DNA of 64,000 nucleotides from Microbulbifer agarilyticus (GTDB taxonomy: Bacteria; Pseudomonadota; Gammaproteobacteria; Pseudomonadales; Cellvibrionaceae): assembly GCF_001999945.1 (NCBI RefSeq), contig NZ_CP019650.1, forward strand, positions 2,046,001-2,110,000, read 5' to 3'. The notes under the pieces were generated by a model. That model did not search any database and had not been told where the DNA came from. It saw nothing but the letters and a program-made list of their open reading frames with translations. A program made the translations under genes and the position numbers. This document shows positions 1 to 64,000 of the stretch, piece by piece. The number at the start of each line of letters is the position of its first letter. The first letter of the stretch is position 1.

Positions 1-1980
1 CGGCGCGGTGTCATCGGACTCGCTCTTTTCGTAGGCTTCAAACGTTGCGTAAGGCTCCAGACCTTTGGCCTGGCGACGCTGGTTCTCAATGGCCAGCACA
101 CTCTGGTTGAGGTCTTCGCGCTCCTGAACTCGGGCGCCTTCGTTCAGAGAAACCGCTTTGCGGTTGGCGCGATCCGTCTGGAACTTGAACTGTTTGCGCA
201 GGAACACAAAGTCCGGATCCACCTCGGTGCGCTTGTCATGCTTTTTGATCAGATCCGGCAAGATGTCTTTCAGATTGAAATACTTCGCATGGCGTACAGC
301 GTGAATACGGTCCCAGGGCAGGGCGGTATCGTACGCGCTCTCACCCACGCTTTCGCTGTCGATGAGTTCCGGCATCAGGATGTCCGGGGTTACACCCGCG
401 TGCTGAGTACTGTCACCAGACACACGGTAGAACTTGGACTGGGTAATCTTCAGCTGACCTTCTTTCAGTGGCGCCATGGTCTGCACGGTGCCTTTACCGA
501 AAGACTGGTTGCCCACGACCAAGCCACGGTTGTAGTCCTGTATCGCTCCGGCAAAAATTTCTGATGCTGATGCAGACAGGCGGTTGATCAGTACCACCAA
601 TGGGCCGCGATACATGGCGCGGGAGCGCGAGCGGTTGTGGCGAGAGATCTGCTCGTTTGCGTGGCGAATCTGCACCACCGGGCCCTGATCGATAAACAGG
701 TCGGTGAGCATGGTCGCTTCCTGCAGGGAGCCACCGCCGTTGTTACGCAGGTCCAGAATAATGCCGTCCACACCTTCCTTCTGCAGCTCGTCCAGCAGGC
801 GCGCTACGTCGCGAGTGGTGCTTTTGTAGTTGGGGTCGCGGCGGCGGTAGGCCTCGAAATCGATATAGAAGGTGGGCAGGTTGATTACACCTACTTTGAA
901 GTTTTGGTCACCATCGGAGAATTCGAAGGTCGCTTTCTTCGCGGCCTGATCTTCGAGTTTTACCTTGCTGCGCTTGATGGTAATGGTGCGGTGGGTACCG
1001 TCACCGCCCGTGGGAATGGTTTCCAGGCGCACGTAGGTGCCGGCCGAGCCCCGAATCAGGTCCACGACATCGTCCAGGCGCCAGCCTACAACATCGACCA
1101 TCTCGCCTTTCTGATCCTGGCCAACCGCCACGATCTTGTCGTTGGGTTTGATCTTACCGGTACGGTCCGCTGGGCCGCCTGCTACCAGGCGCGCTACCTT
1201 GGTGTACTCGTCTTCCATCTGCAACACGGCACCGATGCCTTCGAGAGACAGAGACATGCTCATGTTGAAGTTTTCCAGCGAGCGCGGAGACAGATAGTTG
1301 CTGTGCGGGTCGTACAGACGGGTGAGTGAGTTCATGTACAGCTCAAACACGTCGTCGGAATTCTGCTGGTCGAGACGCTTCAGCTGGCCTTTGTAACGGC
1401 GCTTCAGCAGGTCGGCAATCTCATCATCGTCTTTTTCAGTCAGGCGCAGATTTAGCACGCTGCTTTTCAAACGCTTGCGCCACAAGTCGTCAGCGGCGCT
1501 GATGGACTGGGGCCATTCGCTCTTTTCGCGGTCCAGCTCCAGAGATTCCTCTTTGGTGAAATCAAAATCCGGCAGGCCATTTTCCAGTTGAGACACGATG
1601 TTGTTCAGACGGTCGGTCATGCGCAGGTGATAGCGGTTGTAAATATCAAAACCGCGATCCACATTGCCTGCGCGCAGGTCGTCATCCAGCTGGGTGCGCC
1701 ACTGGCGGAATTCATTGATGTCGGAGGCGAGGAAATAGCTCTTGGTGGGGTCGAGGCCATTAATGTACTCGTCCCACAGGCCCGCGGACATCTCATTGCC
1801 GACTTTGAGCTTGTTGTAGTGCAGCATTTCGAGTTTGCTGACGATCTCTTTTGCCGTGCCGCCCTGGTCTTCATGGGGCTTCAGGTCTTTTGGATCTGCC
1901 GCCAAGGTCATTGGCGAAAGGAGAACCAGGAGTGATACGGACAGGCCGGAAATCAGATTAGCGAATCGATTGCTATGCAT
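1..1980 (-). CDS. prc: Tail-specific carboxy-terminal protease Prc/Tsp (3' end cut by window edge)
   Basis: Periplasmic serine protease of the C-terminal processing peptidase family (S41), which trims or degrades proteins with nonpolar C-termini. 660 codons are visible before the window ends, close to the family's usual 680-700. The product starts with a signal peptide (MHSNRF..., cleavage near the A-A-D at about residue 27). A PDZ domain follows around residues 245-320, and then the Ser/Lys dyad: Ser within the SASAS motif near residue 470 and Lys in FGKGTV near residue 495. The ATG at 1980 is preceded by only a weak AAAGAGA-type ribosome site. It is transcribed away from modC with no operon partner visible. 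Family identity is clear; the extreme C-terminus is outside the window. Confidence 0.95.
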   Translation of the reverse strand, partial: MHSNRFANLISGLSVSLLVLLSPMTLAADPKDLKPHEDQGGTAKEIVSKLEMLHYNKLKVGNEMSAGLWDEYINGLDPTKSYFLASDINEFRQWRTQLDDDLRAGNVDRGFDIYNRYHLRMTDRLNNIVSQLENGLPDFDFTKEESLELDREKSEWPQSISAADDLWRKRLKSSVLNLRLTEKDDDEIADLLKRRYKGQLKRLDQQNSDDVFELYMNSLTRLYDPHSNYLSPRSLENFNMSMSLSLEGIGAVLQMEDEYTKVARLVAGGPADRTGKIKPNDKIVAVGQDQKGEMVDVVGWRLDDVVDLIRGSAGTYVRLETIPTGGDGTHRTITIKRSKVKLEDQAAKKATFEFSDGDQNFKVGVINLPTFYIDFEAYRRRDPNYKSTTRDVARLLDELQKEGVDGIILDLRNNGGGSLQEATMLTDLFIDQGPVVQIRHANEQISRHNRSRSRAMYRGPLVVLINRLSASASEIFAGAIQDYNRGLVVGNQSFGKGTVQTMAPLKEGQLKITQSKFYRVSGDSTQHAGVTPDILMPELIDSESVGESAYDTALPWDRIHAVRHAKYFNLKDILPDLIKKHDKRTEVDPDFVFLRKQFKFQTDRANRKAVSLNEGARVQEREDLNQSVLAIENQRRQAKGLEPYATFEAYEKSESDDTAP

Positions 1981-2356
1981 AAGGAGTCTCTTTATACGTC
2001 CTACTTCAAGGCGCCCCACTGTCTAGTTGGAGCCGGAAGAGGGCTTCCGGAGCAGTGGCGACTTATAGCTTAGGACAAGTATAAAGGCTGAAAGCTCCGA
2101 AAGGCATGAAATGCTTCTTCAAGAAGGCGAATGGTTTCCTGTTTGGGGCGAATGGTGAAATGAATTGGCCGCCACTAGCCAATAGATGATACACAATTGC
2201 TCACTTTCCCGGCACTCGGGTACTCGTTCCGGTGGTAATCGGTGATTATCCGGCCTGAAATGGCTACCGTGGCGGCACATATCAGCACTTCGGTATGGGA
2301 GATTGGCCCTCACCCCGGCACGTGTTCCCGGCGATAACTTGGACCGCTCAGTCGCG
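1981..2356. other. 376-bp intergenic region between prc and modC
   Basis: No convincing gene. A 94-codon minus-strand frame here overlaps the end of modC in another frame and has no recognisable protein features. The region should hold the prc promoter and the end of the mod transcript. I could not pick out a clear intrinsic terminator. Confidence 0.5.
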
Positions 2357-3547
2357 CTAGCGCACAATCGCCACCGATTTAATCTGTGCCCACACCTCTT
2401 CACCGGCCGCCAAGCCTAGTGCATCCTGCGAGCGTCGCGTGACCCTCGCGGTAATGAACCCTTGGTTGTCGGATATGGGTGTGGCACGTGGGGTCATACG
2501 TACCAGCACCATGGCTGGATCTTTGTCGGCTGTGATATCGACCACCCGCATTGGCAGCCGGTTGAGGATGCTCGAGTCTGTGTCTTCGGTACGGGTGAGG
2601 CTGACGTCCCGCGCCAAAACTCTTATCCGGATACGTTCACCCGGGGCCTCGCCGCTATCCCGTAACCACAGGTCGCCGCCGTCAAAGCGTGCACGTAACA
2701 AGTTCCATTGGGTATCTCGTTCGATTACATCCGCCTCCAGTAACACACCCAGGTCATCTCCCAGTTGCACCGGAAAATCTGTGCGTGAAAGCAATGCGGG
2801 GGCCGCACCAGCTTGCTGAATACGGCCGTCTTCCATCAACAACAAATAATCGGCAAGGCGTGCAATCTCCTCGACGGAATGGCTGACGTACAGAATAGGA
2901 ATATCGAACGACTGATGGAGCCTTTCCAGATAGGGGAGAATGTCGCGCTTGCGCGCGAGATCTAACGCCGCCAGTGGCTCGTCCATTAACAAGAGTTGCG
3001 GTTTAACCAGTAGCGCACGTGCAATGGCGACGCGCTGCTGTTCGCCACCGGAGAGCGATTCCGGGCGGGCGTCGAGCAGGCCGCTCAAATCCATCAACTG
3101 GATGATCTCGTCATAGTCTTCTGCGCGAACCGGTTGTGTTGCCCGCTTGCGCGCAAATGCGAGATTTCCCTCGGCAGTCAGGTGCGGAAACAGACTCGGC
3201 TGCTGGAATACATAACCAATTGGGCGTTTGTGTACCGGCAGGGTTATTGCGCCAGTGTCGGCGGATTGCCAAGTCTCTCCATTTACCCGGAGGTGGCTCT
3301 GCGTACAGGGCTGTAAGCCGGCGATGCAGCGCAACAGGGTGGTTTTTCCGGAGCCAGAAGGGCCGAAAATACCGGTGACACCACTACCGGGTATGGAAAA
3401 ATCCACATCCAGAAGAAAATCGGCTTGTCGTCGGCCACGGGTGAACGGCAGATAAAACCGACCGTCGATGGTATTGGTCGCCGCAGGCGCACTGGCCAAA
3501 TTGTTTATTTGGTTTCCGGTAGAGCTTTTGATCGAGCTATGGGCCAT
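2357..3547 (-). CDS. modC: Molybdate ABC transporter ATP-binding protein ModC
   Basis: Cytoplasmic ATPase subunit of the molybdate importer (about 396 aa, slightly longer than the roughly 350-360 of E. coli ModC). All ABC motifs are present: Walker [10 protein letters not shown], signature [10 protein letters not shown], Walker B LLLMDEP and the H-loop His in YVSHS. The C-terminal third (VMVRM...VWAQIKS region) fits the TOBE/MOP molybdate-sensing domain. The frame is open further upstream, but that part only shadows modB. The ATG at 3547 has a GGAGG ribosome site 7-8 bases upstream and overlaps the modB stop by 11 bases. It is the last gene of a coupled modABC operon. Confidence 0.95.
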
Positions 3548-4229
3548 AGCGCCATCCTCCGGCAGTTTTGCGTCGCTGCAAGACGTACAGGGCCAGTAGC
3601 ACGGAAAACGAAAAGATGAGCATGGCCGCAGAAAGCCAGTGGGCCTGGGTGTATTCGAGAGCCTCAACGTGGTCGTAAATCTGGATGGAAACCACCTTGG
3701 TGACCCCGGGGATGTTGCCACCAATCATCAGGATTACACCAAACTCGCCCACTGTATGGGCAAACCCCAGCACCGCGGCCGTGATCAGGCCGGGCTTGGC
3801 CAGCGGCAGCGTGACGTGCCAAAAGCTATCCCACGGGCCTGCGCGCAAAGTAGCGGCTACCTCGGCCGGGCGCTGTCCCTGAGCTTCAATCGCGTTTTGG
3901 ATCGGTTGCACCACAAACGGTAGCGAATACAGCAATGAAGCAATGACCAGCCCGGGAAAGGTGAACGGCAGCGTCCCAAGCCCCAAGGATTCAGTGAGTT
4001 TTCCCAGCGGGCCCTGCGGGCCCATAAAGATGAGCAAATAAAACCCGAGCACTGTTGGTGGAAGCACCAGGGGCAGGGTGACAAGCGCACTCACCGGACC
4101 TTTCCACCAAGACCGTGTTTTTGCCAGCCAATAGGCCAGCGGTGTGCCGAGGATCATCAACAACAGTGTCACCGTTGTTGCGAGCTTTAGTGTCAACCAA
4201 ATTGCCGCGAGATCATTATCACTTAGCAT
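3537..4229 (-). CDS. modB: Molybdate ABC transporter permease ModB
   Basis: Inner-membrane permease of the molybdate importer, about 230 aa as usual for ModB. The hydrophobic segments ([34 protein letters not shown] and a C-terminal [12 protein letters not shown]) and the EAA-loop region ([18 protein letters not shown]) that docks onto ModC are visible. A longer frame starts 24 codons upstream. The ATG at 4229 has AAGGAGG ideally placed before it and overlaps the modA stop by 11 bases, so it is the better start. The 11-base overlap at both junctions of the operon suggests translational coupling. Confidence 0.95.
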
Positions 4230-5076
4230 CGCGCACCTCCTTAGTGGAGGTGGTGGGAGGTTCGGGGTTGGCTGCGTTTGTAAGATAGCCGTATGACTCA
4301 ATGATTGAGCGAGCTTTCGGGCTGCGGAGAAATGCCCAGAATGCCTTGGTCGCAGCTACTCGCTCGGGTGGGCCTGCACTTATATTTCTGAGTATCACGG
4401 CGTCTTGGCGGATCGGTCGGTACAGCGCCTGCGGTACCAGCCAGGATGAGCCTCCGGTGATTTTGCCATCCCGGTAGACTTGGGAAAGGGCAATCAAACC
4501 CAACTGCGCGTTGCCACTCGCCACGAACTGGAACGCTTGGGCAATATTTTCTCCGAGCACACGGCGGCCACGGGTGGTCTGTTCAAACTCTAGCGCGGTC
4601 AAGGTTTCCATCGCGGCAACCCCATAGGGAGCAAGCTTCGGATTGGCGATTGCGAGCTTGCGAAAGCGATCACCGGCCAGCACAGCTGGACCTTCGTCAA
4701 TCAGTGCACTATCTGCAGACCACAGAGCCAGTTGACCCAGGGCATAAGTAAGACGGCTATTGCTAACGGCAAGGTCGCGCGCGATCAAACGATTGACCTT
4801 GTCCTGGTCTGCAGAGAAAAAAGCGTCGAAGGGGGCACCGTGGTATACCTGCGCATACAGCTTTCCGGAGGAGCCAAACGCGAGGCGCAACCGATGTTCG
4901 CCGGATACCCGCTCAAAGGCGGCCGCAATGTCTCGCATGGGGGCCGCAAAGTTGGAGGCTACGGCAATCGTGATCTCGCCAGCAGCGCTGAAACATGAAT
5001 AGAAGGCGGCCAGCACGCCGCAAAGCGCTCGCAGCAAGCGACGAAAAGAAGGGGGGAGGGCTGGCGTTCCCTGCAC
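4219..5076 (-). CDS. modA: Molybdate-binding periplasmic protein ModA
   Basis: Substrate-binding component of the molybdate importer, 285 aa including a signal peptide (hydrophobic [17 protein letters not shown], cleavage near residue 32). Oxyanion-binding signatures are visible: the SNFAAP stretch near residue 41, [10 protein letters not shown] near residue 68 and [13 protein letters not shown]. It is first in a modABC operon with tight overlaps. I see no modE regulator beside it, and the roughly 200 bases upstream lead straight to the divergent sigma-factor gene. Assignment as molybdate (rather than tungstate) binding rests on family resemblance and operon context. Confidence 0.93.
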
Positions 5077-5282
5077 GAAATGACTCCTGGATACCGGTTC
5101 CGGGCACGTGGCGCGGTATGACCGCGGTATAGTTGTTCATCTGACCAGGCATTTCAAGGTCGGTCGAACGTCAGGGTGGTTGAATTGTACTGACCCGCAT
5201 CGGCCTAAAGTGTAAGAATACGCCCAGTTAACCGACAAACCATTATGGCGCCCAAACCGCCATCAGTACTGAGAGTGAGTAC

Positions 5283-5936
5283 ATGACTGAAAGTGTCCCC
5301 GTTGGCCGGGATGGCATTGAAGCTGGTCGAGCACCACACGCCCAGACGCTCCAGGACGCGCAGTTTTTGACCGAATTGCGGCAACAGATGCTCAAATTCG
5401 CGCGTCTGCAGCTGCGCGACGACGACCAGGCGGAAGACGCCGTACAGGAAGCTTTGGCAGGTGCACTCAAGAACGAGGACTCCTTTAAGCGCCAGGCCGC
5501 ACTGCGCACCTGGGTATTTTCGATCTTGAAGTACAAAATCGCAGATATTCTGCGGTATCGCCAACGGGTGATCGCCACCAGTGAGCTGGGGGATGACGAG
5601 CACCGCGAGAAGGCGCTTATGGATGGGCTTTTTGATAGCGGTGGCCACTGGCACAAAGCGGAGCGCCCGAGCAGTTGGAGCGGCCCGCAAGGTGGTGTCC
5701 ACAGTGATCATTTTTGGCGGGTGTTTGATGCCTGCCTGAATGGGTTGCCTGAGAGGCAGGCAAGGGTATTTATGATGCGTGAGTTTATTGAACTCGAATC
5801 CGAAGAGATCTGTGAGCAGCTCACCCTGAGCACTAGCAATCTTCATGTCACCCTGTATCGAGCCAGACTGCGCTTGCGGGCATGTCTGGAAAATGGATGG
5901 TTCGATCCGGCTACCTCGGAGGCAGCAACACCATGA
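5283..5936 (+). CDS. ECF-family RNA polymerase sigma factor
   Basis: A sigma-70 family factor of the extracytoplasmic-function type, 217 aa. Region 2 is recognisable around residues 38-90 (LQLRDDDQAEDAVQEAL, then LRTWVFSILKYKIADILR), and region 4 at residues 155-205 (LPERQARVFMMREF...SNLHVTLYRARLRL). The linker between them is long and holds an unusual Gly/Trp/His-rich stretch (FDSGGHWHKAERPSSW). The start ATG follows a GAGAGTGAG ribosome site. The stop overlaps the next gene as ATGA, which pairs it with a zinc-finger protein likely to act as its anti-sigma or redox switch. The target regulon cannot be told from the sequence. Confidence 0.9.
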   Translation: MTESVPVGRDGIEAGRAPHAQTLQDAQFLTELRQQMLKFARLQLRDDDQAEDAVQEALAGALKNEDSFKRQAALRTWVFSILKYKIADILRYRQRVIATSELGDDEHREKALMDGLFDSGGHWHKAERPSSWSGPQGGVHSDHFWRVFDACLNGLPERQARVFMMREFIELESEEICEQLTLSTSNLHVTLYRARLRLRACLENGWFDPATSEAATP

Positions 5937-6151
5937 TGGACTGCAAACAGGCAACGCGCCTCTTGTCGGAGCAGCAGGAGCGCAACCTCAGCCGCCGGGA
6001 AAAGCTCGCGCTTAAGTTTCACGTATTTATGTGCAAGGCATGCCGTAATTTCGGGCAGCAAATGGGTACCTTGCGTGACCTGGCACGATCATATGCCAAG
6101 GGAGAAGACAATGGGTCAAATCCGAGTAAAGATAAGAATCCAAATGAGTAG
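5933..6151 (+). CDS. Small zinc-finger anti-sigma-like protein
   Basis: A 72-aa soluble protein with a Cys/His pattern typical of zf-HC2 (ZAS-type) anti-sigma domains: MDCKQATRLLSEQQ at the N-terminus, then KFHVFMCKACRNF near residues 28-40 (H-x3-C-x2-C). There is no membrane segment, so if it is an anti-sigma factor it would act in the cytoplasm. The ATG overlaps the sigma-factor stop by four bases, a common arrangement for sigma/anti-sigma pairs. A longer frame begins 17 codons upstream inside the sigma gene and is less likely. Function is inferred from the motif and gene coupling. Confidence 0.8.
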   Translation: MMDCKQATRLLSEQQERNLSRREKLALKFHVFMCKACRNFGQQMGTLRDLARSYAKGEDNGSNPSKDKNPNE

Positions 6152-7025
6152 GTGACGTACCCCAATCGCCTTACGTATCCGTACAAACGCTATTGAGCCG
6201 ATCCAACTAATGCGGAAGTAGACATTCCCTTTCCTTCGTTCGAGCCGACTATTTGTGGCTTCTTATTCTACAGGCCACCAACCCAGCATTGCATTTTGTA
6301 TCTATTAATTCCCATCTGCTACCCGTACGCCCACGCAGAATTCTTATCTGAGTGTTCAATAAAGCCTACCCAGAACTCTTATCTGCAAGCAAACCAGCAT
6401 GCAACTGCGTGTTTTCTAATCAACATCTACTAAAAACAGCAGCCTATGGCTTGTGTTCACAGATTGAAGTACGCTAACCAATTGATTTATATAGATATGT
6501 ATAACAAGAAAAGAGCCATTTCAGAAATTGAAACAATAGCCCCGGGCTTCTTTTGATATTTTTGCTCAACGCGTCTAACTCGCTAAGCAATTGATTTTTT
6601 GGGGGTTATTTGGCGTGGCGTTTAATGGCTCCCGGGAACAATAGCCATTTACAACAATGGACCGGGGCTTATGAATAAAACTGTTAGATTTGGTCGGGGG
6701 CGGAGTACTTGGCCTTTTAATGATAAAGTATTTTTCGAGCTGTATGTAAATACAGTATGGAAATAATAACTAAACATATACAGTGGTATTTATTCTAAAA
6801 GGAAGATGACGATCAAAAATTTTTCGTGTTACCGTGAAGCGCTGCTTCCGCACGCAAGCACGAGTGGTTGCGGACGTAAGCCTCTCTTCACGGCAAGGAA
6901 TTTTGTCGCATCTACTATCCCTTTCAGTAGAAACTCCACTTTCATACCGTTCGTTAAGTTCTGCTTAAGCAGAGGCAAGTAGGGCCGGAGATGACGATAA
7001 ACGAATACAGTTCGCTCCGGCTAAA
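6152..7025. other. AT-rich gene-free gap upstream of the cassette array
   Basis: About 870 bases without a credible ORF on either strand, markedly more AT-rich than the flanking core genes. Visible structure: a 15-base direct repeat (14/15 match, CAGAAYTCTTATCTG) at 6336 and 6371; a large imperfect palindrome at 6832-6893 (arms CCGTGAAG/CTTCACGG with an inner GCTTCCGCA/TGCGG stem); a GTTAAGT box at 6953; and a GCCGGAG...CTCCGGC inverted repeat at about 6983-7021. In a complete integron the integrase gene and attI site would lie on this side of the array. No integrase coding sequence is present here. Confidence 0.5.
6832..6893. repeat. Imperfect palindrome in the gene-free gap
   Basis: The outer arms CCGTGAAG and CTTCACGG are exact inverse complements and enclose a second stem (GCTTCCGCA against TGCGGACGTAAGC). 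An AAAATT/AATTTT pair flanks the element. It could fold as a 60-base hairpin in single-stranded DNA or RNA. It is not followed by a T-run, so a simple terminator is unlikely. It lacks paired RYYYAAC/GTTRRRY ends, so it is not a normal attC. Confidence 0.5.
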
Positions 7026-7088
7026 ATCTAACAAGTCGCCGAACGATACCCTGCGAAAAGCGCAGGGATCGTTGGCTGATCTTTAAGC
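7026..7088 (+). other. Degenerate short attC-like site upstream of the first cassette
   Basis: Begins with a perfect R'' box (ATCTAAC) and ends with CTTTAAGC, one base away from a GTTRRRY R' box. Between them is a strong imperfect hairpin with a four-A loop (CCCTGCG aaaa CGCAGGG). Its stem carries single unpaired bases, as attC stems do. At 63 bp it is about half the length of the other sites here and shares no arm sequence with them. It could be an old or foreign attC, or an unrelated hairpin. Confidence 0.4.
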
Positions 7089-7104
7089 GGCAGTAAGAGT
7101 CAAT

Positions 7105-7596
7105 ATGATAAGGCAAGCTGAAAAATCGGATGCAGCTAGGATTGCTGAAATCTATAACTACTACGTGATAAATACATACATTACGTTTGAAGTAGATCCA
7201 GTGACAGAAGCGGAAATGTCTCTCCGTATATTGGAGTGCCATGAAAATGGTCTGCCGTGGCTCGTCGCGGAGCATGAAGGCGAAGTAGTCGGTTACTCTT
7301 ACGCAAGTAAATGGAAGGGCCGCTGTGCATATCGACATTCTGTTGAAGCTACCGTATATCTAGATCGAACTTCTCTATCCAAAGGGTGGGGCTCAAGACT
7401 ATATTCAGATCTATTTTCCAAGTTAGCTAAAAATGGAGTACATGCAATAATCTCGGGTATTGCATTACCGAATGATGCCAGTATTGCATTGCATGAAAAA
7501 TTTGGAATGGAGAAAGTGGCTCATTTTAAAGAGGTTGGACGTAAGTTTGATAATTGGGTGGATGTTGGCTACTGGCAGCGCGTGATCCGCGCTTAA
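7105..7596 (+). CDS. GNAT-family N-acetyltransferase (phosphinothricin/arsinothricin-type), cassette gene
   Basis: A 163-aa cytoplasmic acetyl-CoA-dependent N-acetyltransferase. The opening (MIRQAEKSDAARIAEIYNYY), the NTYITFE segment, the VVGYSYAS strand and the C-terminal GFxxVGrKFxxWVDVGYWQ-like end match the phosphinothricin/arsinothricin acetyltransferase subgroup. The family acetylates amino-acid analogue antibiotics, so resistance is plausible, but the substrate is not proven. It is the first cassette of the array. The stop codon TAA (7594-7596) lies inside the R'' box GCTTAAC of the following attC. The ribosome site is weak (AAGAG). Composition is AT-richer than core genes, as usual for cassettes. 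Confidence 0.85.
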   Translation: MIRQAEKSDAARIAEIYNYYVINTYITFEVDPVTEAEMSLRILECHENGLPWLVAEHEGEVVGYSYASKWKGRCAYRHSVEATVYLDRTSLSKGWGSRLYSDLFSKLAKNGVHAIISGIALPNDASIALHEKFGMEKVAHFKEVGRKFDNWVDVGYWQRVIRA

Positions 7597-7710
7597 CAAA
7601 CAGCGGCAGAGCGACAGCCAACGCTACGCACATTTTGTGTTACTCGCTGGCGCTCAAACATTAACACAAAATGTGCTCCGCGCTGGCTCCGCCTGCGCTG
7701 GGCGTTATGC
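7591..7710 (+). other. attC site 1 (120 bp)
   Basis: R'' GCTTAAC and R' GTTATGC bound an imperfect inverted repeat (inner arms GCACATTTTGTGT / ACACAAAATGTGC). It is nearly identical to attC site 2 and clearly different from the later sites. Recombination would cut between G7704 and T7705. Confidence 0.88.
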
Positions 7711-7723
7711 GGCAGTGTAAAAA

Positions 7724-8059
7724 ATGACTAAAGACAAACTAATTATTCTTGGAATCATCTTCGGCTTTGTTTGGTTTTCTGTTTCTAGCTGGTTTCCAAC
7801 CCCTGAAGCTAAAGATGTTGTCCGTTCAGCTATAGGTATTTCGTTATGTGTATGCCTGTACCTAGGTTACGCTTGGTCAAGATGGGTATTGGGTGTTCTC
7901 TCGCTAATCGCTGTCGTATTTGGTGTAATTATCGTAGCTGCTAATTCAGCCAATTTAGGAGGAAATAGTGTTGCAGTACTGGCTTTGATGTTGTGTTTTT
8001 ACGGGTATGCAGCTTTCTATCTGCTCAATCCCAAACTGCTGCAATCCCATTTCAAATAG
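7724..8059 (+). CDS. Small integral membrane protein, cassette gene
   Basis: A 111-aa hydrophobic protein with about four membrane segments: IILGIIFGFVWFSVSSWF, AIGISLCVCLYLGYA, WVLGVLSLIAVVFGVIIVAA and SVAVLALMLCFYGYAAFYLL. A charged MTKDK start suggests an N-in topology. I do not recognise the family. It fills a whole cassette between attC sites 1 and 2, with its ATG 19 bases after the recombination point and no clear ribosome site. It probably depends on an upstream promoter. Confidence 0.7.
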   Translation: MTKDKLIILGIIFGFVWFSVSSWFPTPEAKDVVRSAIGISLCVCLYLGYAWSRWVLGVLSLIAVVFGVIIVAANSANLGGNSVAVLALMLCFYGYAAFYLLNPKLLQSHFK

Positions 8060-8064
8060 TGGCC

Positions 8065-8184
8065 GCATAACAAGCAGCGGCAGAGCGACAGCCAACGCTA
8101 CGCACCTTTCGTGTTACTCGCTGGCGCTCAAACATTAACACAAAATGTGCTCCGCGCTGACTGCGTCTGCGCTGGGCGTTAAGT
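8065..8184 (+). other. attC site 2 (120 bp)
   Basis: R'' GCATAAC (one mismatch) and R' GTTAAGT. Almost the same sequence as site 1 along the whole element, including AGCGGCAGAGCGACAGCCA next to R''. This implies recent common origin of the two neighbouring cassette ends. Confidence 0.88.
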
Positions 8185-8200
8185 GAGTAAAGGAATACCA

Positions 8201-8449
8201 ATGAAGTCATTTTTGTTCAATCTGGTGGGCCTTTTAGGTTCTTGGCACTTTATAGATCTGTCCTCTAGCTATTCACTCAATTCAGTCTTTGCACCAATCA
8301 TCTTTACTGGCTTTCTCATATCTAGCATTCTCTGGTTTATTGTGAAATTTGGTGCCAATCAACGTACCAGTAGCGGCGGGTATTTCGGGGGCGATGGCGG
8401 TTATGGTGGTGGAGGTGACGGCGGAGGTGGGGGCGATGGCGGGTGCTAG
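8201..8449 (+). CDS. Small membrane protein with Gly-rich tail, cassette gene
   Basis: An 82-aa protein with two hydrophobic segments (FLFNLVGLLGSWHFI and FAPIIFTGFLISSILWFIV). A low-complexity tail of Gly and Asp follows (GGYFGGDGGYGGGGDGGG...) and ends in Cys. The ATG at 8201 has AAAGGA seven bases upstream. An in-frame GTG at 8183 inside the attC R' box is a less likely start. The acidic Gly-rich tail resembles those of small secreted or membrane proteins of unknown role (for example TIGR04222-like tails). I do not recognise a specific family. Confidence 0.65.
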   Translation: MKSFLFNLVGLLGSWHFIDLSSSYSLNSVFAPIIFTGFLISSILWFIVKFGANQRTSSGGYFGGDGGYGGGGDGGGGGDGGC

Positions 8450-8454
8450 TCCAC

Positions 8455-8598
8455 ACTTAACAAGCACGGGCAATGAAGCTCCGGCCCTTCGGGCCTCCGC
8501 GGGACGGCTTACCTTATGCACGTTTTGCGCTGTCGCTTCGCTCTCATTTTCGCGCAAAACGCGCATAAAGTAATCCGCCCCTGCCGTGGGCGTTATGT
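8455..8598 (+). other. attC site 3 (144 bp)
   Basis: Perfect R'' ACTTAAC; R' GTTATGT. First of the roughly 144-bp attC family that dominates the rest of the array. A small hairpin CTCCGGCCC...GGGCCTCCG is followed by long arms around a GCGCAAAACGCGC core. Confidence 0.88.
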
Positions 8599-8609
8599 GG
8601 CAAACATAA

Positions 8610-8942
8610 ATGTGTAAATTGACTGGAAGTGAAGTGACAGAGCTGCAATGGGGAGACGCCGAGTTCACTGGCTACTATTGGGATTCCGAGCTAAAAGATC
8701 CAGCGCTAGTAATTCGAGTTAAGCCTTCTAAATCTACTTTCCAGGAATTGATTTGCTTCTGGGCCACCAACCTGAATTTGAACCTAAATTACTTGGATCA
8801 AGTGGGCTCTTTACGTACATGGGCGGTAACCTTTGAAAGCCTGCCAGAGGGAAGATGGCGTGTACTTTTTGATTTTGCTGGCCAAGGAAGTGTCGAGTTT
8901 GAGTGCAACAGTCTGGCAATACGCTCCGTGCTCGGTGCCTAA
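8610..8942 (+). CDS. Hypothetical protein, cassette gene
   Basis: A 110-aa soluble protein with no signal peptide or membrane segment and many aromatic residues (QWGDAEFTGYYWDSEL, LICFWATNLNLNLNY, TWAVTFESLPEGRWRVLFDF). The alternating hydrophobic pattern suggests a beta-rich fold. No family recognised. It begins 17 bases after the recombination point of attC 3 and ends just before attC 4, so it is a standard single-gene cassette. No strong ribosome site is visible. Confidence 0.65.
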   Translation: MCKLTGSEVTELQWGDAEFTGYYWDSELKDPALVIRVKPSKSTFQELICFWATNLNLNLNYLDQVGSLRTWAVTFESLPEGRWRVLFDFAGQGSVEFECNSLAIRSVLGA

Positions 8943-8945
8943 GCC

Positions 8946-9089
8946 ACATAACAAACACAAGCAGAATGCTCCGGCCCTTCGGGCCTCCGCGGGACGCCCA
9001 ACGCTACGCACGTTTTGTGCAGGTCGCTGCGCTCCCAGTTTCGCACAAAACGTGCATAGCATTGGTCGCCCCTGTTGTGGGCGTTAACT
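8946..9089 (+). other. attC site 4 (144 bp)
   Basis: R'' ACATAAC and R' GTTAACT. Central arms GCACGTTTTGTGC / GCACAAAACGTGC. The inner part contains CCAACGCTACGCAC, also found in sites 1 and 2, so it looks like a mosaic of the two site types. Confidence 0.86.
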
Positions 9090-9100
9090 CAAAGACAAGT

Positions 9101-9877
9101 ATGATCGAGCCTAGCGTTAAAAGAGAAATTCTTGAAAGAATCAATAGAGCCGAAAAAGAACATGGAGTACGTGTTCTTTATGCTATTGAGTCTGGAAGCC
9201 GAGCCTGGGGGTTTGAGTCTCCCAATAGTGATTATGATGTTCGTTTTATTTATGCGCATCCCAAGGATTGGTATGTTGCGGTTGATCTCGAAGACAAAAG
9301 AGATGTCATTGAGTATCCAATTGTTGATGAAATCGACATCAATGGCTGGGATGTACGAAAAGCCTTAAAATTATTCTCTAAGTCAAACCCAGCGTTCGTT
9401 GAATGGTTACAGTCTCCTATTGTATATATTGAGCGAGGTTGTTTTGCTCAAAAAGCAAGAGAAATTCTTCGTGATATTTACTCTGTTAACAGGGGGATAT
9501 ACCACTATCGAAGTATGGCAAAGACGAACTATAGAGGTTATCTTCGAGAGGACATCGTTCCAATCAAGAAATATTTCTATGTTTTAAGGCCACTGCTTTC
9601 AATTATGTGGCTAGAGAAGTATCGAGAGCCTGCCCCAATTCAATTTGAGGTGTTGCGAACTCTAATTGCCGATAACATTGAGCTAAATGGTCAAATCTCA
9701 GATCTACTTCAGAGAAAAAAGATAAGCCTAGAAAAAGAGATGGCGCCAAAAATTACTGAACTAAATTTCTTTATCGAATCTGAGCTTGAGAGATTGGAGG
9801 ACTTTTCAGATGCTTCCGAGAGGGCTGGCGAAATCATGGGTGAGCTAAATTGCCTGTTCCACGAGATCCTGAGTTAA
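9101..9877 (+). CDS. Nucleotidyltransferase of the RlaP/COG3541 type, cassette gene
   Basis: 258 aa. The nucleotidyltransferase signature is clear near residues 26-45: ESGSRAWGFESPNSDYDVRF (GSRxxG...DxD, the two metal-binding Asp). EYPIVDEIDINGWDVRKAL follows and is typical of the predicted nucleotidyltransferase family that includes RlaP, which some authors link to RNA repair. The substrate is unknown. This is the largest cassette gene in the array. The frame is open upstream through attC 4, but the ATG at 9101, 17 bases after the recombination point, is the natural start. Its TAA lies in the R'' box of attC 5. Confidence 0.8.
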   Translation: MIEPSVKREILERINRAEKEHGVRVLYAIESGSRAWGFESPNSDYDVRFIYAHPKDWYVAVDLEDKRDVIEYPIVDEIDINGWDVRKALKLFSKSNPAFVEWLQSPIVYIERGCFAQKAREILRDIYSVNRGIYHYRSMAKTNYRGYLREDIVPIKKYFYVLRPLLSIMWLEKYREPAPIQFEVLRTLIADNIELNGQISDLLQRKKISLEKEMAPKITELNFFIESELERLEDFSDASERAGEIMGELNCLFHEILS

Positions 9878-9988
9878 CAAGGTGCTGCAGATGACGTCTT
9901 ACTTTATGCACGTTTTGCGCTGTCGCTACGCTCCTATTTTCGCGCAAAACGCGCATAAAGTAAGCCGCCGCAGAGCACGGCGTTAACA
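9872..9988 (+). other. attC site 5 (117 bp, shortened)
   Basis: R'' AGTTAAC and R' GTTAACA. Keeps the long GCGCAAAACGCGC arms of the 144-bp family but lacks the CTCCGG...GCGGGAC sub-hairpin near R'', which explains the shorter length. Confidence 0.82.
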
Positions 9989-9989
9989 C

Positions 9990-10451
9990 ATGAAATACAT
10001 CGTAATTTTAGGGCTAATAATTTTCTGCTCTCCAGCATTGGCCACAAAATGCTGGACTCAATCTCAAAATGAGTTGGTAGCTAACAGCGTCGGTAAAGAT
10101 GCGTTTGAGTTTGCTATTGAAAGGGCCCAGTTTATCTTCGTAGGAAAGGCGAAGAACGTTCAAAAAACGATCTACGAACAAGAAGGTGCAGAGCCCCGAG
10201 TTCTCGCAGTGGAAGCAGAATTCGAGGTTGAAGAAGCTATAAAAGGCAACGTTTCTGGTGAGCTAGTTACTAAAAGTGATGACATTTGCGCTTGTAAGTA
10301 TCAATTTGAGCCCGGAATTACATATTTGGTAGTAGCTGGTAAGTACAAGAATAAATTGCAAGTTTATAGTTGCGAGTACATTAGTCCTGTAGATCAATCA
10401 AGGGTCGCAGATGCCCGCAGGATCATAGATGTTAACAAAGCCAGGCAGTAA
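9990..10451 (+). CDS. Secreted Cys-containing protein (possible NTR/TIMP-like fold), cassette gene
   Basis: 153 aa with a clear signal peptide (MKYIVILGLIIFCSPALA, cleavage near residue 18). The mature part contains CWTQ, FIFVGKAKNV, a CACKYQFEPGITYLVVAG segment and a late Cys in YSCEY. The F-x-G-K-V...C-x-C...F-x-x-G-x-x-Y-L-V pattern is reminiscent of small bacterial netrin/TIMP-like secreted proteins. This is a tentative match. The ORF runs through the R'' box and its last residues (NKARQ) and stop are encoded by attC site 6. The next cassette does the same. Confidence 0.7.
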   Translation: MKYIVILGLIIFCSPALATKCWTQSQNELVANSVGKDAFEFAIERAQFIFVGKAKNVQKTIYEQEGAEPRVLAVEAEFEVEEAIKGNVSGELVTKSDDICACKYQFEPGITYLVVAGKYKNKLQVYSCEYISPVDQSRVADARRIIDVNKARQ

Positions 10452-10574
10452 AGCTCCGGGCCTCCGGCCCTCCGCGGGACAGCCTACCTTGTGCACGTTT
10501 CACGCGGGTCGCTGCGCTCCCATTATCGCGCAAAACGCGCACAAGGTAGGCTGCCCCTGCTGGCGGCGTTAGGT
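10430..10574 (+). other. attC site 6 (145 bp)
   Basis: R'' TGTTAAC and R' GTTAGGT. Arms CAGCCTACCTTGTGC / GCACAAGGTAGGCTG are perfect complements, including a compensated change (CCTACC/GGTAGG) relative to the CTTACC/GGTAAG of most other sites. The first 22 bases also encode the end of the preceding ORF. Confidence 0.88.
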
Positions 10575-10579
10575 ATCAC

Positions 10580-10924
10580 ATGAAAATTGCAACCATAGTG
10601 GCTGCTATATCGTTGTTTGCAATGAATGTTACAGCTGGTGAAAGTGAGCAGCGGATATTAGTTCGGGAAGCCGGTTATATATATCACGGACATACATACA
10701 AAGGTATCAATGAATTAAAGTCGGTTCTTGATCCACTGCCGCCAAATCATTCAATTTCGTATCATTTTTTACCTTGTTCTGAGAGGATTAATTCACTTAA
10801 AAACAGCTTAGAGACCTATTTAAAAATACGAAATTTTTCGAAGGTTTCTAGCTCCTTCCCGCTTTGTGGTTGTCACTGTGGAAGTGATAAGGTACAAGAA
10901 ATACCTAACAAGGCCAGGCAATGA
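10580..10924 (+). CDS. Small secreted protein with C-terminal Cys cluster, cassette gene
   Basis: 114 aa with a signal peptide (MKIATIVAAISLFAMNVTAG). The mature protein has one central Cys (FLPCSERIN) and a C-terminal cluster PLCGCHCGS (C-x-C-x-C). This could bind a metal or form disulfides in the periplasm. No family recognised. The last residues (PNKARQ) and the TGA stop are encoded by attC site 7, parallel to the previous cassette. Confidence 0.65.
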   Translation: MKIATIVAAISLFAMNVTAGESEQRILVREAGYIYHGHTYKGINELKSVLDPLPPNHSISYHFLPCSERINSLKNSLETYLKIRNFSKVSSSFPLCGCHCGSDKVQEIPNKARQ

Positions 10925-11047
10925 AGCTCCGGGCCTGTGGCCCTCCGCGGGACAGCTTACCGTGTGCGCGTTTTGCGCAGGTCGCTGCACTCCCATTTTT
11001 GCGCAAAACGTGCACACGGTAAGCTGCCCCTGCTGGCGGCGTTAGCT
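10903..11047 (+). other. attC site 7 (145 bp)
   Basis: Perfect R'' ACCTAAC; R' GTTAGCT. Arms CAGCTTACCGTGTGC / GCACACGGTAAGCTG carry a paired change relative to neighbouring sites, so the stem is conserved rather than the exact sequence. Confidence 0.88.
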
Positions 11048-11062
11048 GTGGTAAAGAGAATT

Positions 11063-11368
11063 ATGAGAAGAAAATATACAGCGTCAGAAATATACGAAGA
11101 AATTGGGCCGAATTTAGTGAGCTGCTGGATCACTTCATACCTGATGGGAGTGTTGTTTCTTGGTTCTCTCGCTTCCACAATACTTGGCGGGATGGGCTAC
11201 GACACGATATTGCTCGTTTTCTCAGGCCTCATTCTAATCCAGGCTATCCGTGGAATTGTAAAGCTAAGAAAATTGCGGGCAAGGTTACAAGCAGATCCTG
11301 AGTCAGTTCGTATGTCAGAGGTTTTAACAGCCCCGAGCTTCAAGGGTATATATGCCTTTGTGAGGTAG
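11063..11368 (+). CDS. Small two-helix membrane protein, cassette gene
   Basis: 101 aa with two hydrophobic segments (ITSYLMGVLFLGSLASTILGG and ILLVFSGLILIQAI) between a charged N-terminus (MRRKYTASEIYEEIG) and a basic, helical C-terminal tail (VKLRKLRARLQADPESVRM). Family not recognised. The open frame extends back through attC 7, but AAAGAGA just before the ATG at 11063 marks the start. Confidence 0.65.
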   Translation: MRRKYTASEIYEEIGPNLVSCWITSYLMGVLFLGSLASTILGGMGYDTILLVFSGLILIQAIRGIVKLRKLRARLQADPESVRMSEVLTAPSFKGIYAFVR

Positions 11369-11369
11369 C

Positions 11370-11513
11370 AGCTAACAAGGCCGGGCAACTTGCTCCGGGC
11401 CTGTGGCCCTCCGCGGGACAGCTTACCTTGTGCACCTTTTGCGCAGGTCGCTGCGCTCCCATTTTTGCGCAAAATGCGCACAAGGTAAGCTGCCCCTGCC
11501 GGCGGCGTTAGCA
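11370..11513 (+). other. attC site 8 (144 bp)
   Basis: R'' AGCTAAC and R' GTTAGCA, with the AAGGCCGGGCA / TGCCGGCGGC outer arms typical of the main family. Confidence 0.88.
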
Positions 11514-11550
11514 ATAGAGATATCCCCATCTGTCAAAAAGGACAAGACAA

Positions 11551-11886
11551 ATGAAAAACATGTTTAAATTTATTTTTGTATCTATCGTTGCGCTAGTATC
11601 AACTTCGGTATGGTCATTAGAAATAACTGCTGACGAAGTCCGTAGCCACGCTGGTAGTGAGTCAAGATTATACTCGGGTAACGTAAGGGTTTTACTCCCT
11701 GAAAATTCAGATTTCGAAACAACCTCTCTGACTGTGAAGACCCTATCAAGTGGTGAGCAAATCTTTGAGGGTGGCGTCACCATTAAATTCAAGGATTTAA
11801 TATTGAAGACGGAAAAAGTAGTAATATCATCTACTGAGGGCGGCCTCATGGCTTCAATGGATAGAGCGGAAGTAACGGGCAAGTAA
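11551..11886 (+). CDS. OstA/LptA-like periplasmic beta protein, cassette gene
   Basis: 111 aa with a signal peptide (MKNMFKFIFVSIVALVSTSVWS). The mature part is built of short alternating strands with the rhythm of the OstA/LptA domain: LEITADEVRSH, RLYSGNVRVLLPE, SLTVKTLSSGEQIFEGGVTIKF, LILKTEKVVIS and DRAEVTGK. LptA-type proteins form the periplasmic bridge for lipopolysaccharide transport. This one is shorter (about 90 mature residues) and sits alone in a cassette, so it may be a decoy, an adaptor or an unrelated beta-helix protein. A GGACAAGACAA ribosome-site-like sequence precedes the ATG. Confidence 0.65.
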   Translation: MKNMFKFIFVSIVALVSTSVWSLEITADEVRSHAGSESRLYSGNVRVLLPENSDFETTSLTVKTLSSGEQIFEGGVTIKFKDLILKTEKVVISSTEGGLMASMDRAEVTGK

Positions 11887-11888
11887 AT

Positions 11889-12032
11889 TGCTAACAAGGC
11901 CGGGCAATCTACTCCGGGCCTGCGGCCCTCCGTGGGACAGCTTACCTTGTACACCTTTTGCACGGGTCGCTATGCTCCCATTTTCGCGCAAAACGCGCAC
12001 AAGGTAAGCTGCCCCTGCCGGCAGCGTTATGA
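11889..12032 (+). other. attC site 9 (144 bp)
   Basis: R'' TGCTAAC and R' GTTATGA. Main family. Some stem bases differ from its neighbours (CTTGTACACC), weakening one arm slightly. Confidence 0.86.
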
Positions 12033-12041
12033 GTCTTAAGC

Positions 12042-12410
12042 ATGAAGCTACTCAGGGAGTTTACATCGCTGTCAGATGCCGAGCTTTTGTCCAATAGGCT
12101 CAGGTCAAAAGGAATTCTCACGCATATATCTGGAGTGAACTCGAAGCAGCTTGGAGCAATAGCGACCGGAACAGTTAAAGTTGGAGTTTGGGCTGTCTTA
12201 AACGAGCAAGTGGACGATGCTACAGCTTTGCTTACAAATAGTAGGCATACTGTTAGGCATCAGCTCACAGAAGAAGAGATGTCGCGTCTAGAGAGTGAAT
12301 CTCAAGGTAAGGTTGCAGCCTCTCTGAGTTCGCTATTGAATAAGCTAGTTTTTGCCTTGGTAGCACTAATGATTATGGTGGTAGCGTACAGCGTACTATC
12401 AAACTCATAA
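12042..12410 (+). CDS. DUF2007-like protein with C-terminal membrane anchor, cassette gene
   Basis: 122 aa. The N-terminal 65 residues follow the DUF2007 (putative signal-transducing protein) pattern: a strand (LLREFTSLSD), a helix with a GI turn (ELLSNRLRSKGILTHISG), then VKVGVWAVLNEQVDDATALL. The last 20-odd residues (LVFALVALMIMVVAYSVL) form one membrane segment. A relative without the anchor but with a zinc ribbon occurs outside the array at 22329. The role is unknown. The stop TAA is part of the attC 10 R'' box. Confidence 0.68.
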   Translation: MKLLREFTSLSDAELLSNRLRSKGILTHISGVNSKQLGAIATGTVKVGVWAVLNEQVDDATALLTNSRHTVRHQLTEEEMSRLESESQGKVAASLSSLLNKLVFALVALMIMVVAYSVLSNS

Positions 12411-12548
12411 CAAGGCCGGGCAATATGCTCTGGGCCTTCGGCCCTCCGCGGGACAGCTTACCTTGTGCACCTTTTGCGCGAGTCGCTGCGCTCCCAGTTT
12501 CGCGCAAAATGCGCACAAGGTAAGCTGCCCCCGCCGACGGCGTTATCT
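12405..12548 (+). other. attC site 10 (144 bp)
   Basis: R'' TCATAAC and R' GTTATCT. Main-family arms CAGCTTACCTTGTGC / GCACAAGGTAAGCTG. Confidence 0.87.
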
Positions 12549-12569
12549 TCAAGATGGAATCATGATCCG

Positions 12570-12929
12570 ATGAAATATTTATCCCTCTTGTTACTTCTTA
12601 TTCCTTTTCATGGATATGGTTCGAGTAACAGCATTCCTGAAGAATATTGGGGTACTTGGGACAGGCATTGTAAGGAAGGCAGAGCCGCCACTGATTCTAT
12701 CGTTCATATCCGCAAAGATGTCATTTATGGGTATGAAGAAAAGAAAGATATATTGAGCGTTGTGCTTCCTGAAGAAAATAAAATTGAAGTCGAATATATC
12801 TTTATCTACGATGGGGTTGAGTACACTGGGTCTTATAAATGGGAGCTCCGAGGTGAGTCTCTAGTTAGTGTTCATCCAGGGACAGGCGAGGAGTGGGTCA
12901 TCCATAAATGCGGTCCGTATGAGCCCTAA
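12570..12929 (+). CDS. Small secreted protein of unknown function, cassette gene
   Basis: 119 aa with a signal peptide (MKYLSLLLLLIPFHGYG). The mature part is acidic and aromatic with two Cys (DRHCKEG and IHKCGP) that could form one disulfide. Motifs such as IPEEYWGTWDRHC and the strand-rich EYIFIYDGVEYTGSYKWEL look like a small beta-sandwich or lipocalin-like domain of the kind where a WGTW signature opens the barrel. This is a tentative reading. The longer upstream frame is only translated attC sequence. Confidence 0.65.
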   Translation: MKYLSLLLLLIPFHGYGSSNSIPEEYWGTWDRHCKEGRAATDSIVHIRKDVIYGYEEKKDILSVVLPEENKIEVEYIFIYDGVEYTGSYKWELRGESLVSVHPGTGEEWVIHKCGPYEP

Positions 12930-12933
12930 ATAA

Positions 12934-13076
12934 AGATAACAAGGCCGGGCAATAGCTCAGGGCCTTTGGCCCTGCGCGGGACAGCTTACCTTGTGCACGT
13001 TTTGCACGAGTCGCTGCGCTCCCATTTTCGCGCAAAACGTGCACAAGGTAAGCTGCCCCTGCCGGCGGCGTTAGTT
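12934..13076 (+). other. attC site 11 (143 bp)
   Basis: R'' AGATAAC and R' GTTAGTT. Main family; inner arms GCACGTTTTGCAC / GCAAAACGTGC. Confidence 0.87.
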
Positions 13077-13091
13077 GTCCTAAGGAGAATC

Positions 13092-13430
13092 ATGAAAGGG
13101 CTTCAGGTTACGGGGTTAACCATGTCCTTGCTATCACTGCTACTTGCCTATTTCCTGTTGGTTCCAGTTGAGCCAAGCACACCGAGTTCCTCAGCAGGTG
13201 CAGCTGGGTTAGGAATAATGTTCATTGTGCTTCCTGCATTGGGAGCGTCCGCGATTATGTTTGTTCCAACATCTGTCGCATTACTATGGGGTATTAATCG
13301 TATACGATCGCGGTTTACTGGGCTGTTTTGGTACAGTGTGTGGGCTCTGAACGGCATTTTTACACTGATATACATGCTTTTGGGGGCTTGGCTCATATAT
13401 ATGTGGGCTTTTCATGCTCCGGCCAACTAA
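13092..13430 (+). CDS. Small integral membrane protein, cassette gene
   Basis: 112 aa with about three membrane segments (MSLLSLLLAYFLLVPV, GLGIMFIVLPALGASAIMFVPTSVALLWG, FWYSVWALNGIFTLIYMLLGAWLIYMW). Family not recognised. AAGGAG lies six bases before the ATG, the best ribosome site in the array, so this gene could be translated well if transcribed. The stop TAA is within the R'' box of the last attC. Confidence 0.68.
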   Translation: MKGLQVTGLTMSLLSLLLAYFLLVPVEPSTPSSSAGAAGLGIMFIVLPALGASAIMFVPTSVALLWGINRIRSRFTGLFWYSVWALNGIFTLIYMLLGAWLIYMWAFHAPAN

Positions 13431-13568
13431 CAAGGCCGGGCAACTTACTCCGGGCCTGCAGCCCTCCGTGGGACAGCTTACCTTGTGCACCTTTTGCGCA
13501 GGTCGCTATGCTCCCATTTTTGCGCGAAATGCGCACAAGGTAAGCTGCCCCTGCCGGCGGCGTTAAAT
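13425..13568 (+). other. attC site 12 (144 bp), last clear site of the array
   Basis: R'' AACTAAC and a perfect R' GTTAAAT. Main-family arms. After this site no further intact attC is seen, so it marks the visible downstream edge of the array. Confidence 0.88.
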
Positions 13569-13652
13569 ATAAGACTTACCCACGTTTAGTAGACACCCAA
13601 GAATGAATAAGGTAATAACCTCCGGAGCTTAACAACGACGTTGTCTATTACC

Positions 13653-14156
13653 ATGAAGGTATATATTTTGCGTAAAATTTTGATCTTTGGGAATTCCGGA
13701 TCTGGAAAGTCTACCCTAGCTAAGCGTCTTTCTGATGAGAATGATTTAGTACATTTAGACCTGGATCTATTTGCCTGGCTGCCAGGTTCGCCGCCGCGAA
13801 GAATGCCGCTTAGCGAGTCTAGTGAAAAAATCGCTACATGCCTCAAGGGGCGTGATAGTTGGGTGGTGGAGGGGTGCTACACAGATTTACTGGAGATATT
13901 GGCGAAAGATGCGTCTGAGATGCTTTTCATGGATCTGTCAATCGAGAAGTGTATCGCAAATGCCAAAAATCGGCCTTGGGAACCACATAAGTACGAGTCT
14001 AAAGAAGCTCAAGATGCAAATCTTGATATGCTGGTGAGTTGGATAAAGGAATATGATACGAGACTGGATACTTTTTCGCGTGCAGCCCATCGAGAGTTAT
14101 TTGCCGCCTTTCAAGGCAAGAAAACACTTTATACAGAGAATCAAGTGCACGATTAG
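13653..14156 (+). CDS. P-loop kinase-like NTPase (adenylate kinase / FlaR-like)
   Basis: 167-aa cytoplasmic NTPase. Walker A FGNSGSGKST is near residues 11-20. HLDLDLFAW follows, then the lid-like NAKNRPWE region, as in the small adenylate/shikimate kinase-like proteins often annotated as topology modulation proteins. The substrate is unknown. It follows the last attC directly (84 bases after its R' box) and is on the same strand, so it may be a former or terminal cassette whose own attC was lost. The in-frame TTG at 13641 is less likely than the ATG at 13653. Confidence 0.75.
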   Translation: MKVYILRKILIFGNSGSGKSTLAKRLSDENDLVHLDLDLFAWLPGSPPRRMPLSESSEKIATCLKGRDSWVVEGCYTDLLEILAKDASEMLFMDLSIEKCIANAKNRPWEPHKYESKEAQDANLDMLVSWIKEYDTRLDTFSRAAHRELFAAFQGKKTLYTENQVHD

Positions 14157-14229
14157 CGCAGCAGTCTAGAGGCCTGTGATATATATGTTCTTCCTCAATA
14201 ATTAGGCTAGACACAAATAGGAGAGGTAT

Positions 14230-14589
14230 ATGTCTGATCCCATCGTGAATTTTTTTGACGCATGGAAAATTGAAGACCCTACTGCTCGGTTTGAAAAAGT
14301 TGCCAGTGCAGTAACCAAAAGCGTTGACTACGACGACCCTCGCACCCCAGAAACTATCAATGGTATCAATGCCCTAAGTGATTATGTTGGCATGTTCAGT
14401 GCAAATGCGCCGGGCTGGTCGGCAAAAGTCATTAATACCGATACGACGGCTGGTGTGACACGGGCTACAGTCGCGTTTAGTGGGCTCGGTCCTGACGGTA
14501 GCGAGAAAGTGCAAATTGGGCAATATTTCGTCGAACAAGAAGGCGAGTTGATAACGCGGATGGTGGGCTTTGTTGGTACCGGTGAATAG
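14230..14589 (+). CDS. SnoaL/NTF2-like small protein
   Basis: 119 aa. Opens with a helix (VNFFDAWKIEDPTARFEKVASAVTKSVDYDDP), continues with helix-strand elements (GINALSDYVGMFSANAPGW), and ends in antiparallel strands (VTRATVAFSGL, VQIGQYFVEQEGELITRMVGF). This is the layout of the NTF2-like alpha/beta cone fold. Members are ligand-binding proteins or small enzymes, and no catalytic pair can be assigned. AGGAGAGG precedes the ATG at a good distance, so it has its own ribosome site. Confidence 0.75.
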   Translation: MSDPIVNFFDAWKIEDPTARFEKVASAVTKSVDYDDPRTPETINGINALSDYVGMFSANAPGWSAKVINTDTTAGVTRATVAFSGLGPDGSEKVQIGQYFVEQEGELITRMVGFVGTGE

Positions 14590-14661
14590 CGGTTGGCTGA
14601 ATTTTTTACAGCGGGCTAAGGCTACCATCTATCCGATGCGTTTCAGGGACCTAGAGTTGAT

Positions 14662-15195
14662 ATGAGAAAACTCGCAGTTTTTCTAGTTGCTGTGCTTGTT
14701 TCTGCTTGTGCAAATATCCCCCTGGGCACAATGCTAAAGTACAGCTCTTTCGATATTGATGATTTTCTTGAGTTAAACCCTGCTGAGATCAGCGCTAAGG
14801 TCGAAGTAGAAGGTGGGCTAGAGCTTTCTGATGACGGTCAAAGGCTGGCCGTTACCATGGAAACGGCAAAGGGTGAAAGGGACTTTACTTTTCCCCTGGT
14901 GATTGAAGAGCATGGATTGGAGCCGAAAAGCGACAGTTGGTTCGGTACAAGTGGGCCTACCAATGTTTATACATTGAAACTGTCAGGTGAGGGAATTTTA
15001 GCGTTTGAGGCCCTGCAATTAGCAATTCGCAAGGAAGTTCCGACCGGATTTGGGCTAAAAGTGAGTACGAGATTCAAGAAGATGGAGGAGTATCCGGACG
15101 AAAATACGGTTTCGATTTTGATTCGGCTGGCTGCCTCTGAAAGCTACGTAACATTGATTGATGATGCACCCCTTGAGCTTGAAGAAAGCACATAA
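14662..15195 (+). CDS. Predicted lipoprotein of unknown function
   Basis: 177 aa beginning with a lipoprotein signal (MRKLAVFLVAVLVSAC, lipobox LVSAC with Cys16), so it is probably anchored in the outer membrane. The rest is strand-rich and acidic (IDDFLELNPAEISAKVEVEG, RLAVTMETAKGERDFTFPLVIEEHG). I do not recognise the family. It lies in a run of small plus-strand genes downstream of the cassette array. Confidence 0.7.
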   Translation: MRKLAVFLVAVLVSACANIPLGTMLKYSSFDIDDFLELNPAEISAKVEVEGGLELSDDGQRLAVTMETAKGERDFTFPLVIEEHGLEPKSDSWFGTSGPTNVYTLKLSGEGILAFEALQLAIRKEVPTGFGLKVSTRFKKMEEYPDENTVSILIRLAASESYVTLIDDAPLELEEST

Positions 15196-15231
15196 TGGTG
15201 AGACCGGTTGAATGGTTATGGAGGAGAATCT

Positions 15232-15576
15232 ATGAAAATACATTATCTCGAAATTGTATCTCCAGATGTGGATTCTGTATGTGCGGCGTATGAATCTACT
15301 CACAATGTTACATTCAATGAGCCGGATGAGCTTCTAGGTGGGGCAAAAACGTGTACATTGTCCGATGGAAGTATTGTTGGTGTGCGTCGCCCTCTACGAG
15401 ATACAGAAGAACCTGTGGTGCGGCCATATTGGCTGGTTGAGGATATAGAAAAATCAGTTGCTGATGTTGAAGCAACTGGAGCGGTAATAGCCGTTCCACC
15501 ATTAGAGATTCCGGGCAAGGGAATTTTTGCCATTTATATATGTGGCGCTGTTGACCATGGATTCTGGCAACTGTGA
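15232..15576 (+). CDS. VOC/glyoxalase superfamily protein
   Basis: 114 aa. The fold signature is the repeated beta-alpha-beta-beta unit: KIHYLEIVSPDVDSVCAAYESTHNV, then RPYWLVEDIEKSVADVEATGAVIAVPP, ending DHGFWQL. These proteins are metal enzymes or binding proteins (dioxygenases, glyoxalases, antibiotic sequestration). Only some of the usual metal ligands can be guessed. The start chosen at 15232 has GGAGGAGAAT upstream; an in-frame ATG 24 bases earlier is poorer. Confidence 0.8.
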   Translation: MKIHYLEIVSPDVDSVCAAYESTHNVTFNEPDELLGGAKTCTLSDGSIVGVRRPLRDTEEPVVRPYWLVEDIEKSVADVEATGAVIAVPPLEIPGKGIFAIYICGAVDHGFWQL

Positions 15577-15792
15577 GGGCTGTCTGCAGAGCAAGTAAGG
15601 ACTTTAGGTAATCAATCACCGCAGTTATGAGCGGTATTGATGGTCACACAAATTGACCCTTGGCGGGGCGTCGAATCCGCTTCATTTCGAGTTATTGATT
15701 TTCATCAATGTGTTGGCCGGGCAAGTATGAGTGTATCGGTTTTGCAGTATCTGCCCCAGAAAGCCCCTTACTGAACGTGACTCGGAAACATC

Positions 15793-16989
15793 ATGCGGCT
15801 ACTCAGAATTCTCCTTATTGTACTTGGTGCAATTATTTCGTTACCCGTTTTACTCTTCAGTTATCTATACGTTACTGAGCCGGTCGTTGCCGCTCGTTTT
15901 GTCGAGATGTTCACGGCAAAGGAGGGTGACTACTCTGCCCTTACACCACGTTCTGCTGCGGTTGGTGATAGGCCATACGTGTTCTCGAGGGCAAAAGATG
16001 GCGAGTTCACGATCACAAGAGACGCTTTGTCGAAGATGCAAGACTATGCAGATGCGCACAACTCTTTCTCGCTCATCGTGATCCATCGTGGAGTGATTCA
16101 GGCTGAGTGGTATGCGACCGGTTGGGATGCGGCTCGGCCAGCCCAATCACAGTCGATGCACAAGAGCGTCTTGCCACTGCTGATCCAGGCGGCAATCGAG
16201 CGGGGGGCGATAGAGTCCGTGAATGACTCTATCGGGGGCTACATCCCTGAATGGCAGAACGATTCGCGTGGGGATATCACTATTGAAGATCTGTTGGTGA
16301 TGTCGAGCGGTCTGTATGCCCCGCCATTTTCTATCAACCCGTATTCAGATGATTTTCTGGTGCTGTTTGGTACGGACATCACACCTGTTTTACTACGCAC
16401 TACGATGGATGGAGTAGCGGGTGAGGCGTGGGAGTACAACAATAGTGCGAGTGAGTTGCTTGGGCTAATCTTGGAGCGGGCGACCGCCATGCCTTACGCG
16501 CAGTTTCTCGAAGAAGTGCTATGGGGGCCAATGGGTGGGCTCCGGGCCGAAGTCTGGCTGGATGCGGAGAATGGCAAAGGGCATAGCAACTGCTGTTTGA
16601 TTACTACCGCCAGAGATTGGGCTGTTTTTGGTCTGATGTTGTTGAATCATGGTGCACGGGACGGTCAGCAGATCGTTTCAGCTGATTTTGTCCGGCAAAT
16701 GACTTCGCCGGCCGCGACAAGTCCATGGTATGGCTACCAGATCTGGACCGCGGATCCAGGAGGTGAAAACCCATGGTTGAGCCTCACTAAGGGTTACCAG
16801 CGTACCGAGCCATTCTTGCGCGACGATACTTACTTTGCGTCCGGCTATGGTGCCCAGCGAGTGTATGTTGTTCCCTCAGAGGACCTTGTCATTGTGCGCA
16901 TGGGCCCGTCGCGTGGCCCATCGCCAGTAAGGCCGGAGTGGGATAATGCATATCTGGTCAATACGGCGATACGACATATCGTGCCGTGA
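15793..16989 (+). CDS. Membrane-anchored serine hydrolase of the class C beta-lactamase family
   Basis: 398 aa with an N-terminal hydrophobic anchor (LLRILLIVLGAIISLPVLLFSYLYV). The penicillin-binding-protein-like hydrolase domain has the SxxK motif as SMHK near residue 121 and YxN as YNN near residue 215. The ASGYGAQRVYVVP region near residue 357 stands where the HxG/KTG triad element lies. The family includes esterases, D-aminopeptidases and 6-aminohexanoate-dimer hydrolases. True beta-lactamase activity is not implied. It is flanked by non-coding stretches of about 215 bases on each side and so is probably monocistronic. Confidence 0.85.
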   Translation: MRLLRILLIVLGAIISLPVLLFSYLYVTEPVVAARFVEMFTAKEGDYSALTPRSAAVGDRPYVFSRAKDGEFTITRDALSKMQDYADAHNSFSLIVIHRGVIQAEWYATGWDAARPAQSQSMHKSVLPLLIQAAIERGAIESVNDSIGGYIPEWQNDSRGDITIEDLLVMSSGLYAPPFSINPYSDDFLVLFGTDITPVLLRTTMDGVAGEAWEYNNSASELLGLILERATAMPYAQFLEEVLWGPMGGLRAEVWLDAENGKGHSNCCLITTARDWAVFGLMLLNHGARDGQQIVSADFVRQMTSPAATSPWYGYQIWTADPGGENPWLSLTKGYQRTEPFLRDDTYFASGYGAQRVYVVPSEDLVIVRMGPSRGPSPVRPEWDNAYLVNTAIRHIVP

Positions 16990-17224
16990 CTGGGATTGGT
17001 CCGTCATCTGTCTGATTACGAATATGGAGAATAGGCGCGCCCGGGCTTCTATTGAGCGGTGCTATGGTCCCTTTCTTCCGGGTTGCATTGTGTAGTAGCT
17101 AGCGCCAATTGCGTGAGTCTTTACCTGTGTTTCGTCTCAATACCGCCAATCCACCTAATATTGACTGGTGAAAACCAGATTGATCAATCTGGGAGCTAAT
17201 CGGACCCAGGGGTGGTTACGGCAT

Positions 17225-18793
17225 ATGCGATTAACGTCCTATCCTATTTTATTCGTTCTCTGCCTGTACCTAGTTGAAGCTATGGCCTCGGAAGAAGTCA
17301 GGCCCGGTTACAACACGCCAATTCCACAGAACATTCTAACTCCAGAGCGCGTAGAGACATCGATCGGTGTACTTGAGTTTCAGGACGGCAGGCCGTCGCC
17401 TGAAACCTCTGAAAAGCTCTATAACCACCTCGACTTCATCCGCGGTACCGAGGTATTTCTCAACCTTATTCCGATGGCGTCTCTGCAGGCGCTCTATCTT
17501 GGCCACCAGTCGGTTGGGGTGGATGCGGTAAACAAGGTTGGCGTCATGACACAGCTCATGGACTCGACGCCACTATTTCTGACGGGCAACACAGATACCG
17601 TGTACGCCTCATCCTTCCTCGATCTCAAGGAAACAGGGCCTGTCGTCGTTGAAATACCCGCTGGAATTGGCCCCAGCACTATAAATGACGCATTTTTCCG
17701 ATTTGTCGTCGATATGGGCGTTCCAGGATTAGATAAAGGGAAGGGTGGCCGCTACCTGATACTTCCGCCCGACTATCAGGGTGAGCTGGCCCCTCCAGAA
17801 GGAGGGTATACGGCGAAGGTAGATGGTACCGAGTACTTCGTGGCCAAAACGACGAGCTACGTCAATTGGTTGATTGCACGGGGCTTTCTCGTAGACGGCA
17901 AAACAGACACTGCGGTTGAAACTTATAAAAAAGGCCTACGTATCTACCCGTATGCGGAAAGAAAGAGTCCGCCAAAGATGGAGTTTGTCTCGTTATCTGG
18001 CCTTCCGTTCAATACGATTCATGCAAATAATTACGATTTTTACGCAGAGATAAATGAGGTCATCCAGCGAGAGCCGATATCGATGCTGGACCCCGAGTTG
18101 AGGGGGCTTGCTGCTTCTATCGGTATCGAGAAAGGGGTGCCCTTTCGTCCGGATGATCGGATGAAGAAGATACTGACGGATGCGGTGGCGGTCGGAAACG
18201 GCACGGCGCGCGCGATAATGTTTGACAATCGATATCCCTCCGCCCGTGTATACAACGACCGTCAGTGGTATAGCGCATTTGTTGGTGGAAACTATCAGTG
18301 GCTCCGGGGCCCCAATGGCGAGGGTGGCCGTAATTTGGATGCGCGCACGGTCTTCTTTTATCAGGCAACGGTAAACACACCCGCCATGGTCCTCAAGATT
18401 CCTGGCGCGGGCTCCCAGTACGCGGCTGCCTATCGGGATTCCACAGGCGAGTTTTTTGATGGTGGCCGCTACTACAAATTGACTCTCCCCAAGGATATGC
18501 CAGCTAAGGATTTCTGGTCAGTGGTTGTTTATGACCCACAAACACGGTCCGAATTACAAACCGGCCAACGTTTTCCCTCCAAAAATAATAAGCGCGATGA
18601 GCTTAAGCTGAATACTGATGGTTCAGTTGATCTCTACTTTGGCCCAAAGGCGCCAAAGGATTTTCATGAAAACTGGATACAAACGGTACCGGGCAAGGGC
18701 TGGTTTTCGATTCTCAGGCTTTACGGTCCAACCGAGGCGTGGTTTGAGAAAAAGTGGAAACCAGGTGATTTTGAGCCGGTAGTTGTTGAATAA
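17225..18793 (+). CDS. Secreted DUF1254/DUF1214 protein
   Basis: About 522 aa. The N-terminal hydrophobic run (LTSYPILFVLCLYLVEAMA) looks like a signal peptide. The middle part (FLTGNTDTVYASSFLDLKETGPVVVEIP, with GRYLILPPDYQGE) is the DUF1254 domain. The end (GGRYYKLTLPKDMPAKDFWSVVVYDPQTRS and NWIQTVPGKGWFSILRLYGP) is DUF1214. The two domains often occur together in secreted proteins of unknown function. An in-frame GTG at 17168 would add 19 residues before the signal; the ATG at 17225 is preferred. No operon partner. Confidence 0.85.
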   Translation: MRLTSYPILFVLCLYLVEAMASEEVRPGYNTPIPQNILTPERVETSIGVLEFQDGRPSPETSEKLYNHLDFIRGTEVFLNLIPMASLQALYLGHQSVGVDAVNKVGVMTQLMDSTPLFLTGNTDTVYASSFLDLKETGPVVVEIPAGIGPSTINDAFFRFVVDMGVPGLDKGKGGRYLILPPDYQGELAPPEGGYTAKVDGTEYFVAKTTSYVNWLIARGFLVDGKTDTAVETYKKGLRIYPYAERKSPPKMEFVSLSGLPFNTIHANNYDFYAEINEVIQREPISMLDPELRGLAASIGIEKGVPFRPDDRMKKILTDAVAVGNGTARAIMFDNRYPSARVYNDRQWYSAFVGGNYQWLRGPNGEGGRNLDARTVFFYQATVNTPAMVLKIPGAGSQYAAAYRDSTGEFFDGGRYYKLTLPKDMPAKDFWSVVVYDPQTRSELQTGQRFPSKNNKRDELKLNTDGSVDLYFGPKAPKDFHENWIQTVPGKGWFSILRLYGPTEAWFEKKWKPGDFEPVVVE

Positions 18794-18866
18794 TCACAGC
18801 TCTTCTTTTGAGCGATACCCGTTGAGGGTGAGCGCTCTGTTTAATATCGATTTTTAAGGGCTAGGC

Positions 18867-19169
18867 ATGAGTCAGCAAGCATTACTGGAATATTTCATTT
18901 CTAATCAATGGATTACTATTCCCGCATTCATCATATTTGTTATCGGGGTCACTTTGTGCTGGTTTGGTGGTTTGATGGCTGCGCTCACAGCAATAGGAAA
19001 CCAGCGCTGGGCCTGGGGCTTGGTTACTATCTTTCTAGGGCCCGTCACCGGAATTCCGTATTCGCTATTGTACAAGGAGGCGGAGTATCCGAGGTCACTG
19101 ATGATGAGAGGGTTATTGGTCATTCTCGTCGCAGCAATAATCTTTGGTGTCGGCTGGTTGGTTAGCTAG
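18867..19169 (+). CDS. Small membrane protein, possible ex-cassette gene
   Basis: 100 aa with three hydrophobic segments (WITIPAFIIFVIGVTLCWFGGLMAAL, WAWGLVTIFLGPVTGIPYSLL, LLVILVAAIIFGVGWLV). No family recognised with certainty. Its stop codon TAG lies in a sequence (AGCTAGCAAGGCCAG) that differs by few bases from the R'' end of the main attC family, so this may be a cassette gene stranded after attC decay. Confidence 0.65.
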   Translation: MSQQALLEYFISNQWITIPAFIIFVIGVTLCWFGGLMAALTAIGNQRWAWGLVTIFLGPVTGIPYSLLYKEAEYPRSLMMRGLLVILVAAIIFGVGWLVS

Positions 19170-19180
19170 CAAGGCCAGTA
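19164..19180 (+). other. Possible attC scar (degenerate R'' arm)
   Basis: AGCTAGCAAGGCCAGTA closely resembles the start of attC 8 (AGCTAACAAGGCCGG) and attC 7 (CTAACAAGGCCAGG). Like them it coincides with the stop codon of a small ORF. The rest of an attC, with an R' box, is not recognisable downstream. Confidence 0.4.
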
Positions 19181-19235
19181 CACCCCACCACAGACTGTAA
19201 GAAGTAATGTTTTTCGATATTACAGGTGAATTCCC

Positions 19236-19574
19236 ATGGAAAAGAGTCAGTTGGATGCGTTTGAAAATGTACCCTTCTATGTATGGGCAAAAGATGACGC
19301 AGGGGTGTACTTGTGGGCAAACAAGAGAATGGATGAGTATGCTGGCACGCGTGTAGCGGGGAAAACGGACTACGATATCTCAGCTCCGGATGTCGCCGCA
19401 TCCCTACAGGCGGATGACAAAATCGTCGCGCAAACGGATACCGTGCATACCTTCAACGAGCAGGTTGACGATCCGAAGCGCGGCAGGGTGACTCTCAGTG
19501 TATGTAAGTATCCGGGGGAGTTGGATGGCAAGCGCTGTGTATTTGGTGTCAGTTTCTTTGTGGAAACGAGCTAA
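19236..19574 (+). CDS. Stand-alone PAS domain protein
   Basis: 112 aa made of one PAS domain: ENVPFYVWAKDDAGVYLWANKRMDEYAG (the classic N-terminal strand/helix), GKTDYDISAPDVAASLQADDKIV, and the C-terminal strands VTLSVCKYPGELDGKRCVFGVSFFV. PAS domains sense small ligands or redox state and normally sit in kinases or cyclases. Here no output domain is attached and no kinase gene is adjacent, so any partner must act in trans. Confidence 0.82.
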   Translation: MEKSQLDAFENVPFYVWAKDDAGVYLWANKRMDEYAGTRVAGKTDYDISAPDVAASLQADDKIVAQTDTVHTFNEQVDDPKRGRVTLSVCKYPGELDGKRCVFGVSFFVETS

Positions 19575-19614
19575 GGCTGGCTGGTCCGCGTTTCGTCGGG
19601 GGGCACCAGCCAGT

Positions 19615-21067
19615 TCAATCTGGCAGCAGGTCACTGATCAAGTCGTGTAGCGGCATAAGCGCATTTTCAAATCGTTTCCAGCGCGCGGACGAGCTTTTGT
19701 AGATGGGTTTTCTTACCTGGGCGACACTTGCTGTTTTCACGGTGCGATCGCTCTTGTGAAAATTGAGGCACTCATCGCTCCAGCCCACCCCGATAAAGTC
19801 CAGGATCCTCGCAATCTGAGCCCGCGGATCCTCAATCAGTGTTTCATAGTTAACACTGAGGATGGTATTTGGCGGCAATACTTGCTGCCAGTGATCCATT
19901 ACCGCTCGGTAATAGCGGTAATAGCATGCCAGACCTTCAAAACTGTAGCTCCAATAGACTCCCTCCGAGTAGAGCTTTGAGAAATTGGAAAACAGTGTAT
20001 CCATCGGGTGGCGCTGTACATGGATAATTTTTGCGTCTGGCAGTGCCAGTTGAATGAGCCCCAGGTGGGCAAAGTTGGCCGGCATTTTGTTGGATATATG
20101 TTTTGCTTCGGGCGCGAGCTCCCACAACGCGTTCAGATAGTCCTTTCCTATTGCCGTATAGTCCAGCGTTTTACTTGCCTGTGCGGTTTTACCTTGCCCA
20201 AGATTCCGTTCAATGGCGAGCCCCAAAGTCCGAATCTCACCGGCGCCATGGCAGTCGGGATGCGCATGTAATATTTGTTCGACCAATGTACTGCCAGCTC
20301 TCGGCATGCCCACAATAAATACGGCTTCAGCACCTTGTCGATGTGTTGGCTTGTTCGCCGTAAGGTACTCCAGGCAGTAGCGCTTACGTATCTGTTGCTC
20401 CTGCTCACGTAATCTTGCGTGGTCAAATTTGATTGACGCGGCCTGATTCTGGTTGCCGTTGCGGTAAGCCTCGAATGCCTGCGGATACTCTTTGCAGTCT
20501 TCGTTCGCTTTGCCTAACGCAAACCACACTTTAGCCTGGTCTTGCTGGGTTAGACTGTCGGCTTTCGCTGCCAGCGCTTCGAGCTGCTGGCGATGACTAT
20601 CCTGCGCTTGATACTTGTGTATGGTGGCGAGGTTGTAGTGCGGGTTGATAAAGTCCGGTTTTATGGCGATTGCCTGACGTAAATAGTATTCGGCTTCGGT
20701 AAATTCGCCAGCTTGAGAAAGCAGGGTGCCAAGGTTGTTATTTGCCATCAAGTGATTGGGCGAGCGGGCAATCGCAGCTTTGTAATTTGCGATCGCCATT
20801 GCTGTTTGCCCACTATCTGCCTGGGCAATGGCCAGATTGTAGTAGGCTTCTGGATCTTCCGGGCTCAGCCGAATGGCGGTCGTTCCGGCACGCACGGCTT
20901 GCTCTAAATCTCCGCGGCGCCGGAGTAGCTCGGTGATATTTCGGTGGTAGAGCCCAATCTGTGGTGCGATTGTGATAGCGCGGGCAAGATGACGGGCACT
21001 TTGCTCAATTTCCCCTTGGGCAATCAGCGTTACCGCTAGGCCGTAAATGTGTCGATTTAGAAGGGCA
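19615..21067 (-). pseudogene. TPR-sulfotransferase, 5'-truncated (no start codon at the expected N-terminus)
   Basis: Tetratricopeptide-repeat region followed by a sulfotransferase domain. PAPS-binding motif FIVGMPRAGSTLVEQ is near the middle, with HVQRHPMD...FSN as the 3'-phosphate site. The coding frame with TPR-like sequence (NRHIYGLAVTLIAQGEIEQ, HLARAITIAPQIG) continues upstream to a TGA at 21070-21072. In that stretch I find no ATG, GTG or TTG before an internal GTG at 20895. From that GTG a 426-aa protein could be made. The break sits next to a truncated gene on the other strand, so a rearrangement probably removed the true 5' end. Whether a shortened protein is still made is open. Confidence 0.7.
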
Positions 21068-21363
21068 GGTCATTTATTCCGAAAAGTACCATCGTTCCAG
21101 TTTCGGGCAAGAGCGTATCCGAAGAAGTCGTTATCCACTATCGATTTACCAATGCGAACTATAGAAGCAAGCCCTATTTGGTCCTGAATAACGTTGCGGA
21201 CAAGTACCGGTGTGCAGAGTTTTGCCTGCATGATTCCTCTTGTGTTGTTTCTACCTACTATGATGAGAATTCTTGGAAGAAATTGCATTCACAATGCAAG
21301 TTAAGGAAGAGTATTAAAAACCCAGAGCTTGATGCGAAAGGCGCTCATAGCTGGATCAAATAA
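21061..21363 (+). pseudogene. PAN/apple-domain gene remnant, 5'-truncated
   Basis: The frame from 21061 reads FIPKSTIVPVSGKSVSEEVV... without any ATG or GTG, ending after a Cys-rich segment: YRCAEFCLHDSSC, SQCKLRK and GAHSWIK. The spacing of C-x3-C-x5-C with a later C-x-L and final G-x-x-S fits a PAN/apple domain, a disulfide-bonded binding module of secreted proteins. The only possible start is TTG at 21178. The upstream break at about 21061 coincides with the truncated end of the opposite-strand sulfotransferase. Confidence 0.55.
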
Positions 21364-21525
21364 CTTAGTTGGTTCGACTGTACTAGTTGTCGATATTGTT
21401 TTGCCTTGGGAATTTACGAGATAGCACTTTTAAAATATTATCCTTTGCAAAGTACGGATGGTGCTTGATGTTCCTCTTAAATGAGTAGCATGTCGATCAA
21501 TCGAACGGCTCTATAAGGACTTACT

Positions 21526-22125
21526 ATGCCAGCAATTGATGTTCAAAGTGTGCGAAGTGTTTTAGAAGGCGGCGGAAAAATTATTTTCAACCGCAACAAT
21601 ATCAATCCAACAAAGTGCTCAATGCAGGCTAAGCTCCCTGCGCCTCTTGGTACTTTTGATAATACCTTGATGGCAAAAGCCACTATTGCCGACAATACCA
21701 TCAAGATGGTGGCGACGAAGGATAATGATCTGACGGCTAACGCTGTGAATGTGCTCTATGAAGATCAGTACGCGACTACCGGCAGTATTAAGCCGCCTGG
21801 GTACATCTTTTCCGACAGCTTTGGTGGCTGCTCTTTTTACCTGTTTCGTGGGCCAATGGGTAACATCCATGGCGCGCATGCTTCCCGGGGAAATCATGGA
21901 CAGGTTACTAATCCCACCTCCTATTTCACTAGCCGTGGTGGCACACTTCTTTATACGTGGCACAGTAAAGGCAACATTCCCGATCAGCGCTTAATGAATT
22001 ACGAGCTGGGTGCCGTGCTTGCGGTGGTCAATGCCGATGTGACGGATATTTTCTGCATCACCACAAAGAACCAGAAAGTAACCTCTGTGCTTAGCCATGA
22101 GCAAGTAAGTAACTCGGCAGGTTGA
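21526..22125 (+). CDS. Unidentified 199-aa protein with conserved-looking GGC...H...H segment
   Basis: No signal peptide or membrane segment. The central part contains SFGGCSFYLFRGPMGNIHGAH (Cys102, His115, His118). The spacing recalls Cys-His catalytic pairs of deamidase/CNF-like and related toxin domains, but I cannot place it in a family. The C-terminal half (SRGGTLLYTWHSKGNI, LGAVLAVVNADVTDIFCITT) is strand-rich. It is bounded by a strong terminator at 22183-22218 and by the truncation junction upstream, so it belongs to an accessory region. The ATG at 21526 is preceded by AAGGACTT, a plausible ribosome site. Confidence 0.65.
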   Translation: MPAIDVQSVRSVLEGGGKIIFNRNNINPTKCSMQAKLPAPLGTFDNTLMAKATIADNTIKMVATKDNDLTANAVNVLYEDQYATTGSIKPPGYIFSDSFGGCSFYLFRGPMGNIHGAHASRGNHGQVTNPTSYFTSRGGTLLYTWHSKGNIPDQRLMNYELGAVLAVVNADVTDIFCITTKNQKVTSVLSHEQVSNSAG

Positions 22126-22182
22126 TTGGTACGCGCCCTGATGCTGATTATTAGGGGCATTTTTCTGTATGTTTGAAAATTG

Positions 22183-22218
22183 AGCCGGTAGAAATGACAT
22201 GTTTCTACCGGCTTTTTC
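22183..22218 (+). terminator. Rho-independent terminator after the 199-aa gene
   Basis: AGCCGGTAGAAA / TTTCTACCGGCT stem of 12 bp with a seven-base loop, followed by a T-rich run (TTTTTCTTT). Confidence 0.88.
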
Positions 22219-22328
22219 TTTGATTTATCAAATTTTACGGAAGCGCGGGGTTCTGGTACTTTTAGGGAAGAATTGCTTTGTCGGCACGGCCGATAGAACA
22301 GTTAACCGTCATTATTGGTGAAAGTCTT

Positions 22329-22640
22329 ATGAAACTGGTTTATACGCATGAGAACATTGCTATAGCCTCGAATGTTCAGTCGATACTCGAGGCCGCGGGA
22401 ATTGAAACCGAGTTGAAAAATGAGTTTTCCGGTGCGGGCCGAGGTGAATTAGGCGTATTTGATACCTGGCCCGAAGTTTGGGTGCGTTCGGAAGCGCAGT
22501 ATAAGAAAGCCCGCCAGTTAGTTGATTCGATCACGGAGTTACCAGAAGGCGGAGATTGGCGATGTGGGACTTGTGGCGAAGAAAATGGCGCTGCTTTTTT
22601 CACTTGTTGGTACTGCCAGTCCAAGAAGCCTGAATCATAG
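22329..22640 (+). CDS. DUF2007 domain protein with C-terminal zinc ribbon
   Basis: 103 aa. Residues 1-70 fit DUF2007: MKLVYTHENIAIASNVQSILEAAGI, ELKNEFSGAGRG, then PEVWVRSEAQYKKARQLVD. The tail WRCGTCGEENGAAFFTCWYCQ holds two CxxC knuckles of RanBP2-type zinc ribbon style. The combination suggests a small binding or signalling protein in the cytoplasm. The ATG at 22329 is used rather than the TTG 51 bases upstream. A membrane-anchored relative occurs as a cassette gene at 12042. Confidence 0.8.
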   Translation: MKLVYTHENIAIASNVQSILEAAGIETELKNEFSGAGRGELGVFDTWPEVWVRSEAQYKKARQLVDSITELPEGGDWRCGTCGEENGAAFFTCWYCQSKKPES

Positions 22641-22939
22641 CCGGACGCTTGGCAATCTCTTCTATATCGTGCGTACTGGTGATCACGCGTCAAAATTCTA
22701 CTCTTCTATTTTTGCTCCCCCTCCCTAATCTTGCTTTTTCCGCACCATCATTGCTCCGCTGAAAATGAAGTCTAACTACCTGTTTCTCGCTAGGTATTGA
22801 AGAGTAGGGGGGCAGTATTCCCTAGCGTAGTTTTTATTGGATCGGCATACCTTGGACTATGGTTGTAGCAACTTTTGGCCTGTGCACTTCGCCGGATGTC
22901 ACCTTAATCACTGCATTAATTTGAATAGGGATGTTACTT
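22641..22939. other. 299-bp intergenic region
   Basis: No gene or clear structure. It should hold the promoter of the crotonase gene, and the only notable motif is the AGGG ribosome site at its end. Confidence 0.45.
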
Positions 22940-23785
22940 ATGCCATACGAGAATTTTCAGACGTTCACTGTAGAGGTTAAAGGCGCTGTTGCCTGGGTCA
23001 CTTTTGATTTTCCGCCAGTGAATGTTCAGGGCCAGCAAATGTTGGCGGATCTGAACGCCTTGGCATTTCGCCTTGAAAATGATCGAGGCGTAAAAGTTGT
23101 TGTTTTCCAATCCGCGAATCCCGACATCTGGGTTTGCCACTACGACACCGATTTGTTGAAAGAAATGCCCACAGAAGCCATTGCGCGGGACGAAGCCGAG
23201 GTGCTCGATTTGCAGGCGGTATGTGAGCGCATGAGCAAGGTACCGCAGGCGACGATTGCCAAACTTGAAGGTATGGCGCGTGGCGGCGGCCATGAATTCG
23301 CGCTGGCGCTGGATATGCGCTTTGGTGCGCGTGGTAAGTACAAGATGATGCAGATGGAAGTCGCTATGGGTATTTTGCCATGTGGTGGCGGCGCATCACG
23401 GATGGCGCGTCAGGCCGGGCTAGGGCGTGCGCTCGAGATCTGTCTGAGTGCGAGAGATTTTGACGCAGATGAGGCCGAAGCGTACGGGACTATTAACAAG
23501 GCTCTGGATCCAGATGAAATTGGGCCCTATGTAGAAAACCTTGCCAACCGGATTGCGAAATGGCCGGCGCATTCCATCAATGCGACGAAGAAAATGGTGT
23601 ATGAATCGATTGATCGGCCGATCGTCGATGCCTTGAAGGCGGAGGCCTATTGGCTGTATCAAGCAACAAGTCATACCCCTGCGGTGAAGCGCTTTACCTG
23701 GGCCAATGATGAAGGTGCACAGTTTGATCTCGACAATCAGAAAGACTGGGAAAAACTCGTGGTGCAGGTTCAGGACGTGAATTGA
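22940..23785 (+). CDS. Enoyl-CoA hydratase/isomerase (crotonase) family protein
   Basis: 281 aa, crotonase fold. The oxyanion-hole and CoA-binding signatures are visible: VNVQGQQMLADLNAL, VVFQSANPDIWVCHYD, and MARGGGHEFALALDMRFGA near residue 112. MEVAMGILPCGGGASRM follows, where the acidic catalytic residue sits in hydratases. The exact substrate is not predictable. AGGG nine bases before the second ATG favours 22940 over 22931. The stop overlaps the next gene by one base (TGATG), so the two form a unit. Confidence 0.88.
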   Translation: MPYENFQTFTVEVKGAVAWVTFDFPPVNVQGQQMLADLNALAFRLENDRGVKVVVFQSANPDIWVCHYDTDLLKEMPTEAIARDEAEVLDLQAVCERMSKVPQATIAKLEGMARGGGHEFALALDMRFGARGKYKMMQMEVAMGILPCGGGASRMARQAGLGRALEICLSARDFDADEAEAYGTINKALDPDEIGPYVENLANRIAKWPAHSINATKKMVYESIDRPIVDALKAEAYWLYQATSHTPAVKRFTWANDEGAQFDLDNQKDWEKLVVQVQDVN

Positions 23786-24186
23786 TGAGCGGTGTGGCTA
23801 ACCGGAAGGTTGTAGAAGATTTTTGGCGTTGTTTTTCGGCAACGGACACTGACGGTGCGCGCGCTCTGTTGCATGAAGATGTCACCTGGCGTGCCATGGG
23901 CCAACAAGGTGGGCTGCCCATTTCTGGTGAAATGGATCTCGATGGCATCTTGGCGCTGATGCAGTCGGTTCGTGAATCCTCTAAGGACGGCCTGGCGCTG
24001 AAAATGCTCGAGTGGACTCTCGACGGTGAGCGTGTCGCCGTCGAGATGGAGGGGCTCGCGCATATGAACAATGGTAAGACCTATAACAATCGATATCATT
24101 TTCTGGTTATTGTCCACGACGGCAAGATTCTGCGGCTGCGGGAGTATGGTGATACCGACCAGGTTCGGCGGGTGTTTTTGGAATAA
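23785..24186 (+). CDS. SnoaL/NTF2-like protein coupled to the crotonase
   Basis: 133 aa of the ketosteroid-isomerase/SnoaL type: NRKVVEDFWRCFSATDTDGARALLHEDVTWRAMG at the N-terminus, then VEMEGLAHMNNGKTYNNRYHFLVIVHDGKILRLREYGD, as in many NTF2-like isomerases. It may act with the preceding crotonase on the same small molecule. This is an inference from the one-base overlap. No dedicated ribosome site, consistent with coupling. Confidence 0.83.
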   Translation: MSGVANRKVVEDFWRCFSATDTDGARALLHEDVTWRAMGQQGGLPISGEMDLDGILALMQSVRESSKDGLALKMLEWTLDGERVAVEMEGLAHMNNGKTYNNRYHFLVIVHDGKILRLREYGDTDQVRRVFLE

Positions 24187-24379
24187 ACGCCCGAAATCCT
24201 GTCTTGGAACCGCATAGAAATATGCCGTAATTACGCGGTTCCAAAGCGGGTTGTGCTGACGACCACTGAGTGGGCCGATACATGACGCATTTAAAGTCCG
24301 ATACCCTTTAGTATTCGACATAGCGTATTTATGCCTTTAGAATGGTTTCATTGCTGAAATCCGGACTTCTGGCGCATCT

Positions 24380-25624
24380 ATGGCTATTCCACACCCCGTT
24401 CCACTCTATCCCACGTACAGTGAGCTCAAAGATCTGAGCTTCAACAATTACCCGGACCTCAACAAGTTTCTGCAGGATGGCGATTCCTGGTGGGTGCCGC
24501 ATTGGCTATGGGGCCAGGAGTTTCTCTCTTACACGGGCCGTAACAAGTCTGAACATACCTATACACGCTTTCGCAACGAAACCGAGCGCTTTCTCCTGTG
24601 GCTGTTCCTGGTCAAAGGTGTACCCATGGAGCGGCTACGCAAAGCGGACATTCTCGAATACGCAGATTTCTGCTGGCAGCCACCGGTTGATTGGATCTGC
24701 CTGGCGAACCACGAGAAGTTTCAGTTCAACAATGGTCGTTTTGTGGCCAATACTGCCTGGGCGCCATTCAAGCTGAAAGTACCGAAAAACCTCGAAAATA
24801 CGAATTCTGAGCCGGATAAGCGCAAATACAAGCCATCTCAACAGACTTTGACGGCGACCTTTACCGGAATCATCGCATTCTATAAGTATTTGATGAATGA
24901 AGAGCATCTATATGGAAACCCCGCCCAAATCGCCAAGCGGGATTGCCGGCATTTCATCAAGGATGCCCAGGTCAAAGAAGTCCGACGCTTAACCGAGGCC
25001 CAGTGGCAATACGTATTTGATGTTGCGCTGACGATGGCCGATGAAGACCCAATCTACGAACGTAGCCTGTTTGTTATCTGTGCCTTAAAGACATTGTTTC
25101 TGCGGATATCTGAGCTGTCAGAGCGTCCACAATGGAGCCCGATTATGAGCCACTTCTGGCAGGACACTGATGGCAACTGGTGGTTGAAGATTTTTGGTAA
25201 AGGCCGGAAATTGCGTGATATCACCGTACCAGACAGTTTTATCCCGTTTTTAAAGCGCTACCGGGCCTACCGGGGCATGAGCCCTTTTCCGTCAGCTGGC
25301 GAGAATCAGCCAATCGTCGAAAAGATTCGCGGTCAGGGCGGCATGACTTCACGACAGCTTACCCGTGTTGTGCAGCAGGTATTCGATCGCGCCTACGAAG
25401 AGATGCGCCAGGCAGAGGGCGAAGATCACGCGTACAAATTGAAGGAAGCCTCCAGTCATTGGTTACGCCACACTGGGGCGAGCATGGAGGTCGAGCGCGG
25501 CCGTGCACTTAAAGATCTATCAGAGGACTTGGGGCACTCAAGTATGGCCACAACGGATACGATTTATGTCCACACCGAGAGCAAGGTGCGCGCAAAGAGT
25601 GGAAAACAGCGGGATGTGAAGTGA
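24380..25624 (+). CDS. Tyrosine site-specific recombinase
   Basis: 414 aa. The N-terminal core-binding (SAM-like) domain covers roughly residues 45-180 and includes a long insert (PPVDWICLANHEKFQFNNG). The catalytic domain has Arg in TLFLRISEL, Lys in FGKGRKLRD, HxxR in SHWLRHTGAS, His in LGHSSMATT and the nucleophile Tyr in TIYVHTE. The extra helix that marks integron integrases is not evident, so it is more like a XerC/D- or island-type recombinase. No att site, tRNA or phage gene is adjacent. It could mobilise part of the upstream accessory region or be an orphan. Confidence 0.9.
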   Translation: MAIPHPVPLYPTYSELKDLSFNNYPDLNKFLQDGDSWWVPHWLWGQEFLSYTGRNKSEHTYTRFRNETERFLLWLFLVKGVPMERLRKADILEYADFCWQPPVDWICLANHEKFQFNNGRFVANTAWAPFKLKVPKNLENTNSEPDKRKYKPSQQTLTATFTGIIAFYKYLMNEEHLYGNPAQIAKRDCRHFIKDAQVKEVRRLTEAQWQYVFDVALTMADEDPIYERSLFVICALKTLFLRISELSERPQWSPIMSHFWQDTDGNWWLKIFGKGRKLRDITVPDSFIPFLKRYRAYRGMSPFPSAGENQPIVEKIRGQGGMTSRQLTRVVQQVFDRAYEEMRQAEGEDHAYKLKEASSHWLRHTGASMEVERGRALKDLSEDLGHSSMATTDTIYVHTESKVRAKSGKQRDVK

Positions 25625-25651
25625 GCCTGGCTACTTGTTTTTACGAATCGG

Positions 25652-25694
25652 CCTGGCCTATTCCGCGTTAATATGCGGGAACAGGCCAGGTTTT
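25652..25694. terminator. Hairpin between the recombinase and ccdA-like gene (convergent genes)
   Basis: CCTGGCCT(a)TTCCGC pairs with GCGG(g)AA(c)AGGCCAGG around an AT-rich loop, followed by TTTT on the plus strand. It is suitably placed to end transcription from both sides. Confidence 0.75.
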
Positions 25695-25717
25695 AAATGG
25701 CGAAAAAAACTACCCAG

Positions 25718-26431
25718 TTACAGGGAGAGTGCCCAATCCGGCAGGATACCGAGGGCAAATGCCTCGAGAACCTTGTCCATACCAGTCAGGACCATGACGC
25801 CCAAAATCAGGAGTAGTACGCCCAAGACCTTTTTCGCACGTTCGCCGTTGGTCATGATGCCGCCGCGCCAGCGATCCAGCAACCGGCCTGACAGGTAGGC
25901 CGCTACCAGTAACGCAGATGCGGTGCCGACACCGAATACAAACATCACCAGAAAGGCAGTCGGTACCTGCTGCCCTACAGAGGCAAGGGCGATGGCCGCG
26001 CCGAGCGTTGGACCGACGCAGGGCAGCCAAACAAGGCCCAGTAGAGCACCCATAAAGAACTGCCCTGCTCCACTATTTTCTGTCGAGTTATTGTTGGCGC
26101 CGAAACGACTCGTAAGCCGTGACAACTGCCCGCTCAGCCAATATCCCAAACGCGGAATAATCAGCGTTAAAGCGACGAAAACTAACAAAACGGCTGCGAA
26201 ATTTCGGTAGGCGACGGGGTCGAGACCGAGGTTAATCAGCAGTAAAGTGAGTACGGTGCCCGCTATAGCAAAAGCGCAAGCGAGGCCGAGGGACATAAAT
26301 AGCGGACCGCGACGCCCACCAGTGCTCGACGAGGTCATGACCACTGGGACCAGGGGCCAGACACATGGAGATAAGATCCCCACGATTCCCGCAATAAACG
26401 CCAGCGGAATTGCTGCAAACTCCAATCCCAT
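25718..26431 (-). CDS. CcdA/DsbD-type thiol electron transporter (membrane)
   Basis: 237 aa with six membrane segments. The two redox Cys motifs of the CcdA/DsbD transmembrane domain are present: SPCVWPLVP near residue 22 and WLPCVGPT near residue 136. It moves electrons from cytoplasmic thioredoxin to a periplasmic partner. The start ATG overlaps the stop of the upstream thioredoxin gene by one base (TAATG), so the two behave as a split DsbD-like system. It may serve cytochrome c maturation or another periplasmic thiol pathway; no ccm genes are in the window. Confidence 0.88.
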   Translation of the reverse strand: MGLEFAAIPLAFIAGIVGILSPCVWPLVPVVMTSSSTGGRRGPLFMSLGLACAFAIAGTVLTLLLINLGLDPVAYRNFAAVLLVFVALTLIIPRLGYWLSGQLSRLTSRFGANNNSTENSGAGQFFMGALLGLVWLPCVGPTLGAAIALASVGQQVPTAFLVMFVFGVGTASALLVAAYLSGRLLDRWRGGIMTNGERAKKVLGVLLLILGVMVLTGMDKVLEAFALGILPDWALSL

Positions 26432-26850
26432 TAGGAGTTGCCCTTGCTGGCCTGCGCAACAGCTTGATCGATTTTATCTGCGATTACTTCCAAACGTGTT
26501 TCGGCAACACTGAACCAGGTCTGTTTATCGCCAGCGAATAATACAAGCGTTGACTGTCGTGGTGCACGGAAGTGGCGTACCCAGTCTTTGTCTGCATCAA
26601 AATCGACGATCAATACATGAAATTTCTTGTCCGGGTTGTTTTCACGGTATTCCTGCAAGACTTTCTGTTGCTTTGCGCAGGTTGGACACCAGTCCGCGAA
26701 TACGTCAATCAGTACGACTTCACCGGCAGCACGCAGTTCGTTAAAGCGCTCTTCGGTGAATGGCTCTTTGTCGGCAGCGGTAGCCGTAGATACCAGGCAA
26801 AACATGAGAGTGAGTAAGGCAAACAGCTGCTTAAAGGGTGATAGCGACAT
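26431..26850 (-). CDS. Periplasmic thioredoxin-like protein
   Basis: 139 aa with a signal peptide (MSLSPFKQLFALLTLMFCLVSTATA). The thioredoxin domain has the redox centre DWCPTCAKQQ near residue 54 and a cis-Pro region at RQSTLVLF. It most likely receives electrons from the coupled CcdA-like protein and reduces a periplasmic target. It resembles the C-terminal domain of DsbD. It is first in the two-gene operon. Confidence 0.87.
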   Translation of the reverse strand: MSLSPFKQLFALLTLMFCLVSTATAADKEPFTEERFNELRAAGEVVLIDVFADWCPTCAKQQKVLQEYRENNPDKKFHVLIVDFDADKDWVRHFRAPRQSTLVLFAGDKQTWFSVAETRLEVIADKIDQAVAQASKGNS

Positions 26851-27084
26851 GTAGGTAGCTTCCTTTGGTTATCTCAGAACAGGGTTGGCGTGACAGTCGG
26901 AGGGGCTATTAGGCACACCTATCACGCGGATTCCCCAATTGGTCGTGCGGCTAGCGAGGTTTCTTACACTTACTGGCAAAAAAATATGACGGGCAAGGAA
27001 TTGGATGGGGCGAGCCGTTTTATGGCTGGAGGTAGTGCGATTGGTTGGGTGGGAAGCGGGCGTCCGGAGGGTAAAGTAGGTGCC

Positions 27085-28014
27085 CTACTTCACTGTCTTG
27101 GATACGCGCATCTTCTTATCGCGGGCCTGATCGAGCTGGTCACAGACCAGCTGCATGCCATCCAGAACACGCATCGTGTGGCGCTGAATGATATCTGGCG
27201 GTACATGATAGAGATTGTTGAGCTGTACCGCCGTGAGCCCCGAGTAGCGTTTCCAGTCATCCAGAGATTGAGGGCGTGATTCGCCCAGTCCGCTGGCGAT
27301 AATGACATCTGGATCTCGATCCAGTACCGATTCGACGCTGATTTGGGGCGCCAGCACGATGGCGTCTTCATAGGCATTACGGCCACCACAGGCCTCAATG
27401 ACATTACTGATTAGGTGATCCCCATTCAGCGTCTGCAGCGGCTTGTGCCAAACCTGATATAGAACGCTCACTTGTGTTTTGTCTTCGCTATCGCGCATCA
27501 GTTCGTGCAGGCGACGGGTCCAGTCATCGGCCGCTCGTTCCGCAACACCACTGGTGCCGGCGATTTCGCCAAAGGTGCGAACGTTACTTGCAATATCTTC
27601 CAGAGATTTGGTTTCAGTGACGAACACCGTGAAGCCGAGTTCCCTCAGCTTTTCTATCTTGCGGCTGCCTGTGCCGGACGACCAAGCGACAATAAGGTCG
27701 GGCTTTAGTACAAGCAGTGCTTCGTAATTGATGAGTTGATAGTTGCCGATTTCGGGTAGTTGGCGCGCTGCTTCGGGGTAATCACTGCCAATCGCCGCGA
27801 TGAGCTTGTCCCCTGCTCCTGCACTGTAGATGTTTTCAACAATGCTCGGGGCGAGTGCCACGATACGTTCTGCAGGCTGCTTAAGCTCCAGCCACACACC
27901 ATCTGCGCCTTGCACACGTATTGGGGGATTTGTAGCAGGATTACTGCCATACACGCTGCTCGCGCTCGCAACGATCCAGGTGGCAATTACCAGTCTAAGA
28001 ATTGTACGTAGCAT
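27085..28014 (-). CDS. btuF: Cobalamin-binding periplasmic protein BtuF-like
   Basis: About 309 aa with a signal peptide (MLRTILRLVIATWIVASASSVYG). It belongs to the helical-backbone substrate-binding family of B12/iron-siderophore importers: RIVALAPSIVENIYSAGAGDKLIAA, NYEALLVLKPDLIVAW, and YQVWHKPLQTLNGDHLISNVIEACGG. Cobalamin is favoured over iron by the operon (btuB, btuR and cobQ upstream, riboswitch in the leader). An alternative ATG at 28032 would overlap cobQ; the ATG at 28014 lies just after its stop. No btuC or btuD permease genes follow in this window. Confidence 0.88.
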   Translation of the reverse strand: MLRTILRLVIATWIVASASSVYGSNPATNPPIRVQGADGVWLELKQPAERIVALAPSIVENIYSAGAGDKLIAAIGSDYPEAARQLPEIGNYQLINYEALLVLKPDLIVAWSSGTGSRKIEKLRELGFTVFVTETKSLEDIASNVRTFGEIAGTSGVAERAADDWTRRLHELMRDSEDKTQVSVLYQVWHKPLQTLNGDHLISNVIEACGGRNAYEDAIVLAPQISVESVLDRDPDVIIASGLGESRPQSLDDWKRYSGLTAVQLNNLYHVPPDIIQRHTMRVLDGMQLVCDQLDQARDKKMRVSKTVK

Positions 28015-28018
28015 TGCT

Positions 28019-29530
28019 TTACGAGTCCTCATTACTTTGATGAGCAAGTTCCGAGGAGCAAGTTTCAAATTTTTCGAGCCAATCCTTGCACATATGCTCG
28101 TCGACCACATCCGCGAGACGGTCCAGTTGGTGTTGTCGATGATCCGTCAGGTTTACCGCAGCGCTAGAGTCCAGTCCGGCCCATTGCAATATGGCCTGCT
28201 GGATGCCAGGTAGGTCGAACAGGCCGTGAACGTAGGTAGCAAGGACCTGGTTGTCGGCACTGACGGCCCCTTCCGGCCGCATCTCGTTTTCATCCCGAAT
28301 AAGGATGGCCGGGTTGTTCAGCCCATTTCCTTGTGAAACACCGCAATGGATTTCATAGCCCTGAAGGGGTATGTCGGTGGTGCTCTCGTTTAGGGCAAGT
28401 ACACCGGAAACATTCTTGAGGGCTTTTTGCGGGGTAAGGGTCGTCGTGTAGTCGAGATAGCCGAAGCCCCCTTCTGTACCGGGCTTGTCTTCGATGCCTT
28501 CCGGATCACATACGGTACGCCCAAGCATTTGCAGCCCGCCGCATATGCCAATGAGTTTGCCCCCGTAGCGCAGGTGTCGATCCAGTTGGGATTGCCACTT
28601 ATTTCCTTTCAGGTGGTTAAGGTCAGCACGTACATTTTTGCTACCCGGCAAGATAACAAGGTCGCACTCAGGCAGTCGCTCGCGCACGCTCACAAACTGC
28701 AAATCCACTTCTGGATGCAAACGCAAGGTGTCAAAGTCGGTGTGATTACTGATGCGGGGCAATACGGGTACAACAACTTTCAATTTCGTATCGCGACGCG
28801 CTTGCTGGGTGCTGATTGCGTCTTCTGCATCGAGATACAAATCATGTAGATACGGGAGTACACCGAGCACCGGCTTACCGGTGCGTTGTTCCAGCCAATC
28901 CAGACCCGACTGCAATAGCGCCAGGTCACCACGGAATCGGTTGATGACAAATCCCACAACACGATTACGTTCAGATTGCGAAAGTAATTCGAGCGTACCT
29001 ACGAGGTGCGCGAATACGCCGCCGCGATCGATGTCGGCAATGAGAACTACAGGGCAATCGACGGCCTCAGCGAAACCCATGTTGGCAATATCGTTATCGC
29101 GAAGGTTGATTTCAGCAGGGCTCCCTGCACCCTCAACCAGAACCAAGTCGTATTGATCTTTGAGCCTTGCGAAGGACTCCAGCACCGCATTCTTCGCGGT
29201 CAGTTTGTATTCGTGATAATCCAGTGCCTGCATGTTGCCAAGCACTTTGCCTTGGATAATCACTTGCGCGCCGGTATCGGATGCGGGCTTCAGCAATACC
29301 GGGTTCATGTCCGTATGGGGTTCAACACCGCAGGCCTGTGCCTGTAATGCTTGTGCGCGACCGATCTCGCCGCCATCGGTAGTGACCGCACTATTTAACG
29401 CCATGTTTTGCGGCTTGAAAGGGGCAACCCGTATACCCCTACGGGCAAAAAGACGGCCGAGTGCACCTACCAGGGTGCTCTTGCCTGCGTCTGAAGTTGT
29501 CCCTTGGATCATTAAGGCGCGCATGTTCAA
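28019..29530 (-). CDS. cobQ: Cobyric acid synthase CobQ
   Basis: 503 aa, the normal size. It amidates the corrin side chains (b, d, e, g) of adenosylcobyrinic acid a,c-diamide using glutamine and ATP. The N-terminal ATPase domain opens with [19 protein letters not shown]. The C-terminal glutamine amidotransferase has GSKNVRADL, the Cys nucleophile in [12 protein letters not shown] and the His in YVHGLFD. It is in the B12 operon between btuR and btuF. No other corrin-ring genes are in the window, so it may serve corrinoid salvage or a pathway completed elsewhere. Confidence 0.95.
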
Positions 29531-29539
29531 TTTTCTGCG

Positions 29540-30160
29540 TTAGTAGTCGACGCCCTTTCGCGCCTTAATCCCGGCCTTGAATGCGTGCTTGATATCTTTC
29601 ACTTCGGAAACGGTATCCATAATTTCCTGTAACGCGCTGCCACCGCCGCGCCCGGTAACCACCACACTTTGCTCCGAGGGTCTCTGTTTCAGGGCATTCA
29701 GGACCATATCCTGATCCAGGTATTTGTATCCCAGCATATAGGTCAGTTCGTCGAGGACAACCAGGTCATAACTTGCGTCTTGCAATAGTTCCGCAGCTAC
29801 TGCCCAGGTTTTTTCCGCTTCCGCGATGTCTCCTGTGCGGTCCTGGGTATTCCAGGTAAAACCAGTGCCCATCTGGTACAAGGTAACGTCCGGGCAGTGA
29901 TTTTTCAGATAGAGTTCCTCGCCCGAAAGCTGTGCGCCCTTAATGAACTGTACTACGCCGACTTTATGGCCGTAGCCGAGCGCACGGATGACCATGCCAA
30001 AAGCAGAACTTGACTTGCCTTTACCATTACCGGTCAGCAGGATCGATACACCCCGCTCGGTACTGGCGGCAGCGATGTTTGCGTCCACCTTGGCTTTTTG
30101 CTTCTGCATGGCTTTCTTATGCCGTGCATTTTTGTCTTGCTGTTCTTCCGACATGGTCAT
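29540..30160 (-). CDS. btuR: Cob(I)alamin adenosyltransferase BtuR/CobO
   Basis: 206 aa. Transfers the adenosyl group of ATP to reduced corrinoids to make adenosylcobalamin. The P-loop is GNGKGKSSSAFG near residue 44, and the Asp/Glu motif LVVLDELTYMLGYKYLD follows. A Lys/Gln-rich N-terminal extension (RHKKAMQKQKAKV) is typical of the CobA/CobO group. It lies nine bases from cobQ and 24 bases after btuB, so it is part of the riboswitch-controlled operon. The start could also be two codons later. Confidence 0.93.
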   Translation of the reverse strand: MTMSEEQQDKNARHKKAMQKQKAKVDANIAAASTERGVSILLTGNGKGKSSSAFGMVIRALGYGHKVGVVQFIKGAQLSGEELYLKNHCPDVTLYQMGTGFTWNTQDRTGDIAEAEKTWAVAAELLQDASYDLVVLDELTYMLGYKYLDQDMVLNALKQRPSEQSVVVTGRGGGSALQEIMDTVSEVKDIKHAFKAGIKARKGVDY

Positions 30161-30184
30161 CTCTATCTGGTTGTCGCTTTATGA

Positions 30185-32023
30185 TCAGTAGCGCAGCTCA
30201 ACACCGGCGTAGGCAGCGCGTTCCGCGGTATTAAAGCCGGCGGCCTCCACGTATTCTTCATCGAGCAGGTTTTCTGCACGGACATAGATGGTGGCGGTAT
30301 TGTTGAGTTGGTATCGCAGGCTGGCATCGACTACCTGGTAGTCATCCATGTCCGAGCCATCAATATCGATCGCATCGATGCTCGTGCGTGTGTTCAGCGC
30401 GACACTCAGTGCTTCCATGGGTGTATAGGTTACCCCGAGGTTTGCCATGTGCTGAGGGCGGCGCGGCCGTGCGATGTCGTCTGTCGTTTCTGCATCGGTG
30501 TAGGTGTAGTTTGCTGAAAGCGAAAGGGCTTCACTTAACGTCACCGCACTGATGAGCTCCACGCCGCGCGACTCACTGCGGCCACCCTGGCGGTAGCTAT
30601 AATCGGCGAGGTTGAACCAGATTTCGTCGTCCACAATTTGATCGAACAAGACAAACTCAAGGTGTAGCGCATCTTGATAGAAGTACTCAGCGCCCACATC
30701 AAGGCCCCGGCTTTCTTCGGGTGTGAGTGCCGGGAGATCGGGGTAGTAGTTGCGGTTATAGTTTATTTCCGAAAGGCTTGGCGCGCGGAAGCCAGTACCA
30801 TAGCTCGCTTTCAGTTTGAGCGAACCGTCACCGATCTCATCGAAAACGTAAGCCGCACTTGCACGGAAGCTGTTATGGCTACCGAAGTCTGAATTGTCGT
30901 CGTGTCGCAGGCCGAGGGTAACAAAAGCCTGCTCGGAAATGCTGCCCTGATATTCGGAATATGCCGCCCACTGATCACGGGACAGGTCGAGAGAAGTGTC
31001 TTCGCGTCGTTCTAACCCGTAAACCACGCCGTGGTTGCCAGTGATACTCGCGTTTCCATTCAGATTTAGCTGCTCACGTTCACCTTCTACCTGGTAAGAC
31101 GCAACGCCCTCCGTAAAGTAGCTTCTGGTGAGGTCAGATTGGGTATACGCCAACTCATGCTGAGTGTTGTCGCTGTTGTGGGCCAGGCTGAGACGCTGAT
31201 TTTTTTGCTCAAATTCAGACGCGCAGTCATCGACCTGAGGTGAAAAGCCACAGCGATCGTACTCTGATGTTGCGTTTGTATCCCGTACTACGGCTTCGAC
31301 GCGCCACTGCTCAGTAAAATTGAAACCAACGCGTGAATGTACGGTACCGTTGTTGTAGCCGTCGTCATCTTTTAGCAAGACGTCGCCAGTACTGGTGTTG
31401 AAGCCGTCGGTATAGGCCTTTGCGGCTGACACATAAAAGTCTGCACGCCCGATAGAGCCAGCGCTACTCAGGTTGTAGCGGTGAGAGTCGAAACTTCCCG
31501 CTTCCGCGCCCGCATTAAATTCGATTTCGCCACTGTCTTTACGCGTTGAAATGTCCAGGACACCGCCAGCATCCGCGCCGTACAGCATACCCTGGGGACC
31601 ACGCAGTAACTCTACTCGGGCCAGGTTGCTGCTAAGAATATGCTCTACATGGGCACCGCCCTGGGTGCTTGTAGGGTCGGATACGTCGATGCCGTCAATT
31701 CGCACCAGGGTGCGGAAGCCAGATTCCCCACGGACTTGTAGCGAGGTGGTTTTACCCATACCGCCAGTGTTGGAAACGGAGACAGAAGGTACGCTGCGAA
31801 GAACTTCATACAAAGAGGAATAGCCGCGAGCCTTGATTTGCTCCTCATCGAGCGCCGTTACCGAAGTGGCAACATGTCGCAGCGGTGTAGCCTGACGCGA
31901 GCTCACAACGATCACCGTTTCTAAGCTCGGAATTGATGTGGCTTCTTTTTCGTCAGAAGACTGCGCGAGCACAGGTGCGCTGCTAGCGGCCAATATGGCC
32001 GAGGAAAGTAAGATCTTATTCAA
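30185..32023 (-). CDS. btuB: Outer-membrane cobalamin receptor BtuB (TonB-dependent)
   Basis: About 612 aa. A signal peptide is followed by a TonB-box-like ETVIVVSS, the plug domain (ATSVTALDEEQIKARGYSSLYEVLRSVPSVSV) and a beta-barrel ending in the usual aromatic strand (AGVELRY). It imports cobalamin across the outer membrane with TonB energy. No ATG start exists: an in-frame ATG upstream is cut off by a TAG. TTG at 32023, six bases after AGGGG, is the best start (TTG at 32029 is too close). A cobalamin riboswitch lies in its leader, so it should be repressed by B12. Confidence 0.93.
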   Translation of the reverse strand: MNKILLSSAILAASSAPVLAQSSDEKEATSIPSLETVIVVSSRQATPLRHVATSVTALDEEQIKARGYSSLYEVLRSVPSVSVSNTGGMGKTTSLQVRGESGFRTLVRIDGIDVSDPTSTQGGAHVEHILSSNLARVELLRGPQGMLYGADAGGVLDISTRKDSGEIEFNAGAEAGSFDSHRYNLSSAGSIGRADFYVSAAKAYTDGFNTSTGDVLLKDDDGYNNGTVHSRVGFNFTEQWRVEAVVRDTNATSEYDRCGFSPQVDDCASEFEQKNQRLSLAHNSDNTQHELAYTQSDLTRSYFTEGVASYQVEGEREQLNLNGNASITGNHGVVYGLERREDTSLDLSRDQWAAYSEYQGSISEQAFVTLGLRHDDNSDFGSHNSFRASAAYVFDEIGDGSLKLKASYGTGFRAPSLSEINYNRNYYPDLPALTPEESRGLDVGAEYFYQDALHLEFVLFDQIVDDEIWFNLADYSYRQGGRSESRGVELISAVTLSEALSLSANYTYTDAETTDDIARPRRPQHMANLGVTYTPMEALSVALNTRTSIDAIDIDGSDMDDYQVVDASLRYQLNNTATIYVRAENLLDEEYVEAAGFNTAERAAYAGVELRY

Positions 32024-32140
32024 GTTCAACCCCTAGGGACAAAAGCACATGGGATCGAGGGAGGAATAGCAAAACACCACACATGCGCGTGGAAAAAGGT
32101 CTTGCCGGATGGTAGCCCTCCGCTCCATCGTGGTTCGATT

Positions 32141-32286
32141 AGAGGCCGGTATCGGGCTTACCACTTCTGGCCATTAAAGATAGAAGTGGATCACCGTTGC
32201 GGGGGCAGCGCCGGAATTCCGGACTTCCCGTTTAACCTTCCCAACCTGTCGGCGTGTGGCCGAATAGACAGGTAGAAGGCACCTCA
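32141..32286 (-). ncRNA. Cobalamin riboswitch (B12 element) leading btuB
   Basis: Read on the minus strand, the conserved blocks occur in order: GAGGTGCCTTC (32286-32276), TTAAACGGGAA, GGAATTCCGGCGCTG, then CCCCGCAACGGTGA, and finally the B12 box variant AAGCCCGATACCGGCC (near 32158-32143). The order and spacing match adenosylcobalamin riboswitches. The gap of about 115 bases to the btuB start has no clear T-run terminator, so control may be at translation initiation near AGGGG-TTG. Confidence 0.93.
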
Positions 32287-32388
32287 GATCGCGGGTGCGA
32301 CGTTAGGGGAAAGGGACTGTGAAGTCAATGGTTGGTCGGGCTGGGTACGGTAGCGCACTGCCCGACCGATAAGTATCGCGGTGGGGTT

Positions 32389-32952
32389 TTACCTTGGTGG
32401 CTCGACCACCTCGTAGACCACTTGTGAGCCGGCATACTTTGGCCGGTACCAGGTATTGCTGCAGTTTTCATAGGTCACGCCATTGACGCTAACTGCGGTG
32501 CAAGATTGGGGCAGTGAGTAAACCCAGGCCCCCGCAGCCGCAGTAGCTGTGGCGCCAGCCGCCGCACCCGCCCAATATCCGGGCCAGTATGGATGGCGTG
32601 GGTGATGATGGCCACCACCGCCGTGATGCCCTCCACCACCATGATGCCCCCCTCCACCATGGTGCCCGCCACCACCATGTTCTGGAGTGGGCCGCAAGCG
32701 CTCCTCAGGTCGAAGCTCCCGTCGCAAATCAGGCCGGGGGCCGTGATATGCGGTCCCATCTCTAAGCCCGGGCTCGGGGCGAAACCCACCGCGGAAATGC
32801 GGAGCGATATTCATAAAGCCACCACCAAAATGCATACCGCCCGCGTGAAATCCTGGGCGGGCGCCGGCATCGGGTGCAATGCTCAACAAGCCGGCGAGTA
32901 TCGCACTACTGGCGATGCCCCCGTGTATGAATCGCTTCAATGTGCGTGTCAT
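32389..32952 (-). CDS. Secreted His/Gly-rich protein with (GGGGHH) repeats
   Basis: 187 aa with a signal peptide (ILAGLLSIAPDAGA). The centre (about residues 92-118) contains four tandem GGGGHH units ending in HHHP, a likely metal-binding stretch. A hydrophobic AGAAAGATATAAAGA segment follows, then a C-terminal part with two Cys (SCTAVSVNGVTYENC) and aromatic residues, as in small surface proteins with a VNGVTYY-like tail. The start overlaps the stop of the DUF2092 gene (ATGA), so the two are co-translated. I do not know a specific function. Confidence 0.78.
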   Translation of the reverse strand: MTRTLKRFIHGGIASSAILAGLLSIAPDAGARPGFHAGGMHFGGGFMNIAPHFRGGFRPEPGLRDGTAYHGPRPDLRRELRPEERLRPTPEHGGGGHHGGGGHHGGGGHHGGGGHHHPRHPYWPGYWAGAAAGATATAAAGAWVYSLPQSCTAVSVNGVTYENCSNTWYRPKYAGSQVVYEVVEPPR

Positions 32953-33794
32953 TGGCCGGCCTCCGGTGCGGGTTGAATTTTGTTGAACGTGATGGGCTTC
33001 AGATCGCTGGACAAATGTGGCGAAAACATCGTGTCATTGATTGAGCTTGCATCACGCCAGTGCACTTCGGCAGTAAATTGGGGCTTTTCTGGAAGGTGGT
33101 TATTGGTGGTGATCAGCTTCATAGGCAGGCGCTTGTCACCGGTCGTGATCCAGATTTCCCAATCCAGACCGCCGCTATGCAGGGCCCAGTGCTCGACAGC
33201 TTTGCCATCCAGCGTGGTTTCACCCATACGTTTCGCTTTCTTGAGGTCGATTTTGCGCGCTTCGGGGGTTCCCCATTCCAGCAAGTCGACGACGGGTATC
33301 TCGATACCGTAGTCTTTGGCCGTCTTGATCAGCACCTCACGGGTGCTCGCAGATGCCGGCAGCTGTCCGTAGTAGCCATCTTTTTTGGCGATGACAGTGA
33401 ACTGATTGCCATCGTGGTAGAACTGTCGTTCCATGGTGTCCGTCTTTAGGTCGACGAACAAGTGGTCCGGGCGTTCGAAGCGTACCGACGCGGTGCCGTT
33501 GACGGCCATCTTTTTGCCTTTACCAGTGATCACATCCGTGACCATCTTGATGTCATAGGCAAGTTTCTGCTGGCTGGCGAGGGTTTTTCCCATCGCATTG
33601 AGCGCTTCATAGGCGGCCTTAATAGATGCCTGATCGCTTTGAACAGCATTTTCGGCCTGAGACGCATGTCGGCCAATTGCAGCGAATACGGATGGTGTCG
33701 TGGCGGCACCAATGCCTGTGATGAGTGCAGCTCCCAGGGCAACGGTGATAAGTCGTTGCCCTGACCGTCGAGCGCGCTTGCTCGGGTTGTTCAT
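32949..33794 (-). CDS. DUF2092 (LolA-like fold) periplasmic protein
   Basis: 281 aa with an N-terminal signal (LITVALGAALITGIGAATTPSVFA). The body follows the DUF2092 pattern: LNAMGKTLASQQKLAYDIKMVTDVI, VNGTASVRFERPDHLFVDLKTDTMERQFYHDGNQFTVI, and DWEIWITTGDKRLPMKLITT. The fold resembles LolA/LolB, so a lipid or hydrophobic ligand is possible. It lies upstream of, and overlaps by four bases, the His/Gly-rich gene; this pairing recurs in my memory of related proteobacterial genomes but I cannot verify it here. Confidence 0.84.
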   Translation of the reverse strand: MNNPSKRARRSGQRLITVALGAALITGIGAATTPSVFAAIGRHASQAENAVQSDQASIKAAYEALNAMGKTLASQQKLAYDIKMVTDVITGKGKKMAVNGTASVRFERPDHLFVDLKTDTMERQFYHDGNQFTVIAKKDGYYGQLPASASTREVLIKTAKDYGIEIPVVDLLEWGTPEARKIDLKKAKRMGETTLDGKAVEHWALHSGGLDWEIWITTGDKRLPMKLITTNNHLPEKPQFTAEVHWRDASSINDTMFSPHLSSDLKPITFNKIQPAPEAGQ

Positions 33795-33947
33795 TAGCTA
33801 CTCCTGTCCGGTACAGCCCGGGAAAGTGCAAATCGAAATTCGATACACTTATCAGAATAGCTAGTAGATTAGCGCGCCGAGGAAAATTACTGCGTTAGTT
33901 CAACGAAAAATCGCCATTTAGCGCGCGCCAAATAGCGAAATTGAATA

Positions 33948-34955
33948 TCAAGCTGTGAGTTGCGCACGCAAGAACGCAGGGATGGCCTCTTCAAGCCAGT
34001 AACGTGGCTGCCACAAACTTCCACTGATAAAGCCCACGTGCCCTCCCCGTTTGCTAATCCCGAGAGTGACAGAGCCGCTCACGTCGGCAGAAGTCGGAAT
34101 CGCTTTTGGCGATACAAAGGGGTCATCCTCCGCGTGTACGAGATAGGTCGGGCGCGCGATATTAATTAAATGAGGCCGACTGGAGGCTCGGTCATAGTAG
34201 TCGTCGACATCCCTGAATCCGTGCAGGGGCGCGGTAAAGTGATCGTCAAAATAGCGAAAATTGCTGAATGCGCGCGGTGCATCGAGCTGCGGCATTGCTT
34301 GCGCGATCGCCGGGTCTTGCGCCTTGCGCTTAAGGCTTTTCTTCAGGCTGTCGAGCAAGTGCTTTTGGTAAACCCGGGAGAAACCGGTATTCACGCGCCT
34401 GCTCGATAGGTGCAGGTCCAGAGGTGCTGACACGGATACCGCGGCTGTAAGCGGGCTCTTCTCGCCATCTTCGCCCAACCATTTCAGCAACACATTCCCA
34501 CCCAGTGAATAGCCTACAGCCATCAGGGGTGTGTTTGGGTAGTGTTCTGCCAGCTTACTAGCCAGCCAGCGTGGATCTTCGCTATCCCCACTGTGATAGG
34601 CGCGCGGTAATAGGTTCGGGATACCACCGCACCCACGGAAGTGCATCACGGCTACCTGAAAACCAGCAGAAAGCAGTGCGGGCATCAGCCCCTGAATGTA
34701 CGATGATTCCACCGAGCCTTCCAGACCATGGAGTACCAGAACGATCGGTTGTGTGGGGTCATCTGTTAAGCGCGCAGGTGTATGCAGACCGATGCGGTCG
34801 CCGTCCGGCGTAGGGAACCATTGGCGCTGGGTCCGAATCCAGGGCTTGGGGCGGTGAAAGACCGGGAAGATTGTTTGTAGATGGCAGTTTGCCAGCCCGG
34901 TTGCAGGCTTAAATGGCTGTGCTGTTGGGTGGTCTGTGTTGGAGGCGGTATTCAA
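33948..34955 (-). CDS. Alpha/beta hydrolase of the YheT family
   Basis: 335 aa cytoplasmic hydrolase. The family's N-terminal motif (GLANCHLQTIFP) is followed by LVLHGLEGSVESSY and the nucleophile elbow GYSLGGN near residue 148. The acid appears in VHAEDDPFVSP and His in GGHVGF. These are the Ser-Asp-His triad elements of the COG0429 group (putative esterases). The natural substrate is unknown. Confidence 0.88.
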   Translation of the reverse strand: MNTASNTDHPTAQPFKPATGLANCHLQTIFPVFHRPKPWIRTQRQWFPTPDGDRIGLHTPARLTDDPTQPIVLVLHGLEGSVESSYIQGLMPALLSAGFQVAVMHFRGCGGIPNLLPRAYHSGDSEDPRWLASKLAEHYPNTPLMAVGYSLGGNVLLKWLGEDGEKSPLTAAVSVSAPLDLHLSSRRVNTGFSRVYQKHLLDSLKKSLKRKAQDPAIAQAMPQLDAPRAFSNFRYFDDHFTAPLHGFRDVDDYYDRASSRPHLINIARPTYLVHAEDDPFVSPKAIPTSADVSGSVTLGISKRGGHVGFISGSLWQPRYWLEEAIPAFLRAQLTA

Positions 34956-35044
34956 AATGCGTGCAGCCCTGATGCGTTTTTGCGTAAGGGCTGCAAGCCT
35001 ATCGGCTGGCGCGAATAGAATCCAGCCTGAGCAACCGGCTAGGG

Positions 35045-35560
35045 TTAACTAGCTTCCGGCGCAGTGACTTTTTCATAAAAGCGATATTCGCCGTTTGGCA
35101 ATATTGCGTAGACGACGTAGGGCTCAAAGTCCTTCCCGCGATACATTCCGGGGCTGCCTTTGGGCATTCCTGGTACGGCAAGACCAATGCTGCCTTTTGG
35201 CGGGTTGGCGAGAAATTGACGAATCAGCCGTGCGGGGACATGACCTTCAAATACGTATTGATTGTTCCAGACTCCCGTATGACAACCCTGCATTGTTGCG
35301 GGTACGCCCCACCGCTGCTTCACGCTTGCCGTATCCAGGCCATTTTCACTGGCTACAGAAAACGCATTGTTTTCCAGATGGACAATCCAGTCATTACAGC
35401 ACAGGCAGAACGGCGACTTATAGACAGTAATACTGTTGGCATCGTCCTGTGGGGCCTGACCTTCTGGTGTACTAGCCGTATTGCTGCAACCAGCGAGTAG
35501 CAGCGTGATGAGTGCAAATGGAAGGAGCTTGTGGGGAATCACTTTATTCAATCTCGGCAT
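35045..35560 (-). CDS. DUF411 metal-binding lipoprotein
   Basis: 171 aa with a lipoprotein signal (LLPFALITLLLAGC). DUF411 features follow: YKSPFCLCCNDWIVHLE (C-x2-C-C like metal site) and MQGCHTGVWNNQYVFEGHVPARLIRQFLA. DUF411 proteins are often found with copper-handling genes. The start lies inside the end of egtD (17-base overlap), so it is probably expressed with the ergothioneine genes. Confidence 0.86.
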   Translation of the reverse strand: MPRLNKVIPHKLLPFALITLLLAGCSNTASTPEGQAPQDDANSITVYKSPFCLCCNDWIVHLENNAFSVASENGLDTASVKQRWGVPATMQGCHTGVWNNQYVFEGHVPARLIRQFLANPPKGSIGLAVPGMPKGSPGMYRGKDFEPYVVYAILPNGEYRFYEKVTAPEAS

Positions 35561-36497
35561 AGAAAATGGCGTAATGTTGTTTGTTATCGGTCCAGTGCTG
35601 CCGCGGTGTAAAACCGGCGCTGTTTAGCAGGGCCTCTAACCCAGAGAGGGTATATTTATGGCTGTTTTCCGTGTGGATCGTTTCACCCTCATCGAATCGG
35701 AATGTGTGGCCGCAAATGTCCACACTTTGCTCTTCAAGGCTGACTAAATGCATTTCTACCCGTTGGCGTCGGCTGTGATAAAAGGCGCGGTGCGCGAAGC
35801 TATCAACGTTGAAAGATCCATCCAATTCACGATTGATGCGGTGAAGGAGATTTTTGTTAAATGCTTCGGTTACGTGCTCGCTATCGTGGTAGGCGCGCTC
35901 AAGCACAATGGAGTCTTTTACCAGGTCCGCGCCCAGTAACAGCCCGTCCCCCGGGCGCAGACGCGCGGCAAACAGATCGAGTAGTTCCGAGGCAGAGTCT
36001 GGTGTGAAGTTGCCAATCGTTGAGCCCGGGAAGAACACTACTTTGCGCTCAGAGGTATCTGGTAAATGCTGCCAGATAAATGCACTGGTGAAGTCACCGA
36101 CGGCCGGCACAACGTCCAAGCCCGGCAGCTTATGCTGAATTCGCTCTCGCGCCGCCAGTAAAATTTCAGGCGAAATATCCATCGGCATATAGCTGCTGGG
36201 CGCATCCATTTGCTGCAGGAGCGGCTCTGCTTTCTCGCAGTTACCCGCCCCCGGCTCAATCAGCACTACATTCTCCCCAAGTCTTACCGCGATATCTTCG
36301 AGTTGCTCTGCAAAGATCTGAGCTTCGGTGCGTGTTAAATAGTAGTCATCAAGATCGCAGATCTGTTCAAAGATGCGGGACCCCGCCTTATCGTAAAGAT
36401 ACTTACAGGGTAGCGTTTTCTGCGTTGCAGATAGACCACTCAGCACATCTTGCTCGAATGCTTCTACTGCAGCGATTTGCTGTGCTGCCATGTTCAT
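35544..36497 (-). CDS. egtD: L-histidine N-alpha-methyltransferase EgtD
   Basis: 317 aa, typical size. It makes hercynine by three SAM-dependent methylations of histidine, the first step of ergothioneine synthesis. The SAM site appears as VLIEPGAGNCEKAEPLL near residue 76, the family motif PCKYLYDKAGSRIFEQICDLDDYYLTRTEA lies at the N-terminus, and VFFPGSTIGNF near residue 150. The start overlaps the egtB stop (ATGA). Confidence 0.95.
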   Translation of the reverse strand: MNMAAQQIAAVEAFEQDVLSGLSATQKTLPCKYLYDKAGSRIFEQICDLDDYYLTRTEAQIFAEQLEDIAVRLGENVVLIEPGAGNCEKAEPLLQQMDAPSSYMPMDISPEILLAARERIQHKLPGLDVVPAVGDFTSAFIWQHLPDTSERKVVFFPGSTIGNFTPDSASELLDLFAARLRPGDGLLLGADLVKDSIVLERAYHDSEHVTEAFNKNLLHRINRELDGSFNVDSFAHRAFYHSRRQRVEMHLVSLEEQSVDICGHTFRFDEGETIHTENSHKYTLSGLEALLNSAGFTPRQHWTDNKQHYAIFYAEIE

Positions 36498-37906
36498 AGG
36501 TCATCTCCAGCTAAACGGATACCGGTAAACTGCCAGGCTTGGTGAGGGTAAAAGAAGTTTCGGTAGCTGATGCGAATATGGCTGCGCGGTGTTACGCAGG
36601 AACCCCCACGCAATACCATCTGATTGCACATAAATTTACCGTTGTACTCCCCTACCGCGTCTGCACTGGCTCTAAATCCTGGATAAGGCTGATATGCGCT
36701 ACTGGTCCATTGCCAGACGTTGCCGAGCAGTTGGGGACCATCGACTGTAGAACTGCCTGGTGCGTTTAGTTCATCATGTTCGGCTTGTGGATGAAGATGA
36801 CCGGAATCCAACATGTTGCCACGCCCTGCCGCACCGCTTTTTTGACAGTGTAACCATGCGGCAATTTCCCACTCGAACTCGGTAGGCAGGCGGAAACCGG
36901 CCCATGTGGCGAAGGCATCGGCCTCATAGAAGTTCACGTGGCAGACAGGTGCGTCCGGGTTGATGGGCTGTAAACCAGACAGCGTGAATTCATACCAAGC
37001 TCCTTCGACCTTACGCCAATACAGTGGAGCTCTCATGCCGCTCTGGTTCACATACGCCCAACCGTCAGACAGCCAAAGGCGAGACTGCTCGTAGCCGCCC
37101 TCATTTATAAACGTCAGATACTCAGCGTTGGTGACGAGACGTGAAGCGATACGAAATGCGGGCTGATAGCGTTGATGGGCCGGCCCTTCGTTATCGAATG
37201 AAAAGGCTTTGCCATCGCTGCCAAGGGTGTAGGTATCCTCCGGCACCCTCAACCAGGTGAGCTCTGCAAGATCGTCACGATCTTGTTGAGGCATTTGCTT
37301 AAGTTGCTCGCCATCCCCCTGCGTATAAGGTGGGGCCATGGGATTAATGGATAAGCCGTGCTTGATATCGGTAAGAAGCAGTTCCTGATGTTGCTGCTCA
37401 TGATTGAGGCCAAGAACGAGTAGATTCGCGAGGTCGCCGTCGACCTGCTCCTCGGTCAGCCAGCGTTCTATTTCTGTGTCGATGTGTTGGCGGTAGGAAA
37501 TGACTTGCTCGAGCGATGGCCTGGAAAGAAGTCCTCGTTGCGGGCGAGCGAAAGGCGTTCCGAGAGCGTTGTAGTAGGAGTTGAACAGGTGGTGAAAATC
37601 AGGGTGGAAGCAGTCGTAGTCCGGGCAATGTGGCTGCAGAATGAACGTTTCAAAAAACCAGCTGGTGTGTGCCAAATGCCATTTGCCAGGGCTTGCATCT
37701 GGCATCGATTGAATCTGGAGGTCCTCTGCAGATAGTGGCTCCACGATACGTTCGGTCTGTTGCCGGACACTCTGATATTTGATCAGTAGCGCACTGCGCT
37801 CGTCCAAACTCAGAGTGCGGGTCTCATCTGAGCACCAGTAGAGTATCGATTGCTTACCGGCTGTGTATTCGTTTACTGCTGGGTCCAACTCTGAAATCAG
37901 GTTCAT
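36494..37906 (-). CDS. egtB: Ergothioneine biosynthesis sulfoxide synthase EgtB
   Basis: About 470 aa. An N-terminal DinB-like iron-binding domain (GKWHLAHTSWFFETF and GLNHEQQHQELLLTDIKH supply the His ligands) is fused to a C-terminal formylglycine-generating-enzyme-like domain (FRLPTEFEWEIAAWL, GNVWQWTSSAYQPYPGF, VLRGGSC). It joins a thiol to hercynine using oxygen. Which thiol (cysteine or gamma-glutamylcysteine) cannot be read here. No egtC/egtE is adjacent. The ATG at 37906 is chosen over one seven codons upstream; neither has a good ribosome site. Confidence 0.93.
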   Translation of the reverse strand: MNLISELDPAVNEYTAGKQSILYWCSDETRTLSLDERSALLIKYQSVRQQTERIVEPLSAEDLQIQSMPDASPGKWHLAHTSWFFETFILQPHCPDYDCFHPDFHHLFNSYYNALGTPFARPQRGLLSRPSLEQVISYRQHIDTEIERWLTEEQVDGDLANLLVLGLNHEQQHQELLLTDIKHGLSINPMAPPYTQGDGEQLKQMPQQDRDDLAELTWLRVPEDTYTLGSDGKAFSFDNEGPAHQRYQPAFRIASRLVTNAEYLTFINEGGYEQSRLWLSDGWAYVNQSGMRAPLYWRKVEGAWYEFTLSGLQPINPDAPVCHVNFYEADAFATWAGFRLPTEFEWEIAAWLHCQKSGAAGRGNMLDSGHLHPQAEHDELNAPGSSTVDGPQLLGNVWQWTSSAYQPYPGFRASADAVGEYNGKFMCNQMVLRGGSCVTPRSHIRISYRNFFYPHQAWQFTGIRLAGDDL

Positions 37907-38013
37907 TCCTTGTCCCGAGAACGGCATCGAGTGCTTTGATCATACAAGCATTTATGTCGATTCCCATGGCAGAGGCCTGTTTCATGAAGAGTCACGCGCC
38001 ACTAATTGCGGCA

Positions 38014-38044
38014 CAAAAAAAAGGGCCGGCATTGCCGACCCTCT
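38014..38044 (-). terminator. Terminator of the TonB receptor gene
   Basis: On the minus strand GGGTCGGCAATGCCGGCCC forms a compact stem followed by eight T. It lies about 45 bases after the receptor stop and separates it from egtB. Confidence 0.88.
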
Positions 38045-38086
38045 CCTTAGGCGCTAGGCGCCCTGTGACACAACTTACTGATGTGC

Positions 38087-40660
38087 TTAGAAGCGCACAG
38101 TGAAGTCGGCACCGTACATACGAGGCATGTAGCGCCAGCCCGGGCTTGCGCCGATGGCTGCACCGGTGCCGCCGTAGCCGCCAGCGATCTCTTCGTCAGT
38201 GACGTTCTGTACCCACAGGGCAGCAGAGTACTGATCAGAGGCGCTGTTCCAGCCAGCACGCAGGTTCATCAGCTGGTAGTCCGGAATCACACGAGCCGGA
38301 TCGCTGATGGAACCAACACGTTCGTCGGTCCAGTTGTAGTCACCACGGATGGACACGTCGCCACCGGCAGCCAGTTCCCAAGTGTATTCAGCCATGATGT
38401 TGAACTTGTTCTCAGGAGTGCCTACACGAGGCTGGCCAACACGCGAGTTTTCCTCTTCGGTTTCACCGATGGATTCGATGATCTGGTAGCGAGTGTACTC
38501 GGTATCCAGGTAAGAGTAGTTACCGGCGATGAACAGGTTGTCGGTTGCAGCCCACTGAACTTCGAACTCAGCGCCCTGGCCTTCCGCATCTGCGTTACGC
38601 AGGTAGTAGTTCGGGATCGGCGCACCAACGAGGTCCAGCTGCTGCAAGTTCTTGTAGTCGTAGGCGAATACAGAAGCGTTGAAGCGTACGGAGTTGTCGA
38701 ACAGGCTGCTCTTCAGGCCGATTTCCAGGTTGGTTACGCCTTCCTGGTCGAAGGACGGGTCGATGCCCGGCGCCGCGCTGAAGCTGTTGAAACCGCCCGC
38801 CTTGAAGCCGTCGGCCAAGGAGACGAAGGTCATTACATCGTCGTTCCAGCGGTAATCCAGAACGATACGGCCAGACAAGTCGCTCCAGGAATCGCTCAGT
38901 TCCTGATTCAGGTTCTGGATACCGTTGTTGTTAAACGCAATGCCAAACGGAATTGCTGCAACCTGGCCCGGCGGCAGAGTGATGGACATACCCAGCGGCT
39001 GGCCGTCAGGACCCATCAGAGCTACGTCGCCGCCAACGAATGCGATCGGCAGAGTGTTCTGGTAGTTACTAACGATGGAGAAATCTTTCTCATCAGCGGT
39101 GTAACGCGCACCGACGGTCAGATCCATCTTATCGGTCAGGCTCCAGGTCGCGTCACCGTAGATCGCGGCAGAGCGATAGTCGCCTTCGTTAAATACGGAT
39201 TCGTTCCACGGAGTATCCGCCATTACCCATGGGTTAATACCAGCCATCAGCTGACCGATCATCTGATCGCGGTTCAGCATGCTCGCGGTAATGGTAGGAG
39301 GAACACCCAGCGCGCCCAGCAGTGCGTCAGCCTGGCCAGACTGCACCATCAGGTCATAGATGAAAGTTGATACCGCAGCACCTTCCAGACCACCAGCAAT
39401 CATCTGCTGACGAGTCAGGTAGGCAGCATCTTCAAGCTGAGTGGTGGTCGCGTCCGAACCGGCGTAAGCGGCTTTCACACCCTCGTATACCGCGAAGGAT
39501 TCCAGGGAACCGGCGGTGAAGTAAGCGTCGGTGGTGTGCTCCAGCTCTTCGCGAGAGTAAGAAGCGCCCAGAGTCCACTTCAGGGTGTCGGAAGCGCCGT
39601 TCAGACGGAATTCCTGAGAGAACTGAGTCTGATCGTCAAAGTTCGCGGAACCGAACATGTAGTCAGGGTTGGCGGTACCGTCCTCATCCTGCTGCAGGTG
39701 GGCTTCGAAGCCACGGTATGCAGTGATAGAGGTGAAGGTGAAGTTTTCGAAATCGTGCACGATGGACAGCGAAGTGCCCCAGGAATCACGATCTTCGATG
39801 GTCGCGGTATCCAGCGCGTAATCACCGAATACGTCGGTGCCACCGTCAGCCGCCTGCAGAGACGGTACGATGGAGCTACGCAGAGCGCTGCCCTGATCCA
39901 TGATGCCGTATTCGGCGCGCCACAGAACTTCGGTGTCCGGAGTCGGTTCCCACAGCAGGGATGCGCGGTAAGTCTGGGTGTCGATGTTACCCACTTCGAA
40001 ATCGTTCGCCAGGTTGTCAGCGAAGGAATCACGACGGTTGGTGGACGCGGTAAAGCGGCCATACAGGTTGTCGCTCAGCTGCTTGTTCAGCAGCAGGTCG
40101 CTGGAAACACGGCCGTAGTTACCTGCTGTCATGTTCAGTTCAGCAGTATCTTCGGCCTGAGGCTTGGTAGAAATAATGTGGATGGCACCACCGGTAGCGT
40201 TACGGCCGAACAGAGTGCCCTGCGGGCCCTTCAGTACTTCGACACGCTCGATGTCTGCCAGCGGGATTTCAGCACCAGCGCCACGGCCGGTGTAAACACC
40301 GTCTACGTAAACCGCTACTGCAGGGTCGGAACCTACGGTGAAGTCACCGGTTTCGATACCACGTACGCTGTAGGTCGGCTGCAGCGGGGTATCGTTGTTC
40401 ATCTCTACGCCCGGGGTGAATTTACCCAGGTCGGTCAGATTCTTGACACCCATGGCTTTCATGCTGTCACCGGTGAATGCGGAGATAGCAATAGGCACGT
40501 CTTGCAGGTTCTCTGCACGTTTCTGGGCGGTTACAACTACTTCTTCGATTTCGGCGGCGTAGGCAGCGCTACTCAGAGCCGTGGTAACGGCAATCGCAGC
40601 TGAAAGCGTCGAAAGAGTAAAGGAACGGTTTTTTCCGGACTGGTCGGCGTCGTACATCAT
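38087..40660 (-). CDS. TonB-dependent outer-membrane receptor
   Basis: 857 aa. A signal peptide precedes the TonB box EEVVVTAQKRAENLQDVPI. The plug (VKNLTDLGKFTPGVEMN, PLADIERVEVLKGPQGTLFGRN) and a large barrel ending in GADFTVRF follow. The AQKR-type TonB box is typical of the large substrate-unknown receptor group in marine gammaproteobacteria. It is divergent from a penicillin-acylase family gene, so the ligand may be an amide-containing small molecule. A second start three bases downstream is possible. Confidence 0.94.
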   Translation of the reverse strand: MMYDADQSGKNRSFTLSTLSAAIAVTTALSSAAYAAEIEEVVVTAQKRAENLQDVPIAISAFTGDSMKAMGVKNLTDLGKFTPGVEMNNDTPLQPTYSVRGIETGDFTVGSDPAVAVYVDGVYTGRGAGAEIPLADIERVEVLKGPQGTLFGRNATGGAIHIISTKPQAEDTAELNMTAGNYGRVSSDLLLNKQLSDNLYGRFTASTNRRDSFADNLANDFEVGNIDTQTYRASLLWEPTPDTEVLWRAEYGIMDQGSALRSSIVPSLQAADGGTDVFGDYALDTATIEDRDSWGTSLSIVHDFENFTFTSITAYRGFEAHLQQDEDGTANPDYMFGSANFDDQTQFSQEFRLNGASDTLKWTLGASYSREELEHTTDAYFTAGSLESFAVYEGVKAAYAGSDATTTQLEDAAYLTRQQMIAGGLEGAAVSTFIYDLMVQSGQADALLGALGVPPTITASMLNRDQMIGQLMAGINPWVMADTPWNESVFNEGDYRSAAIYGDATWSLTDKMDLTVGARYTADEKDFSIVSNYQNTLPIAFVGGDVALMGPDGQPLGMSITLPPGQVAAIPFGIAFNNNGIQNLNQELSDSWSDLSGRIVLDYRWNDDVMTFVSLADGFKAGGFNSFSAAPGIDPSFDQEGVTNLEIGLKSSLFDNSVRFNASVFAYDYKNLQQLDLVGAPIPNYYLRNADAEGQGAEFEVQWAATDNLFIAGNYSYLDTEYTRYQIIESIGETEEENSRVGQPRVGTPENKFNIMAEYTWELAAGGDVSIRGDYNWTDERVGSISDPARVIPDYQLMNLRAGWNSASDQYSAALWVQNVTDEEIAGGYGGTGAAIGASPGWRYMPRMYGADFTVRF

Positions 40661-40956
40661 CGCGTCCTCGCGTTTTAGTTATTGGTAAAGCGTGATGGAA
40701 AATGGTTGTTATTGATAGTTATGTTGGGCCATCTTACGTGGACCTCGGTCCCAATAAAAGCTTGTGATGACCTTTTTCTTGTGACCGGTCAGTTTTTCGG
40801 CACAAAAATGTGAACTAGTGCGCCAATCTGGCGCATAACTCTTTAAAATAACCTTTCTTGTGACCGGACTTACAACGCTGGTACTGTAAATTCACTCTAC
40901 AGACCTCATGAGAGCTAGCCCTCTGTGACTGGTACGGTTTTACCATATATGTCCGC
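40661..40956. promoter_or_regulatory. Divergent regulatory region with repeated TGTGA motifs and a palindrome
   Basis: About 300 bases between the receptor and acylase start codons. Four TGTGA motifs occur in the same orientation (40763, 40780, 40809, 40859). Two of them are part of a near-identical block CTTGTGACCGG preceded by ACCTTT (40770-40788 and 40851-40867). Between them lies a perfect inverted repeat TGCGCCA-atc-TGGCGCA (40819-40835). Such arrays suggest one or more regulator sites that control both genes. No specific regulator can be named. Confidence 0.55.
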
Positions 40957-43359
40957 ATGTCCCAAAATAACAATTTTAAAAATTCCCCGAGAGATCCTGA
41001 GATGATTCAGTCAACCCCCTGGCCCAAACGCCTGGTCCGCGGCGTAATCACCCTCGTTGCACTAATCCTTCTAATTGTCCTTGCAACCTGGCTCTGGTTG
41101 CGCCAAAGCTTGCCGATATTAGAAGGGACCCTACAGACCGGTGCTCTCTCGGCCCCGGTGACTATTGAGCGAGATGCTCAGGGCATCCCGTTTATCCAGG
41201 CGGAATCTCGCACAGACTCCGCATTTGCGCTTGGATTCCTGCACGCGCAAGAACGCTTTTTTCAAATGGACCTACTGCGCCGCAACTCTGCCGGCGAACT
41301 GTCCGAGCTGGTTGGTGATGCGGCGTTAGACCACGATAAAGAAATTCGCCTTCATCAGTTCCGCGCACGCGCCGAGCGTAATGTTGCGGCAATGCCGGTG
41401 GAACAAAAGGAAATACTCGCTCAATACACCGCGGGTGTGAATGCTGGATTGACCCAATTGAGTGCTGCGCCCTGGGAGTATGCGCTGCTGCAGAAAAAAC
41501 CGCGTGAATGGTCGCCAGCAGATAGCTTGCTGGCAATTTTTAGTATGTACATGACGCTACAGAGCCATACCGGGAAATTTGAATTACGTAATAACGCGCT
41601 TGCCGAATTGTTACCGGCTGACTTATATCGCTTTTTTGTGCCCGAGGGTGGCCTCTGGGATGCCCCTCTGATTGGCGATGCGCGCCCTCCCATCGCACTT
41701 CCGGAGACTCATATAGCGGCACTTGTTGATGATGGTGAGCCTCTGGCGTACTCGGCCATGGAAAGTGAAGACATGATCTTCGGCAGCAACAACTGGGTCG
41801 TCGGTGGTGCGCTGACCGAGCACGGTGCGGCCATCGTTGCTGATGATATGCATCTGGCAATCACGGTACCAAATATCTGGTATCGCGCCGGTTGGAATAT
41901 TCCAGGAACCGAGTTTGAAATGCGCGGTGCCACGCTGCCCGGCGGCCCGATTTTGGTGGCCGGAAGTAATGGCAAAGTAGCCTGGGGCTTTACCAACACC
42001 ACCGCCGACTGGGGCGACCTAATTCCACTGGAATTGTCCAAAGATAAAGGTCAGTACCGGACACCCGAAGGCTGGAAAGACTTCATTGTTGAGAATGAGG
42101 TGATCGCCGTTAAAGGCAAGCACGATGAAGTACTCAAGGTACGGAAAACCATTTGGGGGCCGGTAATTGGTGAAGACCATAATGGCAACCTTCTCGCCTA
42201 TCGCTGGGTGGCGCACGACGTGCGCGGAGCCAATATGAATTTATTGAAAATGGAGTCGATTGGCACCACTCGCGGGGCTGTGGATATTGCGCCGGAGCTT
42301 GGTATTCCGCATCAGAATTTTGTCCTCGGTGATAGCGAAGGCAACATTGGTTGGACCGTCGCCGGTCCTATTCCCCGCCGCGTCGGCCTGGATGGTAGCC
42401 GTTCTGTGAGCTGGGCAGATGGCGCCGCCTACTGGGACGGTTATCTGTCATTAGAAGAGCATCCCAACGTATACAACCCCCCTTCCCATCGTATTTGGAC
42501 CGCGAACGCGCGCACCATGGATGGCGAATTTCTCCGTGTGATGGGAGACGGCGGTTATGCACTGGGTGCGCGCCAGCAGCAAATCCGCGACGATCTTTTC
42601 GCCCAAGACAAATTTAATGAACAGGATCTGTTGCATATTCAGCTGGATGATCGCGCAATCTTCCTGACTCGCTGGCAGGAGCAGCTAGTGTCGCTATTGG
42701 CATCTGAAGCCGACTATGGGGAAGTACTTGAATATGTCGAAAACTGGGGTGCCCGGGCAAGTGCCGACTCGGTGGGTTATCGCATTGTACGCAACTTTCG
42801 TCTGCGCTTTATCGACCTGACAACGGCACCGGTGCTGACGTATATGCGGCGCTTCGATGATGGTTTCGAGTTCAATCGTGTAAACCGGCAGATGGAATAT
42901 CCAGCGTGGGAAATGCTTTCTGTTGAGCCGGCGCATCTGCTGAACCCCGAGTACGAAAGCTGGCGCTCCCTGAAGCTCGCCGCACTGGATTCGGTACTGG
43001 ACGAAATGGCCGAAGGCGGGTTGCCACTCTCGGAGCAAACTTGGGGCGTACAAAACACCGCAAAAATTCGCCACCCATTGGCGCGCGCCGTGCCCGCCGT
43101 AAACTGGTTTACCGCTATGCCGGAAGATCCGCTGCCCGGAGACTCGCATATGCCCCGCTTCCAGTCTGCGACTAATGGTGCGTCAGAGCGACTCGTGGTT
43201 GCGCCTGGTCGCGAAGAACACGGTATTTTCCATATGGCCACGGGTCAGAGTGCGCACCCACTGTCACCCTTTTTCGGCAATGGCCATCGGGATTGGGTGG
43301 AAGGAAAGCCATCGAGCTTTACGGAAAAAGCCGCTGCCTACACCCTGACATTGAAGTAA
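40957..43359 (+). CDS. Penicillin acylase family (Ntn-hydrolase) enzyme
   Basis: 800 aa with an N-terminal membrane/signal segment (ITLVALILLIVLATWLWL). The autocatalytic cleavage site is MIFGSNNWVVGG near residues 270-281: the Ser after Gly becomes the N-terminal nucleophile of the beta subunit. The N-terminal alpha-subunit features (ITIERDAQGIPFIQA-like, SAFALGFLHAQERFFQMDL) match the family. Members hydrolyse penicillins, acyl-homoserine lactones or other amides; the substrate here is unknown. Ends before a hairpin terminator. Confidence 0.92.
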   Translation: MSQNNNFKNSPRDPEMIQSTPWPKRLVRGVITLVALILLIVLATWLWLRQSLPILEGTLQTGALSAPVTIERDAQGIPFIQAESRTDSAFALGFLHAQERFFQMDLLRRNSAGELSELVGDAALDHDKEIRLHQFRARAERNVAAMPVEQKEILAQYTAGVNAGLTQLSAAPWEYALLQKKPREWSPADSLLAIFSMYMTLQSHTGKFELRNNALAELLPADLYRFFVPEGGLWDAPLIGDARPPIALPETHIAALVDDGEPLAYSAMESEDMIFGSNNWVVGGALTEHGAAIVADDMHLAITVPNIWYRAGWNIPGTEFEMRGATLPGGPILVAGSNGKVAWGFTNTTADWGDLIPLELSKDKGQYRTPEGWKDFIVENEVIAVKGKHDEVLKVRKTIWGPVIGEDHNGNLLAYRWVAHDVRGANMNLLKMESIGTTRGAVDIAPELGIPHQNFVLGDSEGNIGWTVAGPIPRRVGLDGSRSVSWADGAAYWDGYLSLEEHPNVYNPPSHRIWTANARTMDGEFLRVMGDGGYALGARQQQIRDDLFAQDKFNEQDLLHIQLDDRAIFLTRWQEQLVSLLASEADYGEVLEYVENWGARASADSVGYRIVRNFRLRFIDLTTAPVLTYMRRFDDGFEFNRVNRQMEYPAWEMLSVEPAHLLNPEYESWRSLKLAALDSVLDEMAEGGLPLSEQTWGVQNTAKIRHPLARAVPAVNWFTAMPEDPLPGDSHMPRFQSATNGASERLVVAPGREEHGIFHMATGQSAHPLSPFFGNGHRDWVEGKPSSFTEKAAAYTLTLK

Positions 43360-43368
43360 CGGTATCGA

Positions 43369-43407
43369 CAAAAACCCCGGAGGTGTTATGCACCCCGGGG
43401 TTTTTTA
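43369..43407 (+). terminator. Bidirectional terminator between the acylase and the small membrane-protein gene
   Basis: AAAACCCCGG...CCGGGGTTTT arms around a short loop, with A-run before and T-run after. Serves the plus-strand acylase and possibly the minus-strand gene at 43428. Confidence 0.87.
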
Positions 43408-43427
43408 TTGCCCGCTATTCGGCTTCA

Positions 43428-43691
43428 TTATGCGGTCTCGTCGAGAATTGCGAACGAGAGAAATGAGGTGAACAAGACCAGCCCAAGGACAAACGGCAGC
43501 AGTGGAAAACAGATCATCAGTAATGATGCGGCAATCCAGATGTTCTTCACCCAGTTGCGCTTGATCTGATAAGAACGGGAATAGCGCCGCAAATGACTGT
43601 CGCTTTCGTCAGGCAGGGCGATCTCACTCTCCCGAGGAAAAAAGCTTCGCACCAGAAGGGTGCAGTAAAAACGCAGCAGCATCCACAACAT
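43428..43691 (-). CDS. Small membrane protein of unknown function
   Basis: 87 aa with a hydrophobic N-terminus (MLWMLLRFYCTLLV), a charged middle (PDESDSHLRRYSRSYQIKRNW) and a C-terminal membrane segment (IWIAASLLMICFPLLPFVLGLVLF). I do not recognise the family. Bounded by a terminator downstream and the cysG region upstream. It is probably a real gene because no other coding frame competes. Confidence 0.6.
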   Translation of the reverse strand: MLWMLLRFYCTLLVRSFFPRESEIALPDESDSHLRRYSRSYQIKRNWVKNIWIAASLLMICFPLLPFVLGLVLFTSFLSFAILDETA

Positions 43692-43805
43692 AGAACCACC
43701 ATTGGCAAACGTCTCTCTGAGTATAGATAGGCGTTTGTTGGTGGGTGGTGGAGTGGATGCCTCGCTTGCTGTTATTCCTATAGGGTTGTTGCTGGCGCCG
43801 GTCTG

Positions 43806-45185
43806 TTACTGGTACCAGCCGAGGCTTTCCCGCAAAGTGACAACGCCGCCGATAATGGTAAGTGCCGGCGCCCCTACTTCGTGCTCCACTGCGAGTTGCG
43901 GCAGTGTGCCAATGGTGCCGACAATGACGCGCTGGTCTCTGGTGGTGCCCTTTTCTACCAGTGCTGCAGGTGTATCAGCATCCATACCGTGGGCGATGAG
44001 CTTCTCGGAAATAGTTGGCAGCCCGGTCAGGCCCATATAGAAGACCAGGGTCTGGTTCTTGGCGATCAGTTCATCCCAAGGGAGTACCAGATCGCCCTGC
44101 TTCAAATGACCAGTAATAAATCGTACAGACTGAGCGTGATCCCGGTGCGTCAGCGGAATTCCGGAATAGGCAGAACAGCCAATGGCCGCGGTGATACCCG
44201 GCACAACCTGGAACGGCACCTGGGCTTCTGCGAGCTTGTCGATTTCTTCGCCGCCGCGCCCGAACACGAAGGGATCCCCGCCCTTGAGGCGCAGGACCTT
44301 TTTACCCTCTTTTGCGAGGTCGACAAGAAGCTGGTTAATGTCGTCTTGAGGAACGGAGTGGAACTGCTTCATTTTGCCCACGTAGATGCGCTCGGCATCC
44401 CGTCGCACCAATTCCAGTACTTCGGTAGAAACCAGTCGATCGTAAAGCACGACATCCGCCTGCTGCATCAAACGCAAGGCGCGGAATGTGAGCAGGTCTG
44501 GATCGCCAGGACCGCCGCCAACCAGATATACCTCGCCGCTGGGCGCGGGTTTCGCCTTCCACTGCTGTAGCTCTGCGAGGATTGTCTGTTCTGCTTCAGC
44601 CTTGTGGCCGCGCTCGATCTGTCCGACCACTGGCCCGTTAAATACCCAGTGCCAAAAGTCTTTGCGCTGTGGTTCAGGCAGCGCTGCTTTCACCTTGTCA
44701 CGCAGGCGGCCGGCGAGCTCGGCAATGAGTCCGAGACCTGGCGACAGCAGTGTTTCGATTTGTGCGCGCAGCATACGCGTAAGAACGGGTGCGGAACCAC
44801 CGCTGGAAATACCGATTGCCAGTGGGCCGCGCTCGACAATAGAGGGGAAGGTAAAGGTGCAGTGCTCGGGTGAGTCCACCACATTCACCGGCAGGCGACG
44901 CGCGCGGGCATCAACCGATACCTGCGCGTTCACAGCTTCATCGGCAGTGGCTGCGACCACCATTTCAGCGTGGTCGAGCAGTTCCTCGCGGTATGTACCG
45001 ACAATGTACTCACCACTACTGGCCATCACCAGTTGGCGCAGCTCGTCGGTGATATCGGGAGCCACCACGAGCAGGCGTGCCTCCGCTTTACTGAGTAGCC
45101 GCGCTTTGCGCGTGGCGATGGTGCCGCCCCCAACAATGAGACAGGGGCGGTTTTTCAAATCAAAAGCGAGAGGCAGGTAACGCAA
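43806..45185 (-). CDS. cysG: Siroheme synthase CysG (fused dehydrogenase/ferrochelatase and methyltransferase)
   Basis: 459 aa, the normal fused form. The N-terminal domain (residues 1-150) has the NAD-binding [15 protein letters not shown] and the [30 protein letters not shown] region of precorrin-2 dehydrogenase/sirohydrochlorin ferrochelatase. The C-terminal domain (215 onward) has [19 protein letters not shown] and [13 protein letters not shown] of uroporphyrinogen-III methyltransferase. The product is siroheme for sulfite and nitrite reductases. It is 18 bases from serS in the same direction. Confidence 0.96.
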
Positions 45186-45203
45186 GGTCTTAATCCATAC
45201 TGC

Positions 45204-46496
<1,293 letters not shown>

Positions 46497-46871
46497 TTAC
46501 AGATATTTCATTCCCAGCGTGATCGCCGCTGCGGTTGCAGCGAGGCACACCAGAAGGCTGACCACGATGTAGGCCAGCGCCGTTAAAGGCTGGCCATTGT
46601 GCCACAACAGCACAGTTTCCAGCGAGAAGGTCGAAAAGGTTGTGAGGGCGCCAAATAGTCCCGTCATGATAAGTAGCCGCCACTCGTGTCCAAGCATGCC
46701 GCGCTCAATGATCAAAACATAGGCAATGCCAATCAGCAGGGAGCCCACCACATTCACAATCAGCGTGCCGAGTGGGAAGCGATGCTCGAAGACCGGGAAG
46801 GCCCAAACGCCCACGAGGTGGCGCAATATGGCGCCCACCGCTCCTCCCAGAGCAATTGCTATCCACTGCAT
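46497..46871 (-). CDS. crcB: Fluoride exporter CrcB/Fluc
   Basis: 124 aa with four membrane segments. Family signatures: GGAVGAILRH at the N-terminus, GTLIVNVVGSLLIG and GLFGALTTFSTFSLE. It forms dual-topology fluoride channels that relieve fluoride toxicity. The ATG at 46871 has AAGGA nine bases before it and matches the family start. The frame is open 14 codons further upstream. Confidence 0.95.
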   Translation of the reverse strand: MQWIAIALGGAVGAILRHLVGVWAFPVFEHRFPLGTLIVNVVGSLLIGIAYVLIIERGMLGHEWRLLIMTGLFGALTTFSTFSLETVLLWHNGQPLTALAYIVVSLLVCLAATAAAITLGMKYL

Positions 46872-46960
46872 GGTTTTGAGTCCTTGTTGCTGAGCTGTCC
46901 CGGTACACGACACGTCGGCGTACCAGGTTGGTACGGCTTCGATAGTATTGGTGGCGGATT

Positions 46961-48310
46961 TTAACGTTTTTCCGATTGCGGGTATCGCTGCCGGGGGCTT
47001 TTTTGATTCAGCTCGCGCAGCTTTTGCAGTTTTTCCTCGATCTTGAGCTCCATACCGCGCGGCACCGGATCGTAATAGCGGCGCCCGGCAATGGCTTCGG
47101 GGAAATAGCTTTCCCCTGCTGCGAACCCATCTGGTTCGTCGTGGGCATATCGGTAGTCCGCGCCGTGGGCCATTTCCTTGGCAAGCTTGGTGGGGGCATT
47201 GCGCAGGTGGACCGGCACCTCGTGACTGGGTTCCCGGCGAATATCCGCCAGTACCCGTTTGTACGCGCTGTAGACCGCATTACTCTTGGCGGCGATGGCC
47301 AGGTAAACGATGGCCTGGGCAATCGCCAGCTCTCCTTCGGGGCTTCCCAGTCGCTCTTGTACATCCCACGCATTTAGCGCAATCTCCAGCGCGCGTGGGT
47401 CTGCATTGCCGATATCTTCACTGGCCATGCGTACCGCCCGCCGGGCCACGTACAAGGGGTCGCAACCGCCGTCGATCATGCGTGCAAACCAGTACAGCGC
47501 CGCGTCCGGGTCGGAACCGCGTACTGCCTTGTGTAGCGCAGAAATCTGGTCATAGAAGAAGTCGCCGCCTTTATCGAAGCGTCGCACATCAGCCGTGAGT
47601 ACCTCAGCAAGCACATCTTCGTCGATAACCTGTTTGCCGCCCTCTTCCCGCGAGAGATCGCAGGCAATCTCCAGCAGGTTTAACGCGCTGCGCGCATCGC
47701 CATCAGCGCTCAGGGTGATCTTGTCGAGCACCTCATCAGATATCGCAATATTGCGCTTTTGCAGCTCTTCGTCTTGTTCCAGTGCGCGCCGCAACAAACC
47801 AGAAAGCTCTTCCTGGCTGAGGCTGCGCAGCAGGTATACGCGGCAGCGCGATAAGAGTGCGTTATTGAGTTCAAACGCGGGATTTTCAGTGGTGGCACCA
47901 ACGAAGGTGACAGTGCCCTCTTCTACGTATGGCAGGAACGCGTCCTGTTGTGATTTGTTAAACCGGTGTACCTCATCCACAAACAGGATGGTGCCGCGGC
48001 CGCTCTGCGCTGCATGCTGCTCGGCCTCAGCTACCGCCTGGCGAATTTCCTTAACCCCGGCCAATACGGCGGATAGCGTCGCGAAGCGCGCATCGCATTC
48101 CTGTGCAAGCAGACGCGCAAAGGTCGTTTTGCCCACGCCGGGCGGCCCCCACAGGACCATAGAGTGCAGCTGGCCGCGCTCTACAGCCTCGCGCAAGGGT
48201 TTCCCCTGCCCCAATAAATGCGTCTGGCCCACATAGTGGGCCAGAGTGGTAGGCCGCATGCGTGCGGCCAGAGGCTGATGCCGGCGCGGTGACCGGAATA
48301 AGTCATTCAT
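46961..48310 (-). CDS. rarA: Replication-associated recombination protein A (RarA/MgsA)
   Basis: 449 aa AAA+ ATPase related to eukaryotic WRNIP1/Mgs1. Acts at stalled replication forks. Walker [13 protein letters not shown] near residue 56, Walker [24 protein letters not shown], and sensor region [24 protein letters not shown]. The start codon overlaps the lolA stop by eight bases. Confidence 0.95.
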
Positions 48311-48920
48311 CGCGGATAACGTCGGTGCCCTTGGGTGGCTTGAAATTGAAGATACTTGAGGACAGTGAAGGATTGGCCTTCAAACCATTGAATTTGATAT
48401 CGGTGGTCTGGCCCATACCATCGCGCACGGTCATCGCGGAGGGCAGGCCCTTCTTGTCAAAGCGAATCACCATGGACTTAAAGGGGGCGCCGGCACGCTT
48501 TGGCGTCAGGTAGTATGCGCCCTTTTTGTTTTGTACGTTAAACGAACCGCGAATTTCTTCGACCTTGCCGCCGAGCAGCAGTGCCGGTGTTTCCTTCATA
48601 CGCTTGTCTACCGGGCGAATCGTTACCTGCTCCAGGTCCGGGTCATACAACCACAGCTTTTTGTTGTTGGTTACCAGTAGCTGCGGGAATGGCTCACCGG
48701 TTTGCCAGCGCAGGCGGCCCGGGCGCTGTACCGAGAAGTTACCGCTGCTTTTCTGCAGGGTTTTGCCCTTCTGGTCTTTCAATGTCTGGCGGAAATTGCC
48801 AGAAATGGCGCCCAGTGGCTGTAGTAAACGGCTCAACTCATCACTTGCATCGGCGCTTGAGGCATTGCTGCCAAAAGCAAACCCCAGGGCAATCAGGAAG
48901 GTGCTCAGTGTGCGTTTCAT
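48303..48920 (-). CDS. lolA: Outer-membrane lipoprotein carrier protein LolA
   Basis: 205 aa with a signal peptide ([22 protein letters not shown]). Periplasmic chaperone that carries lipoproteins from LolCDE to LolB. Visible family features: [43 protein letters not shown], and the strand [23 protein letters not shown] at 48920 follows GGGAG; the frame opens 10 codons earlier without support. Standard neighbour of ftsK and rarA. Confidence 0.94.
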
Positions 48921-49020
48921 AGATGGGCTCCCAAAATCGATGCGTTCCAATTTGCGAATCTGTCCCTAAAGCCTAGCCCCTGGCACGTGAACCAGCCCTG
49001 AACCGGGAGGATAAACCTTG

Positions 49021-51345
49021 CTACGCGGGTGGTGGTGCCAGAACTTCGCGGTTGCCGTTGGCTTGTTGTGCCGATACGACCCCGGCGGCTTCCATGGCTT
49101 CGATCATGCGCGCGGCGCGATTGTAGCCGATGCGCAGTTGTCGCTGTACCGAAGAAATGGAGGCCTTACGGGATTTGGTCACGAAAGCGACTGCTTCGTC
49201 GTAGAGTGCATCCGTCTCAGGGTCGTCCTCGCCCCCCTCCGTTGCCATGCCAGGTACTGGGATGCTGTTGTTGGAATCATCGACGATGCCGTCAATGTAT
49301 TCGGGCTCGCCGCGACGGCACCAGTCTGCCACAACTTGGTGCACCTCATGGTCGTCAACAAAGGCTCCGTGCACCCTTATGGGTACCGCTGTACCCGGCG
49401 GTAGGTATAGCATGTCGCCGTGTCCGAGCAACTGTTCAGCACCACCCTGATCCAAAATGGTGCGCGAGTCGACTTTGGACGAAACCTGAAAGGCCATACG
49501 GGTGGGTACGTTGGCTTTGATCAGGCCGGTAATCACGTCCACGGAGGGCCGCTGGGTGGCAAGCAACAGGTGAATACCGGCGGCACGGGCTTTCTGCGCA
49601 ATCCGCGCGATCAGCTGTTCCACCTTCTTGCCGACGATCATCATCATGTCGGCGAATTCGTCAATCACCACCACGATGGCCGGCAATGGCTTGAGGTGCG
49701 GTGCAGTCTGCTCCGCTTCGGGCACGCTGGACATTGGATCAGGCTGCCAGATCGGGTCTATCAGCGGCTCACCTTTCGCAATGGCGTCGTTAACCTTGCG
49801 GTTAAAGCCCGCCAGGTTTCGCACACCCATGGCTGCCATCAGCTTGTAGCGACGCTCCATTTCACCCACGCACCAGCGCAAGCCATTGGCAGCGTCGTTC
49901 ATGTCGGTGATAACCGGCGTCAACAGGTGCGGAATTCCCTCGTATACCGAGAGCTCCAGCATCTTCGGGTCCACAAGAATGAGGCGTACCTCGTCAGGTG
50001 TGGACTTATAGAGAAGGCTGAGCAGCATCACGTTGATGCCGACGGATTTACCGGAGCCAGTGGTACCGGCAACCAGTAGGTGTGGCATCTTGGCAAGGTC
50101 TGCAACGACCGGTTGGCCAGCAATATCGTGGCCCAGAGCCAAGGTCAGTGCGGAGCTGGATTTGTCGTACACCTCTGCACCGAGCACCTCGGTGAGGCGC
50201 ACCATCTGGCGGTTTTCGTTGGGGATCTCGATGCCCACGACAGACTTACCGGGGATCACTTCCACCACACGCACACTGATCACCGCCAGCGAGCGCGCAA
50301 GGTCTTTCGCCAGATTGGTGATACGGCTGACTTTTACACCGGGAGCGGGCTGAATCTCAAAGCGGGTGACCACCGGACCCGGCAGAACCGAAACTACTTC
50401 GGCGACTACACCAAAATCTTTGAGTTTTAGCTCGAGCAAACGCGAGAGCGCTTCAAGGGCTTCACGGCTAAAGCCCGCCTTCTTATTCGTATCCGCAGGA
50501 TCCAGCAGCGAGAGCGCAGGCAGTGAGCCGGTAACGGGACCTTTAAACAGCTCACCCTGCTTCTCTTTGGCGGCACGGGGGCTTTGCTTGGGTGGCGGCG
50601 CGACGGCTGCGATCTTGGGCGCCTGGCGCTTGGCGGTCCGCTGCTTTTCTTCCTCGACAGCCGCCTTGCGCACGACGATGGCCTCGCGCGCTACACGCTG
50701 CTCTTCGCGCTGTTTACGCGCACGCGCCACACGCGTACCGACCCAACTGATGGCGAACAGTACGCTGCGGCCAATGTCTTCCAGTAATTGCAGCCAGGAC
50801 ATGCCTGTGAACACCGTCACCCCGATAGCAAACAGGGCGAGCAGTAAGATCGTTGCCCCGACGTAGCCGAGGCCAGTTTCCATAAATGAGGAGACCGCTG
50901 CGCCGATGATGCCGCCGTTGGAAAACGGCATGGGTTGCTCGGCTTCGCTAAAGCACAGGGTCGATATGGCAGCGCCGGCTACCAGCAGCACCATCAGGCC
51001 CGCGACACGCAGCGCAAAGAGTGGACCGTGAAAGCGGGCGTTCTTGTCACGCAGGATTCGATAGGCGCGCCAGCTGATCAGTATGGGGAACAGATAGGCC
51101 ATCCAGCCCAGCAGGGACAGGCAGACATCCGCGAGCCAGGCACCGGTAGGACCAATGGCATTCTGGATATCACCGCCACTCCCGGTATGGGACCAACCGG
51201 GATCCTGAGCGCTGTAACTGAGCAGGCTGATGCCGACGAGCAATGCGCCGGCAAGGAGTCCGATCAGGGCGCCCTCGCGGACAATACGGGCGATAAGGGA
51301 TTCAGGGATGGCTGCCCCGGAATCGGTTTCACTTTCAGCCTTCAA
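49021..51345 (-). CDS. ftsK: DNA translocase FtsK
   Basis: 774 aa, a short FtsK without a long linker. Four or five N-terminal membrane segments ([18 protein letters not shown] through [16 protein letters not shown]) anchor it at the septum. The motor domain has Walker [16 protein letters not shown] near residue 427 and Walker [12 protein letters not shown]. The C-terminal winged-helix gamma domain ([22 protein letters not shown]) reads polar DNA motifs and activates XerCD at dif. The frame's start is the ATG at 51345. Confidence 0.96.
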
Positions 51346-52895
<1,550 letters not shown>

Positions 52896-52925
52896 ATCCG
52901 TCGCCTGATATACAGGCTAAGGGTG

Positions 52926-52951
52926 AAAAGGCGGCTTAGGCCGCCTTTTTT
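52926..52951 (+). terminator. Terminator after trxB
   Basis: AAGGCGG-cttagg-CCGCCTT stem followed by six T; separates trxB from aat. Confidence 0.88.
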
Positions 52952-53001
52952 GTCCGTTGCAATCAGGCACACCACCAATAGACACAGCAATACCCGCAGT
53001 T

Positions 53002-53727
53002 ATGGATGACATCCTCACGCTACTCGACCCGGACCGGGTAGAGTTTCCGGACACGTCACATGCGCTGACCGATCCCAATGGTTTACTGGCCGTCGGTGGG
53101 GATTTGACGTCGGACTGGCTGCTGGCGGCCTATCGCAAGGGTATCTTTCCCTGGTTCTCTGATGATCAGCCCATTCTCTGGTGGTCGCCCTCCCCGCGCT
53201 GTGTGGTTGCCCCTCAGTCGCTATCGTTCAGCCGCAGCCTGCGTAAATTGATTCGCAAGCAGCGATTCACAGTGACCTTCGATCGGGCGTTCGAGGAAGT
53301 AATGCGCGGGTGCGCAGCGCCCAGAGCAGACGATGAGGGCACATGGATAACCGATGACATGCACGATGCCTATGTGGAGATGCATGGGCAGGGCCATGCG
53401 CATTCGGTCGAAGTGTGGCTAGACAATGAGTTGGTCGGGGGGCTCTACGGGTTGAGCATAGGCCGCGTGTTTTTCGGCGAATCGATGTTCCATCGAGCAA
53501 CGGATGCCTCCAAAGTGGCGTTTGCCCACTTGGTTCGGCAGCTCGCCCGCTGGGGCTGTGAACTCATTGATTGCCAGGTCACCAACCCTCACCTCAATAG
53601 CCTCGGTGCGCAGGAGGTGTCTCGCGAGGTGTTTGAGGAGCGACTGGCCGACGGTGTCTCCCAGCCGCCCTTCCCTGCTCCCTGGCCGGGGGCTCCGGAT
53701 GCCGACCTCTTTATTGAGAATCCCTAA
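53002..53727 (+). CDS. aat: Leucyl/phenylalanyl-tRNA-protein transferase
   Basis: 241 aa. Adds Leu or Phe to proteins with N-terminal Arg or Lys, marking them for ClpS/ClpAP. Family signatures: GLLAVGGDLTSDWLLAAYRKGIFPWFSDDQPILWWSP, and the late GCELIDCQVTNPHLNSLGAQEVSREVF. The ATG at 53002 fits the family start; the open frame begins with TTG at 52957. Part of a local N-degron set with bpt, clpA and clpS. Confidence 0.94.
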   Translation: MDDILTLLDPDRVEFPDTSHALTDPNGLLAVGGDLTSDWLLAAYRKGIFPWFSDDQPILWWSPSPRCVVAPQSLSFSRSLRKLIRKQRFTVTFDRAFEEVMRGCAAPRADDEGTWITDDMHDAYVEMHGQGHAHSVEVWLDNELVGGLYGLSIGRVFFGESMFHRATDASKVAFAHLVRQLARWGCELIDCQVTNPHLNSLGAQEVSREVFEERLADGVSQPPFPAPWPGAPDADLFIENP

Positions 53728-53944
53728 GCTTCTTACCATTGGCTTACCGGTCGCTTATCGGTCATTAAGTTTGAGTTTTGGCCGACTGCAAATTACCCTG
53801 CCGGTTAGAAGAATTATGTGCGCCCTTAATGAATGGCGACCTCTGACTTCCCAGTTCAAGCTCTCAACCTTTTACCCCTCAAGGAGGCTGCAGCCACGTG
53901 ATCAACGGTTTCCGTAGTCGTATTTTCCGAAGGGTGACCAGCCC

Positions 53945-54664
53945 GTGAGCCAGCTCTCACAGCTCGATTCCGTACGCCTGCTTGCGACTCTGCCGCACCC
54001 TTGCGGTTATCTGGAGGATCGCGAGGCGACAACCGTATTTGTGGACCCTCAAACACCGATTGATTCCCGACTTTACAGCCGGCTGTCTGAGCTTGGTTTT
54101 CGCCGCAGTGGCAATTACTTGTACAGGCCGCAGTGCGCGACCTGCCACGCCTGTGTGCCGGCGCGCGTTCCGGTTGAGCTGTTTGTACCCAATCGGAATC
54201 AGCGCCGTTGCTGGCGCAGGAACAAGGATCTCGACGTATTCCACCGTCAGGATATTGATACGGATGAGCAATATGAGATGTACGCGCGCTATATCGAAGC
54301 GCGTCATCGTGACGGTGAGATGTATCCGCCTAGCCGCGAGCAGTTCCGAAGCTTTCTGAATAATGCCTGGGGAAGCACCCGCTATCTCGAGTTTCGCGCG
54401 CGTGACCGACTGGTGGCGACAGCGGTAACCGATGTGCTGAATGGTGGGGTGTCTGCCATCTACACCTTTTACGACCCCGATGAAATCAAGCGCAGTCTGG
54501 GAACCTATGCAATTCTGTACCAGATTGAATGGACGCGTCGCTTGGGGCTACCGAGCCTGTATCTGGGCTATTGGATACGCCAATGCGCCAAAATGGCCTA
54601 CAAAAATCAGTTTCAGCCACTGGAGTATTTGACCGACGGTCGCTGGACGCTCAAGTCTGATTAA
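53945..54664 (+). CDS. bpt: Aspartate/glutamate leucyltransferase Bpt (ATE-like)
   Basis: 239 aa. Attaches Leu to N-terminal Asp or Glu. Four Cys in the N-terminal part are visible (PHPCGY, then PQCATCHACVP), along with the C-terminal acyltransferase domain (NQRRCWRRNKDL, YILYQIEWTRRLGLPSLYLGYWI-like). It starts with GTG; AAGGGTGACC upstream is its ribosome site. Lies between aat and infA. Confidence 0.93.
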   Translation: MSQLSQLDSVRLLATLPHPCGYLEDREATTVFVDPQTPIDSRLYSRLSELGFRRSGNYLYRPQCATCHACVPARVPVELFVPNRNQRRCWRRNKDLDVFHRQDIDTDEQYEMYARYIEARHRDGEMYPPSREQFRSFLNNAWGSTRYLEFRARDRLVATAVTDVLNGGVSAIYTFYDPDEIKRSLGTYAILYQIEWTRRLGLPSLYLGYWIRQCAKMAYKNQFQPLEYLTDGRWTLKSD

Positions 54665-54882
54665 GGGCTGCTCCCCCTACCTTTCGCCCTACTGCCGCGG
54701 GCTTGGTATCAATTCCCGGTTTTACTTGGCCTGCAGACACTTTTCGTGCAAAATGCACGCCCGTCGTACCGCCGGCTCCAGCTACAGTATCCATGACGGT
54801 TACACGAAAGTGCCTGTCGGAGTCTGGAATTTACATTACCTGGCGGAATAGCTAGTACAAATCAATCAAGGGTTGCTGCCGC

Positions 54883-55101
54883 ATGGCAAAAGACGATTAC
54901 ATTGAAATGGAAGGCGAGGTGATCGACACCCTGCCTAACACCACCTTCCGCGTGAAACTGGAAAACGGACATGTCGTGATCGCGCACATCTCCGGAAAAA
55001 TGCGCAAAAACTACATTCGCATTCTAACTGGCGACAAGGTCAAGGTAGAGCTGACTCCTTACGACCTGAGCAAAGGCCGCATTACCTACCGCGCCCGCTA
55101 A
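54883..55101 (+). CDS. infA: Translation initiation factor IF-1
   Basis: 72 aa, exactly the family length, a single S1-like OB fold ([39 protein letters not shown]). Binds the ribosomal A site during initiation. Followed by a bidirectional terminator. Confidence 0.98.
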
Positions 55102-55138
55102 TTGCTCGCCAGCAATACACCGGTATTGCACGCGTAAT

Positions 55139-55169
55139 AAAAAAGCCACCGCAAGCGGTGGCTTTTTTG
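55139..55169. terminator. Bidirectional terminator between infA and clpA
   Basis: AAAAAAGCCACCGC-aa-GCGGTGGCTTTTTT: a 16-bp near-perfect stem with A-run before and T-run after, suiting both convergent genes. Confidence 0.92.
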
Positions 55170-55185
55170 GTTTCTGAGTTTGCAA

Positions 55186-57471
55186 TCAATGCAGAGCTGG
55201 TACTGCCGTGTTGATTTTGAGTTGATCGTCCTCAACGGTAACTTCCACCTTACCGCCCTCATCTGACAGATCCCCAAACAGAACAGCCTCTGCCAATGGC
55301 TTGCGCAGCTTCTCACGAATGAGTCGCGCCATTGGGCGTGCGCCCATCTTCTCGTCATAGCCGTTGCGAGCGAGCCATTCGCGCGCTTCGTCATCCACTT
55401 CCAGGGTGACGCGCGACTCATCGAGTTGGGCCTGCAGTTCGACAACAAATTTGTCCACCACGGTTTTGACTACAGCCACATCGAGCGCACCAAACTGGAT
55501 GATGCTGTCGAGGCGATTGCGGAATTCTGGAGTGAACATTTTCTTGATCTCCTCCATGCCATCGGTGCTGTGATCCTGATTGGCAAAGCCGATTGAGCGA
55601 CGGCTCATCAGCTCCGCCCCCGCGTTGGTGGTCATAATCAGGATGACATTACGGAAGTCGGCTTTGCGGCCGTTATTGTCCGTCAACGTACCGTGGTCCA
55701 TCACCTGCAACAGCAGGTTAAACACTTCCGGGTGTGCCTTTTCAATCTCATCGAGCAGTACCACGCTATGGGGGTGCTTGGTCACCGCGTCGGTCAGCAG
55801 GCCGCCCTGGTCAAATCCCACATATCCGGGAGGTGCACCGATCAAGCGAGACACGGTGTGGCGCTCCATGTATTCGGACATGTCGAAGCGAATCAGCTCG
55901 ATGCCCATCACCTGGGCAAGCTGGCGACACAATTCCGTTTTACCGACACCTGTCGGCCCAGCGAACAGGAAGGAACCGATGGGCTTCTCTTCTGCACCGA
56001 GTCCAGCGCGCGCCAGCTTGATGGAAGTGCTGAGTGCTTCAATGGCCAGATCCTGGCCGAACACGACCATCTTGAGATTCTCGTCCAGCTTGGCTAGTGC
56101 CGCTTTGTCGGAAGCGGAGACGCTCTTCGCAGGAATACGTGCCATTTTGGCAACGACATTTTCGATTTCGGTAACGGAGATCGTATCGGTGCGCTGATCC
56201 GCCGGCTGCAGAGCCTGGTAAGCGCCGGCCTCGTCGATCACATCGATGGCCTTATCTGGCAGAAAACGCTCAGTGATATGGCGGTTGGCCAGTTGTGCCG
56301 CCGCCTCGAGTGCCGAGTCGGTAAAGCGCACCTTGTGGTGGTCTTCAAAGCAAGGCTTCAGGCCCTGAAGAATTTGCACGGTTTCCTCGACGGAAGGCTC
56401 GTGCACGTCGATTTTCTGGAAGCGACGAGACAGCGCGCGGTCTTTCTCGAAGATACCGCGGTATTCGTTGAATGTTGTAGAACCAATGCAGCGCAGCTGG
56501 CCGCTAGAAAGCAGTGGTTTCAGCAGGTTTGATGCATCCATAACGCCGCCGGACGCGGCGCCAGCACCAATAATGGTATGAATTTCGTCAATAAACAGTA
56601 CCGCGTGCTCGCGCTTCTTCAGTTCGGCCAACAAGGCTTTAAAGCGCTTTTCAAAATCTCCACGGTACTTGGTACCCGCCAGCAGCGAACCCAGGTCGAG
56701 AGAATAGATGGTGCTTTCCTGCAGTGGTTCGGGCACTTCCCCGTCGACAATACGGCGCGCCAAGCCCTCGGCAATGGCGGTTTTACCGACACCGGATTCA
56801 CCGACCAGGAGAGGATTGTTTTTGCGGCGGCGTGCGAGTACCTGTGTCACTCGCTCTACTTCGGGTGCACGGCCAACCAGTGGATCAATGCGCCCGAGAA
56901 TGGCTTCCTGATTCAGATTGGTGGCGTAACTCTCGAGCGGGTCTGAGCCACCGGGCTCGGCAGTGGTGCCAAGCTCCTCGTCCACCTGCTCGGGAGATGG
57001 GTCTGGGTTGTTGTGAGTACCGTTGCCACCGGAGCTCACACGAGAAATACCATGGGTGATGTAATTCACCACATCAATGCGGGCGACACTCTGCTGTTTC
57101 AGGTAATACACCGCCTGACTTTCCTGTTCACAGAAAATCGCCACAAGCACGTTCGCCCCGGTGACCTCTTTTTTACCGGAGGACTGCACGTGGAAAACCG
57201 CACGCTGCAACACACGCTGGAAACCAAGGGTCGGCTGGGTTTCCCGATCGGTATCGTTCTCGGGAATGAGTGGCGTGGTGGAATCGACAAACTCCAGCAG
57301 TTCACGGCGCAGTGCACTGAGGTCTGCGCCACACGCATGCAGGACATCCGCCGCGGATTCATTGTCCAGCAGCGCCAGTAGCAGGTGCTCAACGGTCATA
57401 AACTCGTGGCGTTTCGCCCGTGCACCTTTGAACGCTAGATTGAGCGTTACCTCTAAATCCTTGCTGAGCAT
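55186..57471 (-). CDS. clpA: ATP-dependent Clp protease ATP-binding subunit ClpA
   Basis: 761 aa. N-domain ([35 protein letters not shown]) binds ClpS. First AAA module with [15 protein letters not shown] near residue 224, second with [15 protein letters not shown] near residue 500. An acidic/Gly spacer separates the N-domain from D1. It unfolds substrates, including N-degron proteins, for ClpP. clpS lies 131 bases upstream. Confidence 0.97.
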
Positions 57472-57602
57472 TTAAACCTCAAAACCTTACTGGCCAATGT
57501 CGTCCGGATTGTCACTGAGTACACCCGGCATTCCTAATGCGTTGCCGGCAATTCCGGCCGGAAAGTCATACCAAGCCCAAGCCTGGCGCCGATTGTGCTG
57601 GG

Positions 57603-57998
57603 TCAACCCTCCTCGCCTTGTTCATCGTCTTCGTCGGCTTCGATTTCACACAAAAGCGGATGTTCATTGTCACGCGCAAACTGATTTACCTGCGCGGCCT
57701 TTGTTTCCGCAATATCTCGAGTATAGACACCACAGATGGCTTTTCCCTTGGTGTGAACCTGCAACATCAGTTGAGTGGCGCGCTCGCGATTGACATAAAA
57801 AAACAACTCAAGTGCTTCTACGACAAATTCCATCGGGGTGTAGTCGTCATTAAGCATGACCACCTTGTACATTGGGGGACGTTTTAATTGCGGACGCGCC
57901 TCGGCTAGTGCTGTATCCCCCTGCCCCTCGTGAAAATGATAGTCGTCATCATCCGCACCTTGATCCGAGTGTAGTTTAATGATTTGCGAATTTCCCAT
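57603..57998 (-). CDS. clpS: ClpS adaptor protein
   Basis: 131 aa. Binds N-terminal Leu, Phe, Trp or Tyr and delivers substrates to ClpA. Recognisable core: [23 protein letters not shown], and [21 protein letters not shown] longer acidic tail ([13 protein letters not shown]) follows the usual end. ATG at 57998 is preferred over an upstream TTG. Confidence 0.95.
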
Positions 57999-58345
57999 AG
58001 TGTCAGTCAATCAATCTTGAAGAATCAGTTCACAGTCGTGACGCTATTTTTACCTAATCGAAAAATAGTCAGAACGATTATTGGATGTCCAGTCATTTTG
58101 CTTGAGTCAGCAAACCAGCATTGTAACCCCAAACCGGCCCGGACACAGTGCGGCTGGGGATATTCGCTTGACAAGACTGGAGTGGTTGGCTACAAGAGGT
58201 AGTAACCGCGCCAAGTGGTTAATTAGGCACACGTACAATAGCGGATGCATTTGTACTCACAAGCAAGCGCATGAAGCGCGATAACAATAAAGACATCATG
58301 TTTAGGCGGCCAGCAGTCGCCCCGGCAATTTAGAGGGATTTCGCC

Positions 58346-58633
58346 ATGCCTACCGGTACCGTTAAGTGGTTCAATAATGCCAAGGGATATGGATTCATTC
58401 TTGCTGATGAAGGTGGAGAAGACCTGTTTGCACATTACTCGGCCATTCAAATGGAGGGTTACCGAACCCTGAAGGCCGGCCAGCAAGTACAGTTCGATAT
58501 TATCCAGGGAGATAAGGGCTACCATGCGGCCAATATCAGCGCTGCAGATGCGCCCCGCCCGGCTGAAGCCGCCGCGCCAGTGTCGCAAGCGCAGCCCGTT
58601 CGAGAGAAAGAAACGGAAGATATGCTGGACTAA
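58346..58633 (+). CDS. cspD: Cold-shock-domain protein CspD
   Basis: 95 aa. Cold-shock domain with RNP motifs (GTVKWFNNAKGYGFI and EDLFAHYSAI), followed by a charged tail of about 28 residues. The tail and position next to clpS and icd mark it as CspD-type, linked in E. coli to slowed replication in stationary phase. AGAGGGATT is a suitable ribosome site. Confidence 0.93.
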   Translation: MPTGTVKWFNNAKGYGFILADEGGEDLFAHYSAIQMEGYRTLKAGQQVQFDIIQGDKGYHAANISAADAPRPAEAAAPVSQAQPVREKETEDMLD

Positions 58634-58801
58634 CCAGCCCGGTGTGCGGATCTACATTCTGTAGCCTCCGCATGCCATAAATGAGCCGGAGGTTCCGGTC
58701 CATTCTTTCTATTTGGAAGAGTGATCTTTTTGCCTGCCCGGATAGTGGTACTCGCGTTCCAGTCCTGCCATCCTCGCCAGAGCTTCCGCTGATCAAAATT
58801 C

Positions 58802-58842
58802 AAAAAAAAGGCCCCGTACCTTTCGGTACGGGGCCTTTTTTC
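58802..58842 (-). terminator. Terminator after icd
   Basis: Near-perfect stem GGCCCCGTACC / GGTACGGGGCC with A-run and T-run on either side. It ends 10 bases before the icd stop and could also stop plus-strand readthrough. Confidence 0.92.
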
Positions 58843-58851
58843 GAAGGTCTA

Positions 58852-60102
58852 TCAGGCCATGTGCTTGATAACTTCGTCTCCGAATTCGGAGCAGGACTTC
58901 AGCTCAGCGCCGTCCATCAGACGCTCGAAGTCATAGGTAACAGTCTTGGCTTCGATAGCGCCTTCCATACCTTTAACAACCAGCTCGGCCGCTTCGTTCC
59001 ACCCCAGGTGACGCAGCATCATCTCTGCGGACAGAATCAGGGAGCCCGGGTTTACTTTGTCCTGACCAGCGTACTTAGGCGCAGTACCGTGGGTTGCTTC
59101 GAACAGAGCAACGTCGTCGGACAGGTTCGCACCCGGAGCAATACCGATACCACCAACCTGTGCGGCCAGTGCGTCGGACAGGTAGTCGCCGTTCAGGTTC
59201 AGGGTGGCGATTACGTCGTACTCAGCCGGACGCAGCAGAATCTGCTGCAGCATGGCATCTGCGATCACGTCCTTAACCACGATTTCCTTGCCGGTGTTCG
59301 GGTTCTTGAAGCTGCACCATGGGCCACCGTCGATCGGCTGAGCGCCAAACTCTTCGCGAGCCAGCTCGTAGCCCCAGTCAGCGAAGGCACCTTCGGTGAA
59401 CTTCATGATGTTGCCTTTGTGCACCAGGGTCAGGGAGTCGCGGTCCTGATCGATGGTGTACTGCAGAGCTTTGCGTACCAGGCGCTTGGTGCCCTCTTCG
59501 GATACCGGCTTAACACCGATACCTACGTTCTGCGGGAAGCGGATTTTCTTAACACCCATCTCGTCCTGCAGGAACTTAACAACCTTGTTCGCCTCGTCAG
59601 TACCGGCCTTCCACTCGATACCTGCGTAGATGTCTTCGGAGTTTTCACGGAAGATCACCATGTCTACCTTGTTCGGCTCTTTAACCGGGGAAGGTACACC
59701 GTTGAACCAGCGAACCGGACGCTGACATACGTAAAGGTCAAGTTCCTGACGCAGGGCAACGTTCAGGGAGCGGAAACCGCCGCCTACTGGAGTGGTCAGC
59801 GGGCCTTTAATGCTTACAACGTAATCTTTGATCGCTTCCAGAGTCTCAGCCGGGAACCAGTCGCCGCTGTAGGTTTCTGCTGCTTTCTCACCGCAGAAAA
59901 TTTCCATCCATGCGATGGACTTTTCGCCGCTGTAAGCATTGCTTACCGCTGCGTCGATCACTTTGCGCATTACCGGGGTAATATCCACGCCGATGCCGTC
60001 ACCTTCGATGAAAGGGATGATCGGGGTGTTTGGTACGTTCAGGGAACCGTCTGCATTGACTGTAACTTTTTCGCCGTTTGCCGGCACTTGGATATGACCC
60101 AT
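58852..60102 (-). CDS. icd: NADP-dependent isocitrate dehydrogenase
   Basis: 416 aa, the same length as E. coli Icd. Converts isocitrate to 2-oxoglutarate in the citric acid cycle. Family features include [24 protein letters not shown] (Ser phosphorylation site region) and [26 protein letters not shown]. The ATG at 60102 ([12 protein letters not shown]) has a GGAGT site upstream; the longer frame is unsupported. Confidence 0.97.
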
Positions 60103-60378
60103 TATTAAGTTGACTCCAGTAACTCTTTGACTAAACGTCCGGCTATTTCGGGGAAAAAGGGGCATACCTCGCCAAAATTTCCATTGCCGGTCATGGTTGC
60201 CGCCCGCTGTTTGCGCCGTTGCACCCACCAAGCTGGCTAAAAATCGGCGCGATTATACCAGCATCGGGCTGTTTTTGTAGTTTCGTTACAACCAAGGCAC
60301 TATGAAGAATCAATTTCTCCTCATTTTCTCGTCAAATCGCCCTGTTTTGGCCTCTTAAAGGGGTGTAAAAGTGTCCCA

Positions 60379-61065
60379 ATGAGCAAACTGATCCTTTTAA
60401 ACAAGCCCTTTGGCGTCCTGTGTCAGTTCACGGACCCGGACGGCCGCCCTACGCTGGCTAGTTATATTACCCAGCCGGGTGTGTATGCAGCCGGTCGCCT
60501 CGATTACGACTCCGAGGGCCTGCTGCTGCTGACTTCAGATGGCCAGCTACAGCATCGGATTGCGCACCCGAAGAACAAACTGCCGAAAACGTACTGGGCC
60601 CAGGTTGAAGGGGCCGTAACCGAAGAGGCGCTGGAGGCGCTGCGCAAGGGGGTTACCTTAAAAGATGGGCTTACGGCTCCGGGAAAAGCGCGTGCCATCG
60701 ACGAACCGGACATATGGCCTCGCACCCCCCCAATTCGGGAGCGGCAATCGATTCCAACCTCCTGGATCGAGCTGACAATCACTGAGGGGCGAAACCGGCA
60801 AGTCCGGCGTATGACCGCGGCGGTTGGATTCCCTACTCTGCGCCTTATTCGGCACGCTATTGGTAACTGGCGCCTGGATGGGTTGGCTCCGGGTGAGTCG
60901 CGAACCGTTGAAGTACACCTGCCCGACATACCCAAAGATACGGCAAGAAGCCGCAAGCCCCGCACCGCTGGCTCTAGTCGCCAGCAGAAACGCGAACCTA
61001 CTCGAGGTAACCGGCCAGCCAAACGGCCCTCATCGCAGCGCACCAGGCGGAAGCCCGGCCGGTAA
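60379..61065 (+). CDS. rluE: 23S rRNA pseudouridine synthase RluE-type
   Basis: 228 aa RsuA-family pseudouridine synthase. Catalytic Asp in [19 protein letters not shown], and the GRNRQVRRM motif. The absence of an S4 domain and the [13 protein letters not shown] start match RluE. The C-terminal 40 residues are a basic low-complexity tail ([19 protein letters not shown]...) that may add RNA binding. Confidence 0.92.
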
Positions 61066-61277
61066 ATCAGAAGGGACTATTGGTATCCTCTATTGTCTAA
61101 GTTAGACGCCATATTTTGCCCCGTACCTGGCAACGATGCATGGATATGCCGTGAAATTGGTCACATGAGCGATTCGCGGGTAAAATGCGCCCCCATTTTC
61201 ACGCCCGCGGGCGTCATTGGGGCGCGAGCGGCCTTGAAAAAGCGGCGCTCCCCCTCACTGTAACAACCCGGTATTTC

Positions 61278-62479
61278 ATGTCAGCTTCGGATATGTCTGT
61301 GTCGTCAGTAACGTCAACCTCTACCAATACGACAAAGCGCGTCATTGTCGGCATGTCCGGCGGTGTGGATTCGTCTGTCGCCGCTCTGCTTCTTATGCAA
61401 CAGGGCTATCAGGTAGAAGGCCTGTTTATGAAGAACTGGGATGAGGACGACGGCACGGAGTACTGTACCGCGAAGCAGGACCTCGCGGATGCCGAGTCTG
61501 TTTGCCAGCGTCTCGGTATCAAGCTCCATACCGCAAACTTTGCCGCAGAGTACTGGGACAATGTGTTTGAGTATTTCCTAGCGGAATACAAAGCCGGGCG
61601 CACACCGAACCCGGACATTCTGTGTAACCGCGAAATCAAATTCAAAGTGTTTCTTGAGTACGCAGAAATGCTGGGCGCGGACGCCATCGCTACCGGGCAC
61701 TATACCCGCCGTATCGACAAAGATGGCCGCACCTATCTTGGCAAAGGCCTAGACCCGAACAAAGACCAAAGCTACTTCCTTCACGCGGTGGGTGAAGCCG
61801 AGTTCGCCAAGTCACTCTTTCCACTGGGGGAGCTTGAGAAGCCGGAAGTCCGCCGCATCGCCGAGGAAAACGGCCTCATTACGCACAGCAAGAAGGACAG
61901 CACCGGTATTTGCTTTATCGGTGAACGCCGCTTCAAGGACTTCCTGGAGCAGTATCTGCCCGCGCAGCCCGGGGAGATGCAAACTCCCGAAGGTGAAGTG
62001 ATGGGCCAGCACGCCGGCCTGATGTACCACACAATCGGCCAGCGCCAGGGGCTGGGTATTGGTGGCATTAAAGGCGCTGGAGACCAGCCCTGGTATGTGG
62101 TTGGCAAGGATCTTGAACGCAATGTGCTGCTGGTAGCTCAGGGCAAACACCACCCCCTGCTCTACTCTACCGGCCTTGAAGCGACGCAAGCCCATTGGAT
62201 TAATGGTGCGCCTCCCGCGCAGCACTTCCGCGCGGCGGCAAAAACACGCTACCGTCAAGACGATCAGAATTGTGAAGTGATTGTTGGTGACGATGGCAAG
62301 TTAGTGATTAGTTTTGACACGCCTCAGCGCGCCGTTACCCCGGGCCAATCTGTGGTGTTTTATCAGGGTGATATCTGTCTGGGTGGCGCGGTGATCGACC
62401 GTGCCACCGGCATCGGCGAAGTGGATACCGATGCGGCCCGCGGCGCGGCAAAATCCGAGAAGGCTGTAGGGAGCAACTC

Positions 62480-62483
<4 letters not shown>
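61278..62483 (+). CDS. mnmA: tRNA-specific 2-thiouridylase MnmA
   Basis: 401 aa. Adds sulfur to U34 of tRNAs for Lys, Glu and Gln. ATP-binding [15 protein letters not shown] near the N-terminus, [13 protein letters not shown] holding the first catalytic Cys, and [12 protein letters not shown] with the second. ATG at 61278 is chosen; the frame opens much earlier, and a second ATG lies five codons on. The stop overlaps the hflD start. Confidence 0.95.

Positions 62484-64000
<1,517 letters not shown>

Follow-up and report, generated by a model that had tools for sequence, protein, structure and literature searches.

In the available text of the papers cited here, sedentary chromosomal integrons (SCIs) are described as biased in their orientation relative to replication (PMC11023631), and CALINs, operationally attC clusters without a neighbouring intI, are viewed as degraded integrons (PMC9024848). 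The three CALIN origins set out in the available part of PMC8618304 do not include dispersed attI sites, whereas the corresponding part of PMC12444791 describes CALINs of Xanthomonas that recur at conserved loci and treats insertion at non-att sites (attG) as a known route. Here, a 64,000-nt stretch of the chromosome of the marine bacterium Microbulbifer agarilyticus (NZ_CP019650.1, positions 2,046,001 to 2,110,000; hereafter the window) is considered, which holds an array of twelve small-gene cassettes. The CALIN label that it received in a preliminary description holds by the operational definition but overlooks an attI site at the head of the array. By sequence, an insertion platform is still present (attI 6437-6683, with a first cassette common to other loci), whereas a degraded CALIN would have none left; no intI lies in cis next to this attI, as it would in a complete integron. 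Judged by its sequence, the array very probably belongs, as one platform among several, to a distributed integron whose many attI sites would be served in trans by one or two IntI, and it is probably not a decayed leftover.

Organization of the cassette array

The array is headed by the attI site (attI-E) and a 399-nt leader cassette. The start given previously (7026) belongs to this leader's short, divergent attC, and the true start lies about 590 nt earlier.

6437 to 6683, +: orphan attI module, type A; crossover between G6683 and T6684, in ATGAATAAAACTG followed by TTAGAT
6684 to 7082, +: leader cassette (part B), first at attI
6740 to 6755, +: LexA-type box CTGTATGTAAATACAG, the sole CTGTN8ACAG in the window
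6806 to 6982, +: 58-aa ORF within the leader; neither a Pfam match nor a homologue found
7026 to 7089, +: short divergent attC of the leader; crossover CT/TTA instead of G/TTA

The attI-E module carries the motifs AGCCTATGGCTT at 6441, AGCCCCGGGCTT at 6538 and ACCGGGGCTT at 6661 and is 73% identical over 252 nt (E 4e-42) to the region between the integrase gene intI-A and its array; the window contains a single match to the attI core pattern, and none of 100 shuffles contains any. A sigma-70 consensus scan of the module for a cassette promoter (Pc) gave no match, and tblastn detected no intI in the 900 nt upstream. Copies of the leader cassette that are 99-100% identical lie at three orphan attIs (D, E and G) and after an attC inside another array (C), with their junctions at the crossover beside three different attIs and one attC. 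The box at 6740-6755, which we take to be a LexA box, is similar to boxes at the starts of intI-A and intI-B; in the window, a specific LexA consensus with up to three mismatches gave no match, and the looser CTGTN8ACAG pattern gave this one. The RNA of 6800-6925 folds with a z of -4.1. The attC of the leader was not reported by the covariance model (R1), and its lack of the canonical G speaks against the distributed integron; its homologues in two other genomes (G007 and G047) have the crossover G/TTA. Three leader homologues (L155, L156 and L159) match only from leader position 98 on, none of them at an attI core, and a fourth locus (L157) matches 47 nt of the cassette.

All twelve attC sites first reported were recovered through their repeats, by alignment and by the covariance model, and they alternate with one small ORF per cassette on the plus strand in twelve of twelve cases, as had been described. 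TAAC...GTTA ends are present in all twelve in the alignment, 11 of the 44 predicted pairs have the sequence changed on both sides, and the paired end boxes and bottom-strand hairpin by which an integron array was tested for are found at these sites. Because R1 was built from the window's own twelve attC, its matches to them hold by construction; the proposed covariance-model check also yielded, by count, 49 further matches spread over six stretches elsewhere on the chromosome (E <= 0.1, best strand for each), which give independent support to the attC family. The scan scored 150 of 2029 first-look candidates in the genome and may miss weak attC. Rfam at gathering scores returned only a cobalamin riboswitch in the window. 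In the following list, every attC is one recovered by the covariance model.

7105 to 7596, +: ORF 1, ArsN1 family B arsinothricin N-acetyltransferase (GNAT); NF040504 219.5 bits, cut-off 210
7593 to 7711, +: attC 1; bottom strand folds
7724 to 8059, +: ORF 2, 111 aa; no family over cut-off
8067 to 8185, +: attC 2
8201 to 8449, +: ORF 3, 82 aa; two copies of the cassette in the intI-A array and another in array C match it at 98% identity
8457 to 8599, +: attC 3, branched
8610 to 8942, +: ORF 4, 110 aa; cassette 98% identical at the same locus of M. agarilyticus DP4N21-6
8948 to 9090, +: attC 4, branched
9101 to 9877, +: ORF 5, RlaP-type nucleotidyltransferase; PF10127 280.8 bits, cut-off 23
9874 to 9989, +: attC 5
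9990 to 10451, +: ORF 6, 153 aa; sub-cut-off TIMP match only
10432 to 10575, +: attC 6, branched
10580 to 10924, +: ORF 7, 114 aa; no Pfam family; array F of DP4N21-6 has the cassette at 99% identity
10905 to 11048, +: attC 7, branched
11063 to 11368, +: ORF 8, 101 aa; no family
11372 to 11514, +: attC 8, branched
11551 to 11886, +: ORF 9, 111 aa; sub-cut-off LptD_N match
11891 to 12033, +: attC 9, branched
12042 to 12410, +: ORF 10, DUF2007-like; 24.6 bits, cut-off 25.7
12407 to 12549, +: attC 10, branched
12570 to 12929, +: ORF 11, 119 aa; no Pfam family
12936 to 13077, +: attC 11, branched
13092 to 13430, +: ORF 12, 112 aa; no Pfam family
13427 to 13569, +: attC 12, branched
13641 to 14156, +: kinase-like gene (AAA_18), after the last attC

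The array had been called the richest source of undescribed genes in the window, which is fair: in a family search that covered all twelve products with Pfam and eight (ORFs 1-6, 8 and 10) with NCBIfam, only ORF 1 (ArsN1b) and ORF 5 (RlaP) score above a curated cut-off. PADLOC returned nothing for ten of the twelve cassette proteins (all except ORFs 3 and 8). The kinase-like gene may form a terminal cassette that lacks a recognised attC; no match to it was found in the flank of DP4N21-6, and the segment 13560-13598, comprising the end of attC 12 and the following nucleotides, matches three other loci (L211, L140 and L155) at 90-92%.

Integrases and attI sites across the chromosome

The expectation that the window lacks an integron integrase was borne out, as both TIGR02249 genes of the genome lie outside it, and the recombinase at 24380, already suspected not to be of the integron type, scores 27.2 bits against an integron cut-off of 265. 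A whole-genome search for intI located these two genes, intI-A at 2.85 Mb and intI-B at 0.21 Mb, which score 416.2 and 402.5 bits against the same cut-off and have no internal stops. Eight attI sites were found, two beside intI and six orphans (C to H), the orphan cores being of type A (C, E, G and H), type B (D) and type C (F). An attI heads every attC cluster found, with attC arrays at seven loci; at orphan attI H, no attC was detected in this genome. The site points in the direction of replication in seven of the seven cases counted, and F, found later, also fits (eight of eight). Across 14 genomes, with intI-linked sites included, only 43 of 60 attI are so oriented, and this orientation is to be read as a tendency, since related sites are not independent. 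The terminus was placed by GC skew here, because a gammaproteobacterial dif pattern gave no match, and at half the genome length in the other genomes (rounded for four of them).

The preliminary description offered two origins, an array cut off from an integrase or one fed by an integrase elsewhere. Feeding from a distance is supported by the two intact intI genes together with the cassettes common to the intI-A array and the integrase-less arrays, while a cut-off array is not the best account, given that the window array, like the other integrase-less arrays of the genome, carries an attI of its own. The intI-A array and orphan array C have in common, at 100% identity, three cassette bodies (569, 318 and 267 nt) and a 1130-nt stretch, which are adjacent in C but separated and in a different order in the intI-A array. 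This comparison listed alignments of at least 160 nt, left out array F of this genome and used only matches of at least 98%, those near 80% possibly stemming from weak attC left unmasked or from small cassettes that recur.

Homologous recombination is another way in which cassettes could move, and the orphan modules might then be real former attIs whose cassettes arrive by exchange between arrays with similar attC rather than through IntI. The attC taken as query indeed reaches 91% identity with sites in the other arrays, and loci D and E resemble replacements through flanking genes, a route that would likewise fit these two loci as the way in which an attI module reaches a new place. Homologous exchange does not readily explain why the leader begins at the crossover beside three different attIs and one attC, nor the reordering of cassettes between arrays C and A, and this reading is therefore considered unlikely, although it fares best among the alternatives.

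Distribution in relatives and related genera

Between this genome and DP4N21-6, loci C, F and G keep 94.6-95.8% identity as far as the crossover, and the homology breaks off no more than 5 nt from it (alignments of at least 200 nt listed, at least 100 for D and at least 60 for H). At attI H, where no attC was detected in the former, DP4N21-6 has three. Over the 420 nt ending at the crossover, identity is 93% at C, 90% at G and 80% at H; since this is no better than in the flanks, the comparison does not demonstrate strong selection on the individual orphan attIs. Such a lack of extra conservation would also suit a plain decayed CALIN, that is, an old array that lost its integrase and ended its recombination, as would the position of the genome's intI genes outside the window, the published view of CALINs cited above, and the presence of an intI at the very same locus in DP4N21-6 and DP3N0-2. 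However, these relatives have an intI of a different type (47% identical) and an attI of type C, whereas the window attI is of type A; moreover, the leader is nearly identical at four places, and cassettes are common to the intI-A array. Decay is accordingly an improbable account. The more specific idea that the window array is the relatives' intI-C integron minus its integrase was rejected because of the attI type and of an upstream stretch (6125-6434) without homology to the relatives' loci. Off-target insertion at an attG by the resident integrase, a first suspicion against which the same two observations speak, is extremely improbable despite being a described route, as the array opens not with a minimal site but with a 247-nt attI module that has homology to the intI-linked attI, and clusters C to G are headed by attI cores.

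The layout of few enzymes and many docks recurs across the genus and in some related genera. In 38 Microbulbifer genomes (G000-G037, to which the totals apply), 202 attI cores stand against 64 intI matches, 163 cores not being beside an intI, although in drafts an intI may escape notice past the end of a contig; the 14 genomes assembled as one contig have, by count, 70 orphan cores and 27 intI. The attI ends go with the IntI group, and the core is seen at 29 of 31 loci. Downstream of 30 of 38 orphan attIs, attC are present, with R1 detecting none at the other eight, and all 89 tabulated attC are in register; for palindromic sites, the table keeps the strand with the higher score, and partial or contig-cut matches (L210, one of L221 and the last of L212) are omitted. 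In ten orphan modules chosen for alignability (L214 being left out as the counterpart of L028), conservation steps up sharply at -247, columns conserved at 90% or more numbering 95 of 252 inside the module and 7 of 348 outside; of 46 sites inspected, three share no module homology with the rest. Two genomes (G024 and G042) have several attI cores and no intI at E 1e-60, indicating that some orphans outlive an integrase, and DP4N21-6 and G006 have type-A orphans without a type-A intI, so enzyme-site matching is not strict. Outside the genus, 45 pattern matches were counted in 32 of 238 genomes against 17 for a reversed control; as this excess is modest, only genomes with aligned copies were used, and three from related genera (G100, G266 and G257) each have a core in an intI-linked copy and in one or more orphan copies.

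A model of the proposed distributed integron

In the proposed distributed integron, intI-A and intI-B, each with a LexA-type box at its start, would be switched on by SOS stress, and their products would act in trans. IntI would excise cassettes via the folded bottom strand of attC, and these could be inserted at any of the eight chromosomal attI sites, including the six orphans, at which IntI-A or IntI-B is the presumed enzyme. The gain may lie in more first, expressed positions per genome. Points that weigh against the model are the conservation of orphan attIs at no more than flank level, the selection of the ten modules for alignability, the genomes whose orphans have no intI or none of their type, the sites without module homology or attC, and the mixed orientation across genomes. 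More generally, we lean slightly towards the view that attI is a multiplying genomic module and that few integrases run a chromosome-wide attI set in trans in Microbulbifer and several related genera; many chromosomal CALINs would then be working platforms whose attI goes unseen because common software skips attI outside class 1. If many CALINs carry an attI, they would be live capture sites, and the integron would become a system that works in trans and offers each genome several first positions. The origin and function of CALINs thereby become testable. The analysis also yielded, for four genera, attI sequences that adjoin their intI, and the sharp edge at -247 offers a guess at the working length of attI.

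Comparison with known systems

The system resembles an SCI in its single attC family, one-ORF cassettes, attI and LexA-type box at intI, as well as in attI sites mostly oriented with replication, and differs from it in having attC arrays at seven loci and attI at eight with intI at only two. As in a CALIN, the attC array has no adjoining intI, but unlike a CALIN, the window array has an attI at its head, followed by a young cassette. The related genus Saccharophagus offers a further parallel. S. degradans 2-40 has a core integron and the same 140-bp repeat at other places, although the available text of PMC2386152 describes no attI at these dispersed repeats. Finally, the Delta-attI gene cassettes of mobile integrons also place attI-derived sequence away from its usual position; in the available part of PMC12901181 these are attI fragments of varying size inside cassettes, whereas here modules of about 250 nt head chromosomal arrays.

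Integrases, attC arrays and attI sites of the genome

The source genome is a single contig of 4,255,625 bases (the window being G000:C1:2046001-2110000), and, judged by the ECF sigma gene adjoining the array, its nearest named relatives are Microbulbifer agarilyticus DP4N21-6 (G001, 96%) and DP3N0-2 (G002, 92%). The twelve attC sites and single-ORF cassettes of the preliminary description were recovered as 12 and 12 at 7593-13569, all on the plus strand; the first cassette gene (7105-7596) encodes an ArsN1b-type arsinothricin N-acetyltransferase, above the NCBIfam cut-off. The consensus bottom-strand hairpin comprises 44 predicted pairs, 11 of which are changed on both sides in at least one sequence, and nine of the 12 sites (attC 3, 4 and 6-12) are branched, one arm bearing an additional side hairpin. 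Because the attC covariance model (R1) was trained on these 12 sites themselves, matches elsewhere constitute the test of the family; they occur on the chromosome at 0.216, 0.278-0.285, 1.188-1.193, 2.841-2.853 and 2.967-2.969 Mb, with a lone match at 2.750 Mb. At E up to 0.1, R1 yields 61 attC sites in seven stretches, 34 of them at integrase-less loci.

An integrase outside the window had been envisaged, and a whole-genome search identified two intI genes above the TIGR02249 cut-off, whereas the window's tyrosine recombinase at 24380, already doubted as an integron integrase, scored 27.2 against a cut-off of 265. An attI, the cassette insertion platform, stands at the head of every attC cluster found.

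Integrase genes and attI sites of the chromosome, with attC counts per locus (R1, E up to 0.1)
2854710-2855648, plus strand: intI-A, above TIGR02249 cut-off
214241-215179, minus strand: intI-B, above TIGR02249 cut-off
2854352: attI A, adjoining intI-A; core pattern search; 25 attC
variant core TTAATAAACTG: attI B, of intI-B; 2 attC
277872: attI C; core pattern search; 9 attC
1186794: attI D, type B; core pattern search; 7 attC
2052672: attI E (window); core pattern search; 12 attC
2750726: attI F, type C; pattern search; 1 attC
2969817: attI G; core pattern search; 5 attC
1268432: attI H; core pattern search; no R1 attC within 3 kb

The counterpart of locus H in G001 carries three attC sites. 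All attIs of the genome are oriented with replication from dnaA (F being assigned by the same rule), as are 43 of 60 across 14 genomes, an orientation known for large chromosomal integrons (PMC11023631).

XerC is the top NCBIfam match of the recombinase at 24380-25624, yet far under cut-off; its DNA also occurs in Microbulbifer sp. HZ11 (L052 15587-16713), in which no attC turned up in the vicinity of the sigma-factor gene. The window also holds a cobalamin riboswitch (32136-32291, minus strand, 48.9 bits).

The window attI and its types

The window attI lies upstream of the start first given for the array (7026), where 6435-6686 has 73% identity over 252 nt to the DNA separating intI-A from its array (E 4e-42). 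Of 31 intI loci inspected, 29 have a core with the end AACTG|TT or AAATG|TT located 280-322 nt before the aligned intI start. The core ends fall into three groups: type A (IntI at least 75% identical to IntI-A) ends in GAATAAAACTG, type B mostly in GAATAAACTG or GAATTAACTG, and type C mostly in GATnnAAATG, while B-like ends occur at two loci whose top match is IntI-A at 64%. The window attI is of type A, ATGAATAAAACTG|TTAGAT, with the crossover at 6683|6684, and its core pattern has a single match in the window, against none in 100 shuffles.

Orphan attI sites across the genus and order

Cores of type A/B were found in 44 of 48 Microbulbifer genomes (two matches in total in a reversed control), and type-C cores in 31 of 48 (control, four). 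The 38 genomes G000-G037 contain 202 attI cores against 64 matches to intI (at E 1e-60 or better; two score under the cut-off), with 39 cores within 700 nt of an intI gene and 163 not so placed. Fourteen of these genomes are single contigs, so that no contig end could hide an intI gene, and they hold 70 orphan cores and 27 intI genes. Among 46 sites read in detail, four had intI within 900 nt upstream and three lacked module homology to any other site. The 40 loci fetched contain 38 orphan sites, 30 of which have attC downstream, and all 89 tabulated attC sites are located on the array side, oriented as expected.

Ten orphan modules of type A, drawn from six genomes, were picked because they could be aligned; in them, average conservation climbs from 0.50 to 0.89 at -250. 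Columns at least 90% conserved number 95 of 252 inside the module versus 7 of 348 outside, and they are clustered (63 adjacent pairs versus at most 50 in 5000 permutations). Between G000 and G001, identity of the orphan attIs over about 420 nt is 93% at C, 90% at G and 80% at H, not above the flanks, and the functional case therefore rests on the genus-wide module and not on this pair.

A second class of orphan attI has a shorter common module (about 84-127 nt) with a TCTATATCTGG-like sequence ahead of the core (L025 2884, L201-L204, L213, L215, L218-L220, L229-L231), with no intI within 900 nt upstream. Genomes G024 and G042 have five type A/B cores and no intI at E 1e-60.

An order-wide scan of 244 genomes gave 37 matching the attI pattern, five being Microbulbifer; lone matches outside the genus are often due to chance. 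Three genomes (G100, G266, G257) each have an intI-linked and an orphan core copy; the alignment spans 219-434 nt in G100 but just 45 nt in G266 and 28 nt in G257. Two or three copies align over 176-601 nt in G285, G250 and G094, with no intI within the fetched stretch. In none of the pairs tested was sequence shared in the 300 nt downstream of the core.

Cassette sharing and loss of homology at the crossover

Recent use of these platforms is suggested, at the sequence level, by copies of the leader cassette, by shared cassettes and by loss of homology at the crossover in G001. The leader (6684-7082, crossover G6683|T6684) is found in 99-100% identical form at the orphan attIs of loci D, E and G and also behind an attC in C. 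Whether the neighbour is an attC (one case) or one of three different attIs, the cassette starts at the crossover; at the far end the copies cease to match after CTTTA. Homologues in G007 (81%) and G047 (79%) likewise start directly at an attI-like core.

This 399-nt cassette (also in L025, L026, L028, L153 and L154) stands first at the attI core in three species. It carries a LexA-type box, includes a 58-aa ORF and folds strongly as RNA (z -4.1); it may serve as an SOS-driven promoter or be a small cassette of regulatory or toxin-like function. At its attC crossover (7082-7083), all four G000 copies have T for G, yet are joined to four different sites; the G007 and G047 homologues retain G.

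The intI-A array and orphan array C share, at 100% identity, a 1130-nt stretch between attC sites and three cassette bodies of 569, 318 and 267 nt. The common cassettes are adjacent in C and separated by other cassettes in A; counted from attI, swapping the two halves of the order in A gives the order in C. Window cassette 3 has two copies in A and one in C, each at 98% identity; cassette 4 has a 98% identical counterpart in G001-E, and cassette 7 a 99% identical one in G001-F. G000 and G001 agree up to the attI crossover at C (95.8%, 2.9 kb), F (95.0%, 3.1 kb) and G (94.6%, 4.2 kb), and homology is lost within 5 nt of it at all three. No alignment of at least 160 nt links the C arrays of the two genomes to each other, or their G arrays, over the 2.6 kb (C) and 3.0 kb (G) compared, the G001 arrays being cut by contig ends, beyond which deeper cassettes may be shared.

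Platform differences between relatives

On both sides, the array locus of the window has conserved flanks in G001 (up to window position 6119 and from 14218 on), but the locus itself, in G001 and G002, carries a type-C attI and an intI gene of a different type, 47% identical to intI-A. Locus D (7.9 kb, type-B attI) is missing from G001, where the same two genes are 167 nt apart; about 3.4 kb right of the D position, G001 carries a type-B attI at a place where G000 shows no core. No target duplication was seen at D on inspection by eye, and replacement through flanking genes would be a simple account. Presence and absence of a type-B attI array at these two places, about 3.4 kb apart, are thus reciprocal in G000 and G001 (L026 2506-10418 versus L233 6901-7069; L259 ~1436 versus L272 4358).

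Probable integrase action in trans and comparison with known integrons

The best reading is that an integrase encoded elsewhere very probably serves the window array and the other attI platforms in trans. As CTGTN8ACAG boxes lie at the starts of both intI-A and intI-B, SOS stress would likely induce the two integrases, a response known in integrons (PMC8618304). The integrase would excise cassettes as folded bottom strands and join them at any attI, such that the window array would require no intI in cis; the possible gain would be eight first positions rather than two. Delivery of cassettes to orphan attIs by homologous recombination is a rival account that we regard as improbable.

No prior report of orphan attI platforms was found in the portions of the open-access literature available, and the review passages on CALIN origins name three, none involving dispersed attI (PMC8618304). 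CALINs in Xanthomonas recur at fixed loci, with attI unmentioned in the accessible text (PMC12444791), and Shewanella genomes are described as holding numerous CALINs, with and without intI (PMC9229058).
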